A DNA stretch of 64,000 bases from positions 1,984,001 to 2,048,000 of the forward strand of contig NC_013943.1 of the NCBI RefSeq assembly GCF_000025725.1. Direction: 5' to 3'. Of this stretch, positions 1-64,000 are shown piece by piece. Numbering within the stretch: position 1 is the stretch's first letter; each line of letters starts with the position of its first letter. The notes beneath the pieces were generated by a model. It was not told the DNA's origin, ran no database searches, and saw nothing but the letters and a program-made list of their open reading frames with translations. Source of the DNA: Denitrovibrio acetiphilus DSM 12809 (GTDB taxonomy: Bacteria > Chrysiogenota > Deferribacteres > Deferribacterales > Geovibrionaceae). The position numbers and the translations under genes are program-made.

Positions 1-297
1 CGTTATTTTAAATGAAAAATATTTATCCTTAACACCTTTCTCTTTATATATCAGAAATAGGTTCCGAAGATATATAACAGCCCCGGTAGACTGCCCCAGA
101 ATATATATTGGATCTTTGATTAATATCGCATAGGTCAGAAGCATAAAGCTCCCAATGAGGCTGAAATACCAAAATGATACCGGTACAGCGCTTTTTTTAT
201 ACCTCTCAGTGAACAACCACTGAAGGATAAAACGCATAAAGAAAAGTACCTGCCCAATAAAGCCAAATACGACCAGAGCTAGTTCAGCGGGCGACAT
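1..297 (-). CDS. Lipid-A-disaccharide synthase N-terminal-domain (LAB_N) protein, partial
   Basis: The frame opens with ATG at 297 and stays open to the window edge, giving the first 99 residues. Hydrophobic helices alternate with short polar loops, and the conserved FMRFILQWL and VSFWYFSLIG stretches are those of the LAB_N membrane domain, found alone or fused to lipid A glycosyltransferases. Stand-alone copies usually sit beside a family 2 glycosyltransferase, as here. The start overlaps the end of the upstream glycosyltransferase by 14 bases, indicating one transcript. Its role in lipid A or undecaprenyl-sugar modification is inferred. The C-terminus lies outside the window. Confidence 0.8.
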   Translation of the reverse strand, partial: MSPAELALVVFGFIGQVLFFMRFILQWLFTERYKKSAVPVSFWYFSLIGSFMLLTYAILIKDPIYILGQSTGAVIYLRNLFLIYKEKGVKDKYFSFKIT

Positions 298-1003
298 TGG
301 TTTCTCTGACTTCTATTTTCAGATATCTTTTCTGCATCCACCTTACAGATATAAGATCGTAGAGAGCTTCTTTTGCCCTCTTCATATTAGTATATTTCGA
401 CACCCCATGAATTCGGGGTCTGTGGTTCACCTTAACCTCTTTCACCATTGCCCCTTCCATCTGCATCATAGCAGGCAGAAATCTGTGAAGACCTTTATAT
501 ATCTTGATCTTTTTAAGCATAGAAGACCGCATAATTTTCAGCGAACACCCTGTGTCATGGACATTGTCTTTGATTATACTGTTTCTGATCTTGTTTCCGA
601 ACCTGCTGGCGATTTTCTTCGCCAGAGTGTCTTTCCGGTTGTATCTCCATCCGATGACCATATCATATTCGCCGTAAAACTTCAGCATCTCGGGAATATC
701 GGCAGGGTCATTCTGAAGGTCAGCATCCATAGTGATTACAACATCCCCTGAAGCATACTGAAACCCGGCATACATTGCAGCGGATTGTCCTGTATTATTT
801 TCAAAAGCAACATATTTTACAGCGTCCATCTTTGACGCAAGGTCTTTTATCACATTAAGACTGTTGTCTCTGCTACAGTCATCCACGAAAATTATTTCAT
901 ACTCTTTGCCAACAATTTTAGATACGGCAGTAATTTCCTCAAAAAGTTTTACAATATTATCTTCTTCATCAAAAACTGGTATCACATAAGATATTTTTTC
1001 CAA
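284..1003 (-). CDS. Family 2 glycosyltransferase (dolichol/undecaprenyl-phosphate sugar transferase type)
   Basis: This 239-residue GT-A fold enzyme begins YVIPVFDEEDN. It shows the nucleotide-binding IIFVDDCSRD motif near residue 38 and the metal-binding MDADLQNDP motif near 92, as in DPM1/GtrB/ArnC-type enzymes that move a sugar onto polyprenyl phosphate. It lacks the two C-terminal membrane helices of GtrB and ArnC. The membrane part may be supplied by the LAB_N protein whose gene overlaps its 3' end. The start is a TTG at 1003 preceded by GGTGG at a good distance; no better start is visible. The sugar substrate cannot be read from the sequence. Confidence 0.88.
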   Translation of the reverse strand: MEKISYVIPVFDEEDNIVKLFEEITAVSKIVGKEYEIIFVDDCSRDNSLNVIKDLASKMDAVKYVAFENNTGQSAAMYAGFQYASGDVVITMDADLQNDPADIPEMLKFYGEYDMVIGWRYNRKDTLAKKIASRFGNKIRNSIIKDNVHDTGCSLKIMRSSMLKKIKIYKGLHRFLPAMMQMEGAMVKEVKVNHRPRIHGVSKYTNMKRAKEALYDLISVRWMQKRYLKIEVRETNVAR

Positions 1004-1193
1004 CTTAAACCACCAGACTACTCATTCTAATTTAACAAAACTAATTACCATATATGCACATTCAATACAACATCAATTCCGAATTATCCAGTCAGGCTCA
1101 CACCGTGATTAATTATTAGGCACCAGATGACTTTTATTTGACCACTAATGAAATGAAAAGTTCTGAAAGCCTTTTAATTCTTTACATATGTTT

Positions 1194-1209
1194 TGGCATA
1201 CTCTTTGCA
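1194..1209 (+). promoter_or_regulatory. Sigma-54 (RpoN) type promoter of the ammonium transporter gene
   Basis: TGGCATACTCTTTGCA matches the consensus TGGCAC-N5-TTGCA. The GG (1195-1196) and GC (1207-1208) dinucleotides have the exact 12-base offset. Predicted transcription start is near 1220, leaving a leader of about 26 bases before ATG 1246. This fits nitrogen-limitation control through an NtrC-type activator, but no clear NtrC box was seen upstream. Confidence 0.75.
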
Positions 1210-1245
1210 TATAACTGTTACGAAATCGAATTACGGGGTGACTCT

Positions 1246-2502
1246 ATGATAAGACTTTTGATAGTGCTTTTGATAACGATGTCAGCATCGACAGCTTTCG
1301 CAGATGGACTAAACACAGGCGACACAGCATGGGTATTAGTATCTTCTGCATTCGTAATGCTGATGCTGCCGGGGCTGGCTCTCTTTTACGGCGGTATGGT
1401 CAGGTCTAAAAGCGCACTTTCCACTTTACTCTACAGCTTTTCGGCACTCTGCGTTGCAGGAGTGACATGGGCAGTGATAGGCTTTACAATCGCTTTTGGT
1501 GAATCTGATTCTCTCTTTATGGGGAGTATGAAATATTTTATGTTTGGCAGTGATTTTATGGACGCCATGTCCGGCACCATACCTTTAGGAACTTTTGCCA
1601 TATTTCAGGGCATGTTTGCAATAATCACAGTCGCCCTCATAAGCGGTGCTATTGTAGAACGTATGAAATTCAGCGCATGGCTGCTCTTCATGCCGCTTTG
1701 GATAATACTAGTCTACTCACCAATTGCTTACTGGGTTTGGGGCGGGGGCTGGCTTGGTAAACTCGGAGCACTTGACTTCGCAGGCGGAACTGTCGTCCAC
1801 TTCTCTTCCGGTATGGCCGCACTTGCAATAGCGCTGGTTCTCGGCAACAGAAAAGACTTTATGCATGCAAAAATAATACCTCACAATGTAACTTATACTG
1901 TCATAGGTGCAGGACTGCTGTGGTTTGGATGGTTTGGATTCAACTCAGGGTCTGCACTTGCAGCGGACAAGATAGCTTCTCTGGCATTCGTAAACACCAT
2001 GATAGCTGCTGCGGCAGCCGGTTTCGTCTGGATGATTATTGAAATGGCAGTGAGCAAACCGAGCGCACTCGGAGTGGCTTCAGGGATAGTTGCAGGTCTT
2101 GTGGGGATAACCCCCGCTGCGGGATTTGTAGAGCCCTGGGCAGCGATTATCATAGGTGGTCTCACAGGGGCATTATGCTACTGGGGCATCACTCTCAAAT
2201 TCAAGTTTAAACTTGACGATTCTCTTGACGTTTTCGGCATCCACGGTCTCGGCGGTCTCTTCGGTGCTATAGCTACAGGCGTTTTTGCAACCGTAGGAGC
2301 AGAAGGACTCATTGCCGGCAATGCTGGTCAGGTACTTATTCAGATAATAGATGCGCTTGCATGTGGAGGTTACTCTTTCATCATGACGCTGATAATAGCA
2401 TTTGCGATAAAAGCCACAATAGGCATAAGGATTACTCCTGAAGAGGAAACAGAAGGGACAGACCTTAATCAACATGGAGAAAAGGCGTACAACTTCTTTT
2501 AA
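1246..2502 (+). CDS. amtB: Ammonium transporter (Amt/MEP/Rh family)
   Basis: This 418-residue inner-membrane ammonium channel has a cleavable signal peptide (hydrophobic core then STAFA before DGLNTGD) followed by about 11 membrane helices, the usual Amt length and layout. The twin pore histidines are visible in GGTVVHFSSG and DVFGIHGLGG. The frame is open back to 1138, but ATG 1246 is chosen because GGGGTG lies just upstream and the sigma-54 promoter at 1194-1209 falls inside the longer version. No glnB/glnK PII gene follows, unlike the common glnK-amtB pair. A strong hairpin with a T run ends the unit, so it is probably monocistronic and nitrogen-regulated. Confidence 0.95.
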   Translation: MIRLLIVLLITMSASTAFADGLNTGDTAWVLVSSAFVMLMLPGLALFYGGMVRSKSALSTLLYSFSALCVAGVTWAVIGFTIAFGESDSLFMGSMKYFMFGSDFMDAMSGTIPLGTFAIFQGMFAIITVALISGAIVERMKFSAWLLFMPLWIILVYSPIAYWVWGGGWLGKLGALDFAGGTVVHFSSGMAALAIALVLGNRKDFMHAKIIPHNVTYTVIGAGLLWFGWFGFNSGSALAADKIASLAFVNTMIAAAAAGFVWMIIEMAVSKPSALGVASGIVAGLVGITPAAGFVEPWAAIIIGGLTGALCYWGITLKFKFKLDDSLDVFGIHGLGGLFGAIATGVFATVGAEGLIAGNAGQVLIQIIDALACGGYSFIMTLIIAFAIKATIGIRITPEEETEGTDLNQHGEKAYNFF

Positions 2503-2530
2503 ACAGAGATTGAACCTAATCTAAAATATT

Positions 2531-2590
2531 GGGGCACCTTATGTACCCCCTCCTCAGCGAGGAGGTACGTACTGTGCCTCTCTTTTTTTT
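2531..2590 (+). terminator. Rho-independent terminator of amtB
   Basis: An outer stem GGGGCAC/GTGCCTC (2531-2537 with 2574-2580) encloses an inner stem CCTCCTC-AGC-GAGGAGG. A run of nine T follows at 2582-2590. On the minus strand the same hairpin lies below mqnA and is followed only by a weak T tract, so it may also slow that transcript. Confidence 0.8.
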
Positions 2591-2624
2591 CGGAATAAAC
2601 AATAGAAAAACTATTAATGATCGA

Positions 2625-3410
2625 TTAAACAAAAAATTCCAGAGCGGGAACCTTCTTCAGCCTGCCTATTTTAACAGCATAACTATAATACTTCAGAAGA
2701 CCTCTTATATGGTTTTCAGACAGATCATATTTTATCGTCTCCCAATAGTCTATGATCTGATAAGATGTGAGCCCTTTAAATGTGTAGTGATCAAGGAGCG
2801 CGGCAAGATTCTTTTTACTGTCAGTCTTAATAACTTCAAGCTCCTGTGCAAACTCTGCCACTTCTGCGTACCTCTCATGTACGGTCTCTTTACGCACTAT
2901 CCAGAGAGCAAAAACAAACGGCAGCCCGGTGAATTCGTTCCAGAGTGAACAGAGGTCATACGCATACTTATATTTTCCGTTATATGTATTAAAAAGTGCC
3001 TTGTCACCTATCAGCACAACCCCTGGGGCTTTTTCATTCTCTTTCGTAAACTGCGGGCTGATTTTATATTTTTCGCGCATAAGAATTTCAAACAGTATTA
3101 CTGATGTGCCGGATTCGCCAGTGAGGTAGACCCCTTCACCGTCAAATTCTTCTATTGGCTTATCTGCAAAGAACATCACGCTTTTGACAACATTAATGCA
3201 GCTTATGGAAATATTCGGAATGACATAATATTTCTCAGGGTTTCTCGCATATTCTATACTGCTGCAAAAGCCGGCATCGATACCGCCTTCCCTGATCGCA
3301 GTATTTAAATAAGACGGAACACCTTTGATAAGGTTATATCTGTTTTGCTTTGCAAGCTCGAAGAAAATAGGATAAACGTTGGCATAATCAATCTGCCCGA
3401 TACTAAGCAT
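2625..3410 (-). CDS. mqnA: Chorismate dehydratase MqnA (futalosine menaquinone pathway)
   Basis: The 261-residue protein resembles MqnA, which dehydrates chorismate to 3-enolpyruvoyl-benzoate, the first step of the futalosine route to menaquinone. Family features are the N-terminal IGQIDYANVYPIF segment, the AGFCSSIEYARNP substrate region, LTGESGTSVILFEIL and the periplasmic-binding-protein-like fold. ATG 3410 is preferred over the open frame to 3446: AGGTG lies just upstream, and the start overlaps the trmL stop by 8 bases (ATGCTTAG), suggesting translational coupling. A second pathway gene, mqnB, lies about 50 kb away at 52508-53146. The other steps are not in the window. Confidence 0.88.
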   Translation of the reverse strand: MLSIGQIDYANVYPIFFELAKQNRYNLIKGVPSYLNTAIREGGIDAGFCSSIEYARNPEKYYVIPNISISCINVVKSVMFFADKPIEEFDGEGVYLTGESGTSVILFEILMREKYKISPQFTKENEKAPGVVLIGDKALFNTYNGKYKYAYDLCSLWNEFTGLPFVFALWIVRKETVHERYAEVAEFAQELEVIKTDSKKNLAALLDHYTFKGLTSYQIIDYWETIKYDLSENHIRGLLKYYSYAVKIGRLKKVPALEFFV

Positions 3411-3912
3411 ATATTTCACCTGTACTTTCCCCTTTCCATTCTGCATCCAGCCCGGGAAAACCCCTTCTGCGGATTATGTCGAACCCCACCAGCGCCACAG
3501 AATTGGAAAGGTTAAAACTGCGTACTTTTCCAGTAGCAGGTATTCTGAATAAACTGTCCGGATGATCTTTTTCCACACTCTCCGGCAGACCGGACGTCTC
3601 CCTGCCGAATATCAGCATTAAATTATCGTTTTCGTGCGGTATCTCTGTATAAACTCTGGAAGCGAATTTTGACAGAAATGCATAAGGATGTTTATCATTG
3701 GGGAATTCTTCGTAAAAAGCTTCAAGACTAGGAAGCTGCATCAAGTTAACATTCTGCCAGTAATCAAGTCCGGCACGCTTAACGTGTTTATCATCGAGAG
3801 AAAAACCAAGTTTCCCCACAAGAATAAGTCTGCTCTCTGTCCCCACGCAAAAACGCCCGATGTTCCCTGTATTCTGCGGGATCTCGGGTTCGTATAAAAC
3901 TATATTTAACAT
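3403..3912 (-). CDS. trmL: tRNA (cytidine(34)-2'-O)-methyltransferase TrmL
   Basis: This 169-residue SPOUT methyltransferase methylates the ribose at the wobble position of certain leucine tRNAs. Visible family signatures are LYEPEIPQNTGNIGRFC at the N-terminus, LIFGRETSGLPE in the middle and the knot motif around RSFNLSNSVALVGFD. Its length is typical. It lies between an HTH/Zn-ribbon gene upstream (3-base gap) and mqnA downstream (8-base overlap), inside the compact minus-strand run that starts at proB. Confidence 0.93.
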   Translation of the reverse strand: MLNIVLYEPEIPQNTGNIGRFCVGTESRLILVGKLGFSLDDKHVKRAGLDYWQNVNLMQLPSLEAFYEEFPNDKHPYAFLSKFASRVYTEIPHENDNLMLIFGRETSGLPESVEKDHPDSLFRIPATGKVRSFNLSNSVALVGFDIIRRRGFPGLDAEWKGESTGEIYA

Positions 3913-3915
3913 GCT

Positions 3916-4215
3916 CTACTTTAAATAATATTCAGGATCTGTGATCCATGTTGAGTCGCATTCAGGGCATTTAGAGGGTTTACCGATCTTTTTGCTGAAG
4001 ACAAACCCGCACTTTCTGCACTCCGGCAGAATAACCCTGAAAGTACCGCCATAGCTTTTCGCTATGTGTTCCAGATGAAAATAGACATCTTTCTCCTGCT
4101 GACTGACAGCTTTGGAGATATCCTTAGCTGTGGCAGGATTATTTTTGATATAATCAGCAATCTCCTGCCTGACAGTTACTATTCCGGTATCGCCATCTTC
4201 TCGCATCCGCCCCAT
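3916..4215 (-). CDS. Predicted transcriptional regulator, HTH fused to a zinc ribbon
   Basis: This protein of about 99 residues combines an N-terminal winged-helix segment (VRQEIADYIKNNPATAKDIS) with a C-terminal zinc ribbon formed by CRKCGF and CPECDS. It fits the COG3357-type small HTH/Zn-ribbon proteins, whose targets are unknown. The start is uncertain: ATG 4215 follows GAGG and ATG 4206 follows GGGG. Either overlaps the rsfS 3' end by about 30 bases. The frame is open to 4254, but that would put over 70 bases inside rsfS. Confidence 0.7.
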   Translation of the reverse strand: MGRMREDGDTGIVTVRQEIADYIKNNPATAKDISKAVSQQEKDVYFHLEHIAKSYGGTFRVILPECRKCGFVFSKKIGKPSKCPECDSTWITDPEYYLK

Positions 4216-4523
4216 ATAGCCTCTAGGTTGTAGTATTCTCTTTCCTGTTTGCACATAAGATGAACCATAACCTCACCAAAGTCGAGACATATCCAGCGTG
4301 AACTGCCCTGTCCTTCCACAGCAAAAGGTTTAATCTTCTTTGCTTTAAGATTTTCCAGCAGGTAGTCAGCAATAGCATTTGCATGCGGTTCGGATGTTGC
4401 TGTTCCTATTACGATATAATCTGCAACACTGCTTACCGGTGCTACATAATGCGCTGTGATATCCTCGGTTTTACGCTCAACAAGCTCTTTAAGTATTAAA
4501 TCCAGCGTGGTGCGGTCTTTCAT
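4179..4523 (-). CDS. rsfS: Ribosomal silencing factor RsfS
   Basis: The 114-residue RsfS/Iojap protein binds large-subunit protein uL14 and blocks joining of the ribosomal subunits during starvation. Conserved parts are DYIVIGTATSEPHANAIAD and the C-terminal WICLDFGEVMVHLM. Its start shares ATGA with the stop of nadD, the common nadD-rsfS pairing across bacteria. The 3' end runs into the next gene. Confidence 0.95.
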   Translation of the reverse strand: MKDRTTLDLILKELVERKTEDITAHYVAPVSSVADYIVIGTATSEPHANAIADYLLENLKAKKIKPFAVEGQGSSRWICLDFGEVMVHLMCKQEREYYNLEAIWGGCEKMAIPE

Positions 4524-5161
4524 TCATCTCCCCTGTATAATCCTTTTTCTGATATGTACTCATAAACTACATCCGGCAGATTCGCCTTTCTGTAGCTCGC
4601 TTCCAGAACTTCCCTGATATCCGTACTGGATACGTCAACGGGAGGCATCTCGTGAAGTATAACCCTACCGGATTTCTCTCCGGCAAACTGTTCTTCTCTT
4701 ATCACTATATCATGCAGCCTTTCAGGGATAGCTTCAAGCATTTTTCCAAAAGAAACCATAGAACGGCTCACAACAACAAAGTTAGCATATTTAAAAAGCT
4801 CTTCATAAGCATGCCACTTATGTATAGAGGCAAAAATATCTGTACCGCAAGCAAAAAATATTTCATCGTCCGGGTACAGTCTTCTGAAATGTTTAAGGGT
4901 TTTCAATGTATAGGAAACACCGTCCGCCGCAATTTCGTAATCTGAAACTTTAAACTTTTCGCCAAGCCCTTCCGCAACAAGTTCCACCATTTTCAGCCGT
5001 TTCACAGGATCGATAATACCGCTGCCGGATTTATGAGGTGGTATTTTAGACGGAATGAGAAACATCATGTCCAGCCCAAGGCTTGCTGTAACATTCTCAG
5101 CCAGAGCAAGATGTCCTATATGAATGGGGTTGAAAGTACCGCCGAATAAGCCTATTTTCAC
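4520..5161 (-). CDS. nadD: Nicotinate-nucleotide adenylyltransferase NadD
   Basis: This 213-residue enzyme transfers AMP from ATP to nicotinate mononucleotide in NAD synthesis. The nucleotidyltransferase signature GGTFNPIHIGHL is at residues 7-18 and the C-terminal SSTDIREVL motif matches the ISxTxIR motif. The start is GTG at 5161, one base after the proA stop region, and nothing upstream is possible. nadK (18010) and nadA (34577) are also in the window but not linked. It is co-transcribed with proA and rsfS. Confidence 0.95.
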   Translation of the reverse strand: MKIGLFGGTFNPIHIGHLALAENVTASLGLDMMFLIPSKIPPHKSGSGIIDPVKRLKMVELVAEGLGEKFKVSDYEIAADGVSYTLKTLKHFRRLYPDDEIFFACGTDIFASIHKWHAYEELFKYANFVVVSRSMVSFGKMLEAIPERLHDIVIREEQFAGEKSGRVILHEMPPVDVSSTDIREVLEASYRKANLPDVVYEYISEKGLYRGDE

Positions 5162-5162
5162 G

Positions 5163-6398
5163 TTACTTTATCTGCCCCTGACCGTATATTCTATATTTTG
5201 TTGTAGTCAGATCATCTGCTCCCATTGGTCCGCGACAATGAAGTTTCTGGGTGCTGATGCCTATCTCCGCCCCCATACCAAACTCTCCGCCGTCAGTCCA
5301 TCTGGTTGACGCATTAACATAAACCGCCGCTGCATCCACCATATTAAGAAACATCTCACTGTTTGTATAGTTTTCGGTCACTATGCTCTCAGAATGCATA
5401 GATCCGTATTTATTTATGTGTTCAATCGCTTCATCAATGGAAGAAACAACTTTTACAGAGAGGATGTAATCCAGATACTCTGTGCTCCAGTCCTCTTCTG
5501 CGGCTTTCTTACAGCTTATAAGCTCCGCAGTGTGTTCACACCCTCGAAGCTCTACATTATGCTCGCCGTAAGCCTTTTCAAGCCTCTTAAGGACAGTTTC
5601 AGCCACAGCCTCATGCACAAGAAGTGTCTCCATGGTATTACAGACACCGACACGCTGGCATTTAGCATTAACAGCGATGGACACAGCCATCTCTATATCT
5701 GCAAACTTATCTATGTATACGTGACATATGCCGTCGTCATGCTTAACAAGAGGTATAAGAGAATGCTCAGTACAAAACTCAATCAGGGCTTTACCCCCTC
5801 TGGGAATCATAATGTCAATACTGCCTTTCGCTTTCAGCATTTCCATCACAAGCCCTCTGTCAGTATCCTCTATGATGTTTACACATGCCTTAGGAAGTCC
5901 GGCTTCGGCCACAGCCTCTTTCATGAGCCTGCCGAGGTATGTGTTTGAATGGACAGCTTCTTTACCGCCCCTCAGTATTGCAACATTCCCTGATTTAAGG
6001 CAAAGGGCAGCGGCATCTATTGTTACATTCGGTCTGGACTCAAATATGATACCCACAACCCCCAGAGGCACTTTAACTTTCGTAATGTAAAGTCCGTTGG
6101 GTCTTTTATAACCGTCAACAACTTTTCCCACAGGGTCAACTTGAGAACGTATATCTTTAACAGCCTGAATCATTCCGTCTATACGCTTATCATCGAGGGT
6201 CAGTCTGTCTATCAAAGCATCAGACAAGCCTGTCTCTCTGGCATAATCGAGGTCTTTCAGGTTTTCATTTTTTATTTTAACCCTATTAGCTTCAAGCTTT
6301 TCTGCTATGGCAGAGAGGGCGCTGTCTTTCACGTCAGTATTGACGTTCATAAGAACATATGAGGCTTTTTTTGCTTCTCTGAACATATTTTCAAGCAT
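5163..6398 (-). CDS. proA: Glutamate-5-semialdehyde dehydrogenase (gamma-glutamyl phosphate reductase)
   Basis: This 411-residue enzyme reduces gamma-glutamyl phosphate with NADPH in the second step of proline synthesis. PLGVVGIIFESRPNVT near the N-terminal third, RGGKEAVHSN and the catalytic-cysteine region CQRVGVCNTMETLLVH are typical of ProA. The C-terminal GEFGMGAEIGISTQKLHCRGP is the family's signature stretch. GGAGC sits 8 bases before ATG 6398. It follows proB with a 4-base gap, so the two pathway steps are made together. Confidence 0.97.
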   Translation of the reverse strand: MLENMFREAKKASYVLMNVNTDVKDSALSAIAEKLEANRVKIKNENLKDLDYARETGLSDALIDRLTLDDKRIDGMIQAVKDIRSQVDPVGKVVDGYKRPNGLYITKVKVPLGVVGIIFESRPNVTIDAAALCLKSGNVAILRGGKEAVHSNTYLGRLMKEAVAEAGLPKACVNIIEDTDRGLVMEMLKAKGSIDIMIPRGGKALIEFCTEHSLIPLVKHDDGICHVYIDKFADIEMAVSIAVNAKCQRVGVCNTMETLLVHEAVAETVLKRLEKAYGEHNVELRGCEHTAELISCKKAAEEDWSTEYLDYILSVKVVSSIDEAIEHINKYGSMHSESIVTENYTNSEMFLNMVDAAAVYVNASTRWTDGGEFGMGAEIGISTQKLHCRGPMGADDLTTTKYRIYGQGQIK

Positions 6399-6402
6399 AT
6401 CA

Positions 6403-7545
6403 TCAAGCTCCGTTGTTCGTTGTTACAACAAGGTCATCCCTGTGAATTATCTCATCAGTAAACTTATACCCTAAAATAGAAGATATGTCAGAAGATTTTT
6501 TACCTTTTATCAGGTCAGCATCTTCGGATGCATAGCGGACTTTGCCTCTGGCGACTTCTTTTCCGTCAGGACCGATAACCGCGACAACATCCCCCATGCC
6601 GAAATGCCCGGTAACTTTCGTCACTCCGCTGGGCAGAAGAGAGGTTTTTTTATTCACCAGTGCGTTAACAGCTCCGTTATCAACATGCAGCTCTCCGCTT
6701 GCTCCTGCTGCGTAAGCTATCCAGTGCTTGCGTCTGGTCAGAGGGTCTTCTATGTGGTTAAAAAATGTCCCGACATCCTCACCATTCAGAAACGCCTCAA
6801 CATTAAAAAGGTTCATGCCGTTTATAATGCCTACATGACATCCTGCGTCAAGCGCCTTTCCTGCGGCTTCCAGCTTGGACTTCATACCTCCGGTACCAAC
6901 TCCGGAAACGGAATCCCCCGCTACGTTCAGAAGTTCCTCGTTGATATATTTCACTTCTTCAATGCGTTTTGCATCTTTATTCTTAAAAGGATCTTTATCA
7001 AAAAGCCCATCAACATCAGACAATATAAGAAGCATGTCTGCCCCTATAAGTCCGCTAACCAAAGCAGAAAGGTTGTCATTGTCTGTGAAGTTTTCTATCT
7101 GACGAAGCTCTTCTATAACAACTGAATCATTTTCATTTATAACAGGCACAACCCCCAGCTCAAGCAGCCGCCGCAATGTGTATCTAGCATTCAGGTAACG
7201 CCTTCTGTTTGAAAGGTCATCCTTTGTGATAAGTATCTGCGCCGATGTCACGCCATATTTTTCAAACTCTCTGTCGTATTCCCATATCAATCTCGCCTGT
7301 CCGACAGCAGCACAGGCCTGTTTATCAGTGATGTTCTGCGGACGTTCGCTAAAACCGAGCAGCTTAAACCCTGCCCCCACAGCACCGGAAGACACAACAA
7401 CAATGTTCGGAATATTCTTTTTGAAATTACAGAGGATGCGAACCAGACCGGAAAGAAACTCAAGATTTACACCACGCTCGTGATGAGTGAGGATATTGCT
7501 TCCGACCTTAACTACAAGTGTTTCAATTTTAGGAAGTTTTCGCAT
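6403..7545 (-). CDS. proB: Glutamate 5-kinase with C-terminal PUA domain
   Basis: The 380-residue ProB phosphorylates glutamate, the first and normally proline-inhibited step of proline synthesis. The amino-acid kinase domain (about 1-260) shows VVKVGSNILT, VVSSGAVGAG, NENDSV and GTGGMKSKLEAA. The PUA domain fills about 285-375. The frame is open to 7674, but that would run through the tRNA-Gln gene at 7595-7670. ATG 7545 (MRKLPKIETLVVKVG) fits the family N-terminus. Only 49 bases separate it from the tRNA, and no other promoter is evident, so it probably shares the tRNA promoter. Confidence 0.96.
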   Translation of the reverse strand: MRKLPKIETLVVKVGSNILTHHERGVNLEFLSGLVRILCNFKKNIPNIVVVSSGAVGAGFKLLGFSERPQNITDKQACAAVGQARLIWEYDREFEKYGVTSAQILITKDDLSNRRRYLNARYTLRRLLELGVVPVINENDSVVIEELRQIENFTDNDNLSALVSGLIGADMLLILSDVDGLFDKDPFKNKDAKRIEEVKYINEELLNVAGDSVSGVGTGGMKSKLEAAGKALDAGCHVGIINGMNLFNVEAFLNGEDVGTFFNHIEDPLTRRKHWIAYAAGASGELHVDNGAVNALVNKKTSLLPSGVTKVTGHFGMGDVVAVIGPDGKEVARGKVRYASEDADLIKGKKSSDISSILGYKFTDEIIHRDDLVVTTNNGA

Positions 7546-7594
7546 TTTGTATGACCCTGCCGAAATCGGGCAGACTATATTTGGATAAAAAAAA

Positions 7595-7670
7595 TGGCAG
7601 GGGTAGCAGGACTCGAACCTGCAGTACACTGGACCAAAACCAGCTGCCTTGCCAATTTGGCTATACCCCT
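7595..7670 (-). tRNA. tRNA-Gln (anticodon UUG)
   Basis: The minus strand folds as a complete cloverleaf. The acceptor stem AGGGGTA/TACCCCT (7664-7670 with 7599-7605) is followed by discriminator G and an encoded CCA. The anticodon loop TTTTGGT carries TTG, and the T-arm holds GGTTCGAGTCC. The AGGGGTA...TACCCCT ends and UUG anticodon identify tRNA-Gln. Confidence 0.96.
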
Positions 7671-7686
7671 GCAAAACAGGCTGAAA

Positions 7687-7715
7687 TTATTAATTTTTTT
7701 ACCCACAATTGTCAA
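7687..7715 (-). promoter_or_regulatory. Sigma-70 type promoter of tRNA-Gln (and probably proBA)
   Basis: A perfect -35 TTGACA (7710-7715) and a TAATAA -10 (7687-7692) are separated by 17 bases. The start would lie a few bases before the mature tRNA 5' end. Because proB begins 49 bases past the tRNA without a clear terminator, the promoter may drive the whole minus-strand run. Confidence 0.75.
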
Positions 7716-7752
7716 GTACTTTCTTTAAATTATTTTATTTTTTATGCTGCAC

Positions 7753-7767
7753 CCCTCTTCAAGAGGG
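7753..7767. repeat. Perfect short inverted repeat between the tRNA-Gln and Rrf2 promoters
   Basis: CCCTCTT-C-AAGAGGG is a perfect 7-base inverted repeat between the two divergent promoters. It could be a protein-binding site or a chance hairpin. No T run follows on either strand. Confidence 0.4.
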
Positions 7768-7805
7768 CAAACCAAGCCAAACACTTCTGAAAGTTAATTT
7801 TACAG

Positions 7806-7834
7806 TTGAATAGTAATCTTTCTTAGGCTATATT
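7806..7834 (+). promoter_or_regulatory. Candidate promoter of the Rrf2-family regulator
   Basis: TTGAAT (7806-7811), a 17-base spacer and TATATT (7829-7834) lie 44 bases before the start codon. The match is reasonable in an AT-rich intergenic region, so confidence is moderate. Confidence 0.45.
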
Positions 7835-7877
7835 TACACTTAAATAATCTTATTAGTCTTTTACCGGAGGATTCTCA

Positions 7878-8282
7878 ATGAAAGTTACCAGAGCAAGCGA
7901 CTACGCAATCAGAGCATTGATACACATGGCGCACAAGCCGCTTGGAACAACATTTATGCGCTCGGAACTAGCAGCAGAGTGCGAAATACCAGACAGCTTT
8001 CTTGGGAAAATACTCCAAAACCTCGCCAAATCTGAAATACTTTCATCTGAAAGAGGCAAAAAAGGCGGCTTCAAAGTTGCAAAAAATCCAGCCGAAATAA
8101 CAGTATACGACATAATCTCTGCAATAGAAGGCGATATCGCGCTGAATAAATGTATTTTTGATGAAGACTTCTGTTCACTTGTTCACTCATGCACTGCACA
8201 CAATATGTGGTCTGACATACAGGACAACCTTGTCGAGATGCTTAAAAGTTATTCACTTGCAAAACTGACTGAAAAATACTAA
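7878..8282 (+). CDS. Rrf2 family transcriptional regulator
   Basis: This 134-residue winged-helix repressor starts MKVTRASDYAIRALIHMA and carries GKILQNLAKSEILSSERGKKGGF, the Rrf2 recognition helix and wing. Three cysteines in the C-terminal half (KCIFDEDFCSLVHSC, spacing C-X6-C-X5-C) could hold an iron-sulfur cluster, as in IscR, NsrR and RsrR. No isc/suf or nitrosative-stress genes are adjacent, so the signal is unknown. CGGAGG lies just before ATG. The next gene, nrdJ, is on the same strand after 250 bases with its own candidate promoter. Confidence 0.9.
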   Translation: MKVTRASDYAIRALIHMAHKPLGTTFMRSELAAECEIPDSFLGKILQNLAKSEILSSERGKKGGFKVAKNPAEITVYDIISAIEGDIALNKCIFDEDFCSLVHSCTAHNMWSDIQDNLVEMLKSYSLAKLTEKY

Positions 8283-8289
8283 TCCGGCA

Positions 8290-8349
8290 AACCGTTAAGA
8301 CTCTGAATAGAACTGGAATTTTCCGCAAAACAAAGAACGGTTATTTTTT
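8290..8349 (+). terminator. Weak candidate terminator after the Rrf2 gene
   Basis: AACCGTT (8290-8296) pairs with AACGGTT (8336-8342) and is followed by ATTTTTT. The loop of about 39 bases contains only a small GGAA/TTCC hairpin, so efficiency is doubtful. Confidence 0.3.
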
Positions 8350-8470
8350 AAACTTTTGCCATTTTAAAACATCAGGACATAATTTTATAATTCATTTAAA
8401 CCTTTACTATCAACACATTACATTCCTCGCTCGGCGGTCTGCACGTTTTATATTTTTCTTAATAAACGAC

Positions 8471-8499
8471 TTTACAAAGGCATAATGTGCATATAACAT
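8471..8499 (+). promoter_or_regulatory. Candidate promoter of nrdJ
   Basis: TTTACA (8471-8476), a 17-base spacer and TAACAT (8494-8499) lie 33 bases before the nrdJ start. The -10 lies inside an inverted repeat (8483-8508), which suggests repression there. The rest of 8283-8470 is AT-rich without another clear signal. Confidence 0.5.
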
Positions 8500-8508
8500 T
8501 ACACATTA
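8483..8508 (+). promoter_or_regulatory. Candidate operator overlapping the nrdJ -10
   Basis: TAATGTG (8483-8489) and CACATTA (8502-8508) form a perfect 7-base inverted repeat with a 12-base spacer around the proposed -10. It does not look like the tandem 16-base NrdR box. The binding protein is unknown. Confidence 0.4.
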
Positions 8509-8532
8509 ATTTTTTTCTATCTCGGAGGAATT

Positions 8533-10818
8533 ATGAGCAATAAGGAGATCGAAAAGGCTCTGTCTCAAACACCGGATCTTACTAAAAATGCAATTACGGT
8601 TCTTGAAAAAAGATACCTTAAACGTGACATAAGCGGCAAACCAGTTGAAAAACCAATAGATATGTTCAGAAGAGTCGCATTGAATATCGCAGAAGCAGAT
8701 AAGAATTATGATAAAGATGCAGATATTTTATCCACTGCGACAGCATTTTACGAGCAAATGGCAGCTCTTAAGTTTCTTCCAAACTCCCCCACTCTTATGA
8801 ACGCAGGGCGTGAGCTTCAACAGCTCGCTGCCTGTTTTGTTCTCCCTGTGGATGATTCTTTGGAAGCAATTTTCGAAGCTGTTAAGAATACTGCCTTGAT
8901 TCATAAATCAGGCGGAGGTACAGGTTTTTCATTCTCCCGCCTAAGACCTAAAGATGACGTTGTAAAGACCACAAAAGGAGTCTCCAGCGGTCCTGTTTCT
9001 TTCATGACAGTATTTGATGCTGCCACTGAAACAATCAAGCAGGGGGGCACAAGACGCGGCGCCAACATGGGCATACTCCGAGTTGACCACCCAGATATCA
9101 TGGAATTCATCTACGCTAAAGAAGATAAAACAAAACTTACAAACTTTAACCTTTCAGTTGGTATAACAGAAAAATTCATGCAGGCAGTCCTAAACGACAC
9201 TGATTACGATCTGTATAACCCCAAAACCGGCAAAACAGCGGGTAAGCTGAAAGCTAAAGAAGTTTTCGACACTATGGTTCAGCTCGCATGGGAAGGCGGA
9301 GACCCGGGCATTGTCTACCTTGACAGGATCAATGCAGAAAACCCCACTCCCAAAGAGGGCGACATCGAAAGCACCAACCCTTGTGGCGAACAACCTCTTC
9401 TGCCATACGAATCATGCAACCTGGGTTCTATAAACCTTGGTAAATACGTAAAAGACGGCAAAATTGACTGGGAAGACCTCGAAAAAACAATAGAGGTCGC
9501 AGTTCATTTCCTCGACAACGTAATAGACATGAACAAATATCCTATTCAGCAGATCAACGATCAGACTAAGCGTAACCGCAAAATAGGTCTTGGTCTCATG
9601 GGCTGGGCGGATATGCTTGCGATGCTTGCCATCCCCTACAACACTGACGAAGCAACTGACCTCGCAGAAAAAGTTATGCAGTTTATAAGAGACAAAGGAC
9701 GTGAGAAGTCATCGGCTCTGGCTGTTATCAGAGGTGATTTTCCATCTTTTAAAGACAGCATTTACCCAAAAATGGGATTCAAAAACATGCGTAACGCAAC
9801 AATCACAACTATTGCTCCCACAGGAACAATCTCCATTATAGGTTCTTGTTCCAGCGGTATAGAGCCATATTTCGCAATTGCATTCTACAGGCAGGTGATG
9901 GATAACAATAAACTTGTCGAAGTCAGCCCTGTCTTTAAGGATATAGCCAAAAGAGAAGGTTTTCTCTCAGACGAACTCTTAGAAAAAGTCGCAGAAACAG
10001 GAACAGCACACGGACTGAGTATGGTTCCTGAAAAATGGCAGGAAGCTTTCGTAACATCCCATGAGATAACACCTTTCTGGCACACAAAAATGCAGGCGGC
10101 TTTTCAGAAATACACTGACAACGCAGTAAGCAAAACAGTTAATTTCCCTAATGAAGCGACTATTGAAGATGTTAAAAAAACATATCTTCTCTCTTACAAC
10201 CTTGGCTGTAAAGGGACAACAATATACAGAGACGGAAGCCGTACAGGGCAGGTGCTCAATGTCGGAACAAAAGAAAAAGAAGCTCAGCCGGAAGCAACAG
10301 CCGAATTCACACCAAAGCCAAGACCGAAAGTTCTCATAGGACGCACAGTTGAGATGATGACCGGCTGCGGAAAGCTCTATGTGACAATTAATCAGGATGA
10401 AAACGGTGTACCTTTCGAAGTGTTCACAAGCATGGGGAAAGCGGGCGGATGTGCACAGTCTCAATGTGAGGCTATAGGACGGCTTATATCCATAGACCTG
10501 CGCAGCGGCGGAAACCTCGACAGGATCATCAAACAGCTCAAGGGGATAAGCTGCCATATGCGCTATGGTTTTGGACCTAACACCGTACTCAGCTGCTCTG
10601 ACGCTGTGGGTAAAGCCCTTGAACAGGCAACAAAAAGCCCCACAGAAATACTGGTTAGTAAAACAGACGACAACCTTACAGTTGATAAGCTTCTGTCAGA
10701 TTTTGACAGCAGCGATACTGTGGTGAAAAATGGGGCATGTCCTGATTGCGGGGGACCCGTAGAACACGTTGAGGGTTGCGATATTTGCTACTCTTGCGGT
10801 TACTCACACTGTAGCTGA
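8533..10818 (+). CDS. nrdJ: Adenosylcobalamin-dependent (class II) ribonucleotide reductase
   Basis: This 761-residue class II enzyme reduces ribonucleotides using adenosylcobalamin as radical source and so works with or without oxygen. The catalytic barrel shows NSPTLMNAG, the redox cysteine in LAACF, HKSGGGTGFSFSRLRP, NPCGEQPLL and ESCNLGS. No ATP-cone domain is present at the N-terminus. The C-terminal part carries the TSCPD region (VFTSMGKAGGC) and ends with a cysteine-rich tail (CPDCGG, CDICYSCGYSHC) for re-reduction. CGGAGG precedes ATG by 6 bases. A B12-independent class III enzyme is encoded at 42006-44906 under a cobalamin riboswitch, so the two reductases probably replace each other according to B12 supply. 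Confidence 0.96.
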   Translation: MSNKEIEKALSQTPDLTKNAITVLEKRYLKRDISGKPVEKPIDMFRRVALNIAEADKNYDKDADILSTATAFYEQMAALKFLPNSPTLMNAGRELQQLAACFVLPVDDSLEAIFEAVKNTALIHKSGGGTGFSFSRLRPKDDVVKTTKGVSSGPVSFMTVFDAATETIKQGGTRRGANMGILRVDHPDIMEFIYAKEDKTKLTNFNLSVGITEKFMQAVLNDTDYDLYNPKTGKTAGKLKAKEVFDTMVQLAWEGGDPGIVYLDRINAENPTPKEGDIESTNPCGEQPLLPYESCNLGSINLGKYVKDGKIDWEDLEKTIEVAVHFLDNVIDMNKYPIQQINDQTKRNRKIGLGLMGWADMLAMLAIPYNTDEATDLAEKVMQFIRDKGREKSSALAVIRGDFPSFKDSIYPKMGFKNMRNATITTIAPTGTISIIGSCSSGIEPYFAIAFYRQVMDNNKLVEVSPVFKDIAKREGFLSDELLEKVAETGTAHGLSMVPEKWQEAFVTSHEITPFWHTKMQAAFQKYTDNAVSKTVNFPNEATIEDVKKTYLLSYNLGCKGTTIYRDGSRTGQVLNVGTKEKEAQPEATAEFTPKPRPKVLIGRTVEMMTGCGKLYVTINQDENGVPFEVFTSMGKAGGCAQSQCEAIGRLISIDLRSGGNLDRIIKQLKGISCHMRYGFGPNTVLSCSDAVGKALEQATKSPTEILVSKTDDNLTVDKLLSDFDSSDTVVKNGACPDCGGPVEHVEGCDICYSCGYSHCS

Positions 10819-10932
10819 TGAAACATTTATATTGTTTTTAAATTCAGCATATCCGCGTATCAGCTGAGTTCAGAAACAATACTATCAATTATGGTAGTAA
10901 GTTAAACAAACAATTTGATCAATATAGTTAAT

Positions 10933-10961
10933 AGGGGTGGAAAATTTCTGCCCCTTTTTTT
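10933..10961 (+). terminator. Rho-independent terminator of nrdJ
   Basis: AGGGGTGG (10933-10940) pairs with CTGCCCCT (10949-10955 region), allowing two G-U pairs. Seven T follow at 10955-10961. It separates nrdJ from the small downstream gene. Confidence 0.8.
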
Positions 10962-11032
10962 ATATAAACCACTAAACATTAACACATTATCTCCGATATC
11001 TTAGTATATAGTAGATTAGAAAGGGGTGCTGT

Positions 11033-11296
11033 ATGAAGCCGTCTATGGAATTCATGAGCAATGTATGCTCCGTTCTTGGACATATTAACGAAAATATCGA
11101 AGAAAAAAAGGTCGCTCTGCTTCTTGAAAAGAAAATCGAGAAAGAGTCTGAAACATATAATCTCCTGATAAAAGGAGAGAACGAAGCCGACGTTTTTATG
11201 CTCGCCAGCGAGCTGACGGACGAGCAGCTCAAGTGGTATGTTTTCGGACTTGGTGACGGAATGGGACTGAAACCTGAAAAATTAGAAATTGCATAA
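11033..11296 (+). CDS. Small hypothetical protein
   Basis: This 87-residue acidic, mostly helical protein is not recognised. It has no signal peptide, membrane segment or cysteine pair. A charged stretch near residues 22-40 (EEKKVALLLEKKIEKES) suggests an amphipathic or coiled helix, and the C-terminus has a WYVFGLGDGMGLKPE turn. AGGGGTG upstream of ATG 11033 supports it as real. It follows the nrdJ terminator, so it needs its own promoter. Its 3' end overlaps the convergent glycosyltransferase gene by 15 bases. Confidence 0.65.
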   Translation: MKPSMEFMSNVCSVLGHINENIEEKKVALLLEKKIEKESETYNLLIKGENEADVFMLASELTDEQLKWYVFGLGDGMGLKPEKLEIA

Positions 11297-12385
11297 ATTG
11301 CTGTAGATACTTTTTAACTTACTGATATAGTTTTCAATCGAAAATTCTGCACTTATCATTTTGCTTTTATAACCCAGCTCTTCAGATAGTTTTCTATCTG
11401 TAAGGATTTTAACAATCTGACTGGCTATAATTTGCTCATCATTAACACAGAATAATGACGCTTCAGATGCAAATTCCTTTGTAGGGACAGCATCAGAAAC
11501 AACAGAAGGTACGCCCGCTGCCATCGCTTCAAGATGCGCTATCCCGAATCCTTCAAAAGCGGAAGGCATACAAAAGACATCGGCAATCTTCAGTATAGAA
11601 TATACATTATCCTTATAACCGGCGAAAGTTACATGTTCGATAACGCCTTCTTCCGATGCTAAATTCTGTAAAGTTCTCTTATTGCCACCCTCACCTATGC
11701 AGAAATAGTGAGCGTCCGGAACATATTTCAAAATTTCAGGCAGAGCTTTTATTATAAGTTCTAAATTCTTCTCCTTAACCAAACGCCCCACACTAACTAT
11801 CAGTTTTTTATCTGCGACACCTAAATCATTTTTGGTGCATGGCGCAGCAGTTTCAACCTTTGTAATATCAATAAAATTATGAAGAACTACATGAGGTTTA
11901 TCGGATTTATTAAAATTCGCTTCAACCATATCATAAACGATATCTGAAACAGATATAAAAGCGTCCGTCACATGGGCCAGTAGCCTGTTTGTCAACCGTC
12001 TGAAGAATTTTTTCTGTATAGTCGGATTATGAATGTGGGTTATGACTTTATGCGGAAACCCTATGCTGGCGATACGTCCAAAGTAGTCAGCCTTGTACTG
12101 TGAGGTATGCACTATATCGGGCTTAAGTTCATTCAGCAATTTTCTAAGCTTATTAACAGTTTTAAAGTTGAATTTTTTAAGAGTGTCTTTGCTTGAGCCA
12201 CATGAAAGAATATTATATCCTTCTGCTTTAAGCTTCTCATGCATCCGCCCTTTACCGGAAATATTTATAACATTAAAATCAATATCCTTATCGGATTTTA
12301 GACGTATGAGAATCTCACTGAGTATATTTTCTATCCCACCGAAATCAAAGTCAGCTATTATGAATACGACATTAGGCTTCCTCAC
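11282..12385 (-). CDS. Family 4 glycosyltransferase
   Basis: The 367-residue GT-B enzyme has an N-terminal acceptor domain starting VVFIIADFDFGGIENIL. Its C-terminal donor domain shows VSVGRLVKEKN and the SAFEGFGIAHLEAMAAGVPSV E-x7-E motif of retaining GT4 enzymes. It is probably part of LPS core or surface polysaccharide synthesis; donor and acceptor are unknown. The start is GTG at 12385, overlapping the upstream glycosyltransferase stop by 14 bases, so the two genes are co-transcribed. Confidence 0.9.
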   Translation of the reverse strand: MRKPNVVFIIADFDFGGIENILSEILIRLKSDKDIDFNVINISGKGRMHEKLKAEGYNILSCGSSKDTLKKFNFKTVNKLRKLLNELKPDIVHTSQYKADYFGRIASIGFPHKVITHIHNPTIQKKFFRRLTNRLLAHVTDAFISVSDIVYDMVEANFNKSDKPHVVLHNFIDITKVETAAPCTKNDLGVADKKLIVSVGRLVKEKNLELIIKALPEILKYVPDAHYFCIGEGGNKRTLQNLASEEGVIEHVTFAGYKDNVYSILKIADVFCMPSAFEGFGIAHLEAMAAGVPSVVSDAVPTKEFASEASLFCVNDEQIIASQIVKILTDRKLSEELGYKSKMISAEFSIENYISKLKSIYSNLCNF

Positions 12386-13487
12386 AGCTCACCTTTTCGA
12401 TTGTTTTAAGGTATCCTTCATACATTTCACTTTCAGACATAACATATTTACTATAATCTTTTCTGCCTAGCGCATAAGCTTTAGTGAGTGCATCAGATAA
12501 AACATCAGGGGTCAGAGTTTCCACAACATAGCCGTTTTCGCCGTTATGTATTATCTCTGAACTGCCTGCCATGGCAGAAACAACGACCGGAGTGCCGCAT
12601 ATCAGGCTCTCTGGTACAACATTACCGAATGAGTCATAGAGGGACGGCATACAGAAAACATCACATGAGCCGTAAAAACCCTGCATATCATCAACTGCCC
12701 CCACGAAGAAAACTCTCTCTCTCAGCCCCAGTTCATCGAGCGTCTGCATGTATGAATCAGCTCTTCTGCCACCGGCAACCAGCAAGACGTAATGATCAGG
12801 AAGTACCGCCATTGCATTCAGCAAATGATCAAGACCTTTGCGTTGAAAATTATTTGCGGCAAAACCTATGCAGACAGTGCCTTTTTCCAAATTATATTTA
12901 TCTCTGAATGGATCTTCAGATGTGAAAGTGAACTTACTTTTATTCACTCCATTAGGAATAATGTCAATCAGCTTTTCGGCATCAGGGAAAGCTGAAAGCA
13001 CTTCCCGCTTCAGAAACTCCGAGTTAAGTATGACCTTCCTGAGCGACGGGTGAGCATATGTCAGTCTTTCCTTATTTATCAGATGCTTATTAACCGGATC
13101 TAATGCTCTCTTCACCCTCTTCTTAAACGCAGTCTCTTTTGACATCAGAGACAAAGTATTCTTAACATAAGAGCTGTGCAGCCCCGAACCATTGCGGTAT
13201 ATGTGGCAACCAGGGACTCTGTCGAATGAAAAATGTATACCGTCAAGCTTCTTCGCCAGCTTTACTGCACGTCTGTGAAAACTCGAGTATTTAAGGTAGC
13301 GCCCCGGTTTCAACAACCCTGTCACAGTAAGTATGTTCTCATACTTTTTAGACTTTAACTTATCTTCGCCGCATATAACATGAACATCCACCCCTTTATC
13401 CATAAGAAAATTCACGAAATTAAAGCAGATGCGCTCTCCACCACCCTTGTTATGAAAGTATTTTACAAAAACATTTACCCTTTCCAT
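12372..13487 (-). CDS. Family 4 glycosyltransferase (WaaG-like)
   Basis: This GT-B enzyme of about 371 residues starts VNVFVKYFHNKGGGERI, like WaaG/RfaG-type LPS core glucosyltransferases. It contains DGIHFSFDRVPGCHIYRNGSG, another WaaG-like region, then IGFAANNFQRKGLDHLL and PSLYDSFGNVVPESLICGTPVV with the E-x7-E donor motif. ATG 13487 is preferred. A GTG at 13514 would add nine residues, and neither has a good ribosome binding site. It lies divergent from the family 9 glycosyltransferase across an 85-base gap. Assignment to LPS inner core is likely but not proven. Confidence 0.88.
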   Translation of the reverse strand: MERVNVFVKYFHNKGGGERICFNFVNFLMDKGVDVHVICGEDKLKSKKYENILTVTGLLKPGRYLKYSSFHRRAVKLAKKLDGIHFSFDRVPGCHIYRNGSGLHSSYVKNTLSLMSKETAFKKRVKRALDPVNKHLINKERLTYAHPSLRKVILNSEFLKREVLSAFPDAEKLIDIIPNGVNKSKFTFTSEDPFRDKYNLEKGTVCIGFAANNFQRKGLDHLLNAMAVLPDHYVLLVAGGRRADSYMQTLDELGLRERVFFVGAVDDMQGFYGSCDVFCMPSLYDSFGNVVPESLICGTPVVVSAMAGSSEIIHNGENGYVVETLTPDVLSDALTKAYALGRKDYSKYVMSESEMYEGYLKTIEKVSCEEA

Positions 13488-13572
13488 AAAACATTCTTTA
13501 TCATTTTCGCTCACTAATGTATATATAAATATAACTTAATAAATGCGCTTTATTCAAGCAGGGCAATCTTTT

Positions 13573-14598
13573 ATGAAAAAATGGCTGATTATACAGTTCA
13601 AACAGATAGGCGATGTTATACTGACCACACAACTTCCGCGGGAGATCAGAAAACTCTACCCGCAAGCTGAAGTTGATTTTCTCACATTCAGCATGAATAA
13701 AGACCTGCTCACATATAACCCGAATATCCGCAATGTCCTTACCGTCCCTTCCGGCAGTGGTTTCATATCCACTATCCGCTCTGCTCTCGCGGTCAGAAAC
13801 GGGCACTATGACGTAATCTTAGACACACAGAACACACCGAGGTCTATGTATAGTGTTTTATTTTCCGGTGCAGAATATAAAGTTGGTTTCAGAAAATCCA
13901 AGCGAAGATTTGCCTACAACACCTTCGTAAGCAGTAAAGGCGCATATGCCGGACTCATAAAACTCAATATGCTGAAGTCATTTGATACAGCTTTTTCAGC
14001 AGATAAATACGACTGTTCTCCAGAGGTCTTTTATACTCAGGCAGATAAAGTCTCTATGGTTCAAAAGGCAATGGCATGCGGGTTGAAACTCGATAAACCA
14101 TACATAACAATGGCTCCTACTCATAAAAAAGTCACCAGACGCTGGAAACTAAAGCACTTTGCAGATACAGCCAACTGGCTAGCAGAAACTAAAGATTTGC
14201 AGGTGGTTCTAACTTACGGGCCAGGTGAGAGGGATTATATTACATCCGGCTTAGAAGGGATGAGACTGCACAGGAACATTATAGTAGCTCCGCCTTTAAC
14301 TCTGCTGGAGCTTGCAGCTCTCATGTCCGGAGCAGAAATGCATATCGGCAATGACTCAGCCCCGCATCATATGGCTGTATCACAGAAAACCCCGACTTTC
14401 GTTGTAATAGGTTCAACATCTTCCGGCTGGGTACATCCTCATAAAAGACATACATATATTAACTTAGGGCTGGACTGTCAACCATGCCGCAGCAGCATTT
14501 GCAGGATATCAGACGAGATCCCCTGCATGAATGATTTAACTTTTGAAATGATAAAACCTGAACTTGATAAATTCATAAGTGAAAATAAAATCGGCTGA
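13573..14598 (+). CDS. Family 9 glycosyltransferase (ADP-heptose:LPS heptosyltransferase type)
   Basis: The 341-residue protein begins KKWLIIQFKQIGDVILTTQLP, the WaaF/WaaC-type N-terminus. The second half carries MAPTHKKVTRRWKLKHF and a HIGNDSAPHHMAVSQKTPT donor-site region, where heptosyltransferases have GNDSGPxH. A cysteine cluster near the end (CQPCRSSICRI) is common in this family. Internal ATG 13573 is chosen because the family N-terminus begins there, with CAGGG some 10 bases upstream. It probably adds heptose to LPS inner core. Confidence 0.88.
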   Translation: MKKWLIIQFKQIGDVILTTQLPREIRKLYPQAEVDFLTFSMNKDLLTYNPNIRNVLTVPSGSGFISTIRSALAVRNGHYDVILDTQNTPRSMYSVLFSGAEYKVGFRKSKRRFAYNTFVSSKGAYAGLIKLNMLKSFDTAFSADKYDCSPEVFYTQADKVSMVQKAMACGLKLDKPYITMAPTHKKVTRRWKLKHFADTANWLAETKDLQVVLTYGPGERDYITSGLEGMRLHRNIIVAPPLTLLELAALMSGAEMHIGNDSAPHHMAVSQKTPTFVVIGSTSSGWVHPHKRHTYINLGLDCQPCRSSICRISDEIPCMNDLTFEMIKPELDKFISENKIG

Positions 14599-14613
14599 AC
14601 ACCTGCTCAGCCG
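14592..14613. terminator. Bidirectional hairpin terminator between the GT9 and M23 genes
   Basis: CGGCTGA-ACACCTGC-TCAGCCG overlaps the GT9 stop codon. On the minus strand it is followed by ATTTTATTTT, a fair terminator for the M23 peptidase transcript. On the plus strand the following TTATAAGTTT is weaker. Confidence 0.6.
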
Positions 14614-14621
14614 TTATAAGT

Positions 14622-15770
14622 TTATCTTACCATTGTTAATCTGTTTGTTCTAGCTATATAAGTATTGTCAATACGCTCGCTGTAGACAGCAGATGCCATC
14701 TGAAAATTTTCAAGCTCATCAGACGGAAGCTTCTTATCCGGTGCCTTAAATCTCAGAGGATTCAAATAACTGCCGTTTTTCCTTATGCGATAATCAAGGT
14801 GGGGTCCTGTAGCTCTTCCTGTCGCACCGACATATCCTATGATGTCTCCCTGACGGACATATGAGCCTTTATGAATTTTCTTATTAAACCTTGAAAGGTG
14901 CAGGTATAAAGTCTCATAACCATTCATATGTTTAATTTTCACATAGTTACCGTTATACCCTTTATAGCGTTTCTCTGTAACACGCCCGTCCGCAGTGGCA
15001 TGTATAGGAGTGCCTGTGGGTGCAGCATAATCCACACCGTAATGAGGCTGAACTTTATGAGTGACGGGATGCAGCCTGCTGTGGCTGTAGCCGGATGATA
15101 TTCTGCTGTATCTGAGCGGTGCCTTCAGAAACCCTTTGCGCATTGAAGTACCATCAGGCTTAAAATAACCTTTGGTCTTAGCTGTTTCATAATACAGTGC
15201 CCGTATGAAACGTCCCTGATTCAGAAAATCAGCAGCGAGGATTTTCCCATAACCAACAAATTTATTTCGTGCAAACTGTTTTTCCACAAGTATTTTAAAA
15301 GTGTCGCCTTTACGCAGGGCATGGAAAAAGTCAATTTCCCATTCATATATGGACGCAAGCATAAACGCAAGCTCAGGGCTCTCTCCTCTGTCGGTGACAG
15401 CCTGAATAAGACTGCTTGTGACCTCACCCTCCACAACTGTTGCAACGGTGCTTACAGGGTATTTTACGATATCCAGTTCGAAGTCATCAGCAACCCTGTT
15501 TATAGAAATATCAGTGAGAAAATTAGGCTGAAGAGTGATGCAGTTTTCTGTTTCTTTGATCAGAGTTCCTTTCTGGAGTGTAAAATCCGGCAAAAGCTCT
15601 TTAAGCTCTTTATTTATGTTGAGAATTTCCTGAGGTGAGAATTTATCAGAAAGAAGTGAATAGAGAGTTTCCCCCCATTTAACTCTATAAGTTTTAATGT
15701 TTGCATAAGATGTTGCTGTAAAAGCAAAAAGAATCATAATTACGATTAGAAATCTAAACTGCGGCTTCAT
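14622..15770 (-). CDS. M23 family murein endopeptidase (MepM/lysostaphin type)
   Basis: This 382-residue exported protein has a signal peptide (RFLIVIMILFAFTATSYA), a LysM-like segment (YRVKWGETLYSLLSDKFSP) and a central OapA/MepM-like region. The C-terminal LytM zinc peptidase domain (about 235-335) has HYGVDYAAPTGTPI, LYLHLSRF and GPHLDYRI, giving the H-x3-D and HxH zinc ligands. It cuts peptide cross-links in peptidoglycan in the periplasm. ATG 15770 with AGAGGGG directly upstream is preferred over the longer frame to 15809. It overlaps the dedA end by 17 bases. Confidence 0.93.
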   Translation of the reverse strand: MKPQFRFLIVIMILFAFTATSYANIKTYRVKWGETLYSLLSDKFSPQEILNINKELKELLPDFTLQKGTLIKETENCITLQPNFLTDISINRVADDFELDIVKYPVSTVATVVEGEVTSSLIQAVTDRGESPELAFMLASIYEWEIDFFHALRKGDTFKILVEKQFARNKFVGYGKILAADFLNQGRFIRALYYETAKTKGYFKPDGTSMRKGFLKAPLRYSRISSGYSHSRLHPVTHKVQPHYGVDYAAPTGTPIHATADGRVTEKRYKGYNGNYVKIKHMNGYETLYLHLSRFNKKIHKGSYVRQGDIIGYVGATGRATGPHLDYRIRKNGSYLNPLRFKAPDKKLPSDELENFQMASAVYSERIDNTYIARTNRLTMVR

Positions 15771-16371
15771 CCCCTCTCCTCTTTCTCTGCCAGTAGATAT
15801 AGACCGCAACTATAGCAGTCACAAAGCAAAGTGTTATTAGTGTTATCGGCCGCAAATTCAATTTAATTAGTTCAATATTATTACCAACAACATAGCCAAG
15901 CACAGCCAGAACAACAACCCATATCCCCGCACCGAGCGAAGTGAAAAAGCAGAACATAGGAACATTCATTCTGCCAAGCCCCGCCGGAAAAGAGATGTAC
16001 TGCCGGACACCAGGAATAAGCCGTCCGACAAATGTCGTTATTTCACCATGTTTTCTGAAATATGTGTCAATTTTAATAAGTCTTTCCGGTGGAAAGAAAA
16101 AATATCTGCCATAAGTGGCAAGAAATGAGCGCCCGAGAAAAACAGCGATATAGTAATTCACCAATGCTCCGATAAGTGAGCCGGCAAGACCGCTGAGGAT
16201 AACAAGATAAATGTTCATCTCCCCCTGAGCTGCAAGATACCCCGCAGGGGGGACAACAACTTCGCTTGGGAAAGGAACAAACGAGCTCTCCAGAGCCATC
16301 AGAACCACAATGCCTGTATAGCCGAGATCAGACACCGTCCCCAGAACGAAGTTCACAAACGTTTCAAGCAT
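15754..16371 (-). CDS. DedA family membrane protein
   Basis: The 205-residue inner-membrane protein of the DedA/VTT superfamily shows ESSFVPFPSEVVVPPAGYLA with the conserved acidic residue, and the FVGRLIPGVRQYISFPAG signature mid-protein. Members take part in envelope homeostasis, and some flip undecaprenyl phosphate or phospholipids. It overlaps recN by 8 bases at its start and the M23 peptidase gene at its end. An envelope role fits the neighbouring peptidase. Confidence 0.93.
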   Translation of the reverse strand: MLETFVNFVLGTVSDLGYTGIVVLMALESSFVPFPSEVVVPPAGYLAAQGEMNIYLVILSGLAGSLIGALVNYYIAVFLGRSFLATYGRYFFFPPERLIKIDTYFRKHGEITTFVGRLIPGVRQYISFPAGLGRMNVPMFCFFTSLGAGIWVVVLAVLGYVVGNNIELIKLNLRPITLITLCFVTAIVAVYIYWQRKRRGDEAAV

Positions 16372-18016
16372 TTACCATATCCTCTATCATCTGTTTTGCC
16401 TGCTGTATTGCAGACTGTGTCACCTCTCCTGTAAGCATGGAGGCGAGCACTTTAAGGCGTTCTTCTTCTTCAACCAGTCCGATATTAGTCTTTGCCTTCG
16501 CTCCGTCCAGGGATTTTGTTATGTGAAAATGCCTGCTTCCGGCGGATGCCACCACAGGCAGGTGTGTTATAACTATTACCTGTCTTGCTTCTGCGACTTT
16601 TTTCAGCTTAATTGCGACCTTCTTAGCTGTTCTGCCGCTGATGCCCGTATCAACTTCATCAAAGACCAGAGTGTCCACTCTGTCTGCCACCGCAAAGACT
16701 TCCTTAAGAGAAAGCATCACACGGGATATCTCTCCACCGGAAGCAACTTTTGTAAGCGGCCCCGGCTCAAAACCAGGGTTAGTGCTGATATAAAACTCTG
16801 CCCTGACTCCAGCCATAGCATCCAGCTTTTCAGCCTCTTCGAACACTGTAGTAAAGACACAGTTTTTCAGCTCAAGTTCATCAAGAGACTCAATAACTTT
16901 TTCTTCGATTTTTCTTGCTATTTCGCCCCTGCGAAGGTTCAGCACTTTTGCATCTTCCGCAAGCTCTGCATATATATCATCAAGCTGTATCTGAAGCTTA
17001 TCCAGATTATCCTGACCAAAATTTATATCATCCAGCTTTCCGGCGGTCTCTTCACCGAAACGTACTACATCTTCAAGGGTTGGACCATATTTCTTCGTAA
17101 GGTTTGCCAGCCGGTATTTTCTGTCCATCAGGGTATCAAGCTCCGCAGGATCAAGATCCTGCCTGTCTGCTACCTTCTCTACCCCTGCGATGGCATCGTT
17201 AATGAGGTATGTCGCTTCTGTAAGCTGACTTGAAGCCGTTTCAAGATCACCGCTGTATGAGGCAACCCCTTCAAGAGCTGTAGAGGCGGAAGAGATGAGG
17301 TCATAGGCGTTTATCTCTCCGTCACGAAGCATTCCGAGAGCACCTGCAGCGCTTTCGAGTATTTTTTCCATATTGGACAGGATGCCGACCTTCTCATCAA
17401 TCTGGCAGTCTTCCTCAATATCTATATTCATGCTTTCTATTTCATTAAGCTGAAACTCAAGCATATCTTTCTCTTTTAAAATCTGCTGACGGTTATTTCT
17501 TATGCGGCTTATATCTTTCTCAAGAGCATTATACCGCTCGAATGTTTCCGCATAGCGGTCTTTCAGAGACGGTTCCACAAGGGCATCTATGAAAGCGATG
17601 TGAGTTGCGCTGTCCAGCAGCATCTGATGCTCGTGCTGACCGTGTATGTCACAAAAGCCGAAAGCAAGCTGTTTAAGCTGTTCTACTGTAGCCATCCGTC
17701 CGTTTATGAATATCCGGTTTTTCCCGGTTTTGTCTATCTCTCTTCTGATGATGATGTCAGTCTCTATTTCAAACTGGTCTTTAAGCTCTTCATCAAGGTG
17801 AGAAATATCAGTAAACTCAGCCTCCACCACAAGCTTCTTCTCCGGGTCACGAAAAAGTGCTCTGTTAAATCGTGCGCCAAGAACAAGGTTAAGCGCTCCT
17901 ATAAAAACAGATTTTCCTGCTCCGGTCTCACCTGTGATAATATTCAGCCCTTTGTCAAATTCAACGGTGACTGACTCTATCACTGAGAGATTTTCGACTC
18001 TAAGCATGCTCAGCAT
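16364..18016 (-). CDS. recN: DNA repair protein RecN
   Basis: The 550-residue SMC-like ATPase acts in double-strand-break repair. Walker A is visible as ITGETGAGKSVF near residue 30, the ABC signature as KVASGGEISRVMLSLK near 425 and Walker B as VDTLVFDEVDTGISGRTAKKV near 455. Coiled-coil sequence lies between. ATG 18016 follows GGGGG by 8 bases and overlaps the nadK stop by 7; ATG 18007 is an alternative. The nadK-recN pairing is common in bacteria. Confidence 0.95.
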   Translation of the reverse strand: MLSMLRVENLSVIESVTVEFDKGLNIITGETGAGKSVFIGALNLVLGARFNRALFRDPEKKLVVEAEFTDISHLDEELKDQFEIETDIIIRREIDKTGKNRIFINGRMATVEQLKQLAFGFCDIHGQHEHQMLLDSATHIAFIDALVEPSLKDRYAETFERYNALEKDISRIRNNRQQILKEKDMLEFQLNEIESMNIDIEEDCQIDEKVGILSNMEKILESAAGALGMLRDGEINAYDLISSASTALEGVASYSGDLETASSQLTEATYLINDAIAGVEKVADRQDLDPAELDTLMDRKYRLANLTKKYGPTLEDVVRFGEETAGKLDDINFGQDNLDKLQIQLDDIYAELAEDAKVLNLRRGEIARKIEEKVIESLDELELKNCVFTTVFEEAEKLDAMAGVRAEFYISTNPGFEPGPLTKVASGGEISRVMLSLKEVFAVADRVDTLVFDEVDTGISGRTAKKVAIKLKKVAEARQVIVITHLPVVASAGSRHFHITKSLDGAKAKTNIGLVEEEERLKVLASMLTGEVTQSAIQQAKQMIEDMVNA

Positions 18017-18870
18017 TGGCTGATCCCCCAGCCGAGTTTTTCTCTTAGGAGTGAATAGTAATTCTTATTTTTAGGCACTATAAGGTTTGTCACAGTGCTC
18101 GCTTTTTTCACAGTGATAGTCTTCCACTTATCCAGCTTTCTGAATATCTGACCGTCATAAGTAATTGACACAGCTTCTTTTGCTGCATTAACTTTTATAG
18201 TAACCTCGCTTTCATCAGAAATGACGATGGGTCTGTTGGAAAGCCCCTGAGGGCATATCGGCGTGAGTATCATAGTCTCCAGACTCGGGTGGACAATAGG
18301 ACCGCCCGCCGCCAGACTATATGCAGTGGAACCTGTCGGGGTAGCAATTATGAGCCCGTCGGCACGGTACTCGTTTACCAGCATCCCATCAATATAGACA
18401 GTGGTTTCAAAGATTCTCGCTGCATCGGATTTATTAATAACGATATCGTTAAGTACATCTATCTCGAGAACTTTTTCATTTTCCTGCAAGAGGTGAGAAT
18501 GAAGCTTCATCCTGTGTTCGACCATATAATCACCGTCCAGAACATCCTTCAATGCACTGACGGCATCATCGGCAACAGTTTCAGTCAGAAACCCCAGCCT
18601 TCCAAGGTTTATACCGAGTATCGGAGTTTCTTTATCACCGAGTATACGGACAGCAGAGATAAGGGTACCATCACCGCCCAGCACAACAACCAAATCCGCC
18701 TTCTGCTGAATTTCCTCGTCAGAATTAAACTTAGGTTCGGCTATCACCGCTGCGGTTCTTTTATCCTTTAAAACTGTACAGCCCCTGCTTGTGAGAAAAC
18801 CCATGAGTTCATATATCAGCGGCTTAACTCTGTCACCGTGAGGCTTGGCTATAATAGCAATATTCTTCAT
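18010..18870 (-). CDS. nadK: NAD kinase
   Basis: The 286-residue enzyme makes NADP from NAD and ATP. The catalytic GGDGTLISAVR motif sits near residue 68, NLGRLGFLTE near 98, the substrate-binding NDIVINKS near 140 and GSTAYSLAAGGPI near 180. All are typical of the ATP-NAD kinase fold. Its start overlaps tlyA by 38 bases and it leads directly into recN. The gene is in the dxs-tlyA-nadK-recN order known from other bacteria. Confidence 0.96.
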   Translation of the reverse strand: MKNIAIIAKPHGDRVKPLIYELMGFLTSRGCTVLKDKRTAAVIAEPKFNSDEEIQQKADLVVVLGGDGTLISAVRILGDKETPILGINLGRLGFLTETVADDAVSALKDVLDGDYMVEHRMKLHSHLLQENEKVLEIDVLNDIVINKSDAARIFETTVYIDGMLVNEYRADGLIIATPTGSTAYSLAAGGPIVHPSLETMILTPICPQGLSNRPIVISDESEVTIKVNAAKEAVSITYDGQIFRKLDKWKTITVKKASTVTNLIVPKNKNYYSLLREKLGWGISQC

Positions 18871-19654
18871 ATACCACCTGGCTGATAATATCTTTCAGGT
18901 CTGCCATGTCTGCGTGGGCATTGTATACAAAATACGAGAGATATTCAACATTTCCTTTAGCTCCCTTCACAGGAGACAAACAAAGCCCGTGAAGATAAAA
19001 CCCGTTTTCGGCACCATACCCGGCTACTTCCATTATAACACGCTCATGAACAGTGCGGTCATTCACAATGCCGCCTTTATCCACCTCGCCAGGCTTAGCC
19101 TCGAACTGAGGCTTTATAAGAAATGCGCAGACACTCTCACCTGCAAACTGTACACACGAAGGAAAGATTTTGGAAAGTGAAATAAAAGAAACATCGGCAA
19201 CAAAAATATCTGTTTTTTCACCGATAACATCGAAGTCGATTATTCTGAAATTAGTGGAATCAAGGACTGTCACACGGCTGTCGTTAGATACTTTAGGGTC
19301 AAGCTGACCTTTGCCTGTGTCAACAGCGAAAATCTTTGCGGCACCGTTTTGCAGTGCCACATCAGAAAATCCCCCTGTGGATGCTCCGATGTCGATGACC
19401 GTCTTCCCATGAAAATCTATATTAAATGCTGAAACGGCACGTTCAAGTTTCAGTCCACCGCGGCTGACATAAGGGATATGGTGTTTGAGTCTGATTTCGC
19501 TGGTTTCTTTTACAGCAGTCCCCGGTTTGTCGACCCTGTGGTCATCCACAACAACAAGCCCTGCCATAAGAAACTTTGCCGCCTCTACGATGTCACCCGC
19601 CAGCCCCAGCTCAACCAGAAGCTTATCTATGCGTTCTTTTCGAACTTTTGCCAT
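18833..19654 (-). CDS. tlyA: TlyA family rRNA 2'-O-methyltransferase
   Basis: The 273-residue protein joins an N-terminal S4 RNA-binding domain (KERIDKLLVELGLAGDIVEAAKFLMAG, about 5-65) to an FtsJ-like methyltransferase domain with VIDIGASTGGFSDVALQ as SAM-binding motif and DVSFISLSKI. TlyA methylates ribose in 16S and 23S rRNA; annotations as hemolysin A are historical. It lies two bases after dxs and overlaps nadK. Confidence 0.92.
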   Translation of the reverse strand: MAKVRKERIDKLLVELGLAGDIVEAAKFLMAGLVVVDDHRVDKPGTAVKETSEIRLKHHIPYVSRGGLKLERAVSAFNIDFHGKTVIDIGASTGGFSDVALQNGAAKIFAVDTGKGQLDPKVSNDSRVTVLDSTNFRIIDFDVIGEKTDIFVADVSFISLSKIFPSCVQFAGESVCAFLIKPQFEAKPGEVDKGGIVNDRTVHERVIMEVAGYGAENGFYLHGLCLSPVKGAKGNVEYLSYFVYNAHADMADLKDIISQVVYEEYCYYSQASR

Positions 19655-19656
19655 GA

Positions 19657-21513
19657 TTAAATATTATCTTTTATTCTGTTTACTATCGATTCTGCGTCAA
19701 TTCCTGCGATCTTACGCAGACTGGTAATATCACCATGCTCTATGAAAGAGTCGGGCAGACCGAATTTCAGCACTTTGGTGCAGATGCTGTTATCCATAAG
19801 GATAGACTGAATTTCTTCACCGGCTCCGCCTTTAACACTGCCTTCCTCGACAGTGGCAACAATCTTTGCACCACGCAGTGCATCAGCAACAGCCTTGCCG
19901 TTAAGGGGTTTAAGAAAACGAAGATTTATAAGAGTCGGATTATGCCCCTGATCTTTAAGGGTCTGATAGGCTTTATACGCTTCACAAAATATGTGACCAA
20001 CAGAGACAATAGCTATCTCTTCCCCTTGATTTACAATCTGAGGTTCCCCGATTATAACTTTTTCCTGTTCAATGTCAGTATAATTACCGGCCTCACCTCT
20101 TGCATATCTGAGAGCAACAGGTGTCTCGAGGTTCTCAGCTAGTTTCATCATAGCTACCAGTTCGTAGCCGTCTTTAGGAAGCATAATAGTGAGGTTAGGC
20201 ACACAGCGCAGGAAAGATATATCAAAAGCACCGTGATGTGTCGGTCCGTCAGCGCCAACCAGCCCGCCTCTGTCGAGACAGAGCACAACCGGAAGATTCT
20301 GAAGAGCAACGTCGTGTATGATCTGGTCATATGCACGCTGCATAAATGTAGAATATACCGCGACAAATGGTTTCAGACCGCTGACAGCCATACCGGAAGC
20401 CATCGTTACGGCATGTTGTTCCGCTATGCCTACATCAAACACCCTGTCCGGAAATTTCGCTTCGAAAGCGTTCAGACCTGTACCGTCCTTCATCGCTGCG
20501 CTGATGCCGACTATACGCTGGTTACACTCTGCCATTTCAGTCAGAGTCTCTCCGAATATGTCGGTATAGGATTTTGCTCCTGCCAGTTTTACAGATTCGC
20601 CTGTTTCAATATTAAAAGAAGCAACACCGTGGAACTTTGAAGGGTTATCCTCTGCCGGTTTGTAGCCTTTACCTTTTTTAGTAAGAACATGTATAAGAAC
20701 AGGTCCGTCCTGACCTTTCGCATTAACCAGCGCTTTGACAATATCTCTGGTTTTATGCCCCTGAACAGGACCTATATACCTCAGCCCAAGCTCTTCGAAA
20801 AGTATCCCTGGTGTAAAGAACCCAACCATCCCCTCTTCCATCTTTTTTGCAATGGCAAGGAGTCTGGGGCCAAGAGGTTTCTCCTCAAGACGATGCTGTA
20901 TCTCTTTACGGACACGGGTATAGAACTTACTCGTCATCATACTAGACAGGTAATGTGAAAACCCACCGACATTCGGACTGATAGACATTTCATTATCGTT
21001 GAGAACAACTATCATATCTTTGTCTAGCTCGCCAAGGTTATTCAGTGCCTCAAACGCCATTCCTGCTGTCATGGCTCCGTCACCTATAACAGAGATTATC
21101 TTCCTTTTGCGTCCGACAATCTCATCCGCAAGGCGCATCCCAAGACCAGCGGATATTGACGTGCTGGTATGCCCGACACCAAAAGCGTCAAATGATGACT
21201 CAGATATTTTATTAAATCCTGACAGCCCCTTAAACTGACGCAAAGAGCAAAATCTGTCCTTTCTGTCTGTAAGGATTTTATATGCGTATGACTGGTGACC
21301 AACATCCCATATGATGCGGTCATGCTCAGCGTTAAATGTTTTGAGCAGAGCTATTGTCAGCTCCACAACACCTAAGCTGGGTGCGAGGTGTCCGCCTGTT
21401 TTCGAGCAGGTATCTATAATCCTGCGCCTGACATCCTCTGCGACTCTTTCGAGTTCTTCGTATGATAATTCTTTTATATCATCAGGCAGTCTTAAACTAT
21501 CCAGATATGACAT
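19657..21513 (-). CDS. dxs: 1-deoxy-D-xylulose-5-phosphate synthase
   Basis: The 618-residue thiamine-diphosphate enzyme condenses pyruvate and glyceraldehyde 3-phosphate in the first step of the MEP isoprenoid pathway. The histidine motif VGHQSYAYKILTDR is near residue 70, and the ThDP/Mg motif GDGAMTAGMAFEALN is near 143. DVGIAEQHAVTMASGMA and DRGGLVGADGPTHHG lie in the second half. Full family length. It follows ispA by three bases, so precursor synthesis and prenyl elongation are co-expressed. Confidence 0.97.
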   Translation of the reverse strand: MSYLDSLRLPDDIKELSYEELERVAEDVRRRIIDTCSKTGGHLAPSLGVVELTIALLKTFNAEHDRIIWDVGHQSYAYKILTDRKDRFCSLRQFKGLSGFNKISESSFDAFGVGHTSTSISAGLGMRLADEIVGRKRKIISVIGDGAMTAGMAFEALNNLGELDKDMIVVLNDNEMSISPNVGGFSHYLSSMMTSKFYTRVRKEIQHRLEEKPLGPRLLAIAKKMEEGMVGFFTPGILFEELGLRYIGPVQGHKTRDIVKALVNAKGQDGPVLIHVLTKKGKGYKPAEDNPSKFHGVASFNIETGESVKLAGAKSYTDIFGETLTEMAECNQRIVGISAAMKDGTGLNAFEAKFPDRVFDVGIAEQHAVTMASGMAVSGLKPFVAVYSTFMQRAYDQIIHDVALQNLPVVLCLDRGGLVGADGPTHHGAFDISFLRCVPNLTIMLPKDGYELVAMMKLAENLETPVALRYARGEAGNYTDIEQEKVIIGEPQIVNQGEEIAIVSVGHIFCEAYKAYQTLKDQGHNPTLINLRFLKPLNGKAVADALRGAKIVATVEEGSVKGGAGEEIQSILMDNSICTKVLKFGLPDSFIEHGDITSLRKIAGIDAESIVNRIKDNI

Positions 21514-21516
21514 TTC

Positions 21517-22416
21517 TTAGTTTTTTCTCTCTATTATAAATTTTGCTATCTCTCTGCATGGTTCTGCGGTTTTCCCGTAAACAGAGATTATCTCAAGAGC
21601 TTCTTCAATGAGCATTTCCGCCTTTCTGTGGGACTCTTCCAGACCGTGCAGAGCAGGATAGGTTGCTTTCCCCCTCTCCTGATCACTGCCGACATTTTTC
21701 CCCAGCTCTTCTGTTGTGGATGCTATGTCCAAAATATCGTCAACAATCTGAAACGCAAGCCCTATGCGTATTCCGTACTCACGCATACGCTTTTTATCAT
21801 CCTCACTCCCGAAGCCCAGTATAGCACCCAGCTCACAGCAGTATGATATCAGCCTTGATGTTTTGTTCATATGAATAAAGTCCACAGTGGCAGAGTTAAA
21901 AACACCGTCCTCAGCTTCCATATCAGTAAACTGCCCGCCGACCATACCACGGTCACCTGCCGCGTCTGCGAGTTTATACGCTGCTTCCAGCATCTGCGCA
22001 GGTTCTACATCGGGGTTTATCTCTGCGTTGCACATAACCTCGAAAGCCTTAGTCAAAAGACCATCACCGGCAAGGATAGCCGTTGCTTCGCCGTACATTT
22101 TATGATTAGTAGGTTTACCTCTGCGGTAGTCGTCATCATCCATCGCAGGCAGATCGTCATGAATAAGTGAATATGTATGAAGCATCTCAACAGCAGCAGC
22201 AAAGGGGGTTGCCTTGTCAAAATAACCCTCGAAAACCCCGTATGATGAAAAAACAAGCGCCGGACGAAGCCTCTTCCCGCCTGCAAAAAGTGAGTACCGC
22301 ATTGCATCCACAAGCCCTTTGACATTTTCGTCAGGGCACGCAACATAGGTCTCGAAAAACTCTTCAACCTTAGCACCCCAGAATTTAAGATAGCTCTGCA
22401 TATTAAACTCAGACAT
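21517..22416 (-). CDS. ispA: Polyprenyl (farnesyl/geranylgeranyl) diphosphate synthase
   Basis: The 299-residue all-helical prenyltransferase has two aspartate-rich motifs, HDDLPAMDDDDYRRG (about residue 80) and FQIVDDILDI (about 215), that bind magnesium diphosphate. FAGGKRLRPALVF near residue 45 binds the allylic or IPP diphosphate. Short-chain products are expected, but chain length cannot be read with certainty. The start overlaps xseB by 8 bases (ATGTCTGA) and GGAG lies 7 bases upstream. The xseB-ispA-dxs order is the common arrangement. Confidence 0.94.
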   Translation of the reverse strand: MSEFNMQSYLKFWGAKVEEFFETYVACPDENVKGLVDAMRYSLFAGGKRLRPALVFSSYGVFEGYFDKATPFAAAVEMLHTYSLIHDDLPAMDDDDYRRGKPTNHKMYGEATAILAGDGLLTKAFEVMCNAEINPDVEPAQMLEAAYKLADAAGDRGMVGGQFTDMEAEDGVFNSATVDFIHMNKTSRLISYCCELGAILGFGSEDDKKRMREYGIRIGLAFQIVDDILDIASTTEELGKNVGSDQERGKATYPALHGLEESHRKAEMLIEEALEIISVYGKTAEPCREIAKFIIERKN

Positions 22417-22630
22417 CTAACTGCTCCGTTTCAACTTTTGAACCCTCAGCCGAGAGCACTTTATTAACTTTTTCCTCTATCTCATCAAGCATCTTGCGGC
22501 AATCTTTCCCAAGCTTCATACCGTCCTGAAACAGTTCGAGTGTCTCTTCTATATCAAGCTCGCCGCTCTCCAGCTTTTCAACTATCTCTTCCAGATTTTT
22601 GATCTTCTTTTCAAAGTTTCCTTCACTCAC
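22409..22630 (-). CDS. xseB: Exodeoxyribonuclease VII small subunit
   Basis: The 73-residue helical small subunit has NFEKKIKNLEEIVEKLESGEL and LEEFQDGMKLGK-like segments of XseB. GTG 22630 is chosen: GGAGG lies six bases upstream, the family N-terminus begins there, and the start overlaps the rlmN stop (GTGAGTGA). The ATG at 22660 lacks this and would add ten basic residues inside rlmN. No xseA large-subunit gene is present in the window, so it must be elsewhere. Confidence 0.9.
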   Translation of the reverse strand: MSEGNFEKKIKNLEEIVEKLESGELDIEETLELFQDGMKLGKDCRKMLDEIEEKVNKVLSAEGSKVETEQLDV

Positions 22631-23696
22631 TGCAGTCCTCCGACTTTTGTGATTCATCATGTTTTGCTCTGAGCTGCCCGCAGGCTCCTTCTATGTCACG
22701 CCCCAGAGATTTTCTTATAAATACACCAATCTTGTTACTTATCAGATATTCCTGAAATTTCAAAGTATCTTTTTCCGAAGGCGGCAGGTAACCTGCATCT
22801 CCTCCGGAGTTATATGTTATAAGGTTTATCTTGACCTTATCAAGCCCTCTAAGCAGTTTAGCAAGTTTACGAGCATCGTCAAGAGTGTCGTTCACACCTC
22901 TTAAAAGAACATACTCAATTGTGATGCTTTTCCGTTTTTGCAGAGGGAGTTTTTTCAAAACATCCATAAGCCCGCTCAACGGATATTTATTAGAAACAGG
23001 CATTAGCCCCTTTCTGGTCTCCTGGTCTGCTGCATTCACAGAAACAGCAAGATTAACAGGGGTATCCATAGCAAATAGCTCTTCAAGCCTGTCTGTCAGT
23101 CCGCATGTTGAAAGTGTTATTTTTTTATGAGAAAAGCCGTAACCATCATCATCCAGCAGCACATTTATTGCATTCTTTACATTATCAAGATTATCAAGAG
23201 GCTCGCCCATCCCCATAAAAACGAGATTATTCAGCTTTGTGCCCTCAGACGCAAGATATTCATTCAGCCTTTTGACCTGTTTAATAATCTCACCCATAGT
23301 AAGGTTGCGCCTGAGCCCCATCTTAGCTGTGGAACAAAAAGCACAACCCATACGGCATCCAACCTGTGAGGATATGCAGGCAGTAAGACGACGCCCGTCA
23401 TTAAGCACTACTGCCTCTATGGTCTCGCCGTCTTCAAGGGAAAACAAAAACTTAACAGAGCCGTCCATGGCAGACTTTCTGACATCTGCAACATTCATGA
23501 CCGTAAATTTCGCCATCCCCAAGAGCTTTTCTCTATCAGCGATAGACAGATCAGTCATCTCAGCAACAGATTCAGCCCCTCTGCGGTAAACCCATTTATG
23601 AATCTGGATTGCCCGGAATTTCTGCATCCCCTGAGATATAACAAAATTCTCAAGTTCAAACTTATTCATTGAATCTAAATAGATATTTTCTGGCAT
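22623..23696 (-). CDS. rlmN: Dual-specificity 23S rRNA/tRNA adenine-C2 methyltransferase RlmN
   Basis: The 357-residue radical SAM enzyme methylates C2 of A2503 in 23S rRNA and A37 in some tRNAs. The cluster motif CRMGCAFCSTAKMG (C-X3-C-X2-C) lies near residue 113, GMGEPLDNLDNV near 166, and the C-terminal methyl-carrying cysteine is in GRDIEGACGQL. Its length is typical. It is preceded by a STAS gene 8 bases away and leads into xseB with overlap. Confidence 0.96.
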   Translation of the reverse strand: MPENIYLDSMNKFELENFVISQGMQKFRAIQIHKWVYRRGAESVAEMTDLSIADREKLLGMAKFTVMNVADVRKSAMDGSVKFLFSLEDGETIEAVVLNDGRRLTACISSQVGCRMGCAFCSTAKMGLRRNLTMGEIIKQVKRLNEYLASEGTKLNNLVFMGMGEPLDNLDNVKNAINVLLDDDGYGFSHKKITLSTCGLTDRLEELFAMDTPVNLAVSVNAADQETRKGLMPVSNKYPLSGLMDVLKKLPLQKRKSITIEYVLLRGVNDTLDDARKLAKLLRGLDKVKINLITYNSGGDAGYLPPSEKDTLKFQEYLISNKIGVFIRKSLGRDIEGACGQLRAKHDESQKSEDCSE

Positions 23697-23704
23697 GTTA
23701 TCTC

Positions 23705-24049
23705 TTAACGAAGAAGCTTTACGGCGTCTTCATTTGTTTTCAGAATTTTTAGGATATCAATCAGACTTGTCTTTTCAAAAACGTCCCGAACTTCGTCCTG
23801 CAATGCAGTAAGAAAAAGCATTTTATCATTATTCTTAATGAGTTTAATTATCAGAACCAGCTCACGCAATCCTTCACTGTCGAGACGATTAACTTCAGAG
23901 AAATTGAGTATAAGGGCGTCAAAGTCAGACAAACAATTTTCTATATCTGCCCTGATCTGCTTACCGATAGCGGCATCTATAGCTCTTTTCGGACAGCAGA
24001 CGAGTATCTTTTTCTCTGAACGTTTTATAAATTCTTTGCTAAAATCCAT
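23705..24049 (-). CDS. STAS domain protein (anti-sigma factor antagonist type), copy 1
   Basis: The 114-residue single STAS domain resembles SpoIIAA/RsbV. The motif NRLDSEGLREL near residues 56-66 carries a serine at the usual phosphorylation position. Start ATG 24049 follows GGGAG by five bases; the frame extends to a GTG at 24061. It lies next to a second STAS gene (24127-24471) with the matching motif and to a PilZ gene. No SpoIIAB/RsbW-type kinase or PP2C phosphatase is in the window, so its partner is unknown. Confidence 0.88.
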   Translation of the reverse strand: MDFSKEFIKRSEKKILVCCPKRAIDAAIGKQIRADIENCLSDFDALILNFSEVNRLDSEGLRELVLIIKLIKNNDKMLFLTALQDEVRDVFEKTSLIDILKILKTNEDAVKLLR

Positions 24050-24126
24050 CTGCACTCCCACTGTCCAAAGATGCGTTTAAAGGGGTACTCATGGAAATGT
24101 AAAGATATCAGTCGTCATTATCCCCT

Positions 24127-24471
24127 CTATGCAAAAGACTTCATAGCGTCTTCGTTGCTCTCATGGATGCTGAAAAGCCTGTTCAGGTTTGTACTGACAA
24201 ATATCTTCATAATTTCTTTATTCACACTCGTAAGGAAGAAAGATTTATTATTTTCTTTCATTAGTTTAAGTATCTGAATAAGCTCACGAAGTCCGCTGCT
24301 GTTCAGATAGCTAACCTTAGTGAAGTTTATTATTACAGCATCTATACCGGAAACTACTTCAACGGTGTATTTCTTTAGCTCTTCACCGTTATAGGAGTCC
24401 AGCTCATTTATAGGATAGAGAGTTTCAAAAAGTTTACCGCCAAATTCCGTATTCTCGCTATTAAAAGCCAT
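24127..24471 (-). CDS. STAS domain protein (anti-sigma factor antagonist type), copy 2
   Basis: The 114-residue STAS protein has SYLNSSGLRELIQILKLM near residue 56, with serines at the usual phosphorylation position. Its C-terminal half (NEDAMKSFA) mirrors the adjacent copy (NEDAVKLLR), pointing to tandem duplication and divergence. GGAGG precedes ATG 24471 by five bases. It sits between the PilZ gene and STAS copy 1 with short gaps. A role in a partner-switching signal module is inferred from family only. Confidence 0.88.
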   Translation of the reverse strand: MAFNSENTEFGGKLFETLYPINELDSYNGEELKKYTVEVVSGIDAVIINFTKVSYLNSSGLRELIQILKLMKENNKSFFLTSVNKEIMKIFVSTNLNRLFSIHESNEDAMKSFA

Positions 24472-24480
24472 ATGAACCTC

Positions 24481-25140
24481 CTACCCAAGTAATTTTCTCA
24501 TTTCTACCTGACGTTTAAACACATATTTAATTACTTTGTCACGCTCATGCTGGCTAATGCTGCAAAACTCAGTCCCAATCTCTATGTGTTCCTCAACTTT
24601 CCGGATACGCTTCGCTTCGACTTTTACCGAATCAAGCTTTTCCATATTTCCGAGAAAGAAAATCTCAAAAATATCACCTCTGGAAATGGGAGCCTCGGTA
24701 AAAACACGGCATCCGCCACCGGACATATCAAGTATCTTTGCATCAAACATCTTCTGTCTGACAATGTCCCCTTCATTTATGTCTACCATTATTTTAACAG
24801 GTAACCTTGTATCCACCCGGAAGAAAGAACGAAGTTCCTCTCTGAAAAGAACTTCCGGCTTAGTAACCTTCAGCATAGGCAGTGGATCCATAAACCTGTC
24901 TTCAACAACAGACTTAAAGCTGAGCCTCCCTCTGTCCATAACAAAAGAGATGTGCAGCTTAGTATTTGGCTTAAGAGGTATTGTTGTCCCTTTCTCCGAA
25001 GGCATGGAAACGTGCATACTTTTGCCCACGATATCATCGATGCGGGAGTCATATATACCTGTATAATCACCGACCTTCACTTCAAGAAGAAGTTTCTGGT
25101 TTATTGTCAGAAACTTATCAACTTCTGTGATTTTTCCCAA
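24481..25140 (-). CDS. PilZ domain protein (YcgR-like, predicted c-di-GMP receptor)
   Basis: The 219-residue protein has an N-terminal YcgR-like barrel (about 1-95) and a C-terminal PilZ domain (about 100-215). Both c-di-GMP motifs are present: RSFFRVDTRLPV (RxxxR) and DMSGGGCRV (DxSxxG). YcgR-type proteins brake flagellar motors or control exopolysaccharide when c-di-GMP is high. The start is TTG at 25140 with GGAG nine bases upstream. It precedes two STAS genes in what looks like one unit, an unusual pairing of c-di-GMP sensing and partner switching. Confidence 0.88.
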   Translation of the reverse strand: MGKITEVDKFLTINQKLLLEVKVGDYTGIYDSRIDDIVGKSMHVSMPSEKGTTIPLKPNTKLHISFVMDRGRLSFKSVVEDRFMDPLPMLKVTKPEVLFREELRSFFRVDTRLPVKIMVDINEGDIVRQKMFDAKILDMSGGGCRVFTEAPISRGDIFEIFFLGNMEKLDSVKVEAKRIRKVEEHIEIGTEFCSISQHERDKVIKYVFKRQVEMRKLLG

Positions 25141-25190
25141 AAGAAATTACTCCTTATCCTAATGGTTGTATATATTGAATATAATATAAT

Positions 25191-25769
25191 TTACTTAATA
25201 TTTCTACTTCCAGGCTTAACAACATCAAGCCCTTTTTTACAAAGCGGGCAGTCCGCAGGGTCAAAAACCGACACGGAGAGCTGAACAAGCGGGAAAAAAG
25301 GCACATCAAACTGTGCTTCACCATTACTTCTGTCTACAAGGCAGGTTACTGCCACGACATCTCCGCCGGCAGCCTTAACTGCATCAATACACTCTCTTGT
25401 GGACTTTCCGGTTGTTACGACATCTTCCGCAACAACAACCTTCTCCCCTTTCTCCAGAGCAAACCCTCTTTTAAAAGTCATCACCTCATTTACCCTTTCG
25501 GTGAAAAGTGACCTTTTCTTTAGCTGTCTTGCAAATTCGTATCCGAATCTGATACCGCCGATGGCAGGACTCACAACAGTAGTAAATTTAACATCATACA
25601 TCTGCTTTACAAGTTCTTTAACAACATCTTCGGCTATCACTGGATACTGCATAACAAGTGCAGATTGTAAAAACCTATCTGAATGAAGACCGGAAGAAAG
25701 CAGAAAATGCCCTTCTAAAAGTGCATCATGTCTCTTGTAGATCTCAATAATTTCTTCTTTAGTTAACAC
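25191..25769 (-). CDS. pyrE: Orotate phosphoribosyltransferase
   Basis: The 192-residue enzyme joins orotate to PRPP to give OMP in pyrimidine synthesis. GHFLLSSGLHSDRFLQ near the N-terminus and the PRPP-binding VVVAEDVVTTGKSTRE near residue 110 identify it. A C-terminal CPLCKKG pair is common in the longer archaeal/bacterial branch. The start overlaps pyrF by 7 bases, so OMP is made and decarboxylated by co-expressed enzymes. Confidence 0.95.
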   Translation of the reverse strand: MLTKEEIIEIYKRHDALLEGHFLLSSGLHSDRFLQSALVMQYPVIAEDVVKELVKQMYDVKFTTVVSPAIGGIRFGYEFARQLKKRSLFTERVNEVMTFKRGFALEKGEKVVVAEDVVTTGKSTRECIDAVKAAGGDVVAVTCLVDRSNGEAQFDVPFFPLVQLSVSVFDPADCPLCKKGLDVVKPGSRNIK

Positions 25770-26470
25770 ATTTCCTCCTGTATCTCCATTGCTGCTTTTT
25801 TGGGGTCGGCAGATTTCGTCACCGGTCTGCCTATAACAATGAAGTCTGTTCCCATATCTTTTGCGTCTTTCGGGGTAACCACTCTCTTCTGGTCATCCAC
25901 AGAAGCTGTTTTAGGTCTTATCCCCGGAGTGACGGTTATAAAGTCTTTTCCAACTACATCTTTGATGAAAGGTGTCTCCTGTGCGGATGAAACAACACCG
26001 TCCATACCACTCTCTCTGGCAGTTTTTGCCAGATGAATAACATATTCTCGGCTTGTTTTAAAGCCTATTTGGTTGAGTTCCAGGTAGCTCTCATCCAGGC
26101 TTGTCAACAGCGTAACCCCTATCATAAGAGGTTTTTTTACGCTGTTTTTCAGGCAGTATTCGTTTATTTTATCCACAGTAGTGCGCATCATCTCAGGACC
26201 GCCCTGAGTATGAACATTAACCATATCTGTTTCATATTTCAGCGAAGACATAACTGCACCAACAACTGTGTTTGGGATATCGTGGAATTTCAGATCGAGA
26301 AAAATCTTTTTTTCTTTCAGTTTAAGGTATTCGATAACCTTCTGACCGTCAGCAACAAATAATTCAAGCCCGACCTTATACCAGCTTACGGCATCGTCGG
26401 CACTCTCAACTATCTTTTTCGCCGCGTCCAGATTATCAAAGTCCAGAGCAACTACTATTTCAGGTTTCAT
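25763..26470 (-). CDS. pyrF: Orotidine 5'-phosphate decarboxylase
   Basis: The 235-residue TIM-barrel enzyme converts OMP to UMP. VVALDFDNLDAA begins the barrel, the catalytic KFHDIPNTVVGA (D-x-K-x2-D region FLDLKFHDIP) is near residue 60, and TPGIRP and FIVIGRPVTKS bind phosphate. ATG 26470 has GGAGGT nine bases upstream; the open frame to 26509 is less likely. It overlaps pyrE. The 230 bases upstream show no clear promoter. Confidence 0.95.
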   Translation of the reverse strand: MKPEIVVALDFDNLDAAKKIVESADDAVSWYKVGLELFVADGQKVIEYLKLKEKKIFLDLKFHDIPNTVVGAVMSSLKYETDMVNVHTQGGPEMMRTTVDKINEYCLKNSVKKPLMIGVTLLTSLDESYLELNQIGFKTSREYVIHLAKTARESGMDGVVSSAQETPFIKDVVGKDFITVTPGIRPKTASVDDQKRVVTPKDAKDMGTDFIVIGRPVTKSADPKKAAMEIQEEMC

Positions 26471-26700
26471 GGTAAATTTACCTCCGAATGACTTTAACAG
26501 AATTCTCATTTATTTCAACTGTTCAATGCAGGAACAAGACGCTCAAAGACCATTCTCTGCCAAGGGCAGCACATGAGTGATATCCTAAAAATGGCACTCA
26601 CTTTTAAGACTGATTGAAATAACTTTTATGTGTACTGGAAATATACAGGCAGGCAGTTGTTTTACAAATTTGAAAAGCGTCCCGACAGATCAAAAACAGC

Positions 26701-27006
26701 TTAATGAATGTCATCAATTGATTTTGTGAGTTTAATCAGCTTTCTCTTCAGAAGCTCTTTCCTTTGTGATATCTGTTCAGAGTCCTTAACATCATCATCC
26801 AGAAGTTTTAGTCTTTCGCATATCTCTTTAATCTTTTCCGCAGCCATTTTATACTGCCGCTGCTTTCTGTCCGCTGTGGTAAGGTCAACATGGTTTATAT
26901 TATGGTCGTTAGCCGTACGCACAATATCCCTGTCCAGCGAGAAAAAGAACTCGCTCATCTTATAAAATGTGCTCAGCCTGTTCATTAATGTAATTTTGTC
27001 TTCCAT
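26701..27006 (-). CDS. Small hypothetical helical protein
   Basis: This protein of about 101 residues is not recognised. It is highly charged and predicted helical, with heptad-like regions (KMAAEKIKEICERLKLLDDDV) and a lysine-rich C-terminus (KELLKRKLIKLTKSIDD). There is no signal peptide or membrane segment. ATG 27006 has AAGG seven bases upstream; the frame extends to 27039. It stands alone, with gaps of about 200 bases on both sides. A chaperone-like or adaptor role is possible but not supported. Confidence 0.55.
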   Translation of the reverse strand: MEDKITLMNRLSTFYKMSEFFFSLDRDIVRTANDHNINHVDLTTADRKQRQYKMAAEKIKEICERLKLLDDDVKDSEQISQRKELLKRKLIKLTKSIDDIH

Positions 27007-27215
27007 AAGAAGACCTTGCTTATTTGCCGGAGAATTCACAAATCACGCTCCAAAGACGTAATAATACCGTATAAAAGAACTGTACTGACCATGGTTTTCC
27101 CATATTTGTCAGAGCTCTATAAACGATTCATATGTTTTCAGGCAGTTTGTTACTATCCCGGCATGCACGACGTGGAAATCAGCATGTAATATAAATCGTC
27201 TTTTTTGCGTCGAAT

Positions 27216-28019
27216 TTAAGTTTTTATTTTAAGATTTTTGAAATTTCTTATAGCCCCGGTAGGACAAACCCGCTCACACTCGCCACAGGCAATGCACGGA
27301 GCCGGATCTATCACTGCAAGAAAACTGTCCACATCAATTGCACCGACAGGGCATTTTTTCTCGCACATCCTACAGCCTATACAGCCGACTTTGCAAGCTT
27401 TTTTCACATCTGGTCCTTTGTCCTTAGACATACAGGCAACAACAAACGGCTTGTCTTCGGGGATAAGTTTAATTAGTTTTCTCGGGCAGGCAGCCACACA
27501 TTTCCCGCATGATGTACACTTATCAGGGATAATGACAGGGATACCGTCGCTCCCCATATACATCGCATCGAATGCACATGACTTAACACAGCTCCCTTCA
27601 CCGACACAAGCGTATGTACAGACTTTATTCCCGCCAGCGAGCAACGTAACACTGTTGCAGTCTTTCGGTCCGTAGTAGCTGTATTTCTCTACTCCGTTCT
27701 CGTGTCCGCCGTTACAGCAAACTCTGGCAACTTTCTTCACTCCGGCAGAAACTTCCATACCTAAAAATAATCCTATTGCAGAAGCAAGCTCTTTACCGCC
27801 TACAGGGCATGCATCAGGCTGTGCCTTCCCTGCGACAATGGCTTCTGCAAGCGCCATACATCCGGGATAACCGCATCCGCCGCAGTTCGCAGCGGGCAGC
27901 ATCTCATTAACCTTTTCTATACGTTCATCTTTTTCAACTTTAAACTTCTGAGAGGCGAACATAAGCCCCAGTCCGGCAATAAGTCCTGTTACCACCATTG
28001 TTATTATAGCTGCTATCAT
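27216..28019 (-). CDS. rnfB: Rnf electron transport complex subunit B
   Basis: The 267-residue iron-sulfur subunit has an N-terminal membrane helix, then the four-cysteine NCGGCGYPGC...CP cluster domain (about 45-80). Ferredoxin-like clusters follow (CTSCGKCVAACP, CIGCRMCEKKCPVGAI, CIACGECERVCPTGAI). It takes electrons from ferredoxin into the membrane complex that couples ferredoxin:NAD exchange to Na+ or H+ pumping. It is the last gene of the rnfCDGEAB operon, as in acetogens and other anaerobes. Its cluster-rich C-terminus is longer than that of the Proteobacterial subunit. Confidence 0.96.
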   Translation of the reverse strand: MIAAIITMVVTGLIAGLGLMFASQKFKVEKDERIEKVNEMLPAANCGGCGYPGCMALAEAIVAGKAQPDACPVGGKELASAIGLFLGMEVSAGVKKVARVCCNGGHENGVEKYSYYGPKDCNSVTLLAGGNKVCTYACVGEGSCVKSCAFDAMYMGSDGIPVIIPDKCTSCGKCVAACPRKLIKLIPEDKPFVVACMSKDKGPDVKKACKVGCIGCRMCEKKCPVGAIDVDSFLAVIDPAPCIACGECERVCPTGAIRNFKNLKIKT

Positions 28020-28028
28020 GTTCGTCCC

Positions 28029-28604
28029 CTACACCAGACCGCTAAAGCCCATAAAGGCAAGGGCAAGGATTCCGGCTGTGATAAAGGCCACAGGCATTCC
28101 ACGGAAATAGTACGGTATATCAGACAGATCAATGCGTTCTCTGATGCCTGCAAAAAGCACAAGAGCCAGCCCGAATCCCAGTGCTGAGCCAATGGTAAAA
28201 ACAAGCATCTGAACAAAAGTAAAACCAGACTGTATGTTAAGTATCGCTGCACCGAGAATGGCACAGTTAGTTGTTATCAAAGGTAAAAATATCCCAAGTG
28301 ACTGGTAAAGGTCAGGAGAGGTTTTCTCAATAACCATCTCCACAAACTGCACAAGAGCAGCGATCACAAGGATAAAAACAATCGTCTGGAGATACTGGAG
28401 TCCGAACCTGTCTAAAACCGCATACTGAACAACCCATGTGATAATACCGGCAACAGCCATGACGAAAGTTACAGCGAGGCTCATACCTATAGCGGTATCA
28501 ACCTTCCTCGAAACACCAAAAAACGGACATATGCCAAGAAATCTGGCGAGAACAAGGTTATTAACAAGAACAGCGCCTATGAATATCAGAAAGAGTTCCA
28601 TCAC
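28029..28604 (-). CDS. rnfA: Rnf complex subunit A
   Basis: The 191-residue integral membrane subunit has six helices, with NNLVLARFLGICPFFGVS near the N-terminus and LPLITTNCAILGAAI mid-protein, both conserved in RnfA/NqrE. The cysteines in these two half-repeats bind an intramembrane Fe-S cluster in solved Rnf/Nqr structures. It overlaps rnfE by 4 bases and is followed by rnfB. Confidence 0.96.
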   Translation of the reverse strand: MMELFLIFIGAVLVNNLVLARFLGICPFFGVSRKVDTAIGMSLAVTFVMAVAGIITWVVQYAVLDRFGLQYLQTIVFILVIAALVQFVEMVIEKTSPDLYQSLGIFLPLITTNCAILGAAILNIQSGFTFVQMLVFTIGSALGFGLALVLFAGIRERIDLSDIPYYFRGMPVAFITAGILALAFMGFSGLV

Positions 28605-29209
28605 TCACCCCCTCTTTTCACACGTTTACGCTCTTCGACATAATTATACATCATCATAAGGAACCCGAGGGCTATAAATGCACCCGGAGGGAGTATCATT
28701 ACTATAGAAGGTTTAAAACCTGCGCCAAACAGATCGAATCCCATGATTGAGCCATTACCAAGCACTTCACGGACACCGCCCAGCACCATAAGAGCCAGTG
28801 TAAACCCAAGCCCTGTTCCAACCGCATCCATAATCGAACGTAGTAAGCCGTTCTTAGAGGCAAAGCTCTCCGCACGTCCGAGGACTACACAGTTCACTAC
28901 GATTAAGGGGATGAATAATCCCAGAACCTTATGGAGCTCATGAACATATGCATTCATAACAAGATCAACAACCGTAACAAAGCTCGCGATAATCACAATA
29001 TATGCAGGTATGCGCACCTTTGCAGGGATCATATTCTTAACCAGCGACACCACAGAATTAGAACCAATAAGAACAGCGGTGGTAGCAAGCCCCATAGCTA
29101 TACCGTTTATTGCTGAAGTGGTAACTGCAAGGGCGGGACAAAGCCCCAGTACCTGCTTCATAACCGGATTATTACCAAAAATACCATTGGTGAAGGTTTT
29201 AAGAGACAT
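28601..29209 (-). CDS. rnfE: Rnf complex subunit E
   Basis: The 202-residue membrane subunit is homologous to RnfA and NqrD. NPVMKQVLGLCPALAVT and IPLIVVNCVVLGRAESFA are the two conserved cysteine-bearing half-repeats. It starts at the last base of the rnfG stop region and overlaps rnfA by 4 bases, so all Rnf membrane subunits are translationally linked. Confidence 0.95.
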   Translation of the reverse strand: MSLKTFTNGIFGNNPVMKQVLGLCPALAVTTSAINGIAMGLATTAVLIGSNSVVSLVKNMIPAKVRIPAYIVIIASFVTVVDLVMNAYVHELHKVLGLFIPLIVVNCVVLGRAESFASKNGLLRSIMDAVGTGLGFTLALMVLGGVREVLGNGSIMGFDLFGAGFKPSIVMILPPGAFIALGFLMMMYNYVEERKRVKRGGE

Positions 29210-29763
29210 TATTCACCCTCCACAACATAACGCCCAAGAAAATCAAGGGCAGAATTTACCGCCTCACATACCGCTCTAGGCGATATCGTGGCTCCGCTGA
29301 ATTCATCTATTTCGCCTCCGTCTTTTCTGACGGAGATATTAGAATCCTGATCAAGTCCCACAAAAGAGCTCTTCCACTGGAGGTCTTCTATCTTATTGCC
29401 GAGCCCTGGTGTCTCAGCGTGTTTAAGTATTTCTATGCCCAGGATATCCCCCTTCGGAGCAACACCAACCAGAACAGTAATGTCACCGGAATAACCTTTG
29501 GGAGATGTTGACTGAACAGCATATCCGAATACTTCGCCGTCTCTACGCCCGACATATACCTTTTTACCGTCCATCTCTTTGAAATCTATATCGGGTTCAT
29601 TATTGAACCCAGGCAGAACAACTTTAAGTCCTTTAAGGAAATCTTTTCTGTACTCCTCTGCAATTTTATCCTTTGTACCTGCATAAACCCCAGCAAGGAT
29701 CACAGACGATATAGCTGTGATTATCGTAAGCACTATCACCATATTTATCGGAGAGTTTTTCAT
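29209..29763 (-). CDS. rnfG: Rnf complex subunit G (covalent FMN protein)
   Basis: The 184-residue subunit has one N-terminal membrane anchor and a periplasmic FMN-binding domain. The flavinylation motif is visible as EFSGATISPRAV near residue 160, where FMN is attached through a phosphoester. Upstream, ETPGLGNKIEDLQW matches the family's ETPGLG motif. It abuts rnfD and rnfE with single-base overlaps. Confidence 0.95.
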   Translation of the reverse strand: MKNSPINMVIVLTIITAISSVILAGVYAGTKDKIAEEYRKDFLKGLKVVLPGFNNEPDIDFKEMDGKKVYVGRRDGEVFGYAVQSTSPKGYSGDITVLVGVAPKGDILGIEILKHAETPGLGNKIEDLQWKSSFVGLDQDSNISVRKDGGEIDEFSGATISPRAVCEAVNSALDFLGRYVVEGE

Positions 29764-30761
29764 TATGACTTCTCCCCGAAACTTTTAGGTCTCATATAAT
29801 TATCCAAAAGGGGTACGAATGCGTTCATAATCAATATGGCAAATCCGACACCTTCAGGGTAGCTTCCAAACAGCCTGATCACAACAGTGATAAGACCGCA
29901 GCCGAAACCGAAGATTAGCTGAGCCCTCTTAGACATTGGTGAAGTAACATAGTCGGTAGCCATGAAAAATGCGCCAAGCATAACACCACCGCTAACGACA
30001 TGCATAAGCGGATTGATGGTCATCTCAGGCGCTATGCCCCAATAAATACCTGTCAGTACAAATACCGTCCCGATAAAAGATACAGGTATGTGCCAGCTTA
30101 TAATTCTCTGCTGTAAAAGCACAAGCCCGCCAATAAGAACCAGCAGAGCCGAATCTCCGCCGAGTGAGCCGCTGACGTTACCAATAAGCTGGTTTGTGAG
30201 AGGAGCAATATTCCCAGCGACAACATGTCCTTGCGACAACAGATCCGCTTTCATAGAACCAAGTGGAGTTGCCGTTGAAACAGCGTCAAACACAAGACCG
30301 TTCTTAACTGTCTGGGGAACAATCCAAGCAGTCATCTCCGCAGGCCATGCAATAAGCAGAAACACCCGCCCCACCAGAGCAGGGTTAAAAGGGTTTTGCC
30401 CAAGACCGCCGTAAACGGCTTTGCTTATGACTATCGCAACAAAAGACCCTATGAGCATCAGCCACCATGGTGCACCGGCAGGCATATTCATAGCCAGCAG
30501 AACACCGGTGAGCAGTGCAGAATTATCTTTTATCTGGGTTTTTCGGTGTGAAATTTTATCAAAAAGGTACTCAAAAGCGATGCAGAAAAATATGGTAACC
30601 AAATACCCTTTGACCGCATAGTGTCCGTAGTAGTATATAGAACCTATCACTGACGGCATCAGAGCCGCCACAACAAGCATCATAACAACATTAGTAGTCA
30701 TCGGGTCACGGTCGTGAGGAGAGAAGGTTACGAGTAGTTTTTCAGCTTTAGCGTCAGCCAT
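29763..30761 (-). CDS. rnfD: Rnf complex subunit D (covalent FMN protein)
   Basis: The 332-residue membrane subunit starts VTFSPHDRDPMTTNVVMM and has about nine helices. Two conserved stretches are GGLGQNPFNPALVGRVFLLIAWP and the flavinylation motif DAVSTATPLGSM near residue 175. FMN is bound in the membrane domain and passes electrons towards RnfG. It overlaps rnfC by 8 bases. Confidence 0.95.
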   Translation of the reverse strand: MADAKAEKLLVTFSPHDRDPMTTNVVMMLVVAALMPSVIGSIYYYGHYAVKGYLVTIFFCIAFEYLFDKISHRKTQIKDNSALLTGVLLAMNMPAGAPWWLMLIGSFVAIVISKAVYGGLGQNPFNPALVGRVFLLIAWPAEMTAWIVPQTVKNGLVFDAVSTATPLGSMKADLLSQGHVVAGNIAPLTNQLIGNVSGSLGGDSALLVLIGGLVLLQQRIISWHIPVSFIGTVFVLTGIYWGIAPEMTINPLMHVVSGGVMLGAFFMATDYVTSPMSKRAQLIFGFGCGLITVVIRLFGSYPEGVGFAILIMNAFVPLLDNYMRPKSFGEKS

Positions 30762-32064
30762 TTTTCTTCTCCTCTCTCGAACGCAGGATTCCTGCTACTA
30801 TCCGTTTCGATGTTTTAAATCCGCCTGCAAGAGTTCTTCTGGAAGGACATACATAGCTACAGCAACCGCATTCGATACAGTTCATAACGTGCCAGTCAGC
30901 AAGGGATTCGTACATCTCTTTGACAACAAATCTATCCATAGCGGAAGGTACAAGCCCCATAGGGCAAGCCTCAATACATCGTCCGCATCTCATACATTTA
31001 TATTGCGTAAGGTCGGGCATGTCCTCGTCACGATAGACAAGTATACCGCTGGTTCCTTTCATCACAGGGGTGTCCAGAGACGTAACGGCAAGCCCCATCA
31101 TAGGCCCGCCCATAATAATTTTTTTCGGTTTGCCTGTGAAGCCTCCGCAGTGTTCAATCAATTTCGATATCGGAGTTCCAACACGAACAATCAGGTTTTT
31201 AGGCTCTTTCACAGCGCCCGTAACGGTTACCATCCGCTCAAAAAGCGGTTTCTGACGCTCCAAGGCATCATAAATAGCTGCACAGGTACCTACGTTATGA
31301 ACGATAACACCGACTTCCATCGGAAGCTGTCCTTCGGGCACGACCCTGTTCAGACAAGCTTTAATCAGCTGTTTTTCGCCCCCCTGAGGATATTTCACTT
31401 CAAGCTCAACGAGTTCGAAATTGTATTCCTGCTCGTACTTTGCAAATTCCTCTATGGCGTCAGGCTTATTTTTTTCAATGCCTATTATTAATTTCTTTAA
31501 TTTAAGATTATCCCTGATCAGGCTTGCGCCTTTGATAACATCTTCCGTCCGCTCCAGCATTATTCTGTGGTCACAGGTAAGATACGGCTCACATTCTGCA
31601 CCGTTTATCAGAAGGGTATCAACATCTTTCGGAGGTGACAGTTTAACATGTGAAGGGAATGTCGCTCCCCCCATTCCGGCTATGCCTGCAAACATCACAG
31701 ATTTCTGAAATGATGTATTGCTGTCCAGAGGCATGAATTCATCCGAAAGTTCTTCGACTTCTATACTGACACCGGGGACACGACCGCTGACAGGGTGCGG
31801 AACAGTACCTATTGCAACTACTTTCCCAGTTACAGAGCTGTGAATTGTGGTGCTGATAAATCCGGATGCCTCGCCAATAGGTTCACCCGTTTTTACCTGC
31901 TGATTCTTTTTTACTAAAACTTTTGCTGGCGCACCAATATGTTGTGCAAGAGGGATATGAACTACCTCTCCGGCTGCCAGCGGCAGAACTTCCGCTGGTT
32001 TAGACTGAGTGGCAGTCTTATTATATTTGGGGTGTATGCCGCCATTGAATCCGAAATACGGCAT
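30754..32064 (-). CDS. rnfC: Rnf complex subunit C (NADH-binding)
   Basis: The 436-residue cytoplasmic subunit carries the NADH and FMN site. It has an N-terminal barrel (GGIHPKYNKTATQSKP), a flavin/nucleotide domain with AGIAGMGGATFPSHVKL and LLINGAECEPYLTCDHR, and two C-terminal 4Fe-4S motifs (CMRCGRCIEACP, CIECGCCSYVCPS). It begins the Rnf block, two bases after the dCMP-deaminase-like gene, with no promoter in between. The Rnf operon may therefore read through from the rpiB-glyA unit. Confidence 0.96.
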   Translation of the reverse strand: MPYFGFNGGIHPKYNKTATQSKPAEVLPLAAGEVVHIPLAQHIGAPAKVLVKKNQQVKTGEPIGEASGFISTTIHSSVTGKVVAIGTVPHPVSGRVPGVSIEVEELSDEFMPLDSNTSFQKSVMFAGIAGMGGATFPSHVKLSPPKDVDTLLINGAECEPYLTCDHRIMLERTEDVIKGASLIRDNLKLKKLIIGIEKNKPDAIEEFAKYEQEYNFELVELEVKYPQGGEKQLIKACLNRVVPEGQLPMEVGVIVHNVGTCAAIYDALERQKPLFERMVTVTGAVKEPKNLIVRVGTPISKLIEHCGGFTGKPKKIIMGGPMMGLAVTSLDTPVMKGTSGILVYRDEDMPDLTQYKCMRCGRCIEACPMGLVPSAMDRFVVKEMYESLADWHVMNCIECGCCSYVCPSRRTLAGGFKTSKRIVAGILRSREEKKNG

Positions 32065-32065
32065 A

Positions 32066-32521
32066 TCAGATCTTTCCTTTAGGCTCGTACTTTATAAGCT
32101 GTATTTTCTTTTCATAGAACATCTCTTCCGCAAGAGGATCAGAATAGTCCAGTTCGTATACAACCTTGATTATGCCGGAGTTGCATATCATCTTTGCGCA
32201 GATTGAGCAGGGTTTTGTGTTGCAGTAGAGCACCGCACCGTTGATACTTATACCGTGATATGCCGCCTGAATTATAGCATTCTGCTCGGCATGAAGCCCT
32301 CTGCAAATTTCATGTCTCTGTCCTGACGGGATTTTGAGCTGTTCACGCAGACACCCTGTCTCTTCGCAATGGCGAATACCGCTCGGCACTCCGTTGTAGC
32401 CTGTGGCAAGTATATGCCTGTTTTTCACAATAAGAGCTCCGACCTGCCTGCGGAGGCAAGTTGACCGCTTCTTAACTACGTTGGTCATCTCAATAAAATA
32501 ATCATCCCAGTCAGGTCTCAT
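32066..32521 (-). CDS. dCMP deaminase family protein (ComEB-like)
   Basis: This 151-residue zinc deaminase has catalytic HAEQNAIIQ near residue 75 and PCSICAKM near 103, giving the His and two Cys zinc ligands and the catalytic Glu. The extra N-terminal CEETGCLRE region with further zinc-type ligands is typical of ComEB/dCMP deaminases, which make dUMP for dTMP synthesis. It follows glyA, whose product supplies the methylene-folate used by thymidylate synthase; rpiB-glyA-comEB is a known cluster. Confidence 0.9.
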   Translation of the reverse strand: MRPDWDDYFIEMTNVVKKRSTCLRRQVGALIVKNRHILATGYNGVPSGIRHCEETGCLREQLKIPSGQRHEICRGLHAEQNAIIQAAYHGISINGAVLYCNTKPCSICAKMICNSGIIKVVYELDYSDPLAEEMFYEKKIQLIKYEPKGKI

Positions 32522-32574
32522 AAGTCATCTCCTAAGGAACCTGCGGCAATGACGGTTTCCCGCCGAAAAGGTCA

Positions 32575-32602
32575 GACCCCGAAAAACATAGCATCCGGGG
32601 TC
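32575..32602 (-). terminator. Hairpin between glyA and the dCMP deaminase gene
   Basis: CGGGGTC and GACCCCG arms (32596-32602 and 32575-32581) with a 14-base loop lie just after glyA. The following T tract is short and not immediate, so it may be a partial terminator or an mRNA stabiliser. Confidence 0.4.
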
Positions 32603-32611
32603 ATTGATAGA

Positions 32612-33871
32612 CTAATAGAGTTTCCCTTTATAAAGGGGAAAATTACCGCAAAGTTCAATGATTCTGCCTTTCGCATCTGCGATTTTAGCATCATCGTTTA
32701 TATTGTCGAGAACATCTGCAATTGCGTTACCGATAATCTCCATCTCTGGCTCTTTCATCCCGCGGGATGAAACGGCAGGAGTACCGATACGCACACCGCT
32801 TGTAATAAACGGGCTTCTTGTCTCGAAAGGTATTGTGTTTTTGTTCGCTGTGATATTAGCTCTGCCAAGTGCTGCTTCAGCGTCTTTCCCTGTAATATTC
32901 TGTTTTGTGAGGTCTACAAGCATAAGGTGGTTGTCTGTCCCGCCTGACACTATTCTGAAACCTCTATCCGCAAGTACACCGGCAAGTTTTTTAGCATTGA
33001 CTGCAATCTGTTTCTGATATTCTTTAAACTCATCAGAAAGTGCCTCTTTAAAAGCAACAGCTTTCGCAGCTATCACATGCATAAGAGGTCCGCCCTGTGA
33101 ACCTGGGAAAATTCTGGAGTTTATCTTCTTAGCCAGATCCTCATCATTAGTGAGAATAATCCCGCCTCTCGGCCCTCTGAGGGTTTTGTGAGTTGTGGAT
33201 GTCGTGATATGAGCATAGTCTGTGGGGCTAGGATGTACTCCGGCAGCAACAAGACCGGCAAAATGTGCCATATCCACAAGGAGATATGCGCCGACCATGT
33301 CTGCTATCTCTCTGAAACGTTTGAAATCTATTATACGCGGATAGGCAGAGGCCCCCGCAACAATAAGCTTAGGTTTGTGCTCTTTGGCAAGTGCCTCGAG
33401 CTGGTCATAGTCGATGGTCTCGGTCTCTTTGGTTACACCATAGGAGACTACATTATAGAGTTTACCTGAAAAATTAACAGGGCTTCCGTGAGTCAGGTGT
33501 CCGCCGTGAGAAAGATCCATCCCGAGGATAGTGTCCCCAGGCTCAATAAGGGCAAAATACGCAGCCATATTAGCCTGACTTCCCGAGTGCGCCTGAACAT
33601 TTGCATATTTAACATTGAAAAGTTTTTTAACACGCTCTATGGCAAGTTTTTCTGCGATGTCAACAAACTCGCATCCGCCATAGTATCTCTTATCGGGATA
33701 TCCCTCTGCATATTTATTTGTCAGCACAGACCCCTGCACTTCCATAACAGCCGGAGAAACAAAATTCTCACTGGCGATAAGTTCAACGTGAGTTTCCTGT
33801 CTTTCAACTTCCTTCATCATAGCGTCATACATTTCAGGATCGAATCCCTTTGTCAGTTCATAAAGTCCCAT
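32612..33871 (-). CDS. glyA: Serine hydroxymethyltransferase
   Basis: The 419-residue PLP enzyme interconverts serine and glycine and charges tetrahydrofolate with a one-carbon unit. [36 protein letters not shown], the PLP lysine in [14 protein letters not shown] near residue 225, and the C-terminal [16 protein letters not shown] are all present. Full length. It is preceded by rpiB after 17 bases. Confidence 0.97.
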
Positions 33872-33888
33872 TTATTTCACTTCCTGTT

Positions 33889-34341
33889 TTACTTCCAGCT
33901 TTCCGCTGCAAGAGCGTCGAGCTTATCTATGCGCCTCTGGTGTCTTCCGCCTTCAAATTCTGTTTCAAGAAAAAGGTCTACCATATCCTTCGCACGGTCT
34001 ATGGTTGTAATTCTACCACCAAGAGCCATTATATTTGCGTCATTATGTTGTCTGCACATCTTAGCTGTATACGCATCGAAGCAGAGAGCACAGCGCACCC
34101 CTTTGAACTTGTTGGCAGCTATGGATATCCCTATCCCTGAGCCGCACATTATAATGGCACAGTCAGCTTCGCCATTGGTAACAGCAACAGCCGCCTTCGC
34201 GCCGTATTCAGGATAATCAACAGATTCGCCTGAATTAGTACCAAGATCCAGAATGTCAAATTGTTTTGATTTAAGATATTCGATTATTTCATCTTTGAGC
34301 TGGACGCCACCGTGATCAGCTGCAAGCGCTACTTTTTTCAC
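33889..34341 (-). CDS. rpiB: Ribose-5-phosphate isomerase B
   Basis: The 150-residue enzyme converts ribulose 5-phosphate and ribose 5-phosphate. AADHGGVQLKDEI, the catalytic-cysteine CGSGIGISIAANK near residue 66, and NDANIMALGGR are diagnostic of RpiB. It heads the rpiB-glyA-comEB cluster. The 235 bases upstream (34342-34576) are very AT-rich and hold no gene. They probably contain its promoter, but I could not choose one. Confidence 0.96.
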   Translation of the reverse strand: MKKVALAADHGGVQLKDEIIEYLKSKQFDILDLGTNSGESVDYPEYGAKAAVAVTNGEADCAIIMCGSGIGISIAANKFKGVRCALCFDAYTAKMCRQHNDANIMALGGRITTIDRAKDMVDLFLETEFEGGRHQRRIDKLDALAAESWK

Positions 34342-34576
34342 AAAAAACCCCTATACATGTTCTAAAATAGCAAACATGCTTTATATTTTTATATATCAAA
34401 TAGTTGCTTCAGCATTTGGTAAAGTTGAGCGTGCCAAAAAAACTATGCCATATGAAATTTTAAAAATAATAGCATAACTGTTCTAAAATTCAACCATATA
34501 TATCAGATTATACTATATCTGTTATTGCAATTTAACATATCAGATATTTTATTACCAATACTGAACAAATTATATC

Positions 34577-35485
34577 TTACTCATTTCTAGGTATGGCAAG
34601 CATCCTTTCAATGCAGGTTACTGCTTTTCTGCTTACTTCTGCATCAACAGTTATCTCATTGCTCATATTCAGAAGGCAGTCATAGACATTCTTCAAAGTT
34701 GTCTTTTTCATATTTTTACATATGAAAGAATCGTATGCAAAGAGAAACTCTTTGTCAGGGTTTTCTTTTCTTAGTCTATAGCCAACCCCAACCTCAGTGC
34801 CTATTATAAACTGTTTTGCGCTGCTTTGTTTGCAATAGGAGTATAGACCTGATGTGGAACAGATATGGTCTGCCATATCGACAACTGCCGGTGGGCATTC
34901 CGGATGTGCTACAAATTCAGCATCAGGATATTTGGCTTTCATCTTTTCTATCTGTTTTGGCGTCAGTCTGTTATGTATCGGACAAAAACCGGGATAGAGG
35001 ATTATCTCTTTATCTGTAAATCTGGACACATAGTGCCCGAGATTCTTGTCAGGAACAAATATTATCTTATCTGTATCAACACTTTTAATAACATTTACAG
35101 CGTTACCTGATGTACAGCAAAGGTCACTTTCTGCCTTAACTTCCGCAGTTGAGTTAACATAGCAGATTGTAGTTGCACCAGGGTGTTGAGCCTTGAACTC
35201 ACGCAGTTTAGCACCGGTAATCATGTCTGCCATGGGGCAGCCGGCGTCAAGGTTCGGCAGAAGAACAGTCTTTTCAGGTGCGAGCATATGAGCTGTTTCA
35301 GCCATGAAATGCACTCCGCAAAAAACTATAACTTTGTTGTTGGTTTTAGAAGCCTCTATGGAAAGTCCAAGTGAATCGCCAACGATATCAGCAATTTCCT
35401 GAATGTCATCGATCTGGTAATTGTGAGCAAGTATCACTGCGTCTCTTTCTTTGGCTAATTTTTTAATTTCAGCCTTGTAATCCAT
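34577..35485 (-). CDS. nadA: Quinolinate synthase
   Basis: The 302-residue 4Fe-4S enzyme condenses iminoaspartate with dihydroxyacetone phosphate to quinolinate in NAD synthesis. The three cluster cysteines are visible in VIVFCGVHFMAETA (about 81), SDLCCTSGNAVN (about 125) and near the C-terminus in the VTCIERM segment. HNYQIDDIQEIADIVGDSL is the conserved N-terminal motif. It lies one base after ymdB. No nadB or nadC is in the window. Confidence 0.95.
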   Translation of the reverse strand: MDYKAEIKKLAKERDAVILAHNYQIDDIQEIADIVGDSLGLSIEASKTNNKVIVFCGVHFMAETAHMLAPEKTVLLPNLDAGCPMADMITGAKLREFKAQHPGATTICYVNSTAEVKAESDLCCTSGNAVNVIKSVDTDKIIFVPDKNLGHYVSRFTDKEIILYPGFCPIHNRLTPKQIEKMKAKYPDAEFVAHPECPPAVVDMADHICSTSGLYSYCKQSSAKQFIIGTEVGVGYRLRKENPDKEFLFAYDSFICKNMKKTTLKNVYDCLLNMSNEITVDAEVSRKAVTCIERMLAIPRNE

Positions 35486-35486
35486 G

Positions 35487-36260
35487 TCAATCTCCCGAAC
35501 TTATTGACAATCTTTTAAAATCACTAATTGTGAGATTGTCGTCATACTCGAAAAACAGGGCATTAAACATCATTTCCCCCCGCTTTTCAACCTCAAATTT
35601 CCTCGGCATACCCTTTATAAATCTCTCGATAGGGGCTTCTTTTTCCATCCCTATCACAGAGTTAAGCGCGCCGCACATCCCCACATCAGTCTGAAAAAGT
35701 GTTCCCTTCGGAAGCACCCTTTCATCTGCCGTCTGAACATGAGTGTGAGTGCCGACAACAGTGCCTATTCTGCCGTCAGCATAGAAAGCAAAAGCTGCTT
35801 TCTCGCTTGTAGCCTCGCCGTGAAAATCCACCATTACAAACCCTTCCGCCTGTGAGCGCAGCTCGTCAAGCTTCCTGAAAGGACAGTCTGAAAGACCCAT
35901 GTAAACCCTTCCGATAAGATTTATAACAGTAAACTTTTGTCCGTTTTTTTCAATAGAAATAACACCTTTGCCGGGTACTCCTTCCGGCAGGTTAGCAGGT
36001 CGGATGAGATAATCCATTTTATGTATAGACATTTCTGTCTCTCTGTTATCCCATATGTGGTTGCCAGTAGTCATGATGTCAATGTCAAGCTTACGCAATT
36101 CTTCATAAACTGCATAAGTGATGCCGAAGCCGCCAGATGCATTTTCAGCATTGGCGACTATTATGTCCGGCATATATTCGCGGCGAACCTCAGGCAGAAA
36201 GGTTTTTACTGCCTTCCTGCCGGTTCTGCCTATTATGTCTCCGATGTGGAGTATTCTCAC
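35487..36260 (-). CDS. ymdB: YmdB family metallophosphoesterase
   Basis: The 257-residue calcineurin-type phosphodiesterase has [18 protein letters not shown] at the N-terminus and the metal-ligand motifs [28 protein letters not shown] and [11 protein letters not shown]. YmdB of Bacillus hydrolyses 2',3'-cyclic nucleotides and affects biofilm decisions. It overlaps rny by 4 bases, a very common rny-ymdB pair that suggests a role in RNA turnover. Confidence 0.92.
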
Positions 36261-37816
36261 TTTGCGTAACCGACCGCTCTGGCTTCCCTGATGACAGTAA
36301 CTTTTATCTGTCCCGGATAGGTAAGCTCGTCTTCGATCTGTTTGGATATGTCTTTTGAAAGAGTTATAAGCCTTTCATCATTAACTCTTTCCGGCTCAAC
36401 GATAATGCGCACTTCACGTCCAGCCTGAATAGCGTAGGACTTCTGTACACCGTCAAAGCCTGATGCGATGGATTCAAGGTTTTCCAGACGCTTAATATAG
36501 CTTTCCAGAACCTCTCGCCTTGCTCCCGGACGGGAAGCAGAGATAGCATCCGCAGCCTGCACAAGCACAGCCTCGATACATTTAAACTCTTCCTCACCGT
36601 GGTGGGATGCGATGGCGTTAAGAACCCGCCAGTCCTCTTTATGTTTTTTAGCAACTTCGACACCGATCTCAGTGTGAGAGCCCTCAGCTTCGTAGTCGAT
36701 AGCCTTACCGATATCGTGAAGGAGACCGGCACGTTTAGCTATCTTTTCATTAAGTCCAAGCTCCGCAGCCATGAGACCTGTTATTTTGGCAACCTCAATG
36801 GAGTGTCCGAGAACGTTCTGCCCATAAGAGGTTCTGTATTTCAGTCTACCGAGCAGACGGGTGATCTCTTTGCTGACGTTGTGCAGTCCGAGGTTGAAAA
36901 GAGCTTCCTCGCCAACTTCGAGTACATGTTTTTCAAGCTCTTCTTTAGCTTTGTTGTATACTTCTTCGATTCGTGCAGGGTGGATACGTCCGTCAGACAC
37001 AAGTCTTTCCAGTGTCATTTTGGCTATCTCTCTGCGGAATGGGTCGTAAGAAGAGAGGATAACCGCTTCCGGTGTGTCATCAACAATAATGTCAACTCCG
37101 GTAACACTTTCAAATGTACGGATATTACGCCCCTCACGTCCGATAATACGCCCTTTCATCTCATCACTAGGCAGTGCAACCACTGTCACAGTTATCTCTG
37201 AGATGTACTCTGGAGCGCATCGCTGAATAGCAGTGGAAATGATACTTCTGGCTTTTTTATCAGCCTCGGATTTTGTTTCCTCTTCCATCTCGCGCAGTGT
37301 TCTTGCAGCTTCAAGCTTCGCATCGTCAACCATCTGTTCAATGAGCATCTGCTTAGCTTCTTCGCTTGTCATGTTTGCAATCTTTTCAGTCTCCATAATA
37401 ATGTTCTGTTTAAGTTCGTTAACACGTTCTCTGGTAGCATCAATATCCTTGAGACGTTTTTCAATGTCTGCATCTTTCTGAACGAATCCTTCTTCTTTGC
37501 GTTCGATTGCATCGAGCTTTTTATCGAGAGATTCTTCTTTCTGAATAATGCGTTTTTCCTGTGCTTTGAGGTCATTTCTTTTTTCACGGACCTCTTTGTC
37601 AAGTTCCTGTTTTCCTTTGAAAATAATGTCTTTCGACTCAATTTTAGCTTCTTTGAGTATTTCGTCAGACTCTCTTTTCGCTTTGCTGATAATATCTTCA
37701 GCGGTTTTGTTCAGTTTCTGGTTTTCGGCATCATTGCGTTTTTTCTGGTAAAACATACCGACGAATGCGCCAATAACAGCTCCGGCTACCACTAGTAGAT
37801 AATAAGTGACTCCCAT
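36257..37816 (-). CDS. rny: Ribonuclease Y
   Basis: The 519-residue membrane-anchored endoribonuclease starts mRNA decay. It has an N-terminal helix ([19 protein letters not shown]), a long charged coiled coil (about 30-200), a KH domain with [13 protein letters not shown] near 230, and an HD phosphohydrolase domain with GLLHDIGKA near 360 and [11 protein letters not shown]. Full family length. It is flanked by ymdB and ygfA, the arrangement seen in many bacteria. Confidence 0.97.
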
Positions 37817-38361
37817 TAGCTGTTCCTCCTGTATATATCATTCTCGGTTACAAGTACGTCCACGGGAATGTCATGCGGTTCATGGTCAAAAGAATCAAAC
37901 AACTGACACTCAAAAGCAAAACCTGCAATAATCCCGAAACGTACCGCCCCAAGGAGCCTGTCATAATATCCCTTGCCATACCCAATCCTATGAAGCGCTC
38001 TGTCAAAAGCAACACCGGGTACCACGGCAATGTCTATATGTTTAAAATCAGTGCATTCCACAGGCTCCTGAATCCCGAATGCACCGGATGAAAGACTAGC
38101 CTCTCCCTTATAAGAGCCTAATTTAAGCTCGTCCCCGCTAACAACGGGAAGATAAACAGTCTTCTTCATTCCGTAAAGATACTTTATCAGTGAGTGTGTT
38201 TCCACTTCACTTTTAAAGCTGCTGTAAAGCAGATAGCTGTCAAAGTCCCCAAATTCCTTCAGAAACCTTTCTGCTACCGCATCAGACATTTTATTTATCT
38301 GATATTTTGCAAGAGTAGCCCTTGTCGCAAGAGCAGCCTTTCTCGCCTGCTTTTTTTCCAT
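37816..38361 (-). CDS. ygfA: 5-formyltetrahydrofolate cyclo-ligase
   Basis: The 181-residue enzyme converts 5-formyl-THF to 5,10-methenyl-THF using ATP. The N-terminal [15 protein letters not shown] matches the family start. [24 protein letters not shown] near residue 115 is the signature with the phosphate-binding GYGKGYYDR. Its first 71 bases overlap the 3' end of rarA in another frame. In Proteobacteria the gene lies next to 6S RNA and zapA, which are both close here (39628-40072). Confidence 0.93.
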
Positions 38362-39571
38362 AGGTTTTCTCTTTGCCCCACAACCTTTTAAGCCTTTCAG
38401 AAATTTTCATTTCAAATCCAGCATCAGACGGGTCGTAAAATACTTCGTCAGTGCCGGAGTAGTCCTGAACAACAAATCCGCCATGATCAAACGGATAGTG
38501 ATAACCTTTCCCCTCAGTCCGAAGCGGATAAGGGACATTCGGCGTATTGTTCTCCAGATACTCTTTCACCGCCCACATAGCCTTATAGCTCCTGTTGCTT
38601 TTGGGACAGGACGCCAGATAAGTGATTACATGAGCTAATATAATGTCTCCCTCCGGTCTGCCAACTGCCTGAAAAGCGCTATAAGCACTCTGGGCAAAAA
38701 CAAGTGCATCGGGGAAAGCATTTCCAATATCTTCTGAGGCGGATATTAGAAGTCTTCTGAATATCGCCTCCGGCTCCATACCGCACTCAAGCAGTCTGAA
38801 ACACCATAAAGCTGCTGCATCAGGGTCTGTTCCCCTAATGCTTTTTATCATAGCAGAGAGCATATCATAATGCTCGTCTGCGTTATATCTGCTGTCTGTG
38901 GTGTGCTCAAGAGCCTTACTCACCCCCAGATGCAGTACATCGTCTTTAAAGCTGCCGTTGACAGCAGAAAGCTCCAGCACAGAGAGGAATCTTCTTCCGT
39001 CTCCGTCAGATGCTTTTACAAGTCTGTCGAATTCGTCATCAGTGCAGACGACATCATCAGCCTTGTATCTCTCCTTAAAATACAGCTTAACTTTTTCGAA
39101 AAGTTCTTTAAGGTCAGGCTTTTCGAGGCGTTCAAGACGGAAAACAAAACTCCGTGAACGCAGAGGCTGTATTAAATTGTGATAGGGGTTTTCAGTTGAA
39201 GCTCCGATAAGCTTGGCGAGACCGGAATCTATCATGTTCAGCAGAAGAACCTGCTGTGTTTTGTTAAATCTATGGAGTTCATCCACAAAAACCAAAACCG
39301 TCTTTCCGGCATGTCTGGCAGATTCCATAATCTGTTTAAGGTCGCCAGACCCGGCAGTTGCAGCGTGAAGGCTGAAATACGGCATATTCAGATGTTTGCC
39401 TATGATCTCCGCAAGTGTTGTTTTCCCTGTCCCAGGAGGTCCCACAAGAACCACCGAGTCGAATCCACCATCTTCGACCATTTTTCTGAATACCGAGTCA
39501 ACACCAATAAGATGCTTCTGTCCGGCTATATCGTCAAAGGCGCGAGGCCTAAGCTCTTCGAGAATCTTCAT
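38291..39571 (-). CDS. rarA: Replication-associated recombination protein RarA (MgsA/WRNIP1 family AAA+ ATPase)
   Basis: The 426-residue ATPase acts at stalled replication forks. It shows FDDIAGQKHLIG, Walker A VGPPGTGKTTLAEI near residue 45, Walker B VLVFVDELHRFNKTQQ, sensor 1 LIGASTENPYHNL, and the C-terminal tetramerisation domain with AVGRPEGDIILAHVITYLA. The last 25 residues or so ([16 protein letters not shown]...) lie beyond the usual end, are low-complexity and are encoded within ygfA. It begins just after the 6S RNA gene. Confidence 0.94.
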   Translation of the reverse strand: MKILEELRPRAFDDIAGQKHLIGVDSVFRKMVEDGGFDSVVLVGPPGTGKTTLAEIIGKHLNMPYFSLHAATAGSGDLKQIMESARHAGKTVLVFVDELHRFNKTQQVLLLNMIDSGLAKLIGASTENPYHNLIQPLRSRSFVFRLERLEKPDLKELFEKVKLYFKERYKADDVVCTDDEFDRLVKASDGDGRRFLSVLELSAVNGSFKDDVLHLGVSKALEHTTDSRYNADEHYDMLSAMIKSIRGTDPDAAALWCFRLLECGMEPEAIFRRLLISASEDIGNAFPDALVFAQSAYSAFQAVGRPEGDIILAHVITYLASCPKSNRSYKAMWAVKEYLENNTPNVPYPLRTEGKGYHYPFDHGGFVVQDYSGTDEVFYDPSDAGFEMKISERLKRLWGKEKTYGKKAGEKGCSCDKGYSCKISDK

Positions 39572-39627
39572 TATCTATCGTAAACCCCATAGGGTATTTC
39601 AGCTCGGCAAATGCCGAACTAATCTAT

Positions 39628-39810
39628 AAAAAACCCCCGCAGACGCCGTCGATATAGTCCAATTGTAGCCCTTTTATAAGGGCGGAGGAATCACGAGTAC
39701 TTTAGGCTCCCTGCTCAAGGCAGGTTTGCACACCATACAAAGTATCATCCCCCGGTCTTGGAGTGTTGGCTCCAATTTTCCTATATCATCACGAACGCCG
39801 CAGGGGTAGT
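39628..39810 (-). ncRNA. ssrS: 6S RNA
   Basis: The minus-strand RNA of about 180 nt folds into one long interrupted hairpin. The closing stem CCCCTGCGGCGTT pairs with the 3' segment GGCGTCTGCGGGG through wobbles and a single bulged base. GATATAG pairs with CTATATC further in, around an unpaired centre that mimics an open promoter. The 5' ...TGCGGCGTTCGTG and 3' ...GGCG elements match the ends of known 6S RNAs. A six-T run (39628-39633) after GGGGG gives a terminator. Position just after zapA and near ygfA agrees with the classic zapA-ssrS-ygfA order, with rarA inserted. A second small hairpin (39601-39620) follows before rarA. Confidence 0.85.
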
Positions 39811-39811
39811 C

Positions 39812-40072
39812 TTATGCTGTCTTATCTATCATTTCTATAACTTTGCTGAGGCTCTCGCCTTTCTCGTCCTGAAGCAGAACACAGTCCGCTGCAAAACTGA
39901 AAGCTGCCATAACAGCAAGTTTTTGTGTATCCGGAGCATTTGCCATACGCTCAATTTCGTTCATCTTTCCGTTGAGCAACTCGACAACTCTGTTTACAAA
40001 ATCTAAGTCCTTGTCGGTCTTCATAAAGTACTTCATGCCCCTTATGGTGACCTTATATTCATTGACAGGCAC
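39812..40072 (-). CDS. zapA: Cell division protein ZapA
   Basis: The 86-residue FtsZ-ring stabiliser has an N-terminal domain starting VNEYKVTIRGMKYFMKTD and a C-terminal coiled helix (VVELLNGKMNEIERMANAP, LAVMAAFSFAADCVLLQDE). Start GTG 40072 is chosen: GGGGTG lies six bases upstream and the family begins here; the frame is open to 40219. A small coiled-coil gene precedes it and 6S RNA follows directly after the stop. Confidence 0.9.
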   Translation of the reverse strand: MPVNEYKVTIRGMKYFMKTDKDLDFVNRVVELLNGKMNEIERMANAPDTQKLAVMAAFSFAADCVLLQDEKGESLSKVIEMIDKTA

Positions 40073-40091
40073 TAAAAGCACCCCGCTGCTT

Positions 40092-40283
40092 TTAAAGTCT
40101 GCCGAGCAGGTCTTCGACCTTTGCCCGAACAGCCTCTTTTTGTTCGTTAATTCTCCTGTTCTCTTCGTGCAGTTCGGCATTTTCAGCCTGCAGCTGCATG
40201 TTCTTCTGCTGCTCTTCATTTAACCGGACGAGCAGTTCGTCAATCTTGCTACTTAAAATATCCAGTTTCTCAAGAAGTTCCAT
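40092..40283 (-). CDS. Small coiled-coil protein, ZapB-like
   Basis: The 63-residue protein is one continuous coiled coil (LEKLDILSSKIDELLVRL through QLQAENAELHEENRRINEQ), ending LEDLLGRL-like. Size and position right before zapA resemble ZapB, which binds ZapA at the division septum. Sequence alone does not prove it, because coiled coils look alike. No ribosome binding site is visible before ATG 40283, and the candidate promoter at 40291-40319 would give a nearly leaderless mRNA. Confidence 0.75.
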   Translation of the reverse strand: MELLEKLDILSSKIDELLVRLNEEQQKNMQLQAENAELHEENRRINEQKEAVRAKVEDLLGRL

Positions 40284-40290
40284 GACATTT

Positions 40291-40319
40291 TTATTACTAT
40301 AATTTTAAACTTAAGTCAA
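40291..40319 (-). promoter_or_regulatory. Candidate promoter of the zapB-like/zapA/6S unit
   Basis: TTGACT (40314-40319), a 17-base spacer and TAATAA (40291-40296) lie immediately before ATG 40283. Predicted transcription starts at or within a base or two of the start codon. An alternative TTTCAA/TAAAAT pair slightly upstream would give a leader of about 15 bases. Confidence 0.5.
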
Positions 40320-40409
40320 TCAGATTGAAAACAAATTATATGTGTGCACCTGTTCACCTGATTGTGTTTTTTGCTGGCTAAACAGGGTTTTCGATGATAT
40401 TATAGCATT

Positions 40410-41804
40410 ATGAGAAATATTGCTTTTTTAGTAATTATAATAGTTACTGTGGCTATTGCCGTTTCCTGTAACGTTCAAAACTCTGCTGACTCCGATGGGA
40501 GCAAAGAACAAGTCAGCGAAAAACAGGATACCGGCAGTGTTGAATCAAAAGGTTTGTTCAACAAAATAATCAAACATGACAATGACGATATCCTCACTAG
40601 AATCAACAAATTAGAGGAGCAGCTCAACCAGAGAATTGACGGCATAAACGTCAGTATCGATAATCAGGAAGTGCTAACCAAGCTAGACGAAATCAAACTA
40701 ACACACGACAAAGACATAAGCGACATTAACACCGCTATTTTAAATAGCGACAGCAAACATAAAGCTCTTTTTTATCAATTACTTGGAGCTATCTTTGCAT
40801 CTATGACTGCGCTCTTGCTTGTAATCATGCTGGTATACAGGTATCTCAAAAAATTCATAGCTGAATGCCTGATCATCTACTCACATAAAAACAAACAGTC
40901 TAACACAGCAGAAGATATTCACGCTTCGGATTTAGAAGAAAATACTATAATTTCTTCTGTAAATAAAACCGCAGCAGAACTTAACTCTAAAATCAATGAT
41001 GCAAAATACCTATTTGACCCGGAGAAATCTCTCAAACTCGACAACTCGCAGAGAACAATGCTCAGTGAAATCAACACGGAAAGTGCCTTCCTTAAAAAAG
41101 CAGGCTACGAGATATCCTCTAAGCATAAATATCTTACAGCTCTTGAGAAGGTTAATGACAAAAATTACACTGAGGCTGGTCAGATACTCGATGAAATCAA
41201 AACTTCAGATGATACATTCGGGTCAGCTTTCTTTCTCTCAGGATATATAGCATATGTAGCTCGTAAGTATGAAACCGCCATAGAAAGCCTCCGCAGAGCA
41301 TGTGAGCTGGAGCCTGAAAATGCAGCATACCTTGTCAGCTACGGAAACGCATGTCTGAAAGAGAAAAAATATGATGACGCATCCCAAGCTCTTAAAAAAG
41401 CAGTTGAAATAAAACCTGATGATGCCTCTGCATGGAACAACCTTGCTCACTCCTATATAGTTTCTGATAAAATTGATGACGCTGTCATGGCTTTCAGCAA
41501 AGCAACAGAGCTGAAACCTGACTTTCACGAGGCGCTTCATAATCTGGGGCTTGCTCTGGGTAAACTGAAACGGTACGAAGAAGCGGCTGACGCATTCACC
41601 AAAGCTATAGCGGTAAAAGATGATAAACACGAGTCCATGTACAACGCAGCATGTGTTTATGCACTGCTAGGCAAGCGTGAAGGCGCCCTCAGCAACCTCA
41701 AAGCAGCAATAGCCATTCAGCCCGAGTACGCGGCAAAGGCTAAAAAAGATAAAGATTTCTCAAGCTTTAAAAATGACGATGAGTTCAACGCAATAACAGG
41801 ATAG
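40410..41804 (+). CDS. Membrane-anchored TPR repeat protein
   Basis: The 464-residue protein has an N-terminal hydrophobic segment ending AIAVSCNVQ, a possible lipoprotein cleavage site at Cys20. A charged linker with a short coil follows, then a second strong membrane segment (LLGAIFASMTALLLVIMLVYRY, about 122-145). The C-terminal half (about 250-460) holds five or so TPR repeats (ALFYAARK-like units such as YDDASQALKKAVEIKPDDASAW). TPRs bind partner proteins; which side of the membrane they face depends on whether the first segment is cleaved. No ribosome binding site is evident. It is followed directly by a small membrane protein gene. Confidence 0.8.
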   Translation: MRNIAFLVIIIVTVAIAVSCNVQNSADSDGSKEQVSEKQDTGSVESKGLFNKIIKHDNDDILTRINKLEEQLNQRIDGINVSIDNQEVLTKLDEIKLTHDKDISDINTAILNSDSKHKALFYQLLGAIFASMTALLLVIMLVYRYLKKFIAECLIIYSHKNKQSNTAEDIHASDLEENTIISSVNKTAAELNSKINDAKYLFDPEKSLKLDNSQRTMLSEINTESAFLKKAGYEISSKHKYLTALEKVNDKNYTEAGQILDEIKTSDDTFGSAFFLSGYIAYVARKYETAIESLRRACELEPENAAYLVSYGNACLKEKKYDDASQALKKAVEIKPDDASAWNNLAHSYIVSDKIDDAVMAFSKATELKPDFHEALHNLGLALGKLKRYEEAADAFTKAIAVKDDKHESMYNAACVYALLGKREGALSNLKAAIAIQPEYAAKAKKDKDFSSFKNDDEFNAITG

Positions 41805-42020
41805 ATGAATAAACTATTCACGGCATTAGGAATCGCAGTGCTCGCTCTGCTCTTTTACAGAGTAACGAAGGGCACTGTGACCCGTGTCGTGCACATGATG
41901 CACCAGCGGGATATCAGAAAAACTCAGCGCCCGTCCCCAGTCAGAGACAAATGGTTTGCTATATGGCTTCCAATCATAATTTTTATTGGTATTTTCCTGC
42001 TACTGTTAACTGTCAAATGA
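41805..42020 (+). CDS. Small membrane protein of unknown function
   Basis: The 71-residue protein has two membrane helices, at about 3-20 (LFTALGIAVLALLFYRV) and 48-68 (WFAIWLPIIIFIGIFLLLL), joined by a basic, histidine-containing loop. ATG follows the TPR stop codon at once, so the two are probably translated together and may act together. I recognise no family. Its 3' end overlaps the convergent nrdG by 15 bases. Confidence 0.65.
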   Translation: MNKLFTALGIAVLALLFYRVTKGTVTRVVHMMHQRDIRKTQRPSPVRDKWFAIWLPIIIFIGIFLLLLTVK

Positions 42021-42695
42021 ATTACGGTACTTAACATCATATTTATCGAACATTGCTCTTATTAAGGCGTGTTCATCAGGAGAAAGGGATATATCAAATC
42101 GTTTATCCAGCCACCTTCCATTGCGGACAGGAAACTGAACAACCAGCCCCGCATCGCTCAGACCAGACACCACACTTTTAACATCATCTTCATCAGGAAC
42201 CTTCCAGAGTGTATGCCTCACCTCAAAACCAACCTTATGCTCACGCAGGACGTCTATTGTTTTGATAAATTTATCAATACCGTAGTTACTGCGGGTTATC
42301 TCTTTAACATCAGAATCGTTAAACGCCTTAAGATCAACAGAAACAAAATCCGCCAGCCCTTCACCGCAGACTCTTTCCAGCCTACCGGGATAACTGCCGT
42401 TTGTATCAAGCTTCACAAGGAAACCACGATCTTTCAGCGTCCGCAGAAATTCCGGCATATCTGGTAAAAAAAGGGGTTCACCGCCTGACACGGCAACCCC
42501 TTCGATATCTTTCCCTTCCAGACTGCTGAGGAATTCCTCAAGCCTGTTCTCTCCCAGAGCGCTGTTGACCAGTTCAGGATTGTGGCAATATCTGCATCGG
42601 AGGTTACACCCATTAAAGAATGCAACAGAAGATATCACCCCCGGATAATCAATCAGGCTCACAGGGATGAAGTTACTCAAAAATAGATCAGTCAT
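42006..42695 (-). CDS. nrdG: Anaerobic ribonucleoside-triphosphate reductase activating enzyme (NrdG)
   Basis: The 229-residue radical SAM activase installs the glycyl radical on class III ribonucleotide reductase. The cluster motif CNLRCRYCHNPELV (C-X3-C-X2-C) is near residue 30 and VSGGEPLF near 75, as in the longer NrdG/PflA-type activases. ATG 42695 is chosen; the frame runs up to a TTG at 42731 inside the small glycyl-radical gene. Its start lies one base after that gene's stop (TAATATG), so activase and substrate domain are tightly linked. Confidence 0.9.
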   Translation of the reverse strand: MTDLFLSNFIPVSLIDYPGVISSVAFFNGCNLRCRYCHNPELVNSALGENRLEEFLSSLEGKDIEGVAVSGGEPLFLPDMPEFLRTLKDRGFLVKLDTNGSYPGRLERVCGEGLADFVSVDLKAFNDSDVKEITRSNYGIDKFIKTIDVLREHKVGFEVRHTLWKVPDEDDVKSVVSGLSDAGLVVQFPVRNGRWLDKRFDISLSPDEHALIRAMFDKYDVKYRNSFDS

Positions 42696-42696
42696 A

Positions 42697-42867
42697 TTAT
42701 TTCTGGATATCAAAAGTCTCTCTGTGAACAAATTCTTCTTTTTTACCTTTGTTCCAGTGGCTTGTAGGGCTGTGATATCCTACAACGCGGCTGTACACTT
42801 CACACTCTTCACCTTTAACATCCTTAAGTTCTTCTCTCAGTGCATCAATTCTTTCAGCATTACTCAT
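42697..42867 (-). CDS. Separate glycyl-radical domain of class III ribonucleotide reductase
   Basis: This 56-residue gene carries the motif YSRVVGYHSPTSHWNKGKKEEF. In ordinary NrdD this motif is the extreme C-terminus, and the glycine of RVVGY becomes the catalytic radical. Here it follows a helical leader (MSNAERIDALREELKDVKG). GGAGG lies seven bases before ATG 42867, and the upstream NrdD stops at 42870-42872, so the gene is properly equipped for translation and is not a sequencing slip. The product must join NrdD in trans, as the spare-part protein GrcA/YfiD does for pyruvate formate-lyase. Confidence 0.88.
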   Translation of the reverse strand: MSNAERIDALREELKDVKGEECEVYSRVVGYHSPTSHWNKGKKEEFVHRETFDIQK

Positions 42868-42869
42868 AA

Positions 42870-44906
42870 TCATACCTCCATAGTGGTTTCGAGTTCACGG
42901 ATCTCCGCCTCTATACTGTTTCTTTTCTCTTCAGCACAGTGCGGGCAGTTTTTATGTTCACCCTTTATGTAGCCATGCACCGGACAAACGGAAAATGTCG
43001 GAGTGATAGTTACATAAGGGATAGCGTATTCGTTAGTTATCTTCTGCAAAAGTCTGTTTACAGTGCTGTAGTCATCCACCGCTTCACCGAGAAAAACGTG
43101 AAATACCGTCCCTCCGGTATAGAGCGTCTGGAGCTGATCCTGATGTTTCAGGGCTTTAAAAAGCTCCCTTGTTTTCTCAACGGGGATCTGTGTCGAATTT
43201 GTATAATACGGGTTCTCAGCAGAACCTGAAGTTATTATACCCGGCAGATCTTTTGCGTCCTTCTTCGCCAGTCTATAGGATGTTCCTTCAGCCGGAGTGG
43301 CCTCAAGATTATAAAGCATGTCGTCTTCTTCCTGAAACTCACCAAGCTTATCACGCATGAAGTTGAGTATTTTTACTGCGTACTCCAACCCGTCCTTATG
43401 CATAATGTCAACGCCTATAAAGTTTTGCAAAGCCTCATTCATGCCTATTATACCTATAGTGTTAAAGTGATTTTTCCAATACTGACCAAATCTTTCCTTG
43501 ATAGCAGACAGATAGTATCTTGCGTAAGGATAAAGACCGTTGTCGGTCAACTTTTCAAGGATTCTTCTTTTAACACGAAGGCTTTCTCTGCCTAGCTGCA
43601 TAAGACTTTCCAGCTTCGCAAAAAAATCAGCTTCATTTTCAGCACTATAGCCCATTCTAGGCAGATTTATCGTGACTACGCCAATGGAACCGGTAAGGGG
43701 GTTCGCACCGAAAAGACCGCCTCCACGTTTACGCAGTTCTCTGTTGTCAAGCCTCAGACGACAGCACATGCTTCTTGCATCATCCGGACTCATATCGCTG
43801 TTCACAAAGTTTGCAAAGTAAGGAATACCATATTTTGCAGTAACTTCCATGATTTTATCTACGATCTCATGTTCCCACTGAAAGTCTTTTGAAACATTAT
43901 AAGTCGGGATCGGGAAGGTGAAGATACGTCCTTTGGCATCGCCTTCAATCATAACTTCTATGAAAGCTTTGTTCAGCATGAACATCTCTTCCTGGAAATC
44001 ATTATAAGTTTCAGCCTGCGGTACACCGCCGATGATAACCGACTCATCTCTATATGTTTTAGGTACAAACAGATCAAGGGTCAGGTTCGTGAATGGTGTC
44101 TGAAAGCCAACTCTTGTAGGAACATTAATATTAAAAATAAATTCCTGAAGAGCTTGCTTGACGTCTTTGTAACTAAGTTTGTCGTAAGCGATAAACGGGG
44201 CAAGCAGTGTGTCAAAGCTTGAAAAAGCCTGAGCACCCGCAGCCTCACCCTGCAGTGTATAAAAGAAATTTACTATCTGCCCGAGAGCAGAACGAAAGTG
44301 TTTCGGAGGTGCACTCTCAACCTTCCCTGCAACCCCTCGGAATCCCCTGACTAAAAGGTCTTTCAGATCCCATCCACAGCAGTACACCGCCAGCAGACCG
44401 AGGTCATGAATATGCATATCGCCGTTCACATGTGCATCAGCAATATTTTTCGGATAAATTTTGTTCAGCCAGTATTTCGCTGTAACGGTTGAGGATATAT
44501 AATTATTTAAACCTTGTAATGCATAGGTAGTATTGCTATTTTCATTTATACGCCAATCTTCGCCGCCAAGATATTCCTCAACGATAGACTCAAAGCCTGT
44601 AAGAGTGTCTTTGATATCGCGAATGTCTGAACGCTGTTTTCTGTATATAATATAAGCCTTTGCAGTTCTAGCATGTCCGTTTTCGATGAGGATTTTTTCA
44701 ACAGTATCCTGTATCTCCTCCACAGAGCATGTGCCGTATTTTCCGTAAGAATCTATCAGCTCACGGCAAACCTTTATAGACAGTTCCGACGATGTGTTCC
44801 TGTCTGTCCCGCCCACGGATGAAGCAGCTTTAAAAATAGCATTTGCAACCCGCTCCTGGTCGAAAGCAACAAACCTGCCGTCCCGTTTCATAACTTTTTC
44901 AATCAT
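42870..44906 (-). CDS. nrdD: Anaerobic (class III) ribonucleoside-triphosphate reductase, catalytic subunit lacking the glycyl-radical site
   Basis: The 678-residue protein begins with an ATP-cone (KVMKRDGRFVAFDQERVANAI, about 1-90), followed by the ten-stranded barrel. Near the end it has the zinc site CPVHGYIKGEHKNCPHC, which in other NrdDs lies just before the glycyl-radical motif. This protein stops 21 residues later (RELETTMEV) with no RVxGY; that motif is encoded by the next gene. ATG 44906 with GGAGG ten bases upstream is preferred to GTG 44915. A cobalamin riboswitch precedes it. The enzyme makes dNTPs under strict anoxia without B12. Confidence 0.94.
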   Translation of the reverse strand: MIEKVMKRDGRFVAFDQERVANAIFKAASSVGGTDRNTSSELSIKVCRELIDSYGKYGTCSVEEIQDTVEKILIENGHARTAKAYIIYRKQRSDIRDIKDTLTGFESIVEEYLGGEDWRINENSNTTYALQGLNNYISSTVTAKYWLNKIYPKNIADAHVNGDMHIHDLGLLAVYCCGWDLKDLLVRGFRGVAGKVESAPPKHFRSALGQIVNFFYTLQGEAAGAQAFSSFDTLLAPFIAYDKLSYKDVKQALQEFIFNINVPTRVGFQTPFTNLTLDLFVPKTYRDESVIIGGVPQAETYNDFQEEMFMLNKAFIEVMIEGDAKGRIFTFPIPTYNVSKDFQWEHEIVDKIMEVTAKYGIPYFANFVNSDMSPDDARSMCCRLRLDNRELRKRGGGLFGANPLTGSIGVVTINLPRMGYSAENEADFFAKLESLMQLGRESLRVKRRILEKLTDNGLYPYARYYLSAIKERFGQYWKNHFNTIGIIGMNEALQNFIGVDIMHKDGLEYAVKILNFMRDKLGEFQEEDDMLYNLEATPAEGTSYRLAKKDAKDLPGIITSGSAENPYYTNSTQIPVEKTRELFKALKHQDQLQTLYTGGTVFHVFLGEAVDDYSTVNRLLQKITNEYAIPYVTITPTFSVCPVHGYIKGEHKNCPHCAEEKRNSIEAEIRELETTMEV

Positions 44907-45060
44907 GTGTGTCACACCTCCAAATGTGCGCAGTCATACTGTCAGAATAAAGCGAAGCATCTTAAATAACTAGATAGTTCCGTAGCGAATATACTTTTAG
45001 AGGGGGTATATATACAGCAAGATTACTGAGCACAAGCGCAACTATAAGTATTAAGAAGAT

Positions 45061-45095
45061 AAAATTATGGATTGAGTAATGATAAGCTCATCCAT
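45061..45095 (-). terminator. Candidate attenuator hairpin between the cobalamin riboswitch and nrdD
   Basis: Minus-strand ATGGATGAG pairs with CTCAATCCAT (one bulged A) around a 10-base loop at 45067-45095. AATTTTATCTTCTT follows. It sits ten bases after the riboswitch, where a terminator-type expression platform is expected. The T tract is imperfect. Confidence 0.5.
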
Positions 45096-45104
45096 CCCTC
45101 CGCT

Positions 45105-45258
45105 GGTATATTGCAGGTCAGGTATCCTGGCTTGCCGTCATCCTATTTGTCTTAACCTTCCCGCTTTCGCAGTGGTTTTCTGAACAAGACTTTCGTCAGG
45201 CTTACAGTTGCGGGGGCAGCGGCGGATTTTAACCGCACTTCCCTGAGTCCTACTTGGT
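45105..45258 (-). promoter_or_regulatory. Cobalamin (adenosylcobalamin) riboswitch controlling nrdD
   Basis: Read on the minus strand, the conserved elements occur in order: CAGGGAAGTGCGGT, AAAATCCGCCGCTGCCCCCGCAACTGTAA, CCACTG...CGGGAAGG (the B12 box region) and AGCCAGGATACCTGACC. All match the class I cobalamin aptamer, with correct spacing over about 150 nt. It lies 200 bases before nrdD, so B12 should turn off the B12-independent reductase while NrdJ is active. Confidence 0.95.
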
Positions 45259-45260
45259 AT

Positions 45261-45289
45261 ATTTTGATATGAATAAGTTCTGATGTCAA
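45261..45289 (-). promoter_or_regulatory. Promoter of the riboswitch-nrdD operon
   Basis: TTGACA (45284-45289), a 17-base spacer and CAAAAT (45261-45266) on the minus strand place transcription start near 45254, just at the 5' edge of the aptamer. The remaining bases of the 44907-45313 gap hold the riboswitch, the hairpin and the nrdD leader. Confidence 0.65.
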
Positions 45290-45313
45290 CCACATTTAAG
45301 GAGTAATTTAAGC

Positions 45314-46306
45314 TTAATATCTTTTGAATAGTTCCAGCAATCGTTTAGACGCCGCGGATGGAGTTGTTGTGCCGTTTACGACAGCTTCCTGAATTTGCGG
45401 CAGCATTGCCTGAACATTCCTGCTGTTCTTAAACATATCTTTAAGGTTGTCCATAACCATTGTCCAGAGCCAGTCCACAGCTTGTTTTTTACGCTTATCC
45501 GCAAACTCTCCGCTTGCCGTCAGCTTACCCCTGTAGTCTTTTACCATGTCCCAAACCTCTGCGACTCCTTCGTTATAAAGGGCGCTTGCGAGTAGAACCG
45601 GCACTGTCCAGTTTTTTGATTTTGGGCGGAGGATGTGCAACGCATTCATGTATTGCCCTCTGGCAAGCTCTGCCTTCTGCCTGTTCTCCCCTTCTGCCTT
45701 GTTTATGACGATGGCGTCAGCAATTTCCATCACGCCTTTCTTGATCCCCTGTAGCTCATCCCCTGCATTTGCAAGCTGGAGAAGCATAAAAAAGTCCACC
45801 ATAGACGCAACAGTTATCTCAGACTGACCAACTCCAACTGTTTCAACCAATACCACATCATAACCGGCAGCTTCGCAGAGAAGCATTGTCTCCCTCGTCT
45901 TCTTCGCAACACCGCCAAGAGTGCTTCCGGCTGGAGACGGACGTATAAAAGCGTTTTTATCACGGGCGAGTTCTTCCATACGGGTTTTATCCCCCAAAAT
46001 AGAACCGCCTGTGATCTGGGAAGAAGGGTCTACGGCAAGCACAGCAACCTTGTGCCCCTTCGCAGTGAGGAGCTGGCCAAAAGCTTCTATGAAGGTTGAC
46101 TTGCCGACACCCGGCACACCGGAGATACCTATACGGACGGAATTACCGGTATAGGGCAGTATCTGATCAAGTAGCTTCGCAGCATAATCCTGATGGTCGG
46201 GGTTGGAGCTTTCTATAAGCGTGATTGCACGGGACAACGGACGAAGATGCCCTTCTACAAGTCCCTTTGCGAGTTTGTCTGTATCCATAGCACCTGATGA
46301 AGCCAT
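45314..46306 (-). CDS. meaB: Methylmalonyl-CoA mutase-associated GTPase MeaB
   Basis: The G3E-family GTPase (about 330 residues) protects the mutase and gates delivery of adenosylcobalamin. RIGISGVPGVGKSTFIEAFG is Walker A near residue 55, VLAVDPSSQITGGSILGDKTRM follows, and VLVETVGVGQSE and VINKAEGENR complete the GTPase motifs. The start is uncertain: ATG 46306, ATG 46288 (AGGTG two bases upstream) and TTG 46315 are all possible. The family N-terminus (DTDKLAKGLVEG) fits 46288 or 46306. A terminator lies between it and the mutase gene. Confidence 0.93.
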   Translation of the reverse strand: MASSGAMDTDKLAKGLVEGHLRPLSRAITLIESSNPDHQDYAAKLLDQILPYTGNSVRIGISGVPGVGKSTFIEAFGQLLTAKGHKVAVLAVDPSSQITGGSILGDKTRMEELARDKNAFIRPSPAGSTLGGVAKKTRETMLLCEAAGYDVVLVETVGVGQSEITVASMVDFFMLLQLANAGDELQGIKKGVMEIADAIVINKAEGENRQKAELARGQYMNALHILRPKSKNWTVPVLLASALYNEGVAEVWDMVKDYRGKLTASGEFADKRKKQAVDWLWTMVMDNLKDMFKNSRNVQAMLPQIQEAVVNGTTTPSAASKRLLELFKRY

Positions 46307-46340
46307 CGCATACAAAGTTTCTTCTTTGCTGCAATGACTG

Positions 46341-46371
46341 AAAAAAGAGGCTCCCCATGGTGAGAAGCCTC
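46341..46371 (-). terminator. Rho-independent terminator of the methylmalonyl-CoA mutase gene
   Basis: GAGGCTTCTC and GGGGAGCCTC form a ten-base stem with a five-base loop, followed by six T on the minus strand. It lies only seven bases after the mutase stop, upstream of meaB, so meaB gets read-through or uses another promoter. Confidence 0.85.
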
Positions 46372-46377
46372 ATAAAT

Positions 46378-48519
46378 TTATTTCTTAGCTTTTATAGCCT
46401 CAAGGGTCTTTTTCGCTGATTCTGTAATAGGTGTCCCCGGTCCGAAGACACAGGCAGCACCAGCAGCATAGAGCTCTTCATAATCCTGACGCGGGATAAC
46501 ACCGCCGCAGACTACAACAATATCTTCACCGTCAAGCTTTTTCAGCTCTGCCATAAGCTGCGGTATAAGGGTCTTGTGCCCTGCTGCAAGTGATGAAACA
46601 CCCACAACATGTACATCATTCTCAACAGCCATTCGTGCAGCCTCTTCCGGAGTTTGAAAGAGCGGACCAACATCTACATCGAAACCCGCATCTGCATAGG
46701 CAGAGGAAACAACTTTTGCACCTCTGTCGTGACCGTCCTGCCCCATTTTAGCAACGAGTATTCTCGGTCTCCGTCCTTCCTGTTTTTCGAATGCATCTAT
46801 GTCTGCCTTAAGTTCGTTAAAACCTGTATCGTCTTCAAACATTGAACCGTACGCTCCTGAAACAAGCTTAATATCTGCCTTATGTCTACCGAAAACTTTC
46901 TCCATGGCATCTGATATTTCGCCGATGGACGCTCTCTGCCTTGCAGCATTAACGCAATGTTCCAGCAGGTTCTCCTGTTTATCTTCGCATGCTTTTGTCA
47001 AAGCATCAAGAGCACTCTGACAAGCTTCATTGTCACGTTCTCTGCGGATTTTCTCCAGACGTTTTATCTGAGATTCACGCACAGCAGTGTTGTCTATATC
47101 CAGGACTTCGATAGGGTCTTCTTCTTTCAGTCTGTATTTATTCACACCGACAATAACATCTCTGCCACTATCAATCGAAGCCTGTTTTTTTGCTGCGGAT
47201 TCTTCTATCTTCAGTTTCGGCATACCCGTCTCAATAGCTTTTGTCATTCCGCCCATCTTCTCTATCTCTCTGATCTCTTCCCGTGCCTTGTCGATGAGTG
47301 TCTGCGTGAGGGATTCGATATAATATGAACCACCCAGCGGGTCAACAACTTTTGTGATACCTGTTTCTTCCTGTATCACAAGCTGAGTGTTCCGCGCAAT
47401 GCGGGCAGAGTGATCAGTAGGCAGTGCGATTGCCTCGTCCAGCGCATTAGTGTGCAGAGACTGTGTCCCGCCCATAACTGCCGCCATAGCCTCTATGGTT
47501 GTCCGGATAACGTTATTGTAAGGATCCTGCTCGGTTAGCGACCAGCCCGATGTCTGACAGTGGGTACGAAGCATCTTCGATTTAGGATTTTTCGGGTTAA
47601 ACTGTTCCATAAGTTCGTTCCAGAGAAACCTCGCCGCGCGCAATTTAGCTATCTCCATAAAAAAGTTCATACCGATAGCAAAGAAAAATGACAGCCTTGG
47701 TGCAAATGAATCCACATCAAGACCTGCCTCCACAGCCGCTTTGACATACTCCAGCCCGTCAGCCAGAGTAAATGCAAGCTCCAGAACATTGTTGGCGCCT
47801 GCCTCCTGAATGTGATACCCGGAGATAGATATAGAATTGAATCTCGGCATAAATTTACTGGTGTATCCGATAATGTCAGAAATTATTCTCATAGAAGGAG
47901 CAGGAGGGTAGATATAAGTATTTCTCACCATAAATTCTTTCAGAATGTCATTCTGAATAGTTCCTGCCAGTTTTTCCTGCGTAACACCCTGCTCTTCCGC
48001 AGCAACTATATACATCGCCATAACAGGTAGCACAGCTCCGTTCATTGTCATAGAAACAGAAACGTCTCCGAGAGGTATTTCATCGAAGAGGATTTTCATA
48101 TCCTCTACGGAGTCTATGGCAACGCCGGCTTTCCCGACATCCCCCACAACTCTGGGGTGGTCAGAGTCGTAACCTCTGTGCGTGGCAAGGTCGAATGCCA
48201 CTGAAAGCCCCTGCTGACCTGCCGCAAGATTTCTTTTATAAAAAGCGTTGGACTCTTCCGCTGTGGAAAACCCCGCATACTGCCTCACTGTCCATGGTCT
48301 TCCTGTGTACATGCTGGCTCTTGGTCCTCTCATATACGGAGAAAAACCAGGAAAAGTATTTATATTCTCAAGTTTTTCAAGATCTTCAAGTGTATAGAGC
48401 GGCTTAACATCTATCCCCTCGGCTGTGTGCCAAGTGAGTTTATCGATATTATCCTGTCTGATCTCTTTAGCAGCAGCCTGCTCCCAATCCTTGATGGTCT
48501 TCTTCTCAGAGTCGCCCAT
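46378..48519 (-). CDS. mcm: Methylmalonyl-CoA mutase, single-chain (AdoCbl-dependent)
   Basis: The 713-residue mutase interconverts methylmalonyl-CoA and succinyl-CoA. The N-terminal substrate barrel has [36 protein letters not shown] and [15 protein letters not shown]. The C-terminal B12 domain (about 580-710) has [14 protein letters not shown], with the DxHxxG histidine that binds cobalt, followed by the SxL and GG motifs. This is the homodimeric type with both domains in one chain. ATG 48519 follows AGGAGG by eight bases; GTG 48528 is too close to it. The carboxylase genes and meaB flank it. Confidence 0.96.
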
Positions 48520-48591
48520 CTCACTCACCTCCTGACTTAGAGTCAGTCACTTTCACAATACCGACTGACCAACGTAAACACAAAATGTCTC

Positions 48592-48609
48592 ATTAGTCTG
48601 CAAACTAAT
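48592..48609. promoter_or_regulatory. Palindrome upstream of the mutase gene (candidate operator)
   Basis: ATTAGTCTGCAAACTAAT is an 18-base near-perfect palindrome (only the seventh pair mismatches) about 75 bases before the mutase start. Size and symmetry fit a dimeric repressor such as a TetR or GntR type. No regulator gene is adjacent. Confidence 0.45.
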
Positions 48610-48657
48610 CGGTACTGATCATTTTTAAACTTATAGTATAAAAATAACACAAATATC

Positions 48658-48684
48658 AAAAAAGAGGGGAGCAATGTCCCCTCA
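48658..48684 (-). terminator. Rho-independent terminator of the carboxylase operon
   Basis: GAGGGGACATTGCTCCCCTC on the minus strand is followed by seven T. It ends the pccB-biotin carboxylase-biotinyl unit, so the mutase has its own promoter in 48520-48657. Confidence 0.88.
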
Positions 48685-48707
48685 TATGAAGCTATATATA
48701 AGATTGA

Positions 48708-49229
48708 TTACTCAACCACCGCAAGCCTGTCACCTGTAACAATGGTCTGATCAAGCTCAACAAAAATATCTTCCACAATTCCGTCTTTAGGGGCTTTTAT
48801 CTCGTTTTCCATTTTCATAGCAACAAGTATCATAAGCGGTTCACCTGCTTTGACCTCCTGCCCTTTTTCAACGAGAATTTTCCAGATATAGCCCGGCATC
48901 TGAGCCTCGATTATCTGGCGTCCCTCAAGACCTGCGGAGTGACGCATTTTCATAAGGCGCTTCATCTCATCCAGAACTTCTATGGAAAAGTTATCTCCAT
49001 TTTCCATAAGTATGTCAAAGATATCACCTTTTTCGTCAATCTCCATAGCGTATGACTTGCCATCTATTATTATTGAATAAACGTCGTCACCAGCCATAGC
49101 GAAATCTATACTGTGCTTGCGTCCGTCGATATCTATAGTGAACTGATTCTGCGTATTTTCCACCAGTTCAACAATATATTCCTTTTCACCGCCATCTATA
49201 GTGGCAAAGTAGTTCCTTTTGGTTATCAT
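48708..49229 (-). CDS. Biotin carboxyl carrier subunit of propionyl-CoA carboxylase
   Basis: The 173-residue protein has a biotinyl domain in the last 75 residues. Its VAMKMENEIKAP motif carries the biotinylated lysine. PGYIWKILVEKGQEVKAGEP is the lead-in. The first 95 residues form a beta-rich region (TIDGGEKEYIVELVE) like the linker domain of acyl-CoA carboxylase alpha chains. ATG 49229 comes two bases after the biotin carboxylase stop; the frame continues to 49331 but overlaps that gene. Here the carrier is a separate subunit, not fused to the biotin carboxylase. Confidence 0.92.
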   Translation of the reverse strand: MITKRNYFATIDGGEKEYIVELVENTQNQFTIDIDGRKHSIDFAMAGDDVYSIIIDGKSYAMEIDEKGDIFDILMENGDNFSIEVLDEMKRLMKMRHSAGLEGRQIIEAQMPGYIWKILVEKGQEVKAGEPLMILVAMKMENEIKAPKDGIVEDIFVELDQTIVTGDRLAVVE

Positions 49230-49230
49230 C

Positions 49231-50757
49231 TTAAGCACCCCCCAGCTTATTTCCGAGGCTTGTAAGCCTGCCGAATCTCTTCCAGTTGGACTCACCCACA
49301 TCACGCCTTGTAACGCTTCTGGCGGCGGCAATCTTCTCTGAAAGGAGCTGTTTGATTGATGCTGCTATTATGGGAACATCGACATCCTCGTTGCGCTTCC
49401 TCTTCATATCTTCCATATCGAACTTTGTATCGATGAAAGCTGTATCATAGTTTCCTGCAAGGAATGTCTCATTTTCAAGCACTCTTTTGTGGAAAGGGAT
49501 AGATGTTCTGATTCCGCATATTTTATACTCAGACAAAATGCGCTTCATGCTGGTGATAGCCCTCTCCCTTGTCTGACCGATTGCACAAACTTTTGCTATC
49601 ATCGGGTCATAGTAAAGGGGTACTTCAAAACCTGCATATGCACCGGAATCAACTCTGACATTTGGTCCTTCCGGAGATTCATAAACAGTTATAAGCCCTG
49701 GGGACGGAGCAAAGTTATTTAAAGGATCTTCTGCATATATACGACACTCAATCGCATGTCCGTACTTCTCCACCTCTTCCTGTTTGATAGGCAGAGGTTT
49801 ACCTTCTGCAATAGTTATCATCTGATGAACAATGTCAACCCTGGTGATGAGCTCTGTAACAGGATGCTCAACCTGAAGGCGTGTATTCATCTCAAGGAAA
49901 TAGAAATTCTGGTCGGCACCAACGATAAACTCAAGGGTTCCTGCACTCTCATAACCGATAGCTTTTACAGCTTTAACTGCCACATCATACATTTTAGCCC
50001 TGGTGTCGTCGTTTATAAAAGGTGACGGAGCTTCCTCTATAACCTTCTGATGACGGCGTTGGATAGAGCATTCACGTTCGAAAAGATGGATGCCGTTTCC
50101 GTGAGAGTCGCCAAGCACCTGTATCTCGACATGGTGGGGCTCTATGATAAATTTCTCAATATACATGTCCCCGTTGCCGAAAGCGTTCTGAGCCTCAGAA
50201 CTGGCTGTCCTATATGCAGAGTCGAACTCTGACTCGTCGTTGACCAGCCTCATCCCCTTTCCGCCGCCGCCGTGAACAGCTTTAAGCATTATGGGGTACC
50301 CAACTTCAAGAGCAACTTTCTTAGCTTCTGCCACATCTGTAATTGCGTCTTTTGTCCCGGGCACAACAGGTACACCTGCTTCTATCATAGCTTTCCTTGC
50401 ACCGGTTTTCGATCCCATAAGGATGATGTGCTCGGCTTTAGGACCTATGAAAGTGACTCCGTTGTCCTCACAGGATTTGACAAAATCAGCATTCTCAGCA
50501 TAAAATCCGTATCCGGGGTGGATAGCGGCACCAAGTTTTTTAGCCAGTTCAATTATTCTGTCCTGCTTCAGATAGCTTGTATCGTCTGGTGATTCTGAGA
50601 TACAGTAAGCATAATCAGCGTATCTGACGTGGGGTGCCAGTCTGTCTGCATGGGTATAAACCGCAATAGTCTCGATACCCATTTTTCGACAGGTTCTGAA
50701 AACCCTTATTGCTATTTCGCCTCTGTTGGCGACAAGTATTTTAGTTATATCAGCCAT
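49231..50757 (-). CDS. Biotin carboxylase subunit of propionyl/acetyl-CoA carboxylase
   Basis: The 508-residue ATP-grasp enzyme carboxylates biotin with bicarbonate. ILVANRGEIAIRVFRTCRKMGI, the glycine-rich KAVHGGGGKGMRLV near residue 160, FERECSIQRRHQKVIEEAPSP and FLEMNTRLQVEHPVTE are hallmark motifs. The C-terminus extends about 50 residues past the catalytic domain. With the propionyl-type carboxyltransferase upstream it most likely belongs to propionyl-CoA carboxylase, not AccC of fatty-acid synthesis. Twelve bases separate it from that gene. Confidence 0.93.
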   Translation of the reverse strand: MADITKILVANRGEIAIRVFRTCRKMGIETIAVYTHADRLAPHVRYADYAYCISESPDDTSYLKQDRIIELAKKLGAAIHPGYGFYAENADFVKSCEDNGVTFIGPKAEHIILMGSKTGARKAMIEAGVPVVPGTKDAITDVAEAKKVALEVGYPIMLKAVHGGGGKGMRLVNDESEFDSAYRTASSEAQNAFGNGDMYIEKFIIEPHHVEIQVLGDSHGNGIHLFERECSIQRRHQKVIEEAPSPFINDDTRAKMYDVAVKAVKAIGYESAGTLEFIVGADQNFYFLEMNTRLQVEHPVTELITRVDIVHQMITIAEGKPLPIKQEEVEKYGHAIECRIYAEDPLNNFAPSPGLITVYESPEGPNVRVDSGAYAGFEVPLYYDPMIAKVCAIGQTRERAITSMKRILSEYKICGIRTSIPFHKRVLENETFLAGNYDTAFIDTKFDMEDMKRKRNEDVDVPIIAASIKQLLSEKIAAARSVTRRDVGESNWKRFGRLTSLGNKLGGA

Positions 50758-50769
50758 TATATCCCTCCA

Positions 50770-52314
50770 TTAAAGCGGCAGGTTGTCGTGCTTTTTAGCG
50801 GGGTTTGACTGCCTTTTGTTAGAAAGCAGTTCAAATGCCTGAACCACTTTCGGTCTTGTGTCCTCAGGAAGGATGACCTCGTCAACAAAACCTAGCTCCG
50901 CAGCCCGGTACGGGTTAGCGAATTTTTCACGGTATGCGTCGACCTTCTCTTTCTTCGCAGCTACAGGATCATCAGCAACAGCGATAGCTTTTCCATAAAG
51001 AATCTGAGCTGCGCCGTCAGGCCCCATAACAGCAATCTCCGCTGTCGGGAAGGCATAGTTGATATCTCCGCGAACATGCTTTGAACTGAGAACGTCATAA
51101 GCTCCGCCGTATGCTTTACGGGTTATAACAGTAACTTTAGGCACTGTAGCTTCGCAATAAGCATAAAGGAGCTTTGCCCCGTGGCGAATGATACCGCCCA
51201 GCTCCTGCTTAACGCCTGGCATAAAGCCTGGTACATCCACAAGAGTCAGGATTGGGATATTAAATGCGTCGCAGAATCTTACGAATCTTGCTGCTTTAAC
51301 TGATGAGTCTATATCAAGCGCACCTGCCATAATTGCCGGCTGGTTCGCCACAATACCCACAGAGCGCCCGTTAAGACGTCCGTAGCCTATTATTATATTT
51401 TTTGCATAATGTTCCTGAACCTCGAAAAAGTTACCGTCATCGACGATCTTTTCGATCACCTCTTTCATATCGTAAGGCTTGTTCGGGTCAGCAGGAACAA
51501 GAGTTCTGAGAGACTGTTCTGTCCGGTTCGGATCATCCTTTGTCGGAGTGATAGGAGCCTCTTCCATGTTGTTGGAAGGGATGAAGCTGAGAAGTTCTCT
51601 TATGCGAAGGATTGCGTCTTCGTCATTTTCAGCAGCAAAGTGTGCGACTCCGGATGTGGTATTGTGAGTCATTGCACCGCCAAGCTCCTCTTTTGTCACA
51701 TTTTCTGAAGTAACCGTCTTCACAACTTCAGGTCCTGTAATAAACATATAGGACGAATCCTTCACCATGAATGTGAAGTCTGTGAGAGCTGGTGAGTAAA
51801 CAGCACCGCCGGCACAAGGTCCCATTATCGCTGATATCTGTGGAACAACACCGGATGAAAGCGAATTGCGGAGAAAGATGTCCGCATATCCTGCAAGGGA
51901 GAGCACCCCTTCCTGAATACGGGCTCCGCCGGAGTCATTAAGACCTATAACAGGGCATCCGAGCTCGATAGCCTTGTCCATAATCTTACAAATCTTTTTT
52001 GCAAACTGTTCGGCGAGAGAACCGCCAAAGACTGTGAAATCCTGAGAGAATACGAAAACTGTTCTGCCGTTAACCTTTCCGTACCCAGTAACAACACCGT
52101 CACCAAGGAATTTTGTTGATTCCATATCAAAGTTGCTGCACCTGTGTACGGTATACTTGTCAAACTCGACAAACGTACCTTTGTCAAGAAGCTTATCGAC
52201 CCTTTCACGGGCGGTGAGCTTGCCCTGTTTATGCTGTTTAGCAATTCGATCGACACCGCCGCCAAGCTCGGCAGCAGCATTAAGCTCCTGAAGCTGTTTT
52301 ATTTTCTCTTCCAT
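50770..52314 (-). CDS. pccB: Propionyl-CoA carboxylase carboxyltransferase (beta) subunit
   Basis: The 514-residue carboxyltransferase moves CO2 from biotin to propionyl-CoA. [22 protein letters not shown], the oxyanion GGARIQEGV and [16 protein letters not shown] loops, and [27 protein letters not shown] are typical of PccB/MmdA. With the biotin carboxylase downstream the ATP-dependent carboxylase is favoured over the Na+-pumping decarboxylase. ATG 52314 with AGAGGGGG upstream is preferred to the frame up to 52440. It heads the operon for propionyl-CoA to methylmalonyl-CoA. Confidence 0.94.
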
Positions 52315-52351
52315 TATATATAGCCCCCTCTTAGTGGTTATAATGGCTAAT

Positions 52352-52380
52352 AATAAAACATAATTTAGATTTATTGTCAA
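52352..52380 (-). promoter_or_regulatory. Candidate promoter of the propionyl-CoA carboxylase operon
   Basis: A perfect TTGACA (52375-52380) with a 17-base spacer to TTTATT (52352-52357) lies 38 bases before ATG 52314. The -10 is a weak match. Confidence 0.5.
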
Positions 52381-52507
52381 TACACAAAAAAAGGACAGAC
52401 CTCTATGGCACTTAAACCATAACAACCTACACAACAACAACTTACGTCAAAAAAATATATTTTTCAGGTTTGAAATTTGTTAACAGGAACAGTCTAAAAA
52501 CAAATAA

Positions 52508-53146
52508 TTACTGCATCGAAAAAGACAAGTCCAAAACCCTTTCTAAATTAGCTGCTGCCTTTTTAAAGTTCCACTGCTGTTCTGTTCTATTCCCACAGAA
52601 GTTAGACACACCTCTTACCTGAAAAGACTTTATCCCCAGCATGTTACATACATAACCGAAAGCAGCACCTTCCATATTTTCAACAGATGCTCCAGTTGAT
52701 TTCTGCAATATTTCTGAAATGCGACCTTCCCCATCCAAAAACGAAACAGTATTGGAATCAGCTACAGGCAGGTCACGGAAAGCACTAAACGAAATATAAC
52801 GGCTTCCCATAAACCCAAACCCCATTTTAAACAATGACTCAAAACCTAATTCCGTATATAGTCCCTCGTCGGCAAAGTAATCTTTTTCTACAGAAATCAC
52901 ATCCCCAACAGAAAGGCCACTCTCTCTGTACGCCCCGCAAACTCCGGTAAGCAGAGCTTCTGAAATATCGAAAGTGCCGAGAACTGCCGTAGCGGCAAAA
53001 GTTACAGGCGTCTTAGACACCCCGGTGATAAAAACCGGATAACCCCTGAACTCCCCCTGCATTATCCCGTGCTTCCACTCAGTAAATTTCACATTGGGGA
53101 AGATTTTACCTGCCTCACCAAGTGACGGTACAAAAATAGCTTTCAT
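52508..53146 (-). CDS. mqnB: Futalosine hydrolase MqnB
   Basis: The 212-residue nucleosidase of the MTA/SAH nucleosidase fold removes the base from futalosine in menaquinone synthesis. VENMEGAAFGYVCNMLGIKSFQVRGVSNFCGNR near the end holds the purine-binding and catalytic region, and GVCGAYRESGLSVGDVISV lies mid-protein. ATG 53146 shares ATGA with the stop of the radical SAM gene, and GAGGAG lies five bases upstream. Confidence 0.88.
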   Translation of the reverse strand: MKAIFVPSLGEAGKIFPNVKFTEWKHGIMQGEFRGYPVFITGVSKTPVTFAATAVLGTFDISEALLTGVCGAYRESGLSVGDVISVEKDYFADEGLYTELGFESLFKMGFGFMGSRYISFSAFRDLPVADSNTVSFLDGEGRISEILQKSTGASVENMEGAAFGYVCNMLGIKSFQVRGVSNFCGNRTEQQWNFKKAAANLERVLDLSFSMQ

Positions 53147-54021
53147 CAAAACTCCTCGTAGAAATCAGGATACTCATTCAATATGCCTCGGTGCTCCATA
53201 ACTTTTCTGGTGTCCTCAATCTGACTGATGAGCTTGCTTTTATCCTGAGAAAGTCTTCCGGAAAGAGGCACAAAGTTTGAAACATGATTAGAACGGAATA
53301 TAATATTCCTACCGTCAACCTTCTCTATAATTCCTCTGGTTTCATCAAGGATATCAGCCATGGTCGGCTTTTCAAGATTGTTGAAATAATCTTTTTTTCG
53401 ACGGAGGAACAGTGTCAGAAAAGACAGAAAATCCGGATTAACTTCGCTGATCCATTTTGCAGAATCGTCAATATGTGCCTGCTTAAGCTTTTTGCCGCCG
53501 CCGCCAAGGATAATCATCACAGAGAACTGAACCCCAAGCTCTTTTATCTGCTTTATTTTCGGCATAACCTTAAAAGCGTCCATCCCCTTGTTCATGAGTT
53601 TCAGAACTTCTCTATTGCCTGATTCCAGCCCGAAATATAAAAGCTGCAGCCCGGCATCATAAAGTGACTTCCACTCATCCATACTCTTCTTCATAATAGC
53701 CTGCGGACCGCAATAGGAACTGTATCTTCTTATTTCAGGGAATCTCATGTTCATATGTTCAAGTATCTTAATTAATCCTTCAGTGGGATACACAGCGGCA
53801 TCGCCGTCAGCCAGAAAGACTTTATGCACTTTCATTGCAAATTCCTCAGGGATGTCGTCTACTTCTCTGATAACGTCCGCGACAGGCTTAACACGAAAAG
53901 GTTTTGCAGTATACATGCCGCAGAATGCGCATTTATTATATGAACATCCCTCGGTTATCTGAAAGATGAGAGAATTTGCCTCGCTGGGAGGTCTGTAAAG
54001 AGGTTCTGTGTATCTAGGCAT
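53146..54021 (-). CDS. Radical SAM protein of unknown function
   Basis: The 291-residue protein starts TEPLYRPPSEANSLIFQITEGC and has the cluster motif CSYNKCAFC near residue 26. The spacing C-X4-C-X2-C has one extra residue compared with the usual C-X3-C-X2-C. A barrel with FGLESGNREVLKLMNKG follows, a SAM-contacting region. It resembles the COG1032-type family found in many anaerobes, whose reaction is unknown. It is not MqnC or MqnE by motif. It lies ten bases after metF and overlaps mqnB, so folate, quinone or one-carbon metabolism is possible. Confidence 0.85.
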   Translation of the reverse strand: MPRYTEPLYRPPSEANSLIFQITEGCSYNKCAFCGMYTAKPFRVKPVADVIREVDDIPEEFAMKVHKVFLADGDAAVYPTEGLIKILEHMNMRFPEIRRYSSYCGPQAIMKKSMDEWKSLYDAGLQLLYFGLESGNREVLKLMNKGMDAFKVMPKIKQIKELGVQFSVMIILGGGGKKLKQAHIDDSAKWISEVNPDFLSFLTLFLRRKKDYFNNLEKPTMADILDETRGIIEKVDGRNIIFRSNHVSNFVPLSGRLSQDKSKLISQIEDTRKVMEHRGILNEYPDFYEEF

Positions 54022-54031
54022 GAATATACCT

Positions 54032-54886
54032 TCAGAAGATCCGTTTCAGTATCTCTTCCGTAACACCGTGCTTATTAAGGGTATAGAAATGAAGTCCTTC
54101 CGCCCCGCTCTCCCACAAACCGCCGCACTGCTTCACAGCGTAGTCCAGCCCGATCTCAAACTGATCTTTCAGACTTTTGTCCTCCATTTTTTCAAGAAGA
54201 GGCTTAGGGATGCTGGCTCCGCACATATCTGTAAATTTGACAGCCTGAGACAGATTAACAAGCGGCATGATTCCAGCCACAACAGGAATGTTAATCCCTG
54301 CCTTGCGAACTTTATCAAGATAGTTATAAAAATAAAAGTTATCAAAAAAGAGCTGCGTTATTATAAAGTCGGCTCCTTCATCCACTTTACGTTTCAGATT
54401 ATCAATATCTTCTGCCATACTGCCTGCCTCAGGGTGCTTTTCAGGGTAGCCCGCAACACCAATAGAGAAATGATCCCCTGTGGTTTTACGTATATACCGC
54501 ACAAGGTCGGCAGCATACTGAAAATCTTTAGTCGGTTTAAATTCAGTCGTACCGGCAGGGATGTCCCCCCTGAGAGCAAGGATGTTATCAACTCTGCTCT
54601 CCTTAAGACTCTGAGTTGCAGAATCTATCACCGCTGCGTCAGCACCTATACACGTAAAATGCATCATAACGCTGTAGTCATGATCCTCTTTCATGCGTTT
54701 TGTCCATTCAAGTGTTTTTTCTGTGGTTGAACCGCCGGCACCATAAGTTACGGAAACAAATTCCGGATTATATCTCCTGAGTTTTTTTATTGTTTCAAAA
54801 AGAACCTGCTCACTCTCCTGCTTTTTTGGCGGAAAAAACTCAAAAGAAACAGATCTTTTATCTTTTAATATTTCAGATATCTTCAT
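54032..54886 (-). CDS. metF: 5,10-Methylenetetrahydrofolate reductase
   Basis: The 284-residue FAD-dependent TIM-barrel enzyme reduces methylene-THF to methyl-THF for methionine synthesis. SFEFFPPKKQESEQVLFETI with the catalytic Glu is at the N-terminus, VSVTYGAGGSTTEKT follows, and ALRGDIPAG and ADFIITQLFFDNFYFYNYL are conserved. Length is typical of bacterial MetF. It heads a unit with the radical SAM and mqnB genes, divergent from the lytic transglycosylase gene. Confidence 0.95.
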   Translation of the reverse strand: MKISEILKDKRSVSFEFFPPKKQESEQVLFETIKKLRRYNPEFVSVTYGAGGSTTEKTLEWTKRMKEDHDYSVMMHFTCIGADAAVIDSATQSLKESRVDNILALRGDIPAGTTEFKPTKDFQYAADLVRYIRKTTGDHFSIGVAGYPEKHPEAGSMAEDIDNLKRKVDEGADFIITQLFFDNFYFYNYLDKVRKAGINIPVVAGIMPLVNLSQAVKFTDMCGASIPKPLLEKMEDKSLKDQFEIGLDYAVKQCGGLWESGAEGLHFYTLNKHGVTEEILKRIF

Positions 54887-54965
54887 AATTACTCCAATTT
54901 GATTCGAAATATACTAATACACACACTTTATTGACTGCAAGCTGTTTTTATGTGATTATCCCTTT

Positions 54966-55541
54966 ATGATAACAGCAATATACAAAAAAATTTTACTAAT
55001 CTTTCTAATATACATTATAACACTTAACTGCCTGACAGCTCTTACGTCATTAAGCCCGAAAGCACTCATTAATCCATTTTTCGTCAAGAACAGGACAGTG
55101 AGCATGTATCATCTGGCAAAACACATCGTCCTTGTTGCGGGGCTGGGGCTTGTTACATCCAGCGACGAAGAGATTGACAGGCTCGTCCTCAACGCTTCAC
55201 AAAAATACGGAGCGGACCCGAAACTCATTCATATAATGATTAATGTTGAATCAAAAGGACGCCAGTTTGCAATCAGCAGAACAGGAGCAATGGGGCTTAT
55301 GCAGGTAATGCCAACAACATTTTTCGACATCGCCGACGGAGACCCGTTCCTTGCAGAAGACAACATAGATGCGGGAGTGCGCTACTTCACAACTCAGTAC
55401 AGACGTTTCAAGCGTATAGACCTTGCCCTTGCCGCCTATAACGCTGGGCCTCAGCGTGTTAAAGACGGAAAAGTGCCCGACTTCGGCGAAACCAGACACT
55501 ACATAAAACGCATTATGGATGTTTACGTAAACACTGACTAA
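54966..55541 (+). CDS. Lytic transglycosylase, SLT domain
   Basis: The 191-residue protein has an N-terminal hydrophobic segment (LLIFLIYIITLNCLTAL) that anchors or exports it. A C-terminal SLT domain (about 75-185) carries the catalytic glutamate in IMINVESKGR, then SRTGAMGLMQVMPTT and LALAAYNAGPQRV. It cleaves glycan strands of peptidoglycan to 1,6-anhydro ends. It is a small, single-domain member, probably specialised, for example for secretion machines, but nothing nearby shows which. Confidence 0.9.
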   Translation: MITAIYKKILLIFLIYIITLNCLTALTSLSPKALINPFFVKNRTVSMYHLAKHIVLVAGLGLVTSSDEEIDRLVLNASQKYGADPKLIHIMINVESKGRQFAISRTGAMGLMQVMPTTFFDIADGDPFLAEDNIDAGVRYFTTQYRRFKRIDLALAAYNAGPQRVKDGKVPDFGETRHYIKRIMDVYVNTD

Positions 55542-55551
55542 CCTTTATTAT

Positions 55552-56646
55552 CTAATAGCGGACAAGGACATCCATTACAAAACTTTTATCAACTTTAAAT
55601 GGCATGTATTCAACATTTTTCTTTTCAAGAGCGTAGTCAACCATAGCTTCGATCTCGCTCTCCGAGATGATCTCTTTCAGTGAAACATCATAACCAAGCT
55701 CACTCTGCCACTTCTGTATATCAAAACTGTGCTTCTGCATAATAGCTGCGAGCGCATCATAGCGTTCAACCTTTTTCAGCCTCAGCATCTCAAGGTAGTA
55801 AGGCATGAGTATGGCATTTGCAGTCCCGTGGTGAATGCCCTTTTCGTTTGTAAGCCAATAGCCGAGGGCGTGCATAAGCGTTGTGGCGGTGTGAAGGATA
55901 GTAACCCCCGCAAGTGTCGAACCGTAAAGAAAGTTGAGTAGGGTCTCGTCACTTGTTGCTATCGCTCCGTCAGCAAATGTTGCCATAATAATCTCCATAG
56001 AGGTCACAGCCATAGAATCACTAAAGGGGTTTGCGCGGGTGGAAACAAAACCTTCCATCCCATGAGAAAGAGCGTCAAATGCGGTTGCATATATTATCTT
56101 TTTGTCCAGACTGCGGAGAAAAACAGGATCGATCACTGCATATTTAGGAAATGTATTATCCTTAGCAAAATTGACCTTATCCATCTTTTCTGTATCTGTA
56201 ATAATAGCATAATTGTTCATTTCGCTGCCTGTTCCGCAGGTTGCAGGGACAGCAATCAGCGGAAGCGGCTCGTTGTCGAGTTCGTCCTGAGAGAGAAGCT
56301 CATAAAAGCCTTTGTTATTTGTAGCGAAAGCAGCAATAGCCTTTGACGCATCAAGGGGGCTTCCGCCTCCGAAGCCTATCACAACATCCGCCTTCTTCTC
56401 TCTGGCAAACTTACCGCCTTTTATGACGGTATTAATAGACGGATTCTCCTCTATCTCGCTGAAATAAAATATCTCTTTTGTTTTGAAATACATATCAAGA
56501 TATTTCTTAAAACCGGCTTTATCAATAGATGTCCTGCCGGACACCACACACACCCTTTTATAAGGTTTTAGGAGAGTATGAAGGTTCTCGATTGCATTAA
56601 ATCCGAAAAAAGCTTTAACAGGGCTGTGAAAACTGAATTGTGACAT
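55552..56646 (-). CDS. Iron-containing alcohol dehydrogenase
   Basis: The 364-residue group III dehydrogenase has NAD-binding GFGGGSPLDASKAIA near residue 93, CGTGSEMNNYAIIT, and metal ligands in DALSHGMEG and HALGYWLTNEKGIHHGTANA. It may act on butanol, ethanol or other aldehydes and alcohols; the substrate cannot be read. It follows ilvE after a terminator, so it probably has its own promoter or read-through. Codon use looks like its neighbours. Confidence 0.92.
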   Translation of the reverse strand: MSQFSFHSPVKAFFGFNAIENLHTLLKPYKRVCVVSGRTSIDKAGFKKYLDMYFKTKEIFYFSEIEENPSINTVIKGGKFAREKKADVVIGFGGGSPLDASKAIAAFATNNKGFYELLSQDELDNEPLPLIAVPATCGTGSEMNNYAIITDTEKMDKVNFAKDNTFPKYAVIDPVFLRSLDKKIIYATAFDALSHGMEGFVSTRANPFSDSMAVTSMEIIMATFADGAIATSDETLLNFLYGSTLAGVTILHTATTLMHALGYWLTNEKGIHHGTANAILMPYYLEMLRLKKVERYDALAAIMQKHSFDIQKWQSELGYDVSLKEIISESEIEAMVDYALEKKNVEYMPFKVDKSFVMDVLVRY

Positions 56647-56657
56647 GAAACACTCCG

Positions 56658-56683
56658 AAAAAAATAAGGGGGCTTTCGCCCCC
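56658..56683 (-). terminator. Rho-independent terminator of the aminotransferase gene
   Basis: GGGGGCGAAAGCCCCC, a stable GAAA-tetraloop hairpin, is followed on the minus strand by TTATTTTTTT. Confidence 0.9.
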
Positions 56684-56700
56684 TGCTGTATTAATGCTCT

Positions 56701-57804
56701 TTAGCGAGCCAAATCGTATTGAAAATGCGGCACCTTCTGAAGCCAGCCGAGCTTATCTGCTGCCTTTCCTGTCTGGATAGCCGTGTATGCTTCATATATT
56801 TTTCTGGTATTTTCACCTATTCCGCCGTCACCGACAGTTAGTATGTCGCCGTTCTCAAATATATATTCGCTGACAGGCGTAACAACGGCAGCAGTACCGA
56901 AACCGCCTGCCTCTATGATTTCACCTGACCTGATACCATCAAGAAACTCTGTAATTTTCACACGCTCCTGACGGACTTTATAGCCGAGAGAAGGGAGAAG
57001 TTCCATAACAGATAATGATGTTATAGAACGTAAAATAGAGTCTGTAAACTCAGGGATGACAACTGTCTTGTCTTTTGTTATATGAAAGTGGTTCATAGAA
57101 CCGACTTCTTCAATGTATTGATTAGAAGCATCGAGGTAAAGCACCTGACTTGCATCATACTTTTTGCTGAATCTGGCCGCCTGAAATGCCTGACCATAGT
57201 TACCGCAGCATTTCGCACTTCCTGTCCCGCCTGAAACCGCTCTGTGGTATCTTTCTGTGACAAGGAGTCTCACCGCATGTTTGAAACCGCCTGAATAGTA
57301 AGCTCCGCTCGGAGAAAGCAGGACGCAGAATGTATATGTTGAGCTGGGAGCCATGCCGAGAGCGTCTTCTGTCCCTATCATAAAAGGACGGACATACAGA
57401 GACGATTCAGGCTGCATAGGACACCACTTACGTTCAACGTCAAGGAGTTTCATCATACCTTCCACCTGGACATCCACAGGTATTTCAGGCATGCAGAGTT
57501 GATTAGCGGAGACGTTCAGCCTCTTTGCATTTTCCTCCAGCCTGAAAGCGTAAAGCTCACCATCTTCGTGCATAAATGCTTTCGCACCCTCGAAAATGGA
57601 CTGACCATAGTGGAGAGCCACCGCACCCGGCATAATGCTGAGAGATCCGTAAGGGACAATACGAGCGTCCTTCCAGACTCCTTTTGCGTAGTCAATGAGC
57701 AACATGTGGTCGCTTCTCAGTTTGCCAAATGGGAGAGACTCAGCGTCTTTGATAGTGCTGCATTTGCGCTGACTCTCTGGTAAGAGTGTCGTTTTTATTT
57801 CCAT
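56701..57804 (-). CDS. ilvE: Branched-chain amino acid aminotransferase
   Basis: The 367-residue fold-type IV PLP enzyme belongs to the longer BCAT2-type branch. It transfers amino groups between glutamate and leucine, isoleucine or valine keto acids. GQSIFEGAKAFMHEDGELYAFR, the PLP lysine in GGTGSAKCCGNYGQAF near residue 200, and EVGSMNHFHI are conserved. It has its own promoter and terminator, so it is a single-gene unit. Confidence 0.95.
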   Translation of the reverse strand: MEIKTTLLPESQRKCSTIKDAESLPFGKLRSDHMLLIDYAKGVWKDARIVPYGSLSIMPGAVALHYGQSIFEGAKAFMHEDGELYAFRLEENAKRLNVSANQLCMPEIPVDVQVEGMMKLLDVERKWCPMQPESSLYVRPFMIGTEDALGMAPSSTYTFCVLLSPSGAYYSGGFKHAVRLLVTERYHRAVSGGTGSAKCCGNYGQAFQAARFSKKYDASQVLYLDASNQYIEEVGSMNHFHITKDKTVVIPEFTDSILRSITSLSVMELLPSLGYKVRQERVKITEFLDGIRSGEIIEAGGFGTAAVVTPVSEYIFENGDILTVGDGGIGENTRKIYEAYTAIQTGKAADKLGWLQKVPHFQYDLAR

Positions 57805-57857
57805 TTCATCCTCGTTGTTAGTGTGGCTTGATACCTCACTTGAATTGTTAACATTAC

Positions 57858-57886
57858 ATTATATGAATTATAAGCACACTCGTAAA
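57858..57886 (-). promoter_or_regulatory. Promoter of ilvE
   Basis: TTTACG (57881-57886), a 17-base spacer and a perfect TATAAT (57858-57863) on the minus strand, 54 bases before the ilvE start. Confidence 0.7.
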
Positions 57887-57938
57887 GAGCTTTGGTGCAT
57901 TTTTATAAATAAATTTAAGAGAAATTAAACTATTATAG

Positions 57939-59198
57939 TTAAAATTTAAGTGTCACTTGACCGTATACTCTTTTAGCTGGTGTAACTATCTGCCTGCCAA
58001 CCTCATCATAAAAGCCGCCGAATTCCGTTTCAAGGCGCCCCGCAGGTAAATCAGCCCCTACAGAAACGAGAAGATTGTCTTTGAAGTCCCACTCGATTTT
58101 AGGCTGTACTATACTGGAATTATCCCTTACATTATAAATATAGCTGATAAAAAGCCTAATTTTATTTACCGGCAGATACTTCAAGCCAATAGCCGAATAA
58201 TATCTGTCACGCAGAGAAATATACCCGCTCTCCAGCTTTTCGCTAAGCTCTCTGCTTCTATCAGCCGCCTGCACCGAGTCGACACCGAGGCTGTCATAAT
58301 AAAACTCAACAAAACCGGTAACAGCTCTGTCCAGAAAAAGCCATTCGTAATCAGCATTTAAAACAGCAGTTACATAGTCTTTCTCCTGCCCGTATCCTAC
58401 CACCGCATCTGCCCTGACATGACCGTCTCCATATGTGAATGACACCCCAAAACCTGCCACAGGGTCTCCATAGTAACCTCCGCCATAAATCGACACAGAA
58501 GCATTCTCCATCTGTTCATGCAGGCGCAGAAGAAACGCTGACCAACTTGTCTCTATGTCTCTGCTGTCCGGATTACGCCCCGGGACAGTAATAAACTGTA
58601 TATCTGAAAACACATACCCCTGCCAGCGCAGCAGAAGCATGTCACGCCCTTCTCTGTAATCACGCATATTGTTCGTCGGTTCGTAAGGATTTATGAAATC
58701 CGCCGCCTCAAAAAGGATACCCCGTCCCCACTGAACAGCCTGTCTGCCGAATCTGATTTCAGAATGAGGAAGAGTGTAACGAAAATATAGTCTGTCGAGG
58801 CGATGATACGCCTCTTCACCGTTTGCATCAAGATACCCCTGCGTAAGAGAAAAAAGCTGAGTATCATCTTTTGAGTTATCTGTGGAGAGCTTTACGACTT
58901 GCCAGGCATTCCCTTCCAGCGCATCAAGTGCGGAAAAGTATTCCCCTTTGGAAAAGCTGTTTTCGTAGTGCACATACAAAAATGTACTATATGCCGCTTG
59001 CCCTTCAACCATTATTCGGCTGAGGACACGGGCTTCGATCTTTGCCTCTTCATCGCCAACCATGTCCATAACACTGGCTGCTCCGTATGTGTCTATGTTA
59101 GTATGTGTTTTAATCAGTCCTTTCACTTTAAACTCTTCTGACCACACAACCGGGCTGAAAGATAAGATCATACATAAAATAACAAAAATAAACCGCAT
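57939..59198 (-). CDS. Predicted outer-membrane beta-barrel protein
   Basis: The 419-residue protein has a signal peptide (FVILCMILSFSPVVWS) followed by alternating amphipathic strands rich in aromatic residues. Its C-terminus, VYGQVTLKF, ends with the phenylalanine typical of BAM-assembled barrels. A conserved-looking RFGRQAVQWGRGILFEAADFINP segment near residue 165 resembles DUF1302 or alginate-export-like porins. Substrate and partners are unknown. It is divergent from the TrkA/USP operon. Confidence 0.75.
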   Translation of the reverse strand: MRFIFVILCMILSFSPVVWSEEFKVKGLIKTHTNIDTYGAASVMDMVGDEEAKIEARVLSRIMVEGQAAYSTFLYVHYENSFSKGEYFSALDALEGNAWQVVKLSTDNSKDDTQLFSLTQGYLDANGEEAYHRLDRLYFRYTLPHSEIRFGRQAVQWGRGILFEAADFINPYEPTNNMRDYREGRDMLLLRWQGYVFSDIQFITVPGRNPDSRDIETSWSAFLLRLHEQMENASVSIYGGGYYGDPVAGFGVSFTYGDGHVRADAVVGYGQEKDYVTAVLNADYEWLFLDRAVTGFVEFYYDSLGVDSVQAADRSRELSEKLESGYISLRDRYYSAIGLKYLPVNKIRLFISYIYNVRDNSSIVQPKIEWDFKDNLLVSVGADLPAGRLETEFGGFYDEVGRQIVTPAKRVYGQVTLKF

Positions 59199-59301
59199 TG
59201 TTTAAATTTCACCTGAATTCGTATTGGTAATTATAATATATGATAATATTCTTCTCAGCAGCAGTTTTAATTAAAATACCGCTATGCTGATTTAAGGCAG
59301 A

Positions 59302-59310
59302 TGGTATAAT
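59302..59310 (+). promoter_or_regulatory. Extended -10 promoter of the TrkA/USP operon
   Basis: TGGTATAAT is a perfect extended -10 element (TGn plus TATAAT) 25 bases before ATG 59335. No good -35 is seen 17 bases upstream, which the TGn element can compensate. Confidence 0.55.
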
Positions 59311-59334
59311 AACTCAAACCACTCCGGAGAATAT

Positions 59335-60771
59335 ATGAGCAATAAAACAAATGGCAATAGTGAAAAGTACACTCTGATTATCGGTCTTGGCTATTTTGAA
59401 AAAGAGATGGTTGACCACCTGCGTCAGCAGAGGACAATCAAAGTGATGGAGATAAAAGAAGCCGCTATCGACAAACTCAAAGGACAGTTTGACGACGTTG
59501 AATTTATCAACGGTGACTCGTCAAGCCTCGTAACATGGAAGAAACTCGACAAGCAGGCAATTTCGCAGATAATTATTACAATCAGAGATAAAGACATAGT
59601 CCACGAAACATGCCGTATAATAAGGGAGTATCTCGAACTTGAGATATTAATCATCGTTATCAGCTACGACGATTACGATACCGGCATCCTTGATGAATTT
59701 AACATAACAGTTGTCCGCCCGTTACAGATGAGTCTGGACATTATAGCAAACCTTCTGGACAAAAATGTCTCATGGCCGGTTAACATAGGCAACAGAGAGG
59801 GCGAAATAGTTGAAGTTCAGGTTTTGAAAAATTCTCACCTGATCGGAGTAAAGCTTAAGCATATTCGCCCGATAAGCTGGAGCGTTGCACTGATCTATAA
59901 AAATGGTAAGCCTTCAGTCCCCAACGCCAATACACGAATCACCATCGGCGACAGAGTGATCATCGTTGGCGAGCCTAACGTCGTGAAAGGAATCATAGAA
60001 ACACTCTCCAAAGGCGAACCGAATTTCCCGCTTCAGTTCGGACCGAATATCGCTGTTCTTTGTCATAGACAGTACCCGAAACTTATCGACGAAGCAGTGT
60101 ATCTCCTCAGAAATACATTGGCAAACAAACTGCATATCCTTCCGGTTAAAGGCAAAAGCATAAGCAAACTGGCGGAAAAACTTAAAAACGAAAAAGTCGA
60201 GCTGACTACAGGTGAAGTTGTAATATCCTATGAAGATATCGCCGACCTGAAAGACGGAATGATTGTCATGCCGAAAAAGAAAGGGCTGTTCTATGCTCAG
60301 TATTACAGAAAGTTTTTTAACAACGGCAGGTCTCCCATACTGTTCACTAACGGGACAACCAAATATGATCACGTCTTAATCAGCCTGAACACTGAAACCC
60401 CTGCGTTTGCCCTTGAGACCGGAGCAGAATTCGCAAAGCTTCTGGGGGCTAAATTTACTGTTTTGTATGTCAGTGCCATCGAGGGGGAAAGGGGCAAGAA
60501 AGATATGGAATACCTCAACTACCGAAAGGATCTCATTGCGGATTTTGAAATGTCAGACGGTGTTACCATTGACCATGAGATACTTTCCGGTAATCCAGTT
60601 ATCGAAACGGTCGAGCGTGTCGCGCAATTCAAAGGAGAAAACTGTATGGTAGTTGTCACTTTTGATCCGGAAGACAGTACGAGCGTTTTCAAACCTAACG
60701 TCCCTTATCTGATAACCCGAAAAACTGAGGCAAGCGTGCTTGCCATCCCTGTAGAGGACACCCATGCATAG
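59335..60771 (+). CDS. TrkA-type (RCK) regulatory protein with C-terminal USP-like domains
   Basis: The 478-residue cytoplasmic protein has an N-terminal Rossmann RCK/TrkA-N domain (LIIGLGYFEKEMVDHL, about 10-140) and a TrkA-C domain (about 155-225, HLIGVKLKHIRP, DRVIIVGEP). Two regions follow (about 230-335 and 340-475) that look like universal stress protein folds, the second with YDHVLISLNTE and EILSGNPVIETVERVAQ. RCK domains gate K+ channels and antiporters in response to nucleotides. It overlaps the antiporter gene by 8 bases, so it probably gates that protein as a separate subunit. Confidence 0.82.
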   Translation: MSNKTNGNSEKYTLIIGLGYFEKEMVDHLRQQRTIKVMEIKEAAIDKLKGQFDDVEFINGDSSSLVTWKKLDKQAISQIIITIRDKDIVHETCRIIREYLELEILIIVISYDDYDTGILDEFNITVVRPLQMSLDIIANLLDKNVSWPVNIGNREGEIVEVQVLKNSHLIGVKLKHIRPISWSVALIYKNGKPSVPNANTRITIGDRVIIVGEPNVVKGIIETLSKGEPNFPLQFGPNIAVLCHRQYPKLIDEAVYLLRNTLANKLHILPVKGKSISKLAEKLKNEKVELTTGEVVISYEDIADLKDGMIVMPKKKGLFYAQYYRKFFNNGRSPILFTNGTTKYDHVLISLNTETPAFALETGAEFAKLLGAKFTVLYVSAIEGERGKKDMEYLNYRKDLIADFEMSDGVTIDHEILSGNPVIETVERVAQFKGENCMVVVTFDPEDSTSVFKPNVPYLITRKTEASVLAIPVEDTHA

Positions 60772-61921
60772 CAGTGAGGCTGTTTTCCTCCTTATACTTG
60801 TGCTCGGTGCATATATTGCTCCGATACTGTCACGTAAACTTATGTTCCCTCCATCTGTGGGTGAGGTTCTCTTTGGTATAGCCATTGCGCCCATTTATCA
60901 CAGGATAATGCACACCCAGGACATAATAAATTTCATGGCAGAGCTGGGCTTCCTTATACTCATGTATCTGGCAGGGCTGGAAGTTGACTTTGAAAACATA
61001 CGCTCGATGCGCAAAAAAGAGCTCATGAGCTATGTAGCGTCAATAAGCATCATAGCGGCGCTGTCCATGTCAATATCAACCACTCTGGGACAAAAGCCCA
61101 TCATGGGTGTTGCATATATGACAGTGGCAATCGGTCTGCTTTACCCTGTTTTGCAGGATCTGAAGCTCTTAGACAAACCGGAAGGTCAGTCACTGCTTGT
61201 GCTCGGCGGAATAGGTGAGATATTCTCTCTGGCCGGTCTGACGTTTATGTCACTCTATTACCAGTATGGTGTCGGGACACAGGCATTAATGCATCTTCTG
61301 GGGCTGATAGCATTTGTCCTCACTATCTATGCATTTTCGAAGCTTTTTCACCTGCTGATCTGGTGGTATCCGCGTATTTCGAACGTCCTCACAACAACAG
61401 GCACAGCTTCCGAAATGGGGATACGGGCAAACTTTGTTAATATGTTTATATTTGTTGCAGGGGCGGCTCTGATAGGGATAGAACCCATCATCGGCGCTTT
61501 CATCGGAGGGATGCTGTTTTCACTCCTCTTCCGCTCCAAACATGACATACAAGAGATATTCAGCGGTGTCGGGAATGGCTTTCTGATTCCTATATTTTTC
61601 ATAAACGTAGGGCTTAACTTCAAGATATCCTACCTCGCCAACACAGAAGTGATCATAGGAGCAGTGTTGATATCTATCCTTTTGCTGCTTATCAGATATC
61701 TTTCGATGATTCATTTTCTGTTCACAGGGGTTTCATTCAGGCTTTTCATGATAGCCCCCGTTGCTCTCTCCTTCCCTCTGACGCTTATGGTAACTGTGGC
61801 AATGTTCGGCATGAATTATAAGGTGATAACTGAGACAGAGGCCGCTATGCTGATCATATCCGCACTGCTGACTGCAATAGTTTACCCTATGCTGACTAAA
61901 ACACTGGCAAAAAGATTTTGA
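60764..61921 (+). CDS. CPA2 family cation/proton antiporter
   Basis: The 385-residue membrane protein with about 12 helices belongs to the Na+/H+ or K+/H+ exchanger (KefB/GerN-like) family. FLILMYLAGLEVDF near residue 67, FIFVAGAALIGIEPIIGAFIGGMLFS near 230 and FFINVGLNFKISYL are typical. It lacks the C-terminal RCK domain of KefC, which is supplied by the overlapping upstream gene. The transported ion is not certain. The next gene encodes a mechanosensitive channel. Confidence 0.9.
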   Translation: MHSSEAVFLLILVLGAYIAPILSRKLMFPPSVGEVLFGIAIAPIYHRIMHTQDIINFMAELGFLILMYLAGLEVDFENIRSMRKKELMSYVASISIIAALSMSISTTLGQKPIMGVAYMTVAIGLLYPVLQDLKLLDKPEGQSLLVLGGIGEIFSLAGLTFMSLYYQYGVGTQALMHLLGLIAFVLTIYAFSKLFHLLIWWYPRISNVLTTTGTASEMGIRANFVNMFIFVAGAALIGIEPIIGAFIGGMLFSLLFRSKHDIQEIFSGVGNGFLIPIFFINVGLNFKISYLANTEVIIGAVLISILLLLIRYLSMIHFLFTGVSFRLFMIAPVALSFPLTLMVTVAMFGMNYKVITETEAAMLIISALLTAIVYPMLTKTLAKRF

Positions 61922-61932
61922 ACGGAGTTTAT

Positions 61933-62775
61933 ATGCCCATCGAAAATGAAATGCTTATAAGAATAGCTTCAACTATCATAACAATTGCAATCATCATCCT
62001 GCTGAGAAATATATCTCTGAAAATGATCAAAAACAGAGATTTCCATCACAAAGAGGCAAAGATGCGAGCAATGGTATACACCAGAAAATTCTTTATGCTT
62101 CTGGTCATTCTCACCGTAGCTTTCATATGGCTTTCCCATATAAAAGACTTCGCTCTGTCCATCACAGCCCTTGCGGTTGCGATAGTTCTTGCTACTAAAG
62201 AGCTTATTTTATGCGTAACAGGCGGCATGATCAGAAACTATTCCCAGTCTTACCGCATAGGTGACCGGATACACATAGGTGACTACAGAGGCGATGTAGT
62301 AAATATTGACCTGCTCTCCACAACTCTTCTTGAGATTGGTCCGGGGGTCAGCTCTCACCAATATACGGGACGAAGCATCAACATACCAAACGGCATCTTC
62401 CTTTCCCACCCGCTTATCAACGAAACCTTTACAGAAAAATATATTCTGCATGTCTTCTCTGTCCCCATAAGTTCATGCGCAAAATGGCAGGAAGCTGAAA
62501 AAGTACTCCTTGAAGCTGCAAATGAAACCGTGCAGGACTATATCGAGGAAGCAAGAAAACATATGGAAAAGCTGAGCAGCAGAACCGCCTTTGAAGCTCC
62601 GAACGTTGACCCAAGAGTGACAATCATAATGGCGGACAAGGACACGCTCAATCTACTCGTTCGCGTTCCGGTGCCCTCACGCAGAAAAGGTAAGATTGAA
62701 CAGGCGATTGTCAGGCTGTTTCTGGAGAAATATGACAAATTTGGCTATAACCCGATGATACCGGAAAATAGCTGA
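61933..62775 (+). CDS. MscS family mechanosensitive ion channel
   Basis: The 280-residue inner-membrane channel has three to four helices (about 15-110), a pore-lining helix (ALAVAIVLATKELILCVTGGMIRNY) and the beta domain YRIGDRIHIGDYRGDVVNIDLLSTTLLEI, followed by IPNGIFLSHPLINET. It opens on membrane tension and releases solutes on osmotic downshift. ATG 61933 is chosen, with CGGAG five bases upstream; a TTG at 61918 overlaps the antiporter stop. Grouping with the antiporter suggests a shared osmotic or K+ response. Confidence 0.9.
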   Translation: MPIENEMLIRIASTIITIAIIILLRNISLKMIKNRDFHHKEAKMRAMVYTRKFFMLLVILTVAFIWLSHIKDFALSITALAVAIVLATKELILCVTGGMIRNYSQSYRIGDRIHIGDYRGDVVNIDLLSTTLLEIGPGVSSHQYTGRSINIPNGIFLSHPLINETFTEKYILHVFSVPISSCAKWQEAEKVLLEAANETVQDYIEEARKHMEKLSSRTAFEAPNVDPRVTIIMADKDTLNLLVRVPVPSRRKGKIEQAIVRLFLEKYDKFGYNPMIPENS

Positions 62776-62793
62776 CAAAATCAGTACCAGCCT

Positions 62794-63432
62794 CTATTGC
62801 TGAATCCGTTTGAGCCGAAGAATCCCCAGCCCCATAGTAATAAATATACCGCCGGTAATGCGGTGAAACCATACAATATTTTTCCGGTTATTTATAAACA
62901 TTCCGGCAGATTTAGAAACATATCCATAGCTGCATAAGGATATGAAAGAAAAAAACATAAATATCACGGTCATAACAAAAAACTGAGGTAGAACTGAAAT
63001 TTTGAGGTTCAGAAACTGCGGGAAAAGAGCAGCGAAAAAAAGTATCGGTTTCGGGTTTGTAGACGCAAGGAAAAAGCCCTCTTTGAAATATGAAAAACTA
63101 CTTCTGGCTTTTTTCGCAGAAGCATCAAAATCTGCTGTTAGACCATGCTTGCCATTTCTCAACTGCTTAACGCCCAGATAGATCAGATAAGCAGCCCCAA
63201 CAAGCTTAGTTACTGCAAACAGTGCCGAAGAGGCGAGCAGCAGCGCACCAAGCCCTGAGATTGAAACAGCCGACAGCAGAAAAAGCCCAAGGATATTCCC
63301 AAGAGAAGACATTGCAACAATCTTCATATCTGCTGTCATGCCGTTTGTTATGGCAAGAAAAATTGCAGGACCGGGGCTTATTATATAAAAAAACGAAACC
63401 ACTGAATAAACTATTAATATCTGATAATCCAT
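62794..63432 (-). CDS. LysE family amino-acid exporter
   Basis: The 212-residue membrane protein with six helices belongs to the LysE/RhtB family. It shows the conserved ISPGPAIFLAITNGM near residue 18, and SLGNILGLFLLSAVSISGLGALL and YLIYLGVKQLR follow. It exports amino acids or related compounds; the substrate is not determined. AGAGGT lies upstream of ATG 63432. It is convergent with the MscS gene, leaving 18 bases between stops. Confidence 0.92.
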   Translation of the reverse strand: MDYQILIVYSVVSFFYIISPGPAIFLAITNGMTADMKIVAMSSLGNILGLFLLSAVSISGLGALLLASSALFAVTKLVGAAYLIYLGVKQLRNGKHGLTADFDASAKKARSSFSYFKEGFFLASTNPKPILFFAALFPQFLNLKISVLPQFFVMTVIFMFFSFISLCSYGYVSKSAGMFINNRKNIVWFHRITGGIFITMGLGILRLKRIQQ

Positions 63433-63522
63433 TGCATACCTCTGCTGTACAGGTCCTTAATAGGAGGAAACAGGTTAAGTATATAACGGTTATAACTGCA
63501 AATCAAATTATTAAAAAAGGCA

Positions 63523-63547
63523 CCCTGTAAGAGTGCCTTAATGCTTA
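63523..63547 (-). terminator. Rho-independent terminator of the NSS symporter gene
   Basis: GGCACTC-TTACAG-GGTGCC followed by six T on the minus strand, 24 bases after the symporter stop. Confidence 0.85.
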
Positions 63548-63571
63548 TATTATCAATCCGTCAGGCGAATA

Positions 63572-64000
63572 TTACCCGAATAGCCCTATTTTGTTGAGGA
63601 AAACGATAAATATCGTTACAGGGGTAACAAAGCGGATCAGAAAAAACCAGACATTGAATACTTTGACAAGTTTGTCGGAGTCAACTATCTGCTGGCGCGC
63701 AATCTCTTTTTTCAAAGCATAACCCACATAAACAGAAGTAAGCATCCCACCTATAGGGAGCATATAGTTACTCGCTATGTTATCAAGCCCGTCAAGAATC
63801 GGCATACCGATGATTGTAAAATCACTAAGGACATTGTAAGAAAGTGCAACAGGTATACCTGCAATATAAACTGCAACACCCATAATCAGAGATGCTTTTG
63901 TACGTCCTATGCCTTTTTCATCAATAAGATACGCAACCACAACTTCAAAAATTGAGATCATAGAAGACAATGCTGCAAATGAAAGCAGAACAAAGAAAAG
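63572..64000 (-). CDS. Sodium-dependent (NSS/SLC6 family) transporter, C-terminal part
   Basis: The last 142 residues of a larger membrane protein; the 5' part lies beyond 64000 and the frame is open to the edge. LLSFAALSSMISIFEVVVAYLIDE, with the conserved helix 8 serine cluster that forms part of a sodium site, and helices down to FVTPVTIFIVFLNKIGLFG are typical of bacterial NSS symporters. These bring amino acids or similar substrates in with Na+. The ATG at 63961 is internal, not a start. Confidence 0.88.
   Translation of the reverse strand, partial: LFFVLLSFAALSSMISIFEVVVAYLIDEKGIGRTKASLIMGVAVYIAGIPVALSYNVLSDFTIIGMPILDGLDNIASNYMLPIGGMLTSVYVGYALKKEIARQQIVDSDKLVKVFNVWFFLIRFVTPVTIFIVFLNKIGLFG

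Follow-up and report, generated by a model that had tools for sequence, protein, structure and literature searches.

Upstream of the class III ribonucleotide reductase operon of Denitrovibrio acetiphilus DSM 12809 lies a cobalamin riboswitch whose expression platform contains a mini-ORF of eight codons, with loop L13 of the riboswitch serving as the Shine-Dalgarno (SD) sequence of this mini-ORF. We think it probable that the element is a B12 OFF-switch on nrdD, the adjoining glycyl-radical ORF and nrdG, and that it would act through this dual use of L13. The regulated ribosome site appears to be that of the mini-ORF rather than that of nrdD, and the platform around it had been overlooked by the first-pass annotation of this DNA. 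This platform is the new part of the system, whereas B12 silencing of nrdDG in organisms that possess NrdJ is already known. Its anatomy is well supported by the sequence comparisons described below; as a mechanism, it is putative.

The window analyzed here is a stretch of 64,000 nucleotides, and its relevant features are collected in Table 1. A cmscan search of the window matched the Rfam cobalamin model RF00174 between meaB (stop codon at 45314) and nrdD, covering the full model (positions 1 to 189 of 189) with 81.8 bits versus a gathering score of 31.5, which is far beyond chance. The aptamer carries the B12 box AGCCAGGA as well as a kissing loop, L5-L13, which connects it to the expression platform. 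The claim of a complete B12 aptamer was thus borne out end to end, and the span given for the whole region, 44907-45289, is correct in that it runs from the TTGACA hexamer to the nrdD start. The B12-dependent reductase gene nrdJ had been said to have no such element, and this also held: genome-wide (a single contig of 3,222,077 bp), RF00174 was found at only three places, namely nrdD, metE and the cbiK/cbi operon, and a permissive RNA-family scan of the nrdJ leader returned no match.

Table 1. Features of the nrdD region and of nrdJ, in window coordinates.
Feature	Position	Strand	Evidence
TTGACA, possible -35 box	45284..45289	-	sequence; promoter-like pair within chance
CAAAAT, weak possible -10 box	45261..45266	-	promoter scan
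Cobalamin riboswitch aptamer (RF00174)	45100..45267	-	Rfam cmscan, 81.8 bits, E 1.3e-18
L5 loop CCCCCG, kissing-loop partner within the aptamer	45211..45216	-	L5-L13 pairing analysis
B12 box and 3' strand of closing stem, AGCCAGGATACCTGACC	45116..45132	-	sequence, Rfam match
P13 hairpin, CCAG-CGGAGGG-ATGG	45092..45106	-	P13 covariation
L13 loop of P13	45102-45096	-	complementary to L5, A bulged
GGAGG, SD of mini-ORF, inside L13	45097..45101	-	sequence
Mini-ORF ATGAGCTTATCATTACTCAATCCATAA (MSLSLLNP*), 8 codons	45065..45091	-	SD in L13, ATG 45091
Hairpin ATGGATGAG...CTCAATCCAT, then AATTTTATCTT; weak terminator candidate or P13 alternative	45067..45095	-	folding
CCTCTAAA, possible anti-SD to TTTGGAGG before nrdD	44996..45003	-	8 pairs in MFE fold
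GGAGG, SD of nrdD	44917..44921	-	sequence
nrdD, class III reductase catalytic chain without glycyl-radical segment	42870..44906	-	NCBIfam PRK08270 1035.9 bits, TIGR02487, PF13597
58-aa glycyl-radical ORF (SRVVGY), second NrdD piece	42697..42873	-	PF13597 positions 531-562, 34.3 bits
nrdG, activase (NrdG2)	42006..42695	-	TIGR02495 150.6 bits, above cut-off
nrdJ-type B12-dependent reductase, no riboswitch	8533..10818	+	PF02867 454.9 bits; leader without RNA family

The association of switch and gene extends well beyond this genome. In a scan of 51 genomes of the phylum Deferribacterota, an nrdD of this type with a readable leader was present in 23, counting this genome and outgroup family f10, and in all 23 the switch immediately precedes the gene and shares its strand. 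Two genomes of genus g11 (G031 and G032; loci L088 and L089) possess a divergent NrdD of ~23% identity and no B12 switch; a class I/II large subunit was detected in neither of these assemblies, both of which are incomplete. The switch appears to track whichever reductase is B12-independent, because in genomes of genus g15, where nrdD is missing, the element stands before a class I nrdB (PF00268) and nrdA, the latter for a class I-type large subunit. A parallel to this nrdB-nrdA arrangement comes from Streptomyces, whose nrdABS genes are reportedly controlled by a coenzyme-B12 riboswitch (Borovok et al., 2006, as cited in PMC8620254); there, too, a B12 switch sits on a B12-independent reductase, which is of class Ia in Streptomyces and of class III here. 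Outside the phylum, the element was detected at 9 of 77 related nrdD loci, belonging to Desulfurellales, Nitrospirota, Halanaerobium, Elusimicrobiota and one Bacillota MAG. In a set of comparison genomes, a simple B12-box finder missed about half of the switches, and we therefore claim no frequency outside Deferribacterota.

In this phylum-wide conservation we see added strength for the best reading of the locus, a predicted B12 OFF-switch for nrdD-nrdG where NrdJ is encoded as well. Its OFF direction rests on the known behavior of the riboswitch family, elements of which are OFF switches as described for M. tuberculosis (PMC11260477) and in the account of B12-elements in PMC545781. That the element should instead be an ON switch, or have no function, is hardly credible, given that aptamer core and kissing loop are intact and that it has been retained throughout the phylum before B12-independent isozymes and B12 genes.

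Pairing between L5 and L13 is a general property of these switches. Considering the 92 switches of the phylum with a readable L5, we observed a Watson-Crick partner of 5 to 6 bp with at most one bulge in 88, as compared to 9.4 for shuffled platforms. The two loops compensate for each other in several types (L5/L13: CCCCCG/CGGAGGG, UCCCCG/CGGAGGA, UCCCG/CGNGGA, UCGCG/CGCCGA, CUCAAG/CUUGAG, CCCAG/CUAGGG and UACCCG/CCGGGUA). Similarly, the hairpin P13 that presents L13 covaries in platforms of the nrdD/nrdBA type, with a value of 0.502 versus 0.160 after shuffling (reached in 0 of 500 shuffles; best slid control, 0.245) and 87.5% of its cells paired. On its own, P13 is weak in this genome, with -2 kcal/mol and a G.A mismatch. 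As for the ribosome site, L13 itself is the SD sequence in nrdD and nrdBA leaders, reading CGGAGGG or CGGAGGA; in several leaders of uptake receptors and cbiM, targets which we named by sequence and not by family scans, P13 (CCUUA-CGAGGA-UAAGG) supplies the SD, AAGGAGG, with its 3' arm.

What follows this SD is a very short reading frame distinct from the target gene, and its peptide is not conserved across genera. The nearest relative, a congener, has MSISLLNP* in the place of the mini-ORF listed in Table 1; nrdBA leaders encode MRYNSI*, MCVYSY* and MVYSYS*, and other leaders MRFYPS*, MCYPFT*, MIRDPV* and MVFFNSS*. Mini-ORFs also occur behind the switch outside the phylum, as MIIPITL* and MSVFFACDYNTS* in Desulfurellales and as MRYDTS* and MLLSDFRIFSFYPP* in one Nitrospirota MAG. 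The target gene begins ~40-160 nt beyond the mini-ORF, mostly with an SD of its own.

Start position and length of the frame are constrained nonetheless. Using one representative per genus and target, we found that 20 of the 21 genus-by-target groups have an ATG or GTG 4 to 10 nt past the SD core (2.9 on average under the null, with 9 the highest of 5000); among 18 groups, none has a mini-ORF shorter than six codons (5.2 expected), and in 10 it measures six to eight codons (2.3 expected; reached in 0 of 5000 nulls), although the groups share ancestry and these null comparisons overstate their independence somewhat. Exceptions among the nrdD leaders are L086, without such an SD, and L085, with only a TTG. 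Elsewhere in the phylum, genes of ~490 codons are driven directly by the SD at the corresponding position, which is therefore a working, switch-controlled ribosome site. Together, the start-position and length statistics support translation of the mini-ORF. A separate observation concerns genus g15 (L153, L154, L155, L115, L137 and L140), where a divergent intergenic region holds two cobalamin switches back to back with ~20-40 nt between them; one directly drives a ~490-aa gene, the other acts via a mini-ORF of 18 to 19 codons.

These constraints bear on the possibility that B12 controls nrdD translation directly. Upon B12 binding, the leader downstream of P13 would then refold and bring CCUCUAAA (45003-44996) into pairing with UUUGGAGG ahead of nrdD; the GGAGG of L13 would be kept for kissing only, and the ATG behind it would be incidental. 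Eight pairs between anti-SD and SD are indeed possible, and the GGAGG in L13 is constrained by its pairing with L5. However, the MFE fold that holds the anti-SD is no better than those of shuffled sequences, and direct control leaves unexplained why starts fall 4 to 10 nt past the SD in nearly all groups despite varied spacers, why the shortest mini-ORFs are missing and why the equivalent site drives long genes elsewhere. We consider it unlikely.

Control through the mini-ORF, the reading we favor, would proceed as follows. With B12 coenzyme plentiful, the aptamer would fold and L5 (CCCCCG) would kiss L13 (CGGAGGG) on P13. Locking of L13 would hide the mini-ORF SD and bar ribosomes from the leader, and expression of nrdD, the glycyl-radical ORF and nrdG would fall once the leader is untranslated. 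When B12 is short, P13 would open, the mini-ORF would be translated, and nrdD would be made in place of NrdJ.

The weak step of this mechanism is the link from the mini-ORF to nrdD. In this genome, the mini-ORF stop codon lies 158 nt ahead of nrdD, which has a separate SD, and this distance is too far for simple reinitiation. Most likely, Rho would terminate transcription on a leader left without ribosomes, or the distant nrdD SD would be masked, or both. The genome does encode rho, and Rho acting on an untranslated leader may be a common denominator across lineages. As to the SD, folding calculations predict that in genus g4 a ribosome occupying the upstream ORF frees the main SD to a large extent, relieving 12-19 kcal/mol; there, the overlapping frame crosses the SD-masking hairpin, and in four g4 genomes the upstream frame overlaps the nrdD start. 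Unmasking is noticeable in f10, g2 and some others, and is absent in most lineages (mean z 0.38; this genome 0.2). A ribosome-opened hairpin over the main SD was rejected as a universal relay on the strength of this mean and of its absence from the present genome.

Another way to bypass the mini-ORF would be transcription attenuation: with B12 bound, the hairpin at 45095-45067 would form and polymerase would stop at AAUUUUAUCUU, leaving the mini-ORF without a role. This hairpin shares sequence with the mini-ORF as well as with the 3' arm of P13 and has a folding energy of ~-8 kcal/mol. It is followed here by a moderately U-rich tail, AATTTTATCTT, which leaves some room for termination, and by AAATTTTTAAC in the nearest relative; moreover, Halanaerobium nrdD leaders do have terminator-like hairpins with T-runs after the RF00174 aptamer. 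Against this stand an A/U-rich stem, a break in the tail, and shuffled sequences that fold equally well in 14 of 200 cases. A consensus terminator scan does not call the hairpin, either, and most nrdD leaders of Deferribacterota contain no convincing or comparable one, for which reason we discarded an intrinsic terminator as the general platform. Attenuation at this site strikes us as quite improbable.

Extending the mini-ORF reading beyond nrdD, we would give an even chance to the broader proposition that cobalamin switches in Deferribacterota, Desulfurellales and Nitrospirota commonly leave the ribosome site of the target alone and instead gate a mini-gene of 6 to 20 codons, translation of which would by itself permit expression of the gene behind it. 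Such a relay would have been kept over nrdD, nrdBA, B12-uptake receptors and cbiM; the peptide could vary, and selection would hold its minimum length and the strong SD.

Where transcription of the leader begins is less clear-cut than the first-pass annotation implied when it placed a TTGACA promoter ahead of the aptamer. The hexamer is present. Its sole -10 partner, CAAAAT at a spacer of 17 nt, is poor, and the pair is no better than chance, with one promoter-like pair found in the region versus 2.2 expected. It is plausible as a candidate promoter in that the implied transcription start, ~45254, adjoins the base at which the aptamer's closing stem begins (45253).

Transcripts might also enter from upstream. 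In this version of events, nrdD would be expressed mainly from a processed meaB transcript, and the switch would be an intra-operon attenuator that lets nrdD be expressed independently of the B12-dependent methylmalonyl-CoA mutase genes. Consistent with such read-through, the gap between the meaB stop and TTGACA is just 24 bases long, and a terminator scan found none apparent in it. Yet meaB adjoins the switch in this genome alone; it is 2.3 kb away in the nearest relative and more than 4 kb away or absent in the others. In addition, a strong terminator-like site stands between mutA and meaB. Read-through as the main source of nrdD mRNA is thus very unlikely in our view. Since the adjacency is private to this genome, the switch-nrdD unit is one that, judging from the comparison, works without meaB, and co-transcription with the methylmalonyl-CoA mutase genes was rejected as the reason for the switch. 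The mutA-meaB hairpin merits mention for its own sake: located at 46371-46347 on the minus strand, with 11 pairs, 6 of them G-C, and followed by TTTTTT, it sits inside an apparent single operon.

The two other RF00174 elements of the genome place nrdD in a wider context. One precedes metE, the gene of the B12-independent methionine synthase (PF01717/PF08267), and the other cbiK, which is adjoined by further cbi genes; cobS is also present in the genome. B12-independent isozymes and B12 synthesis would thereby form a coherent regulon under B12 control, a B12 economy regulon (metE, nrdD and cbi genes) in an anaerobe equipped with genes for B12 synthesis. Note that the metE switch (L101; genome positions 1710990-1711122) is a weaker match, with 41 bits, and has a different platform, GACTGTCTCGCG, of a type common to similar switches in genus g4.

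How does this system relate to known ones? The first-pass annotation held that the principle was known for other reductase pairs. This is true, and the exact pairing of NrdJ with a riboswitch-controlled nrdDG has itself been published: B12-elements ahead of nrdDG, where NrdJ is also encoded and with the same logic, are described for Desulfovibrio vulgaris and Desulfuromonas in a 2004 Genome Biol. paper (PMC545781), and a B12 riboswitch before nrdDG and nrdAB of Propionibacterium (Cutibacterium) acnes in a 2013 report (PMC3848588). A B12 riboswitch has also been reported before Chlorobium nrdD (PMC8620254). As in D. vulgaris, Desulfuromonas and P. acnes, the switch found here precedes class III nrdDG and NrdJ lacks the element; unlike the arrangements as described in the relevant passages of the two papers, the present nrdD is split, and between it and the switch lies a conserved mini-ORF. 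The earlier interpretation is thus partly supported, being mostly right though not new as stated. The nrdD switch by itself is a further case of the rule published in 2004, and the platform is the weightier result.

For the platform, the closest relatives are found in M. tuberculosis, where a B12 riboswitch gates a uORF required for expression of the downstream gene ppe2 (PMC11260477). As in ppe2, the upstream ORF has its SD within or next to L13, where the B12 switch would mask it. In contrast, the ppe2 uORF is long and overlaps the start (AUGA) of a gene without SD, whereas the mini-ORF described here has eight codons and stops well short of a gene with its own SD; among the relatives, overlap occurs only in some members of genus g4. 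The nrdD leader may thus work like the ppe2 arrangement but is not that arrangement, and, different from ppe2, its pattern is phylum-wide over several targets. A second M. tuberculosis riboswitch, the Mbox, gates a uORF coupled to Rho (PMC12810186); Mbox-pe20 resembles our case in that a riboswitch controls a small upstream ORF, there coupled to Rho termination, and differs in its Mg2+ aptamer, its targets and its uORF, which encodes a conserved protein where the peptide here varies among genera. We found no paper on such mini-ORFs in Deferribacterota in a limited literature search.

If confirmed, the platform would mean that a widespread riboswitch family relays its signal through a mini-gene in at least one whole phylum, with translation separating sensing from target. 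Target annotation would change as well, the first start codon past the aptamer not being that of the target. Finally, one could then test how translating six to eight codons determines what happens to an mRNA 40-160 nt further on.

Turning to the controlled genes, catalytic domain, glycyl-radical site and activase of a class III reductase are all found at the nrdD operon. The catalytic chain stops past the zinc motif, and the 58-aa ORF, overlapping its stop by 4 nt, supplies the remainder: PF13597 and TIGR02487 are covered by the two ORFs jointly, with NrdG2 next. The best start for nrdD is ATG 44906, with the SD GGAGG at 44921-44917; a longer nrdD from the upstream GTG 44915 was rejected, as the SD spacing supports the ATG instead. 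For nrdG, ATG 42695 is likelier than TTG 42731. A profile search of the genome returned one class I/II large subunit, nrdJ, and one nrdD only, and NrdR boxes near either gene were none above chance. Elsewhere in the window, a 6S RNA gene (RF00013, 76.5 bits) occupies 39630-39809 on the minus strand.

The split class III enzyme, which the first-pass annotation had singled out, is real, but it is not special. Every Deferribacterota nrdD examined with its 3' end (window 42697-44906; relatives L066-L085) is split, with a separate glycyl-radical ORF of ~55-75 aa, as are those of Desulfurellales (L168) and Halanaerobium (L189 and L230); NrdD of outgroup G001 is fused. A sequencing error, or a unique case, was dismissed on these grounds. 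In four archaea-binned relatives of NrdD (L182, L206, L209 and L224), the glycyl-radical segment (GGDTYGENEM / EVWSRVCGYLRP) lies in another frame, ~0-20 nt from the catalytic stop, which suggests an overlap, a frameshift or a very tight split.
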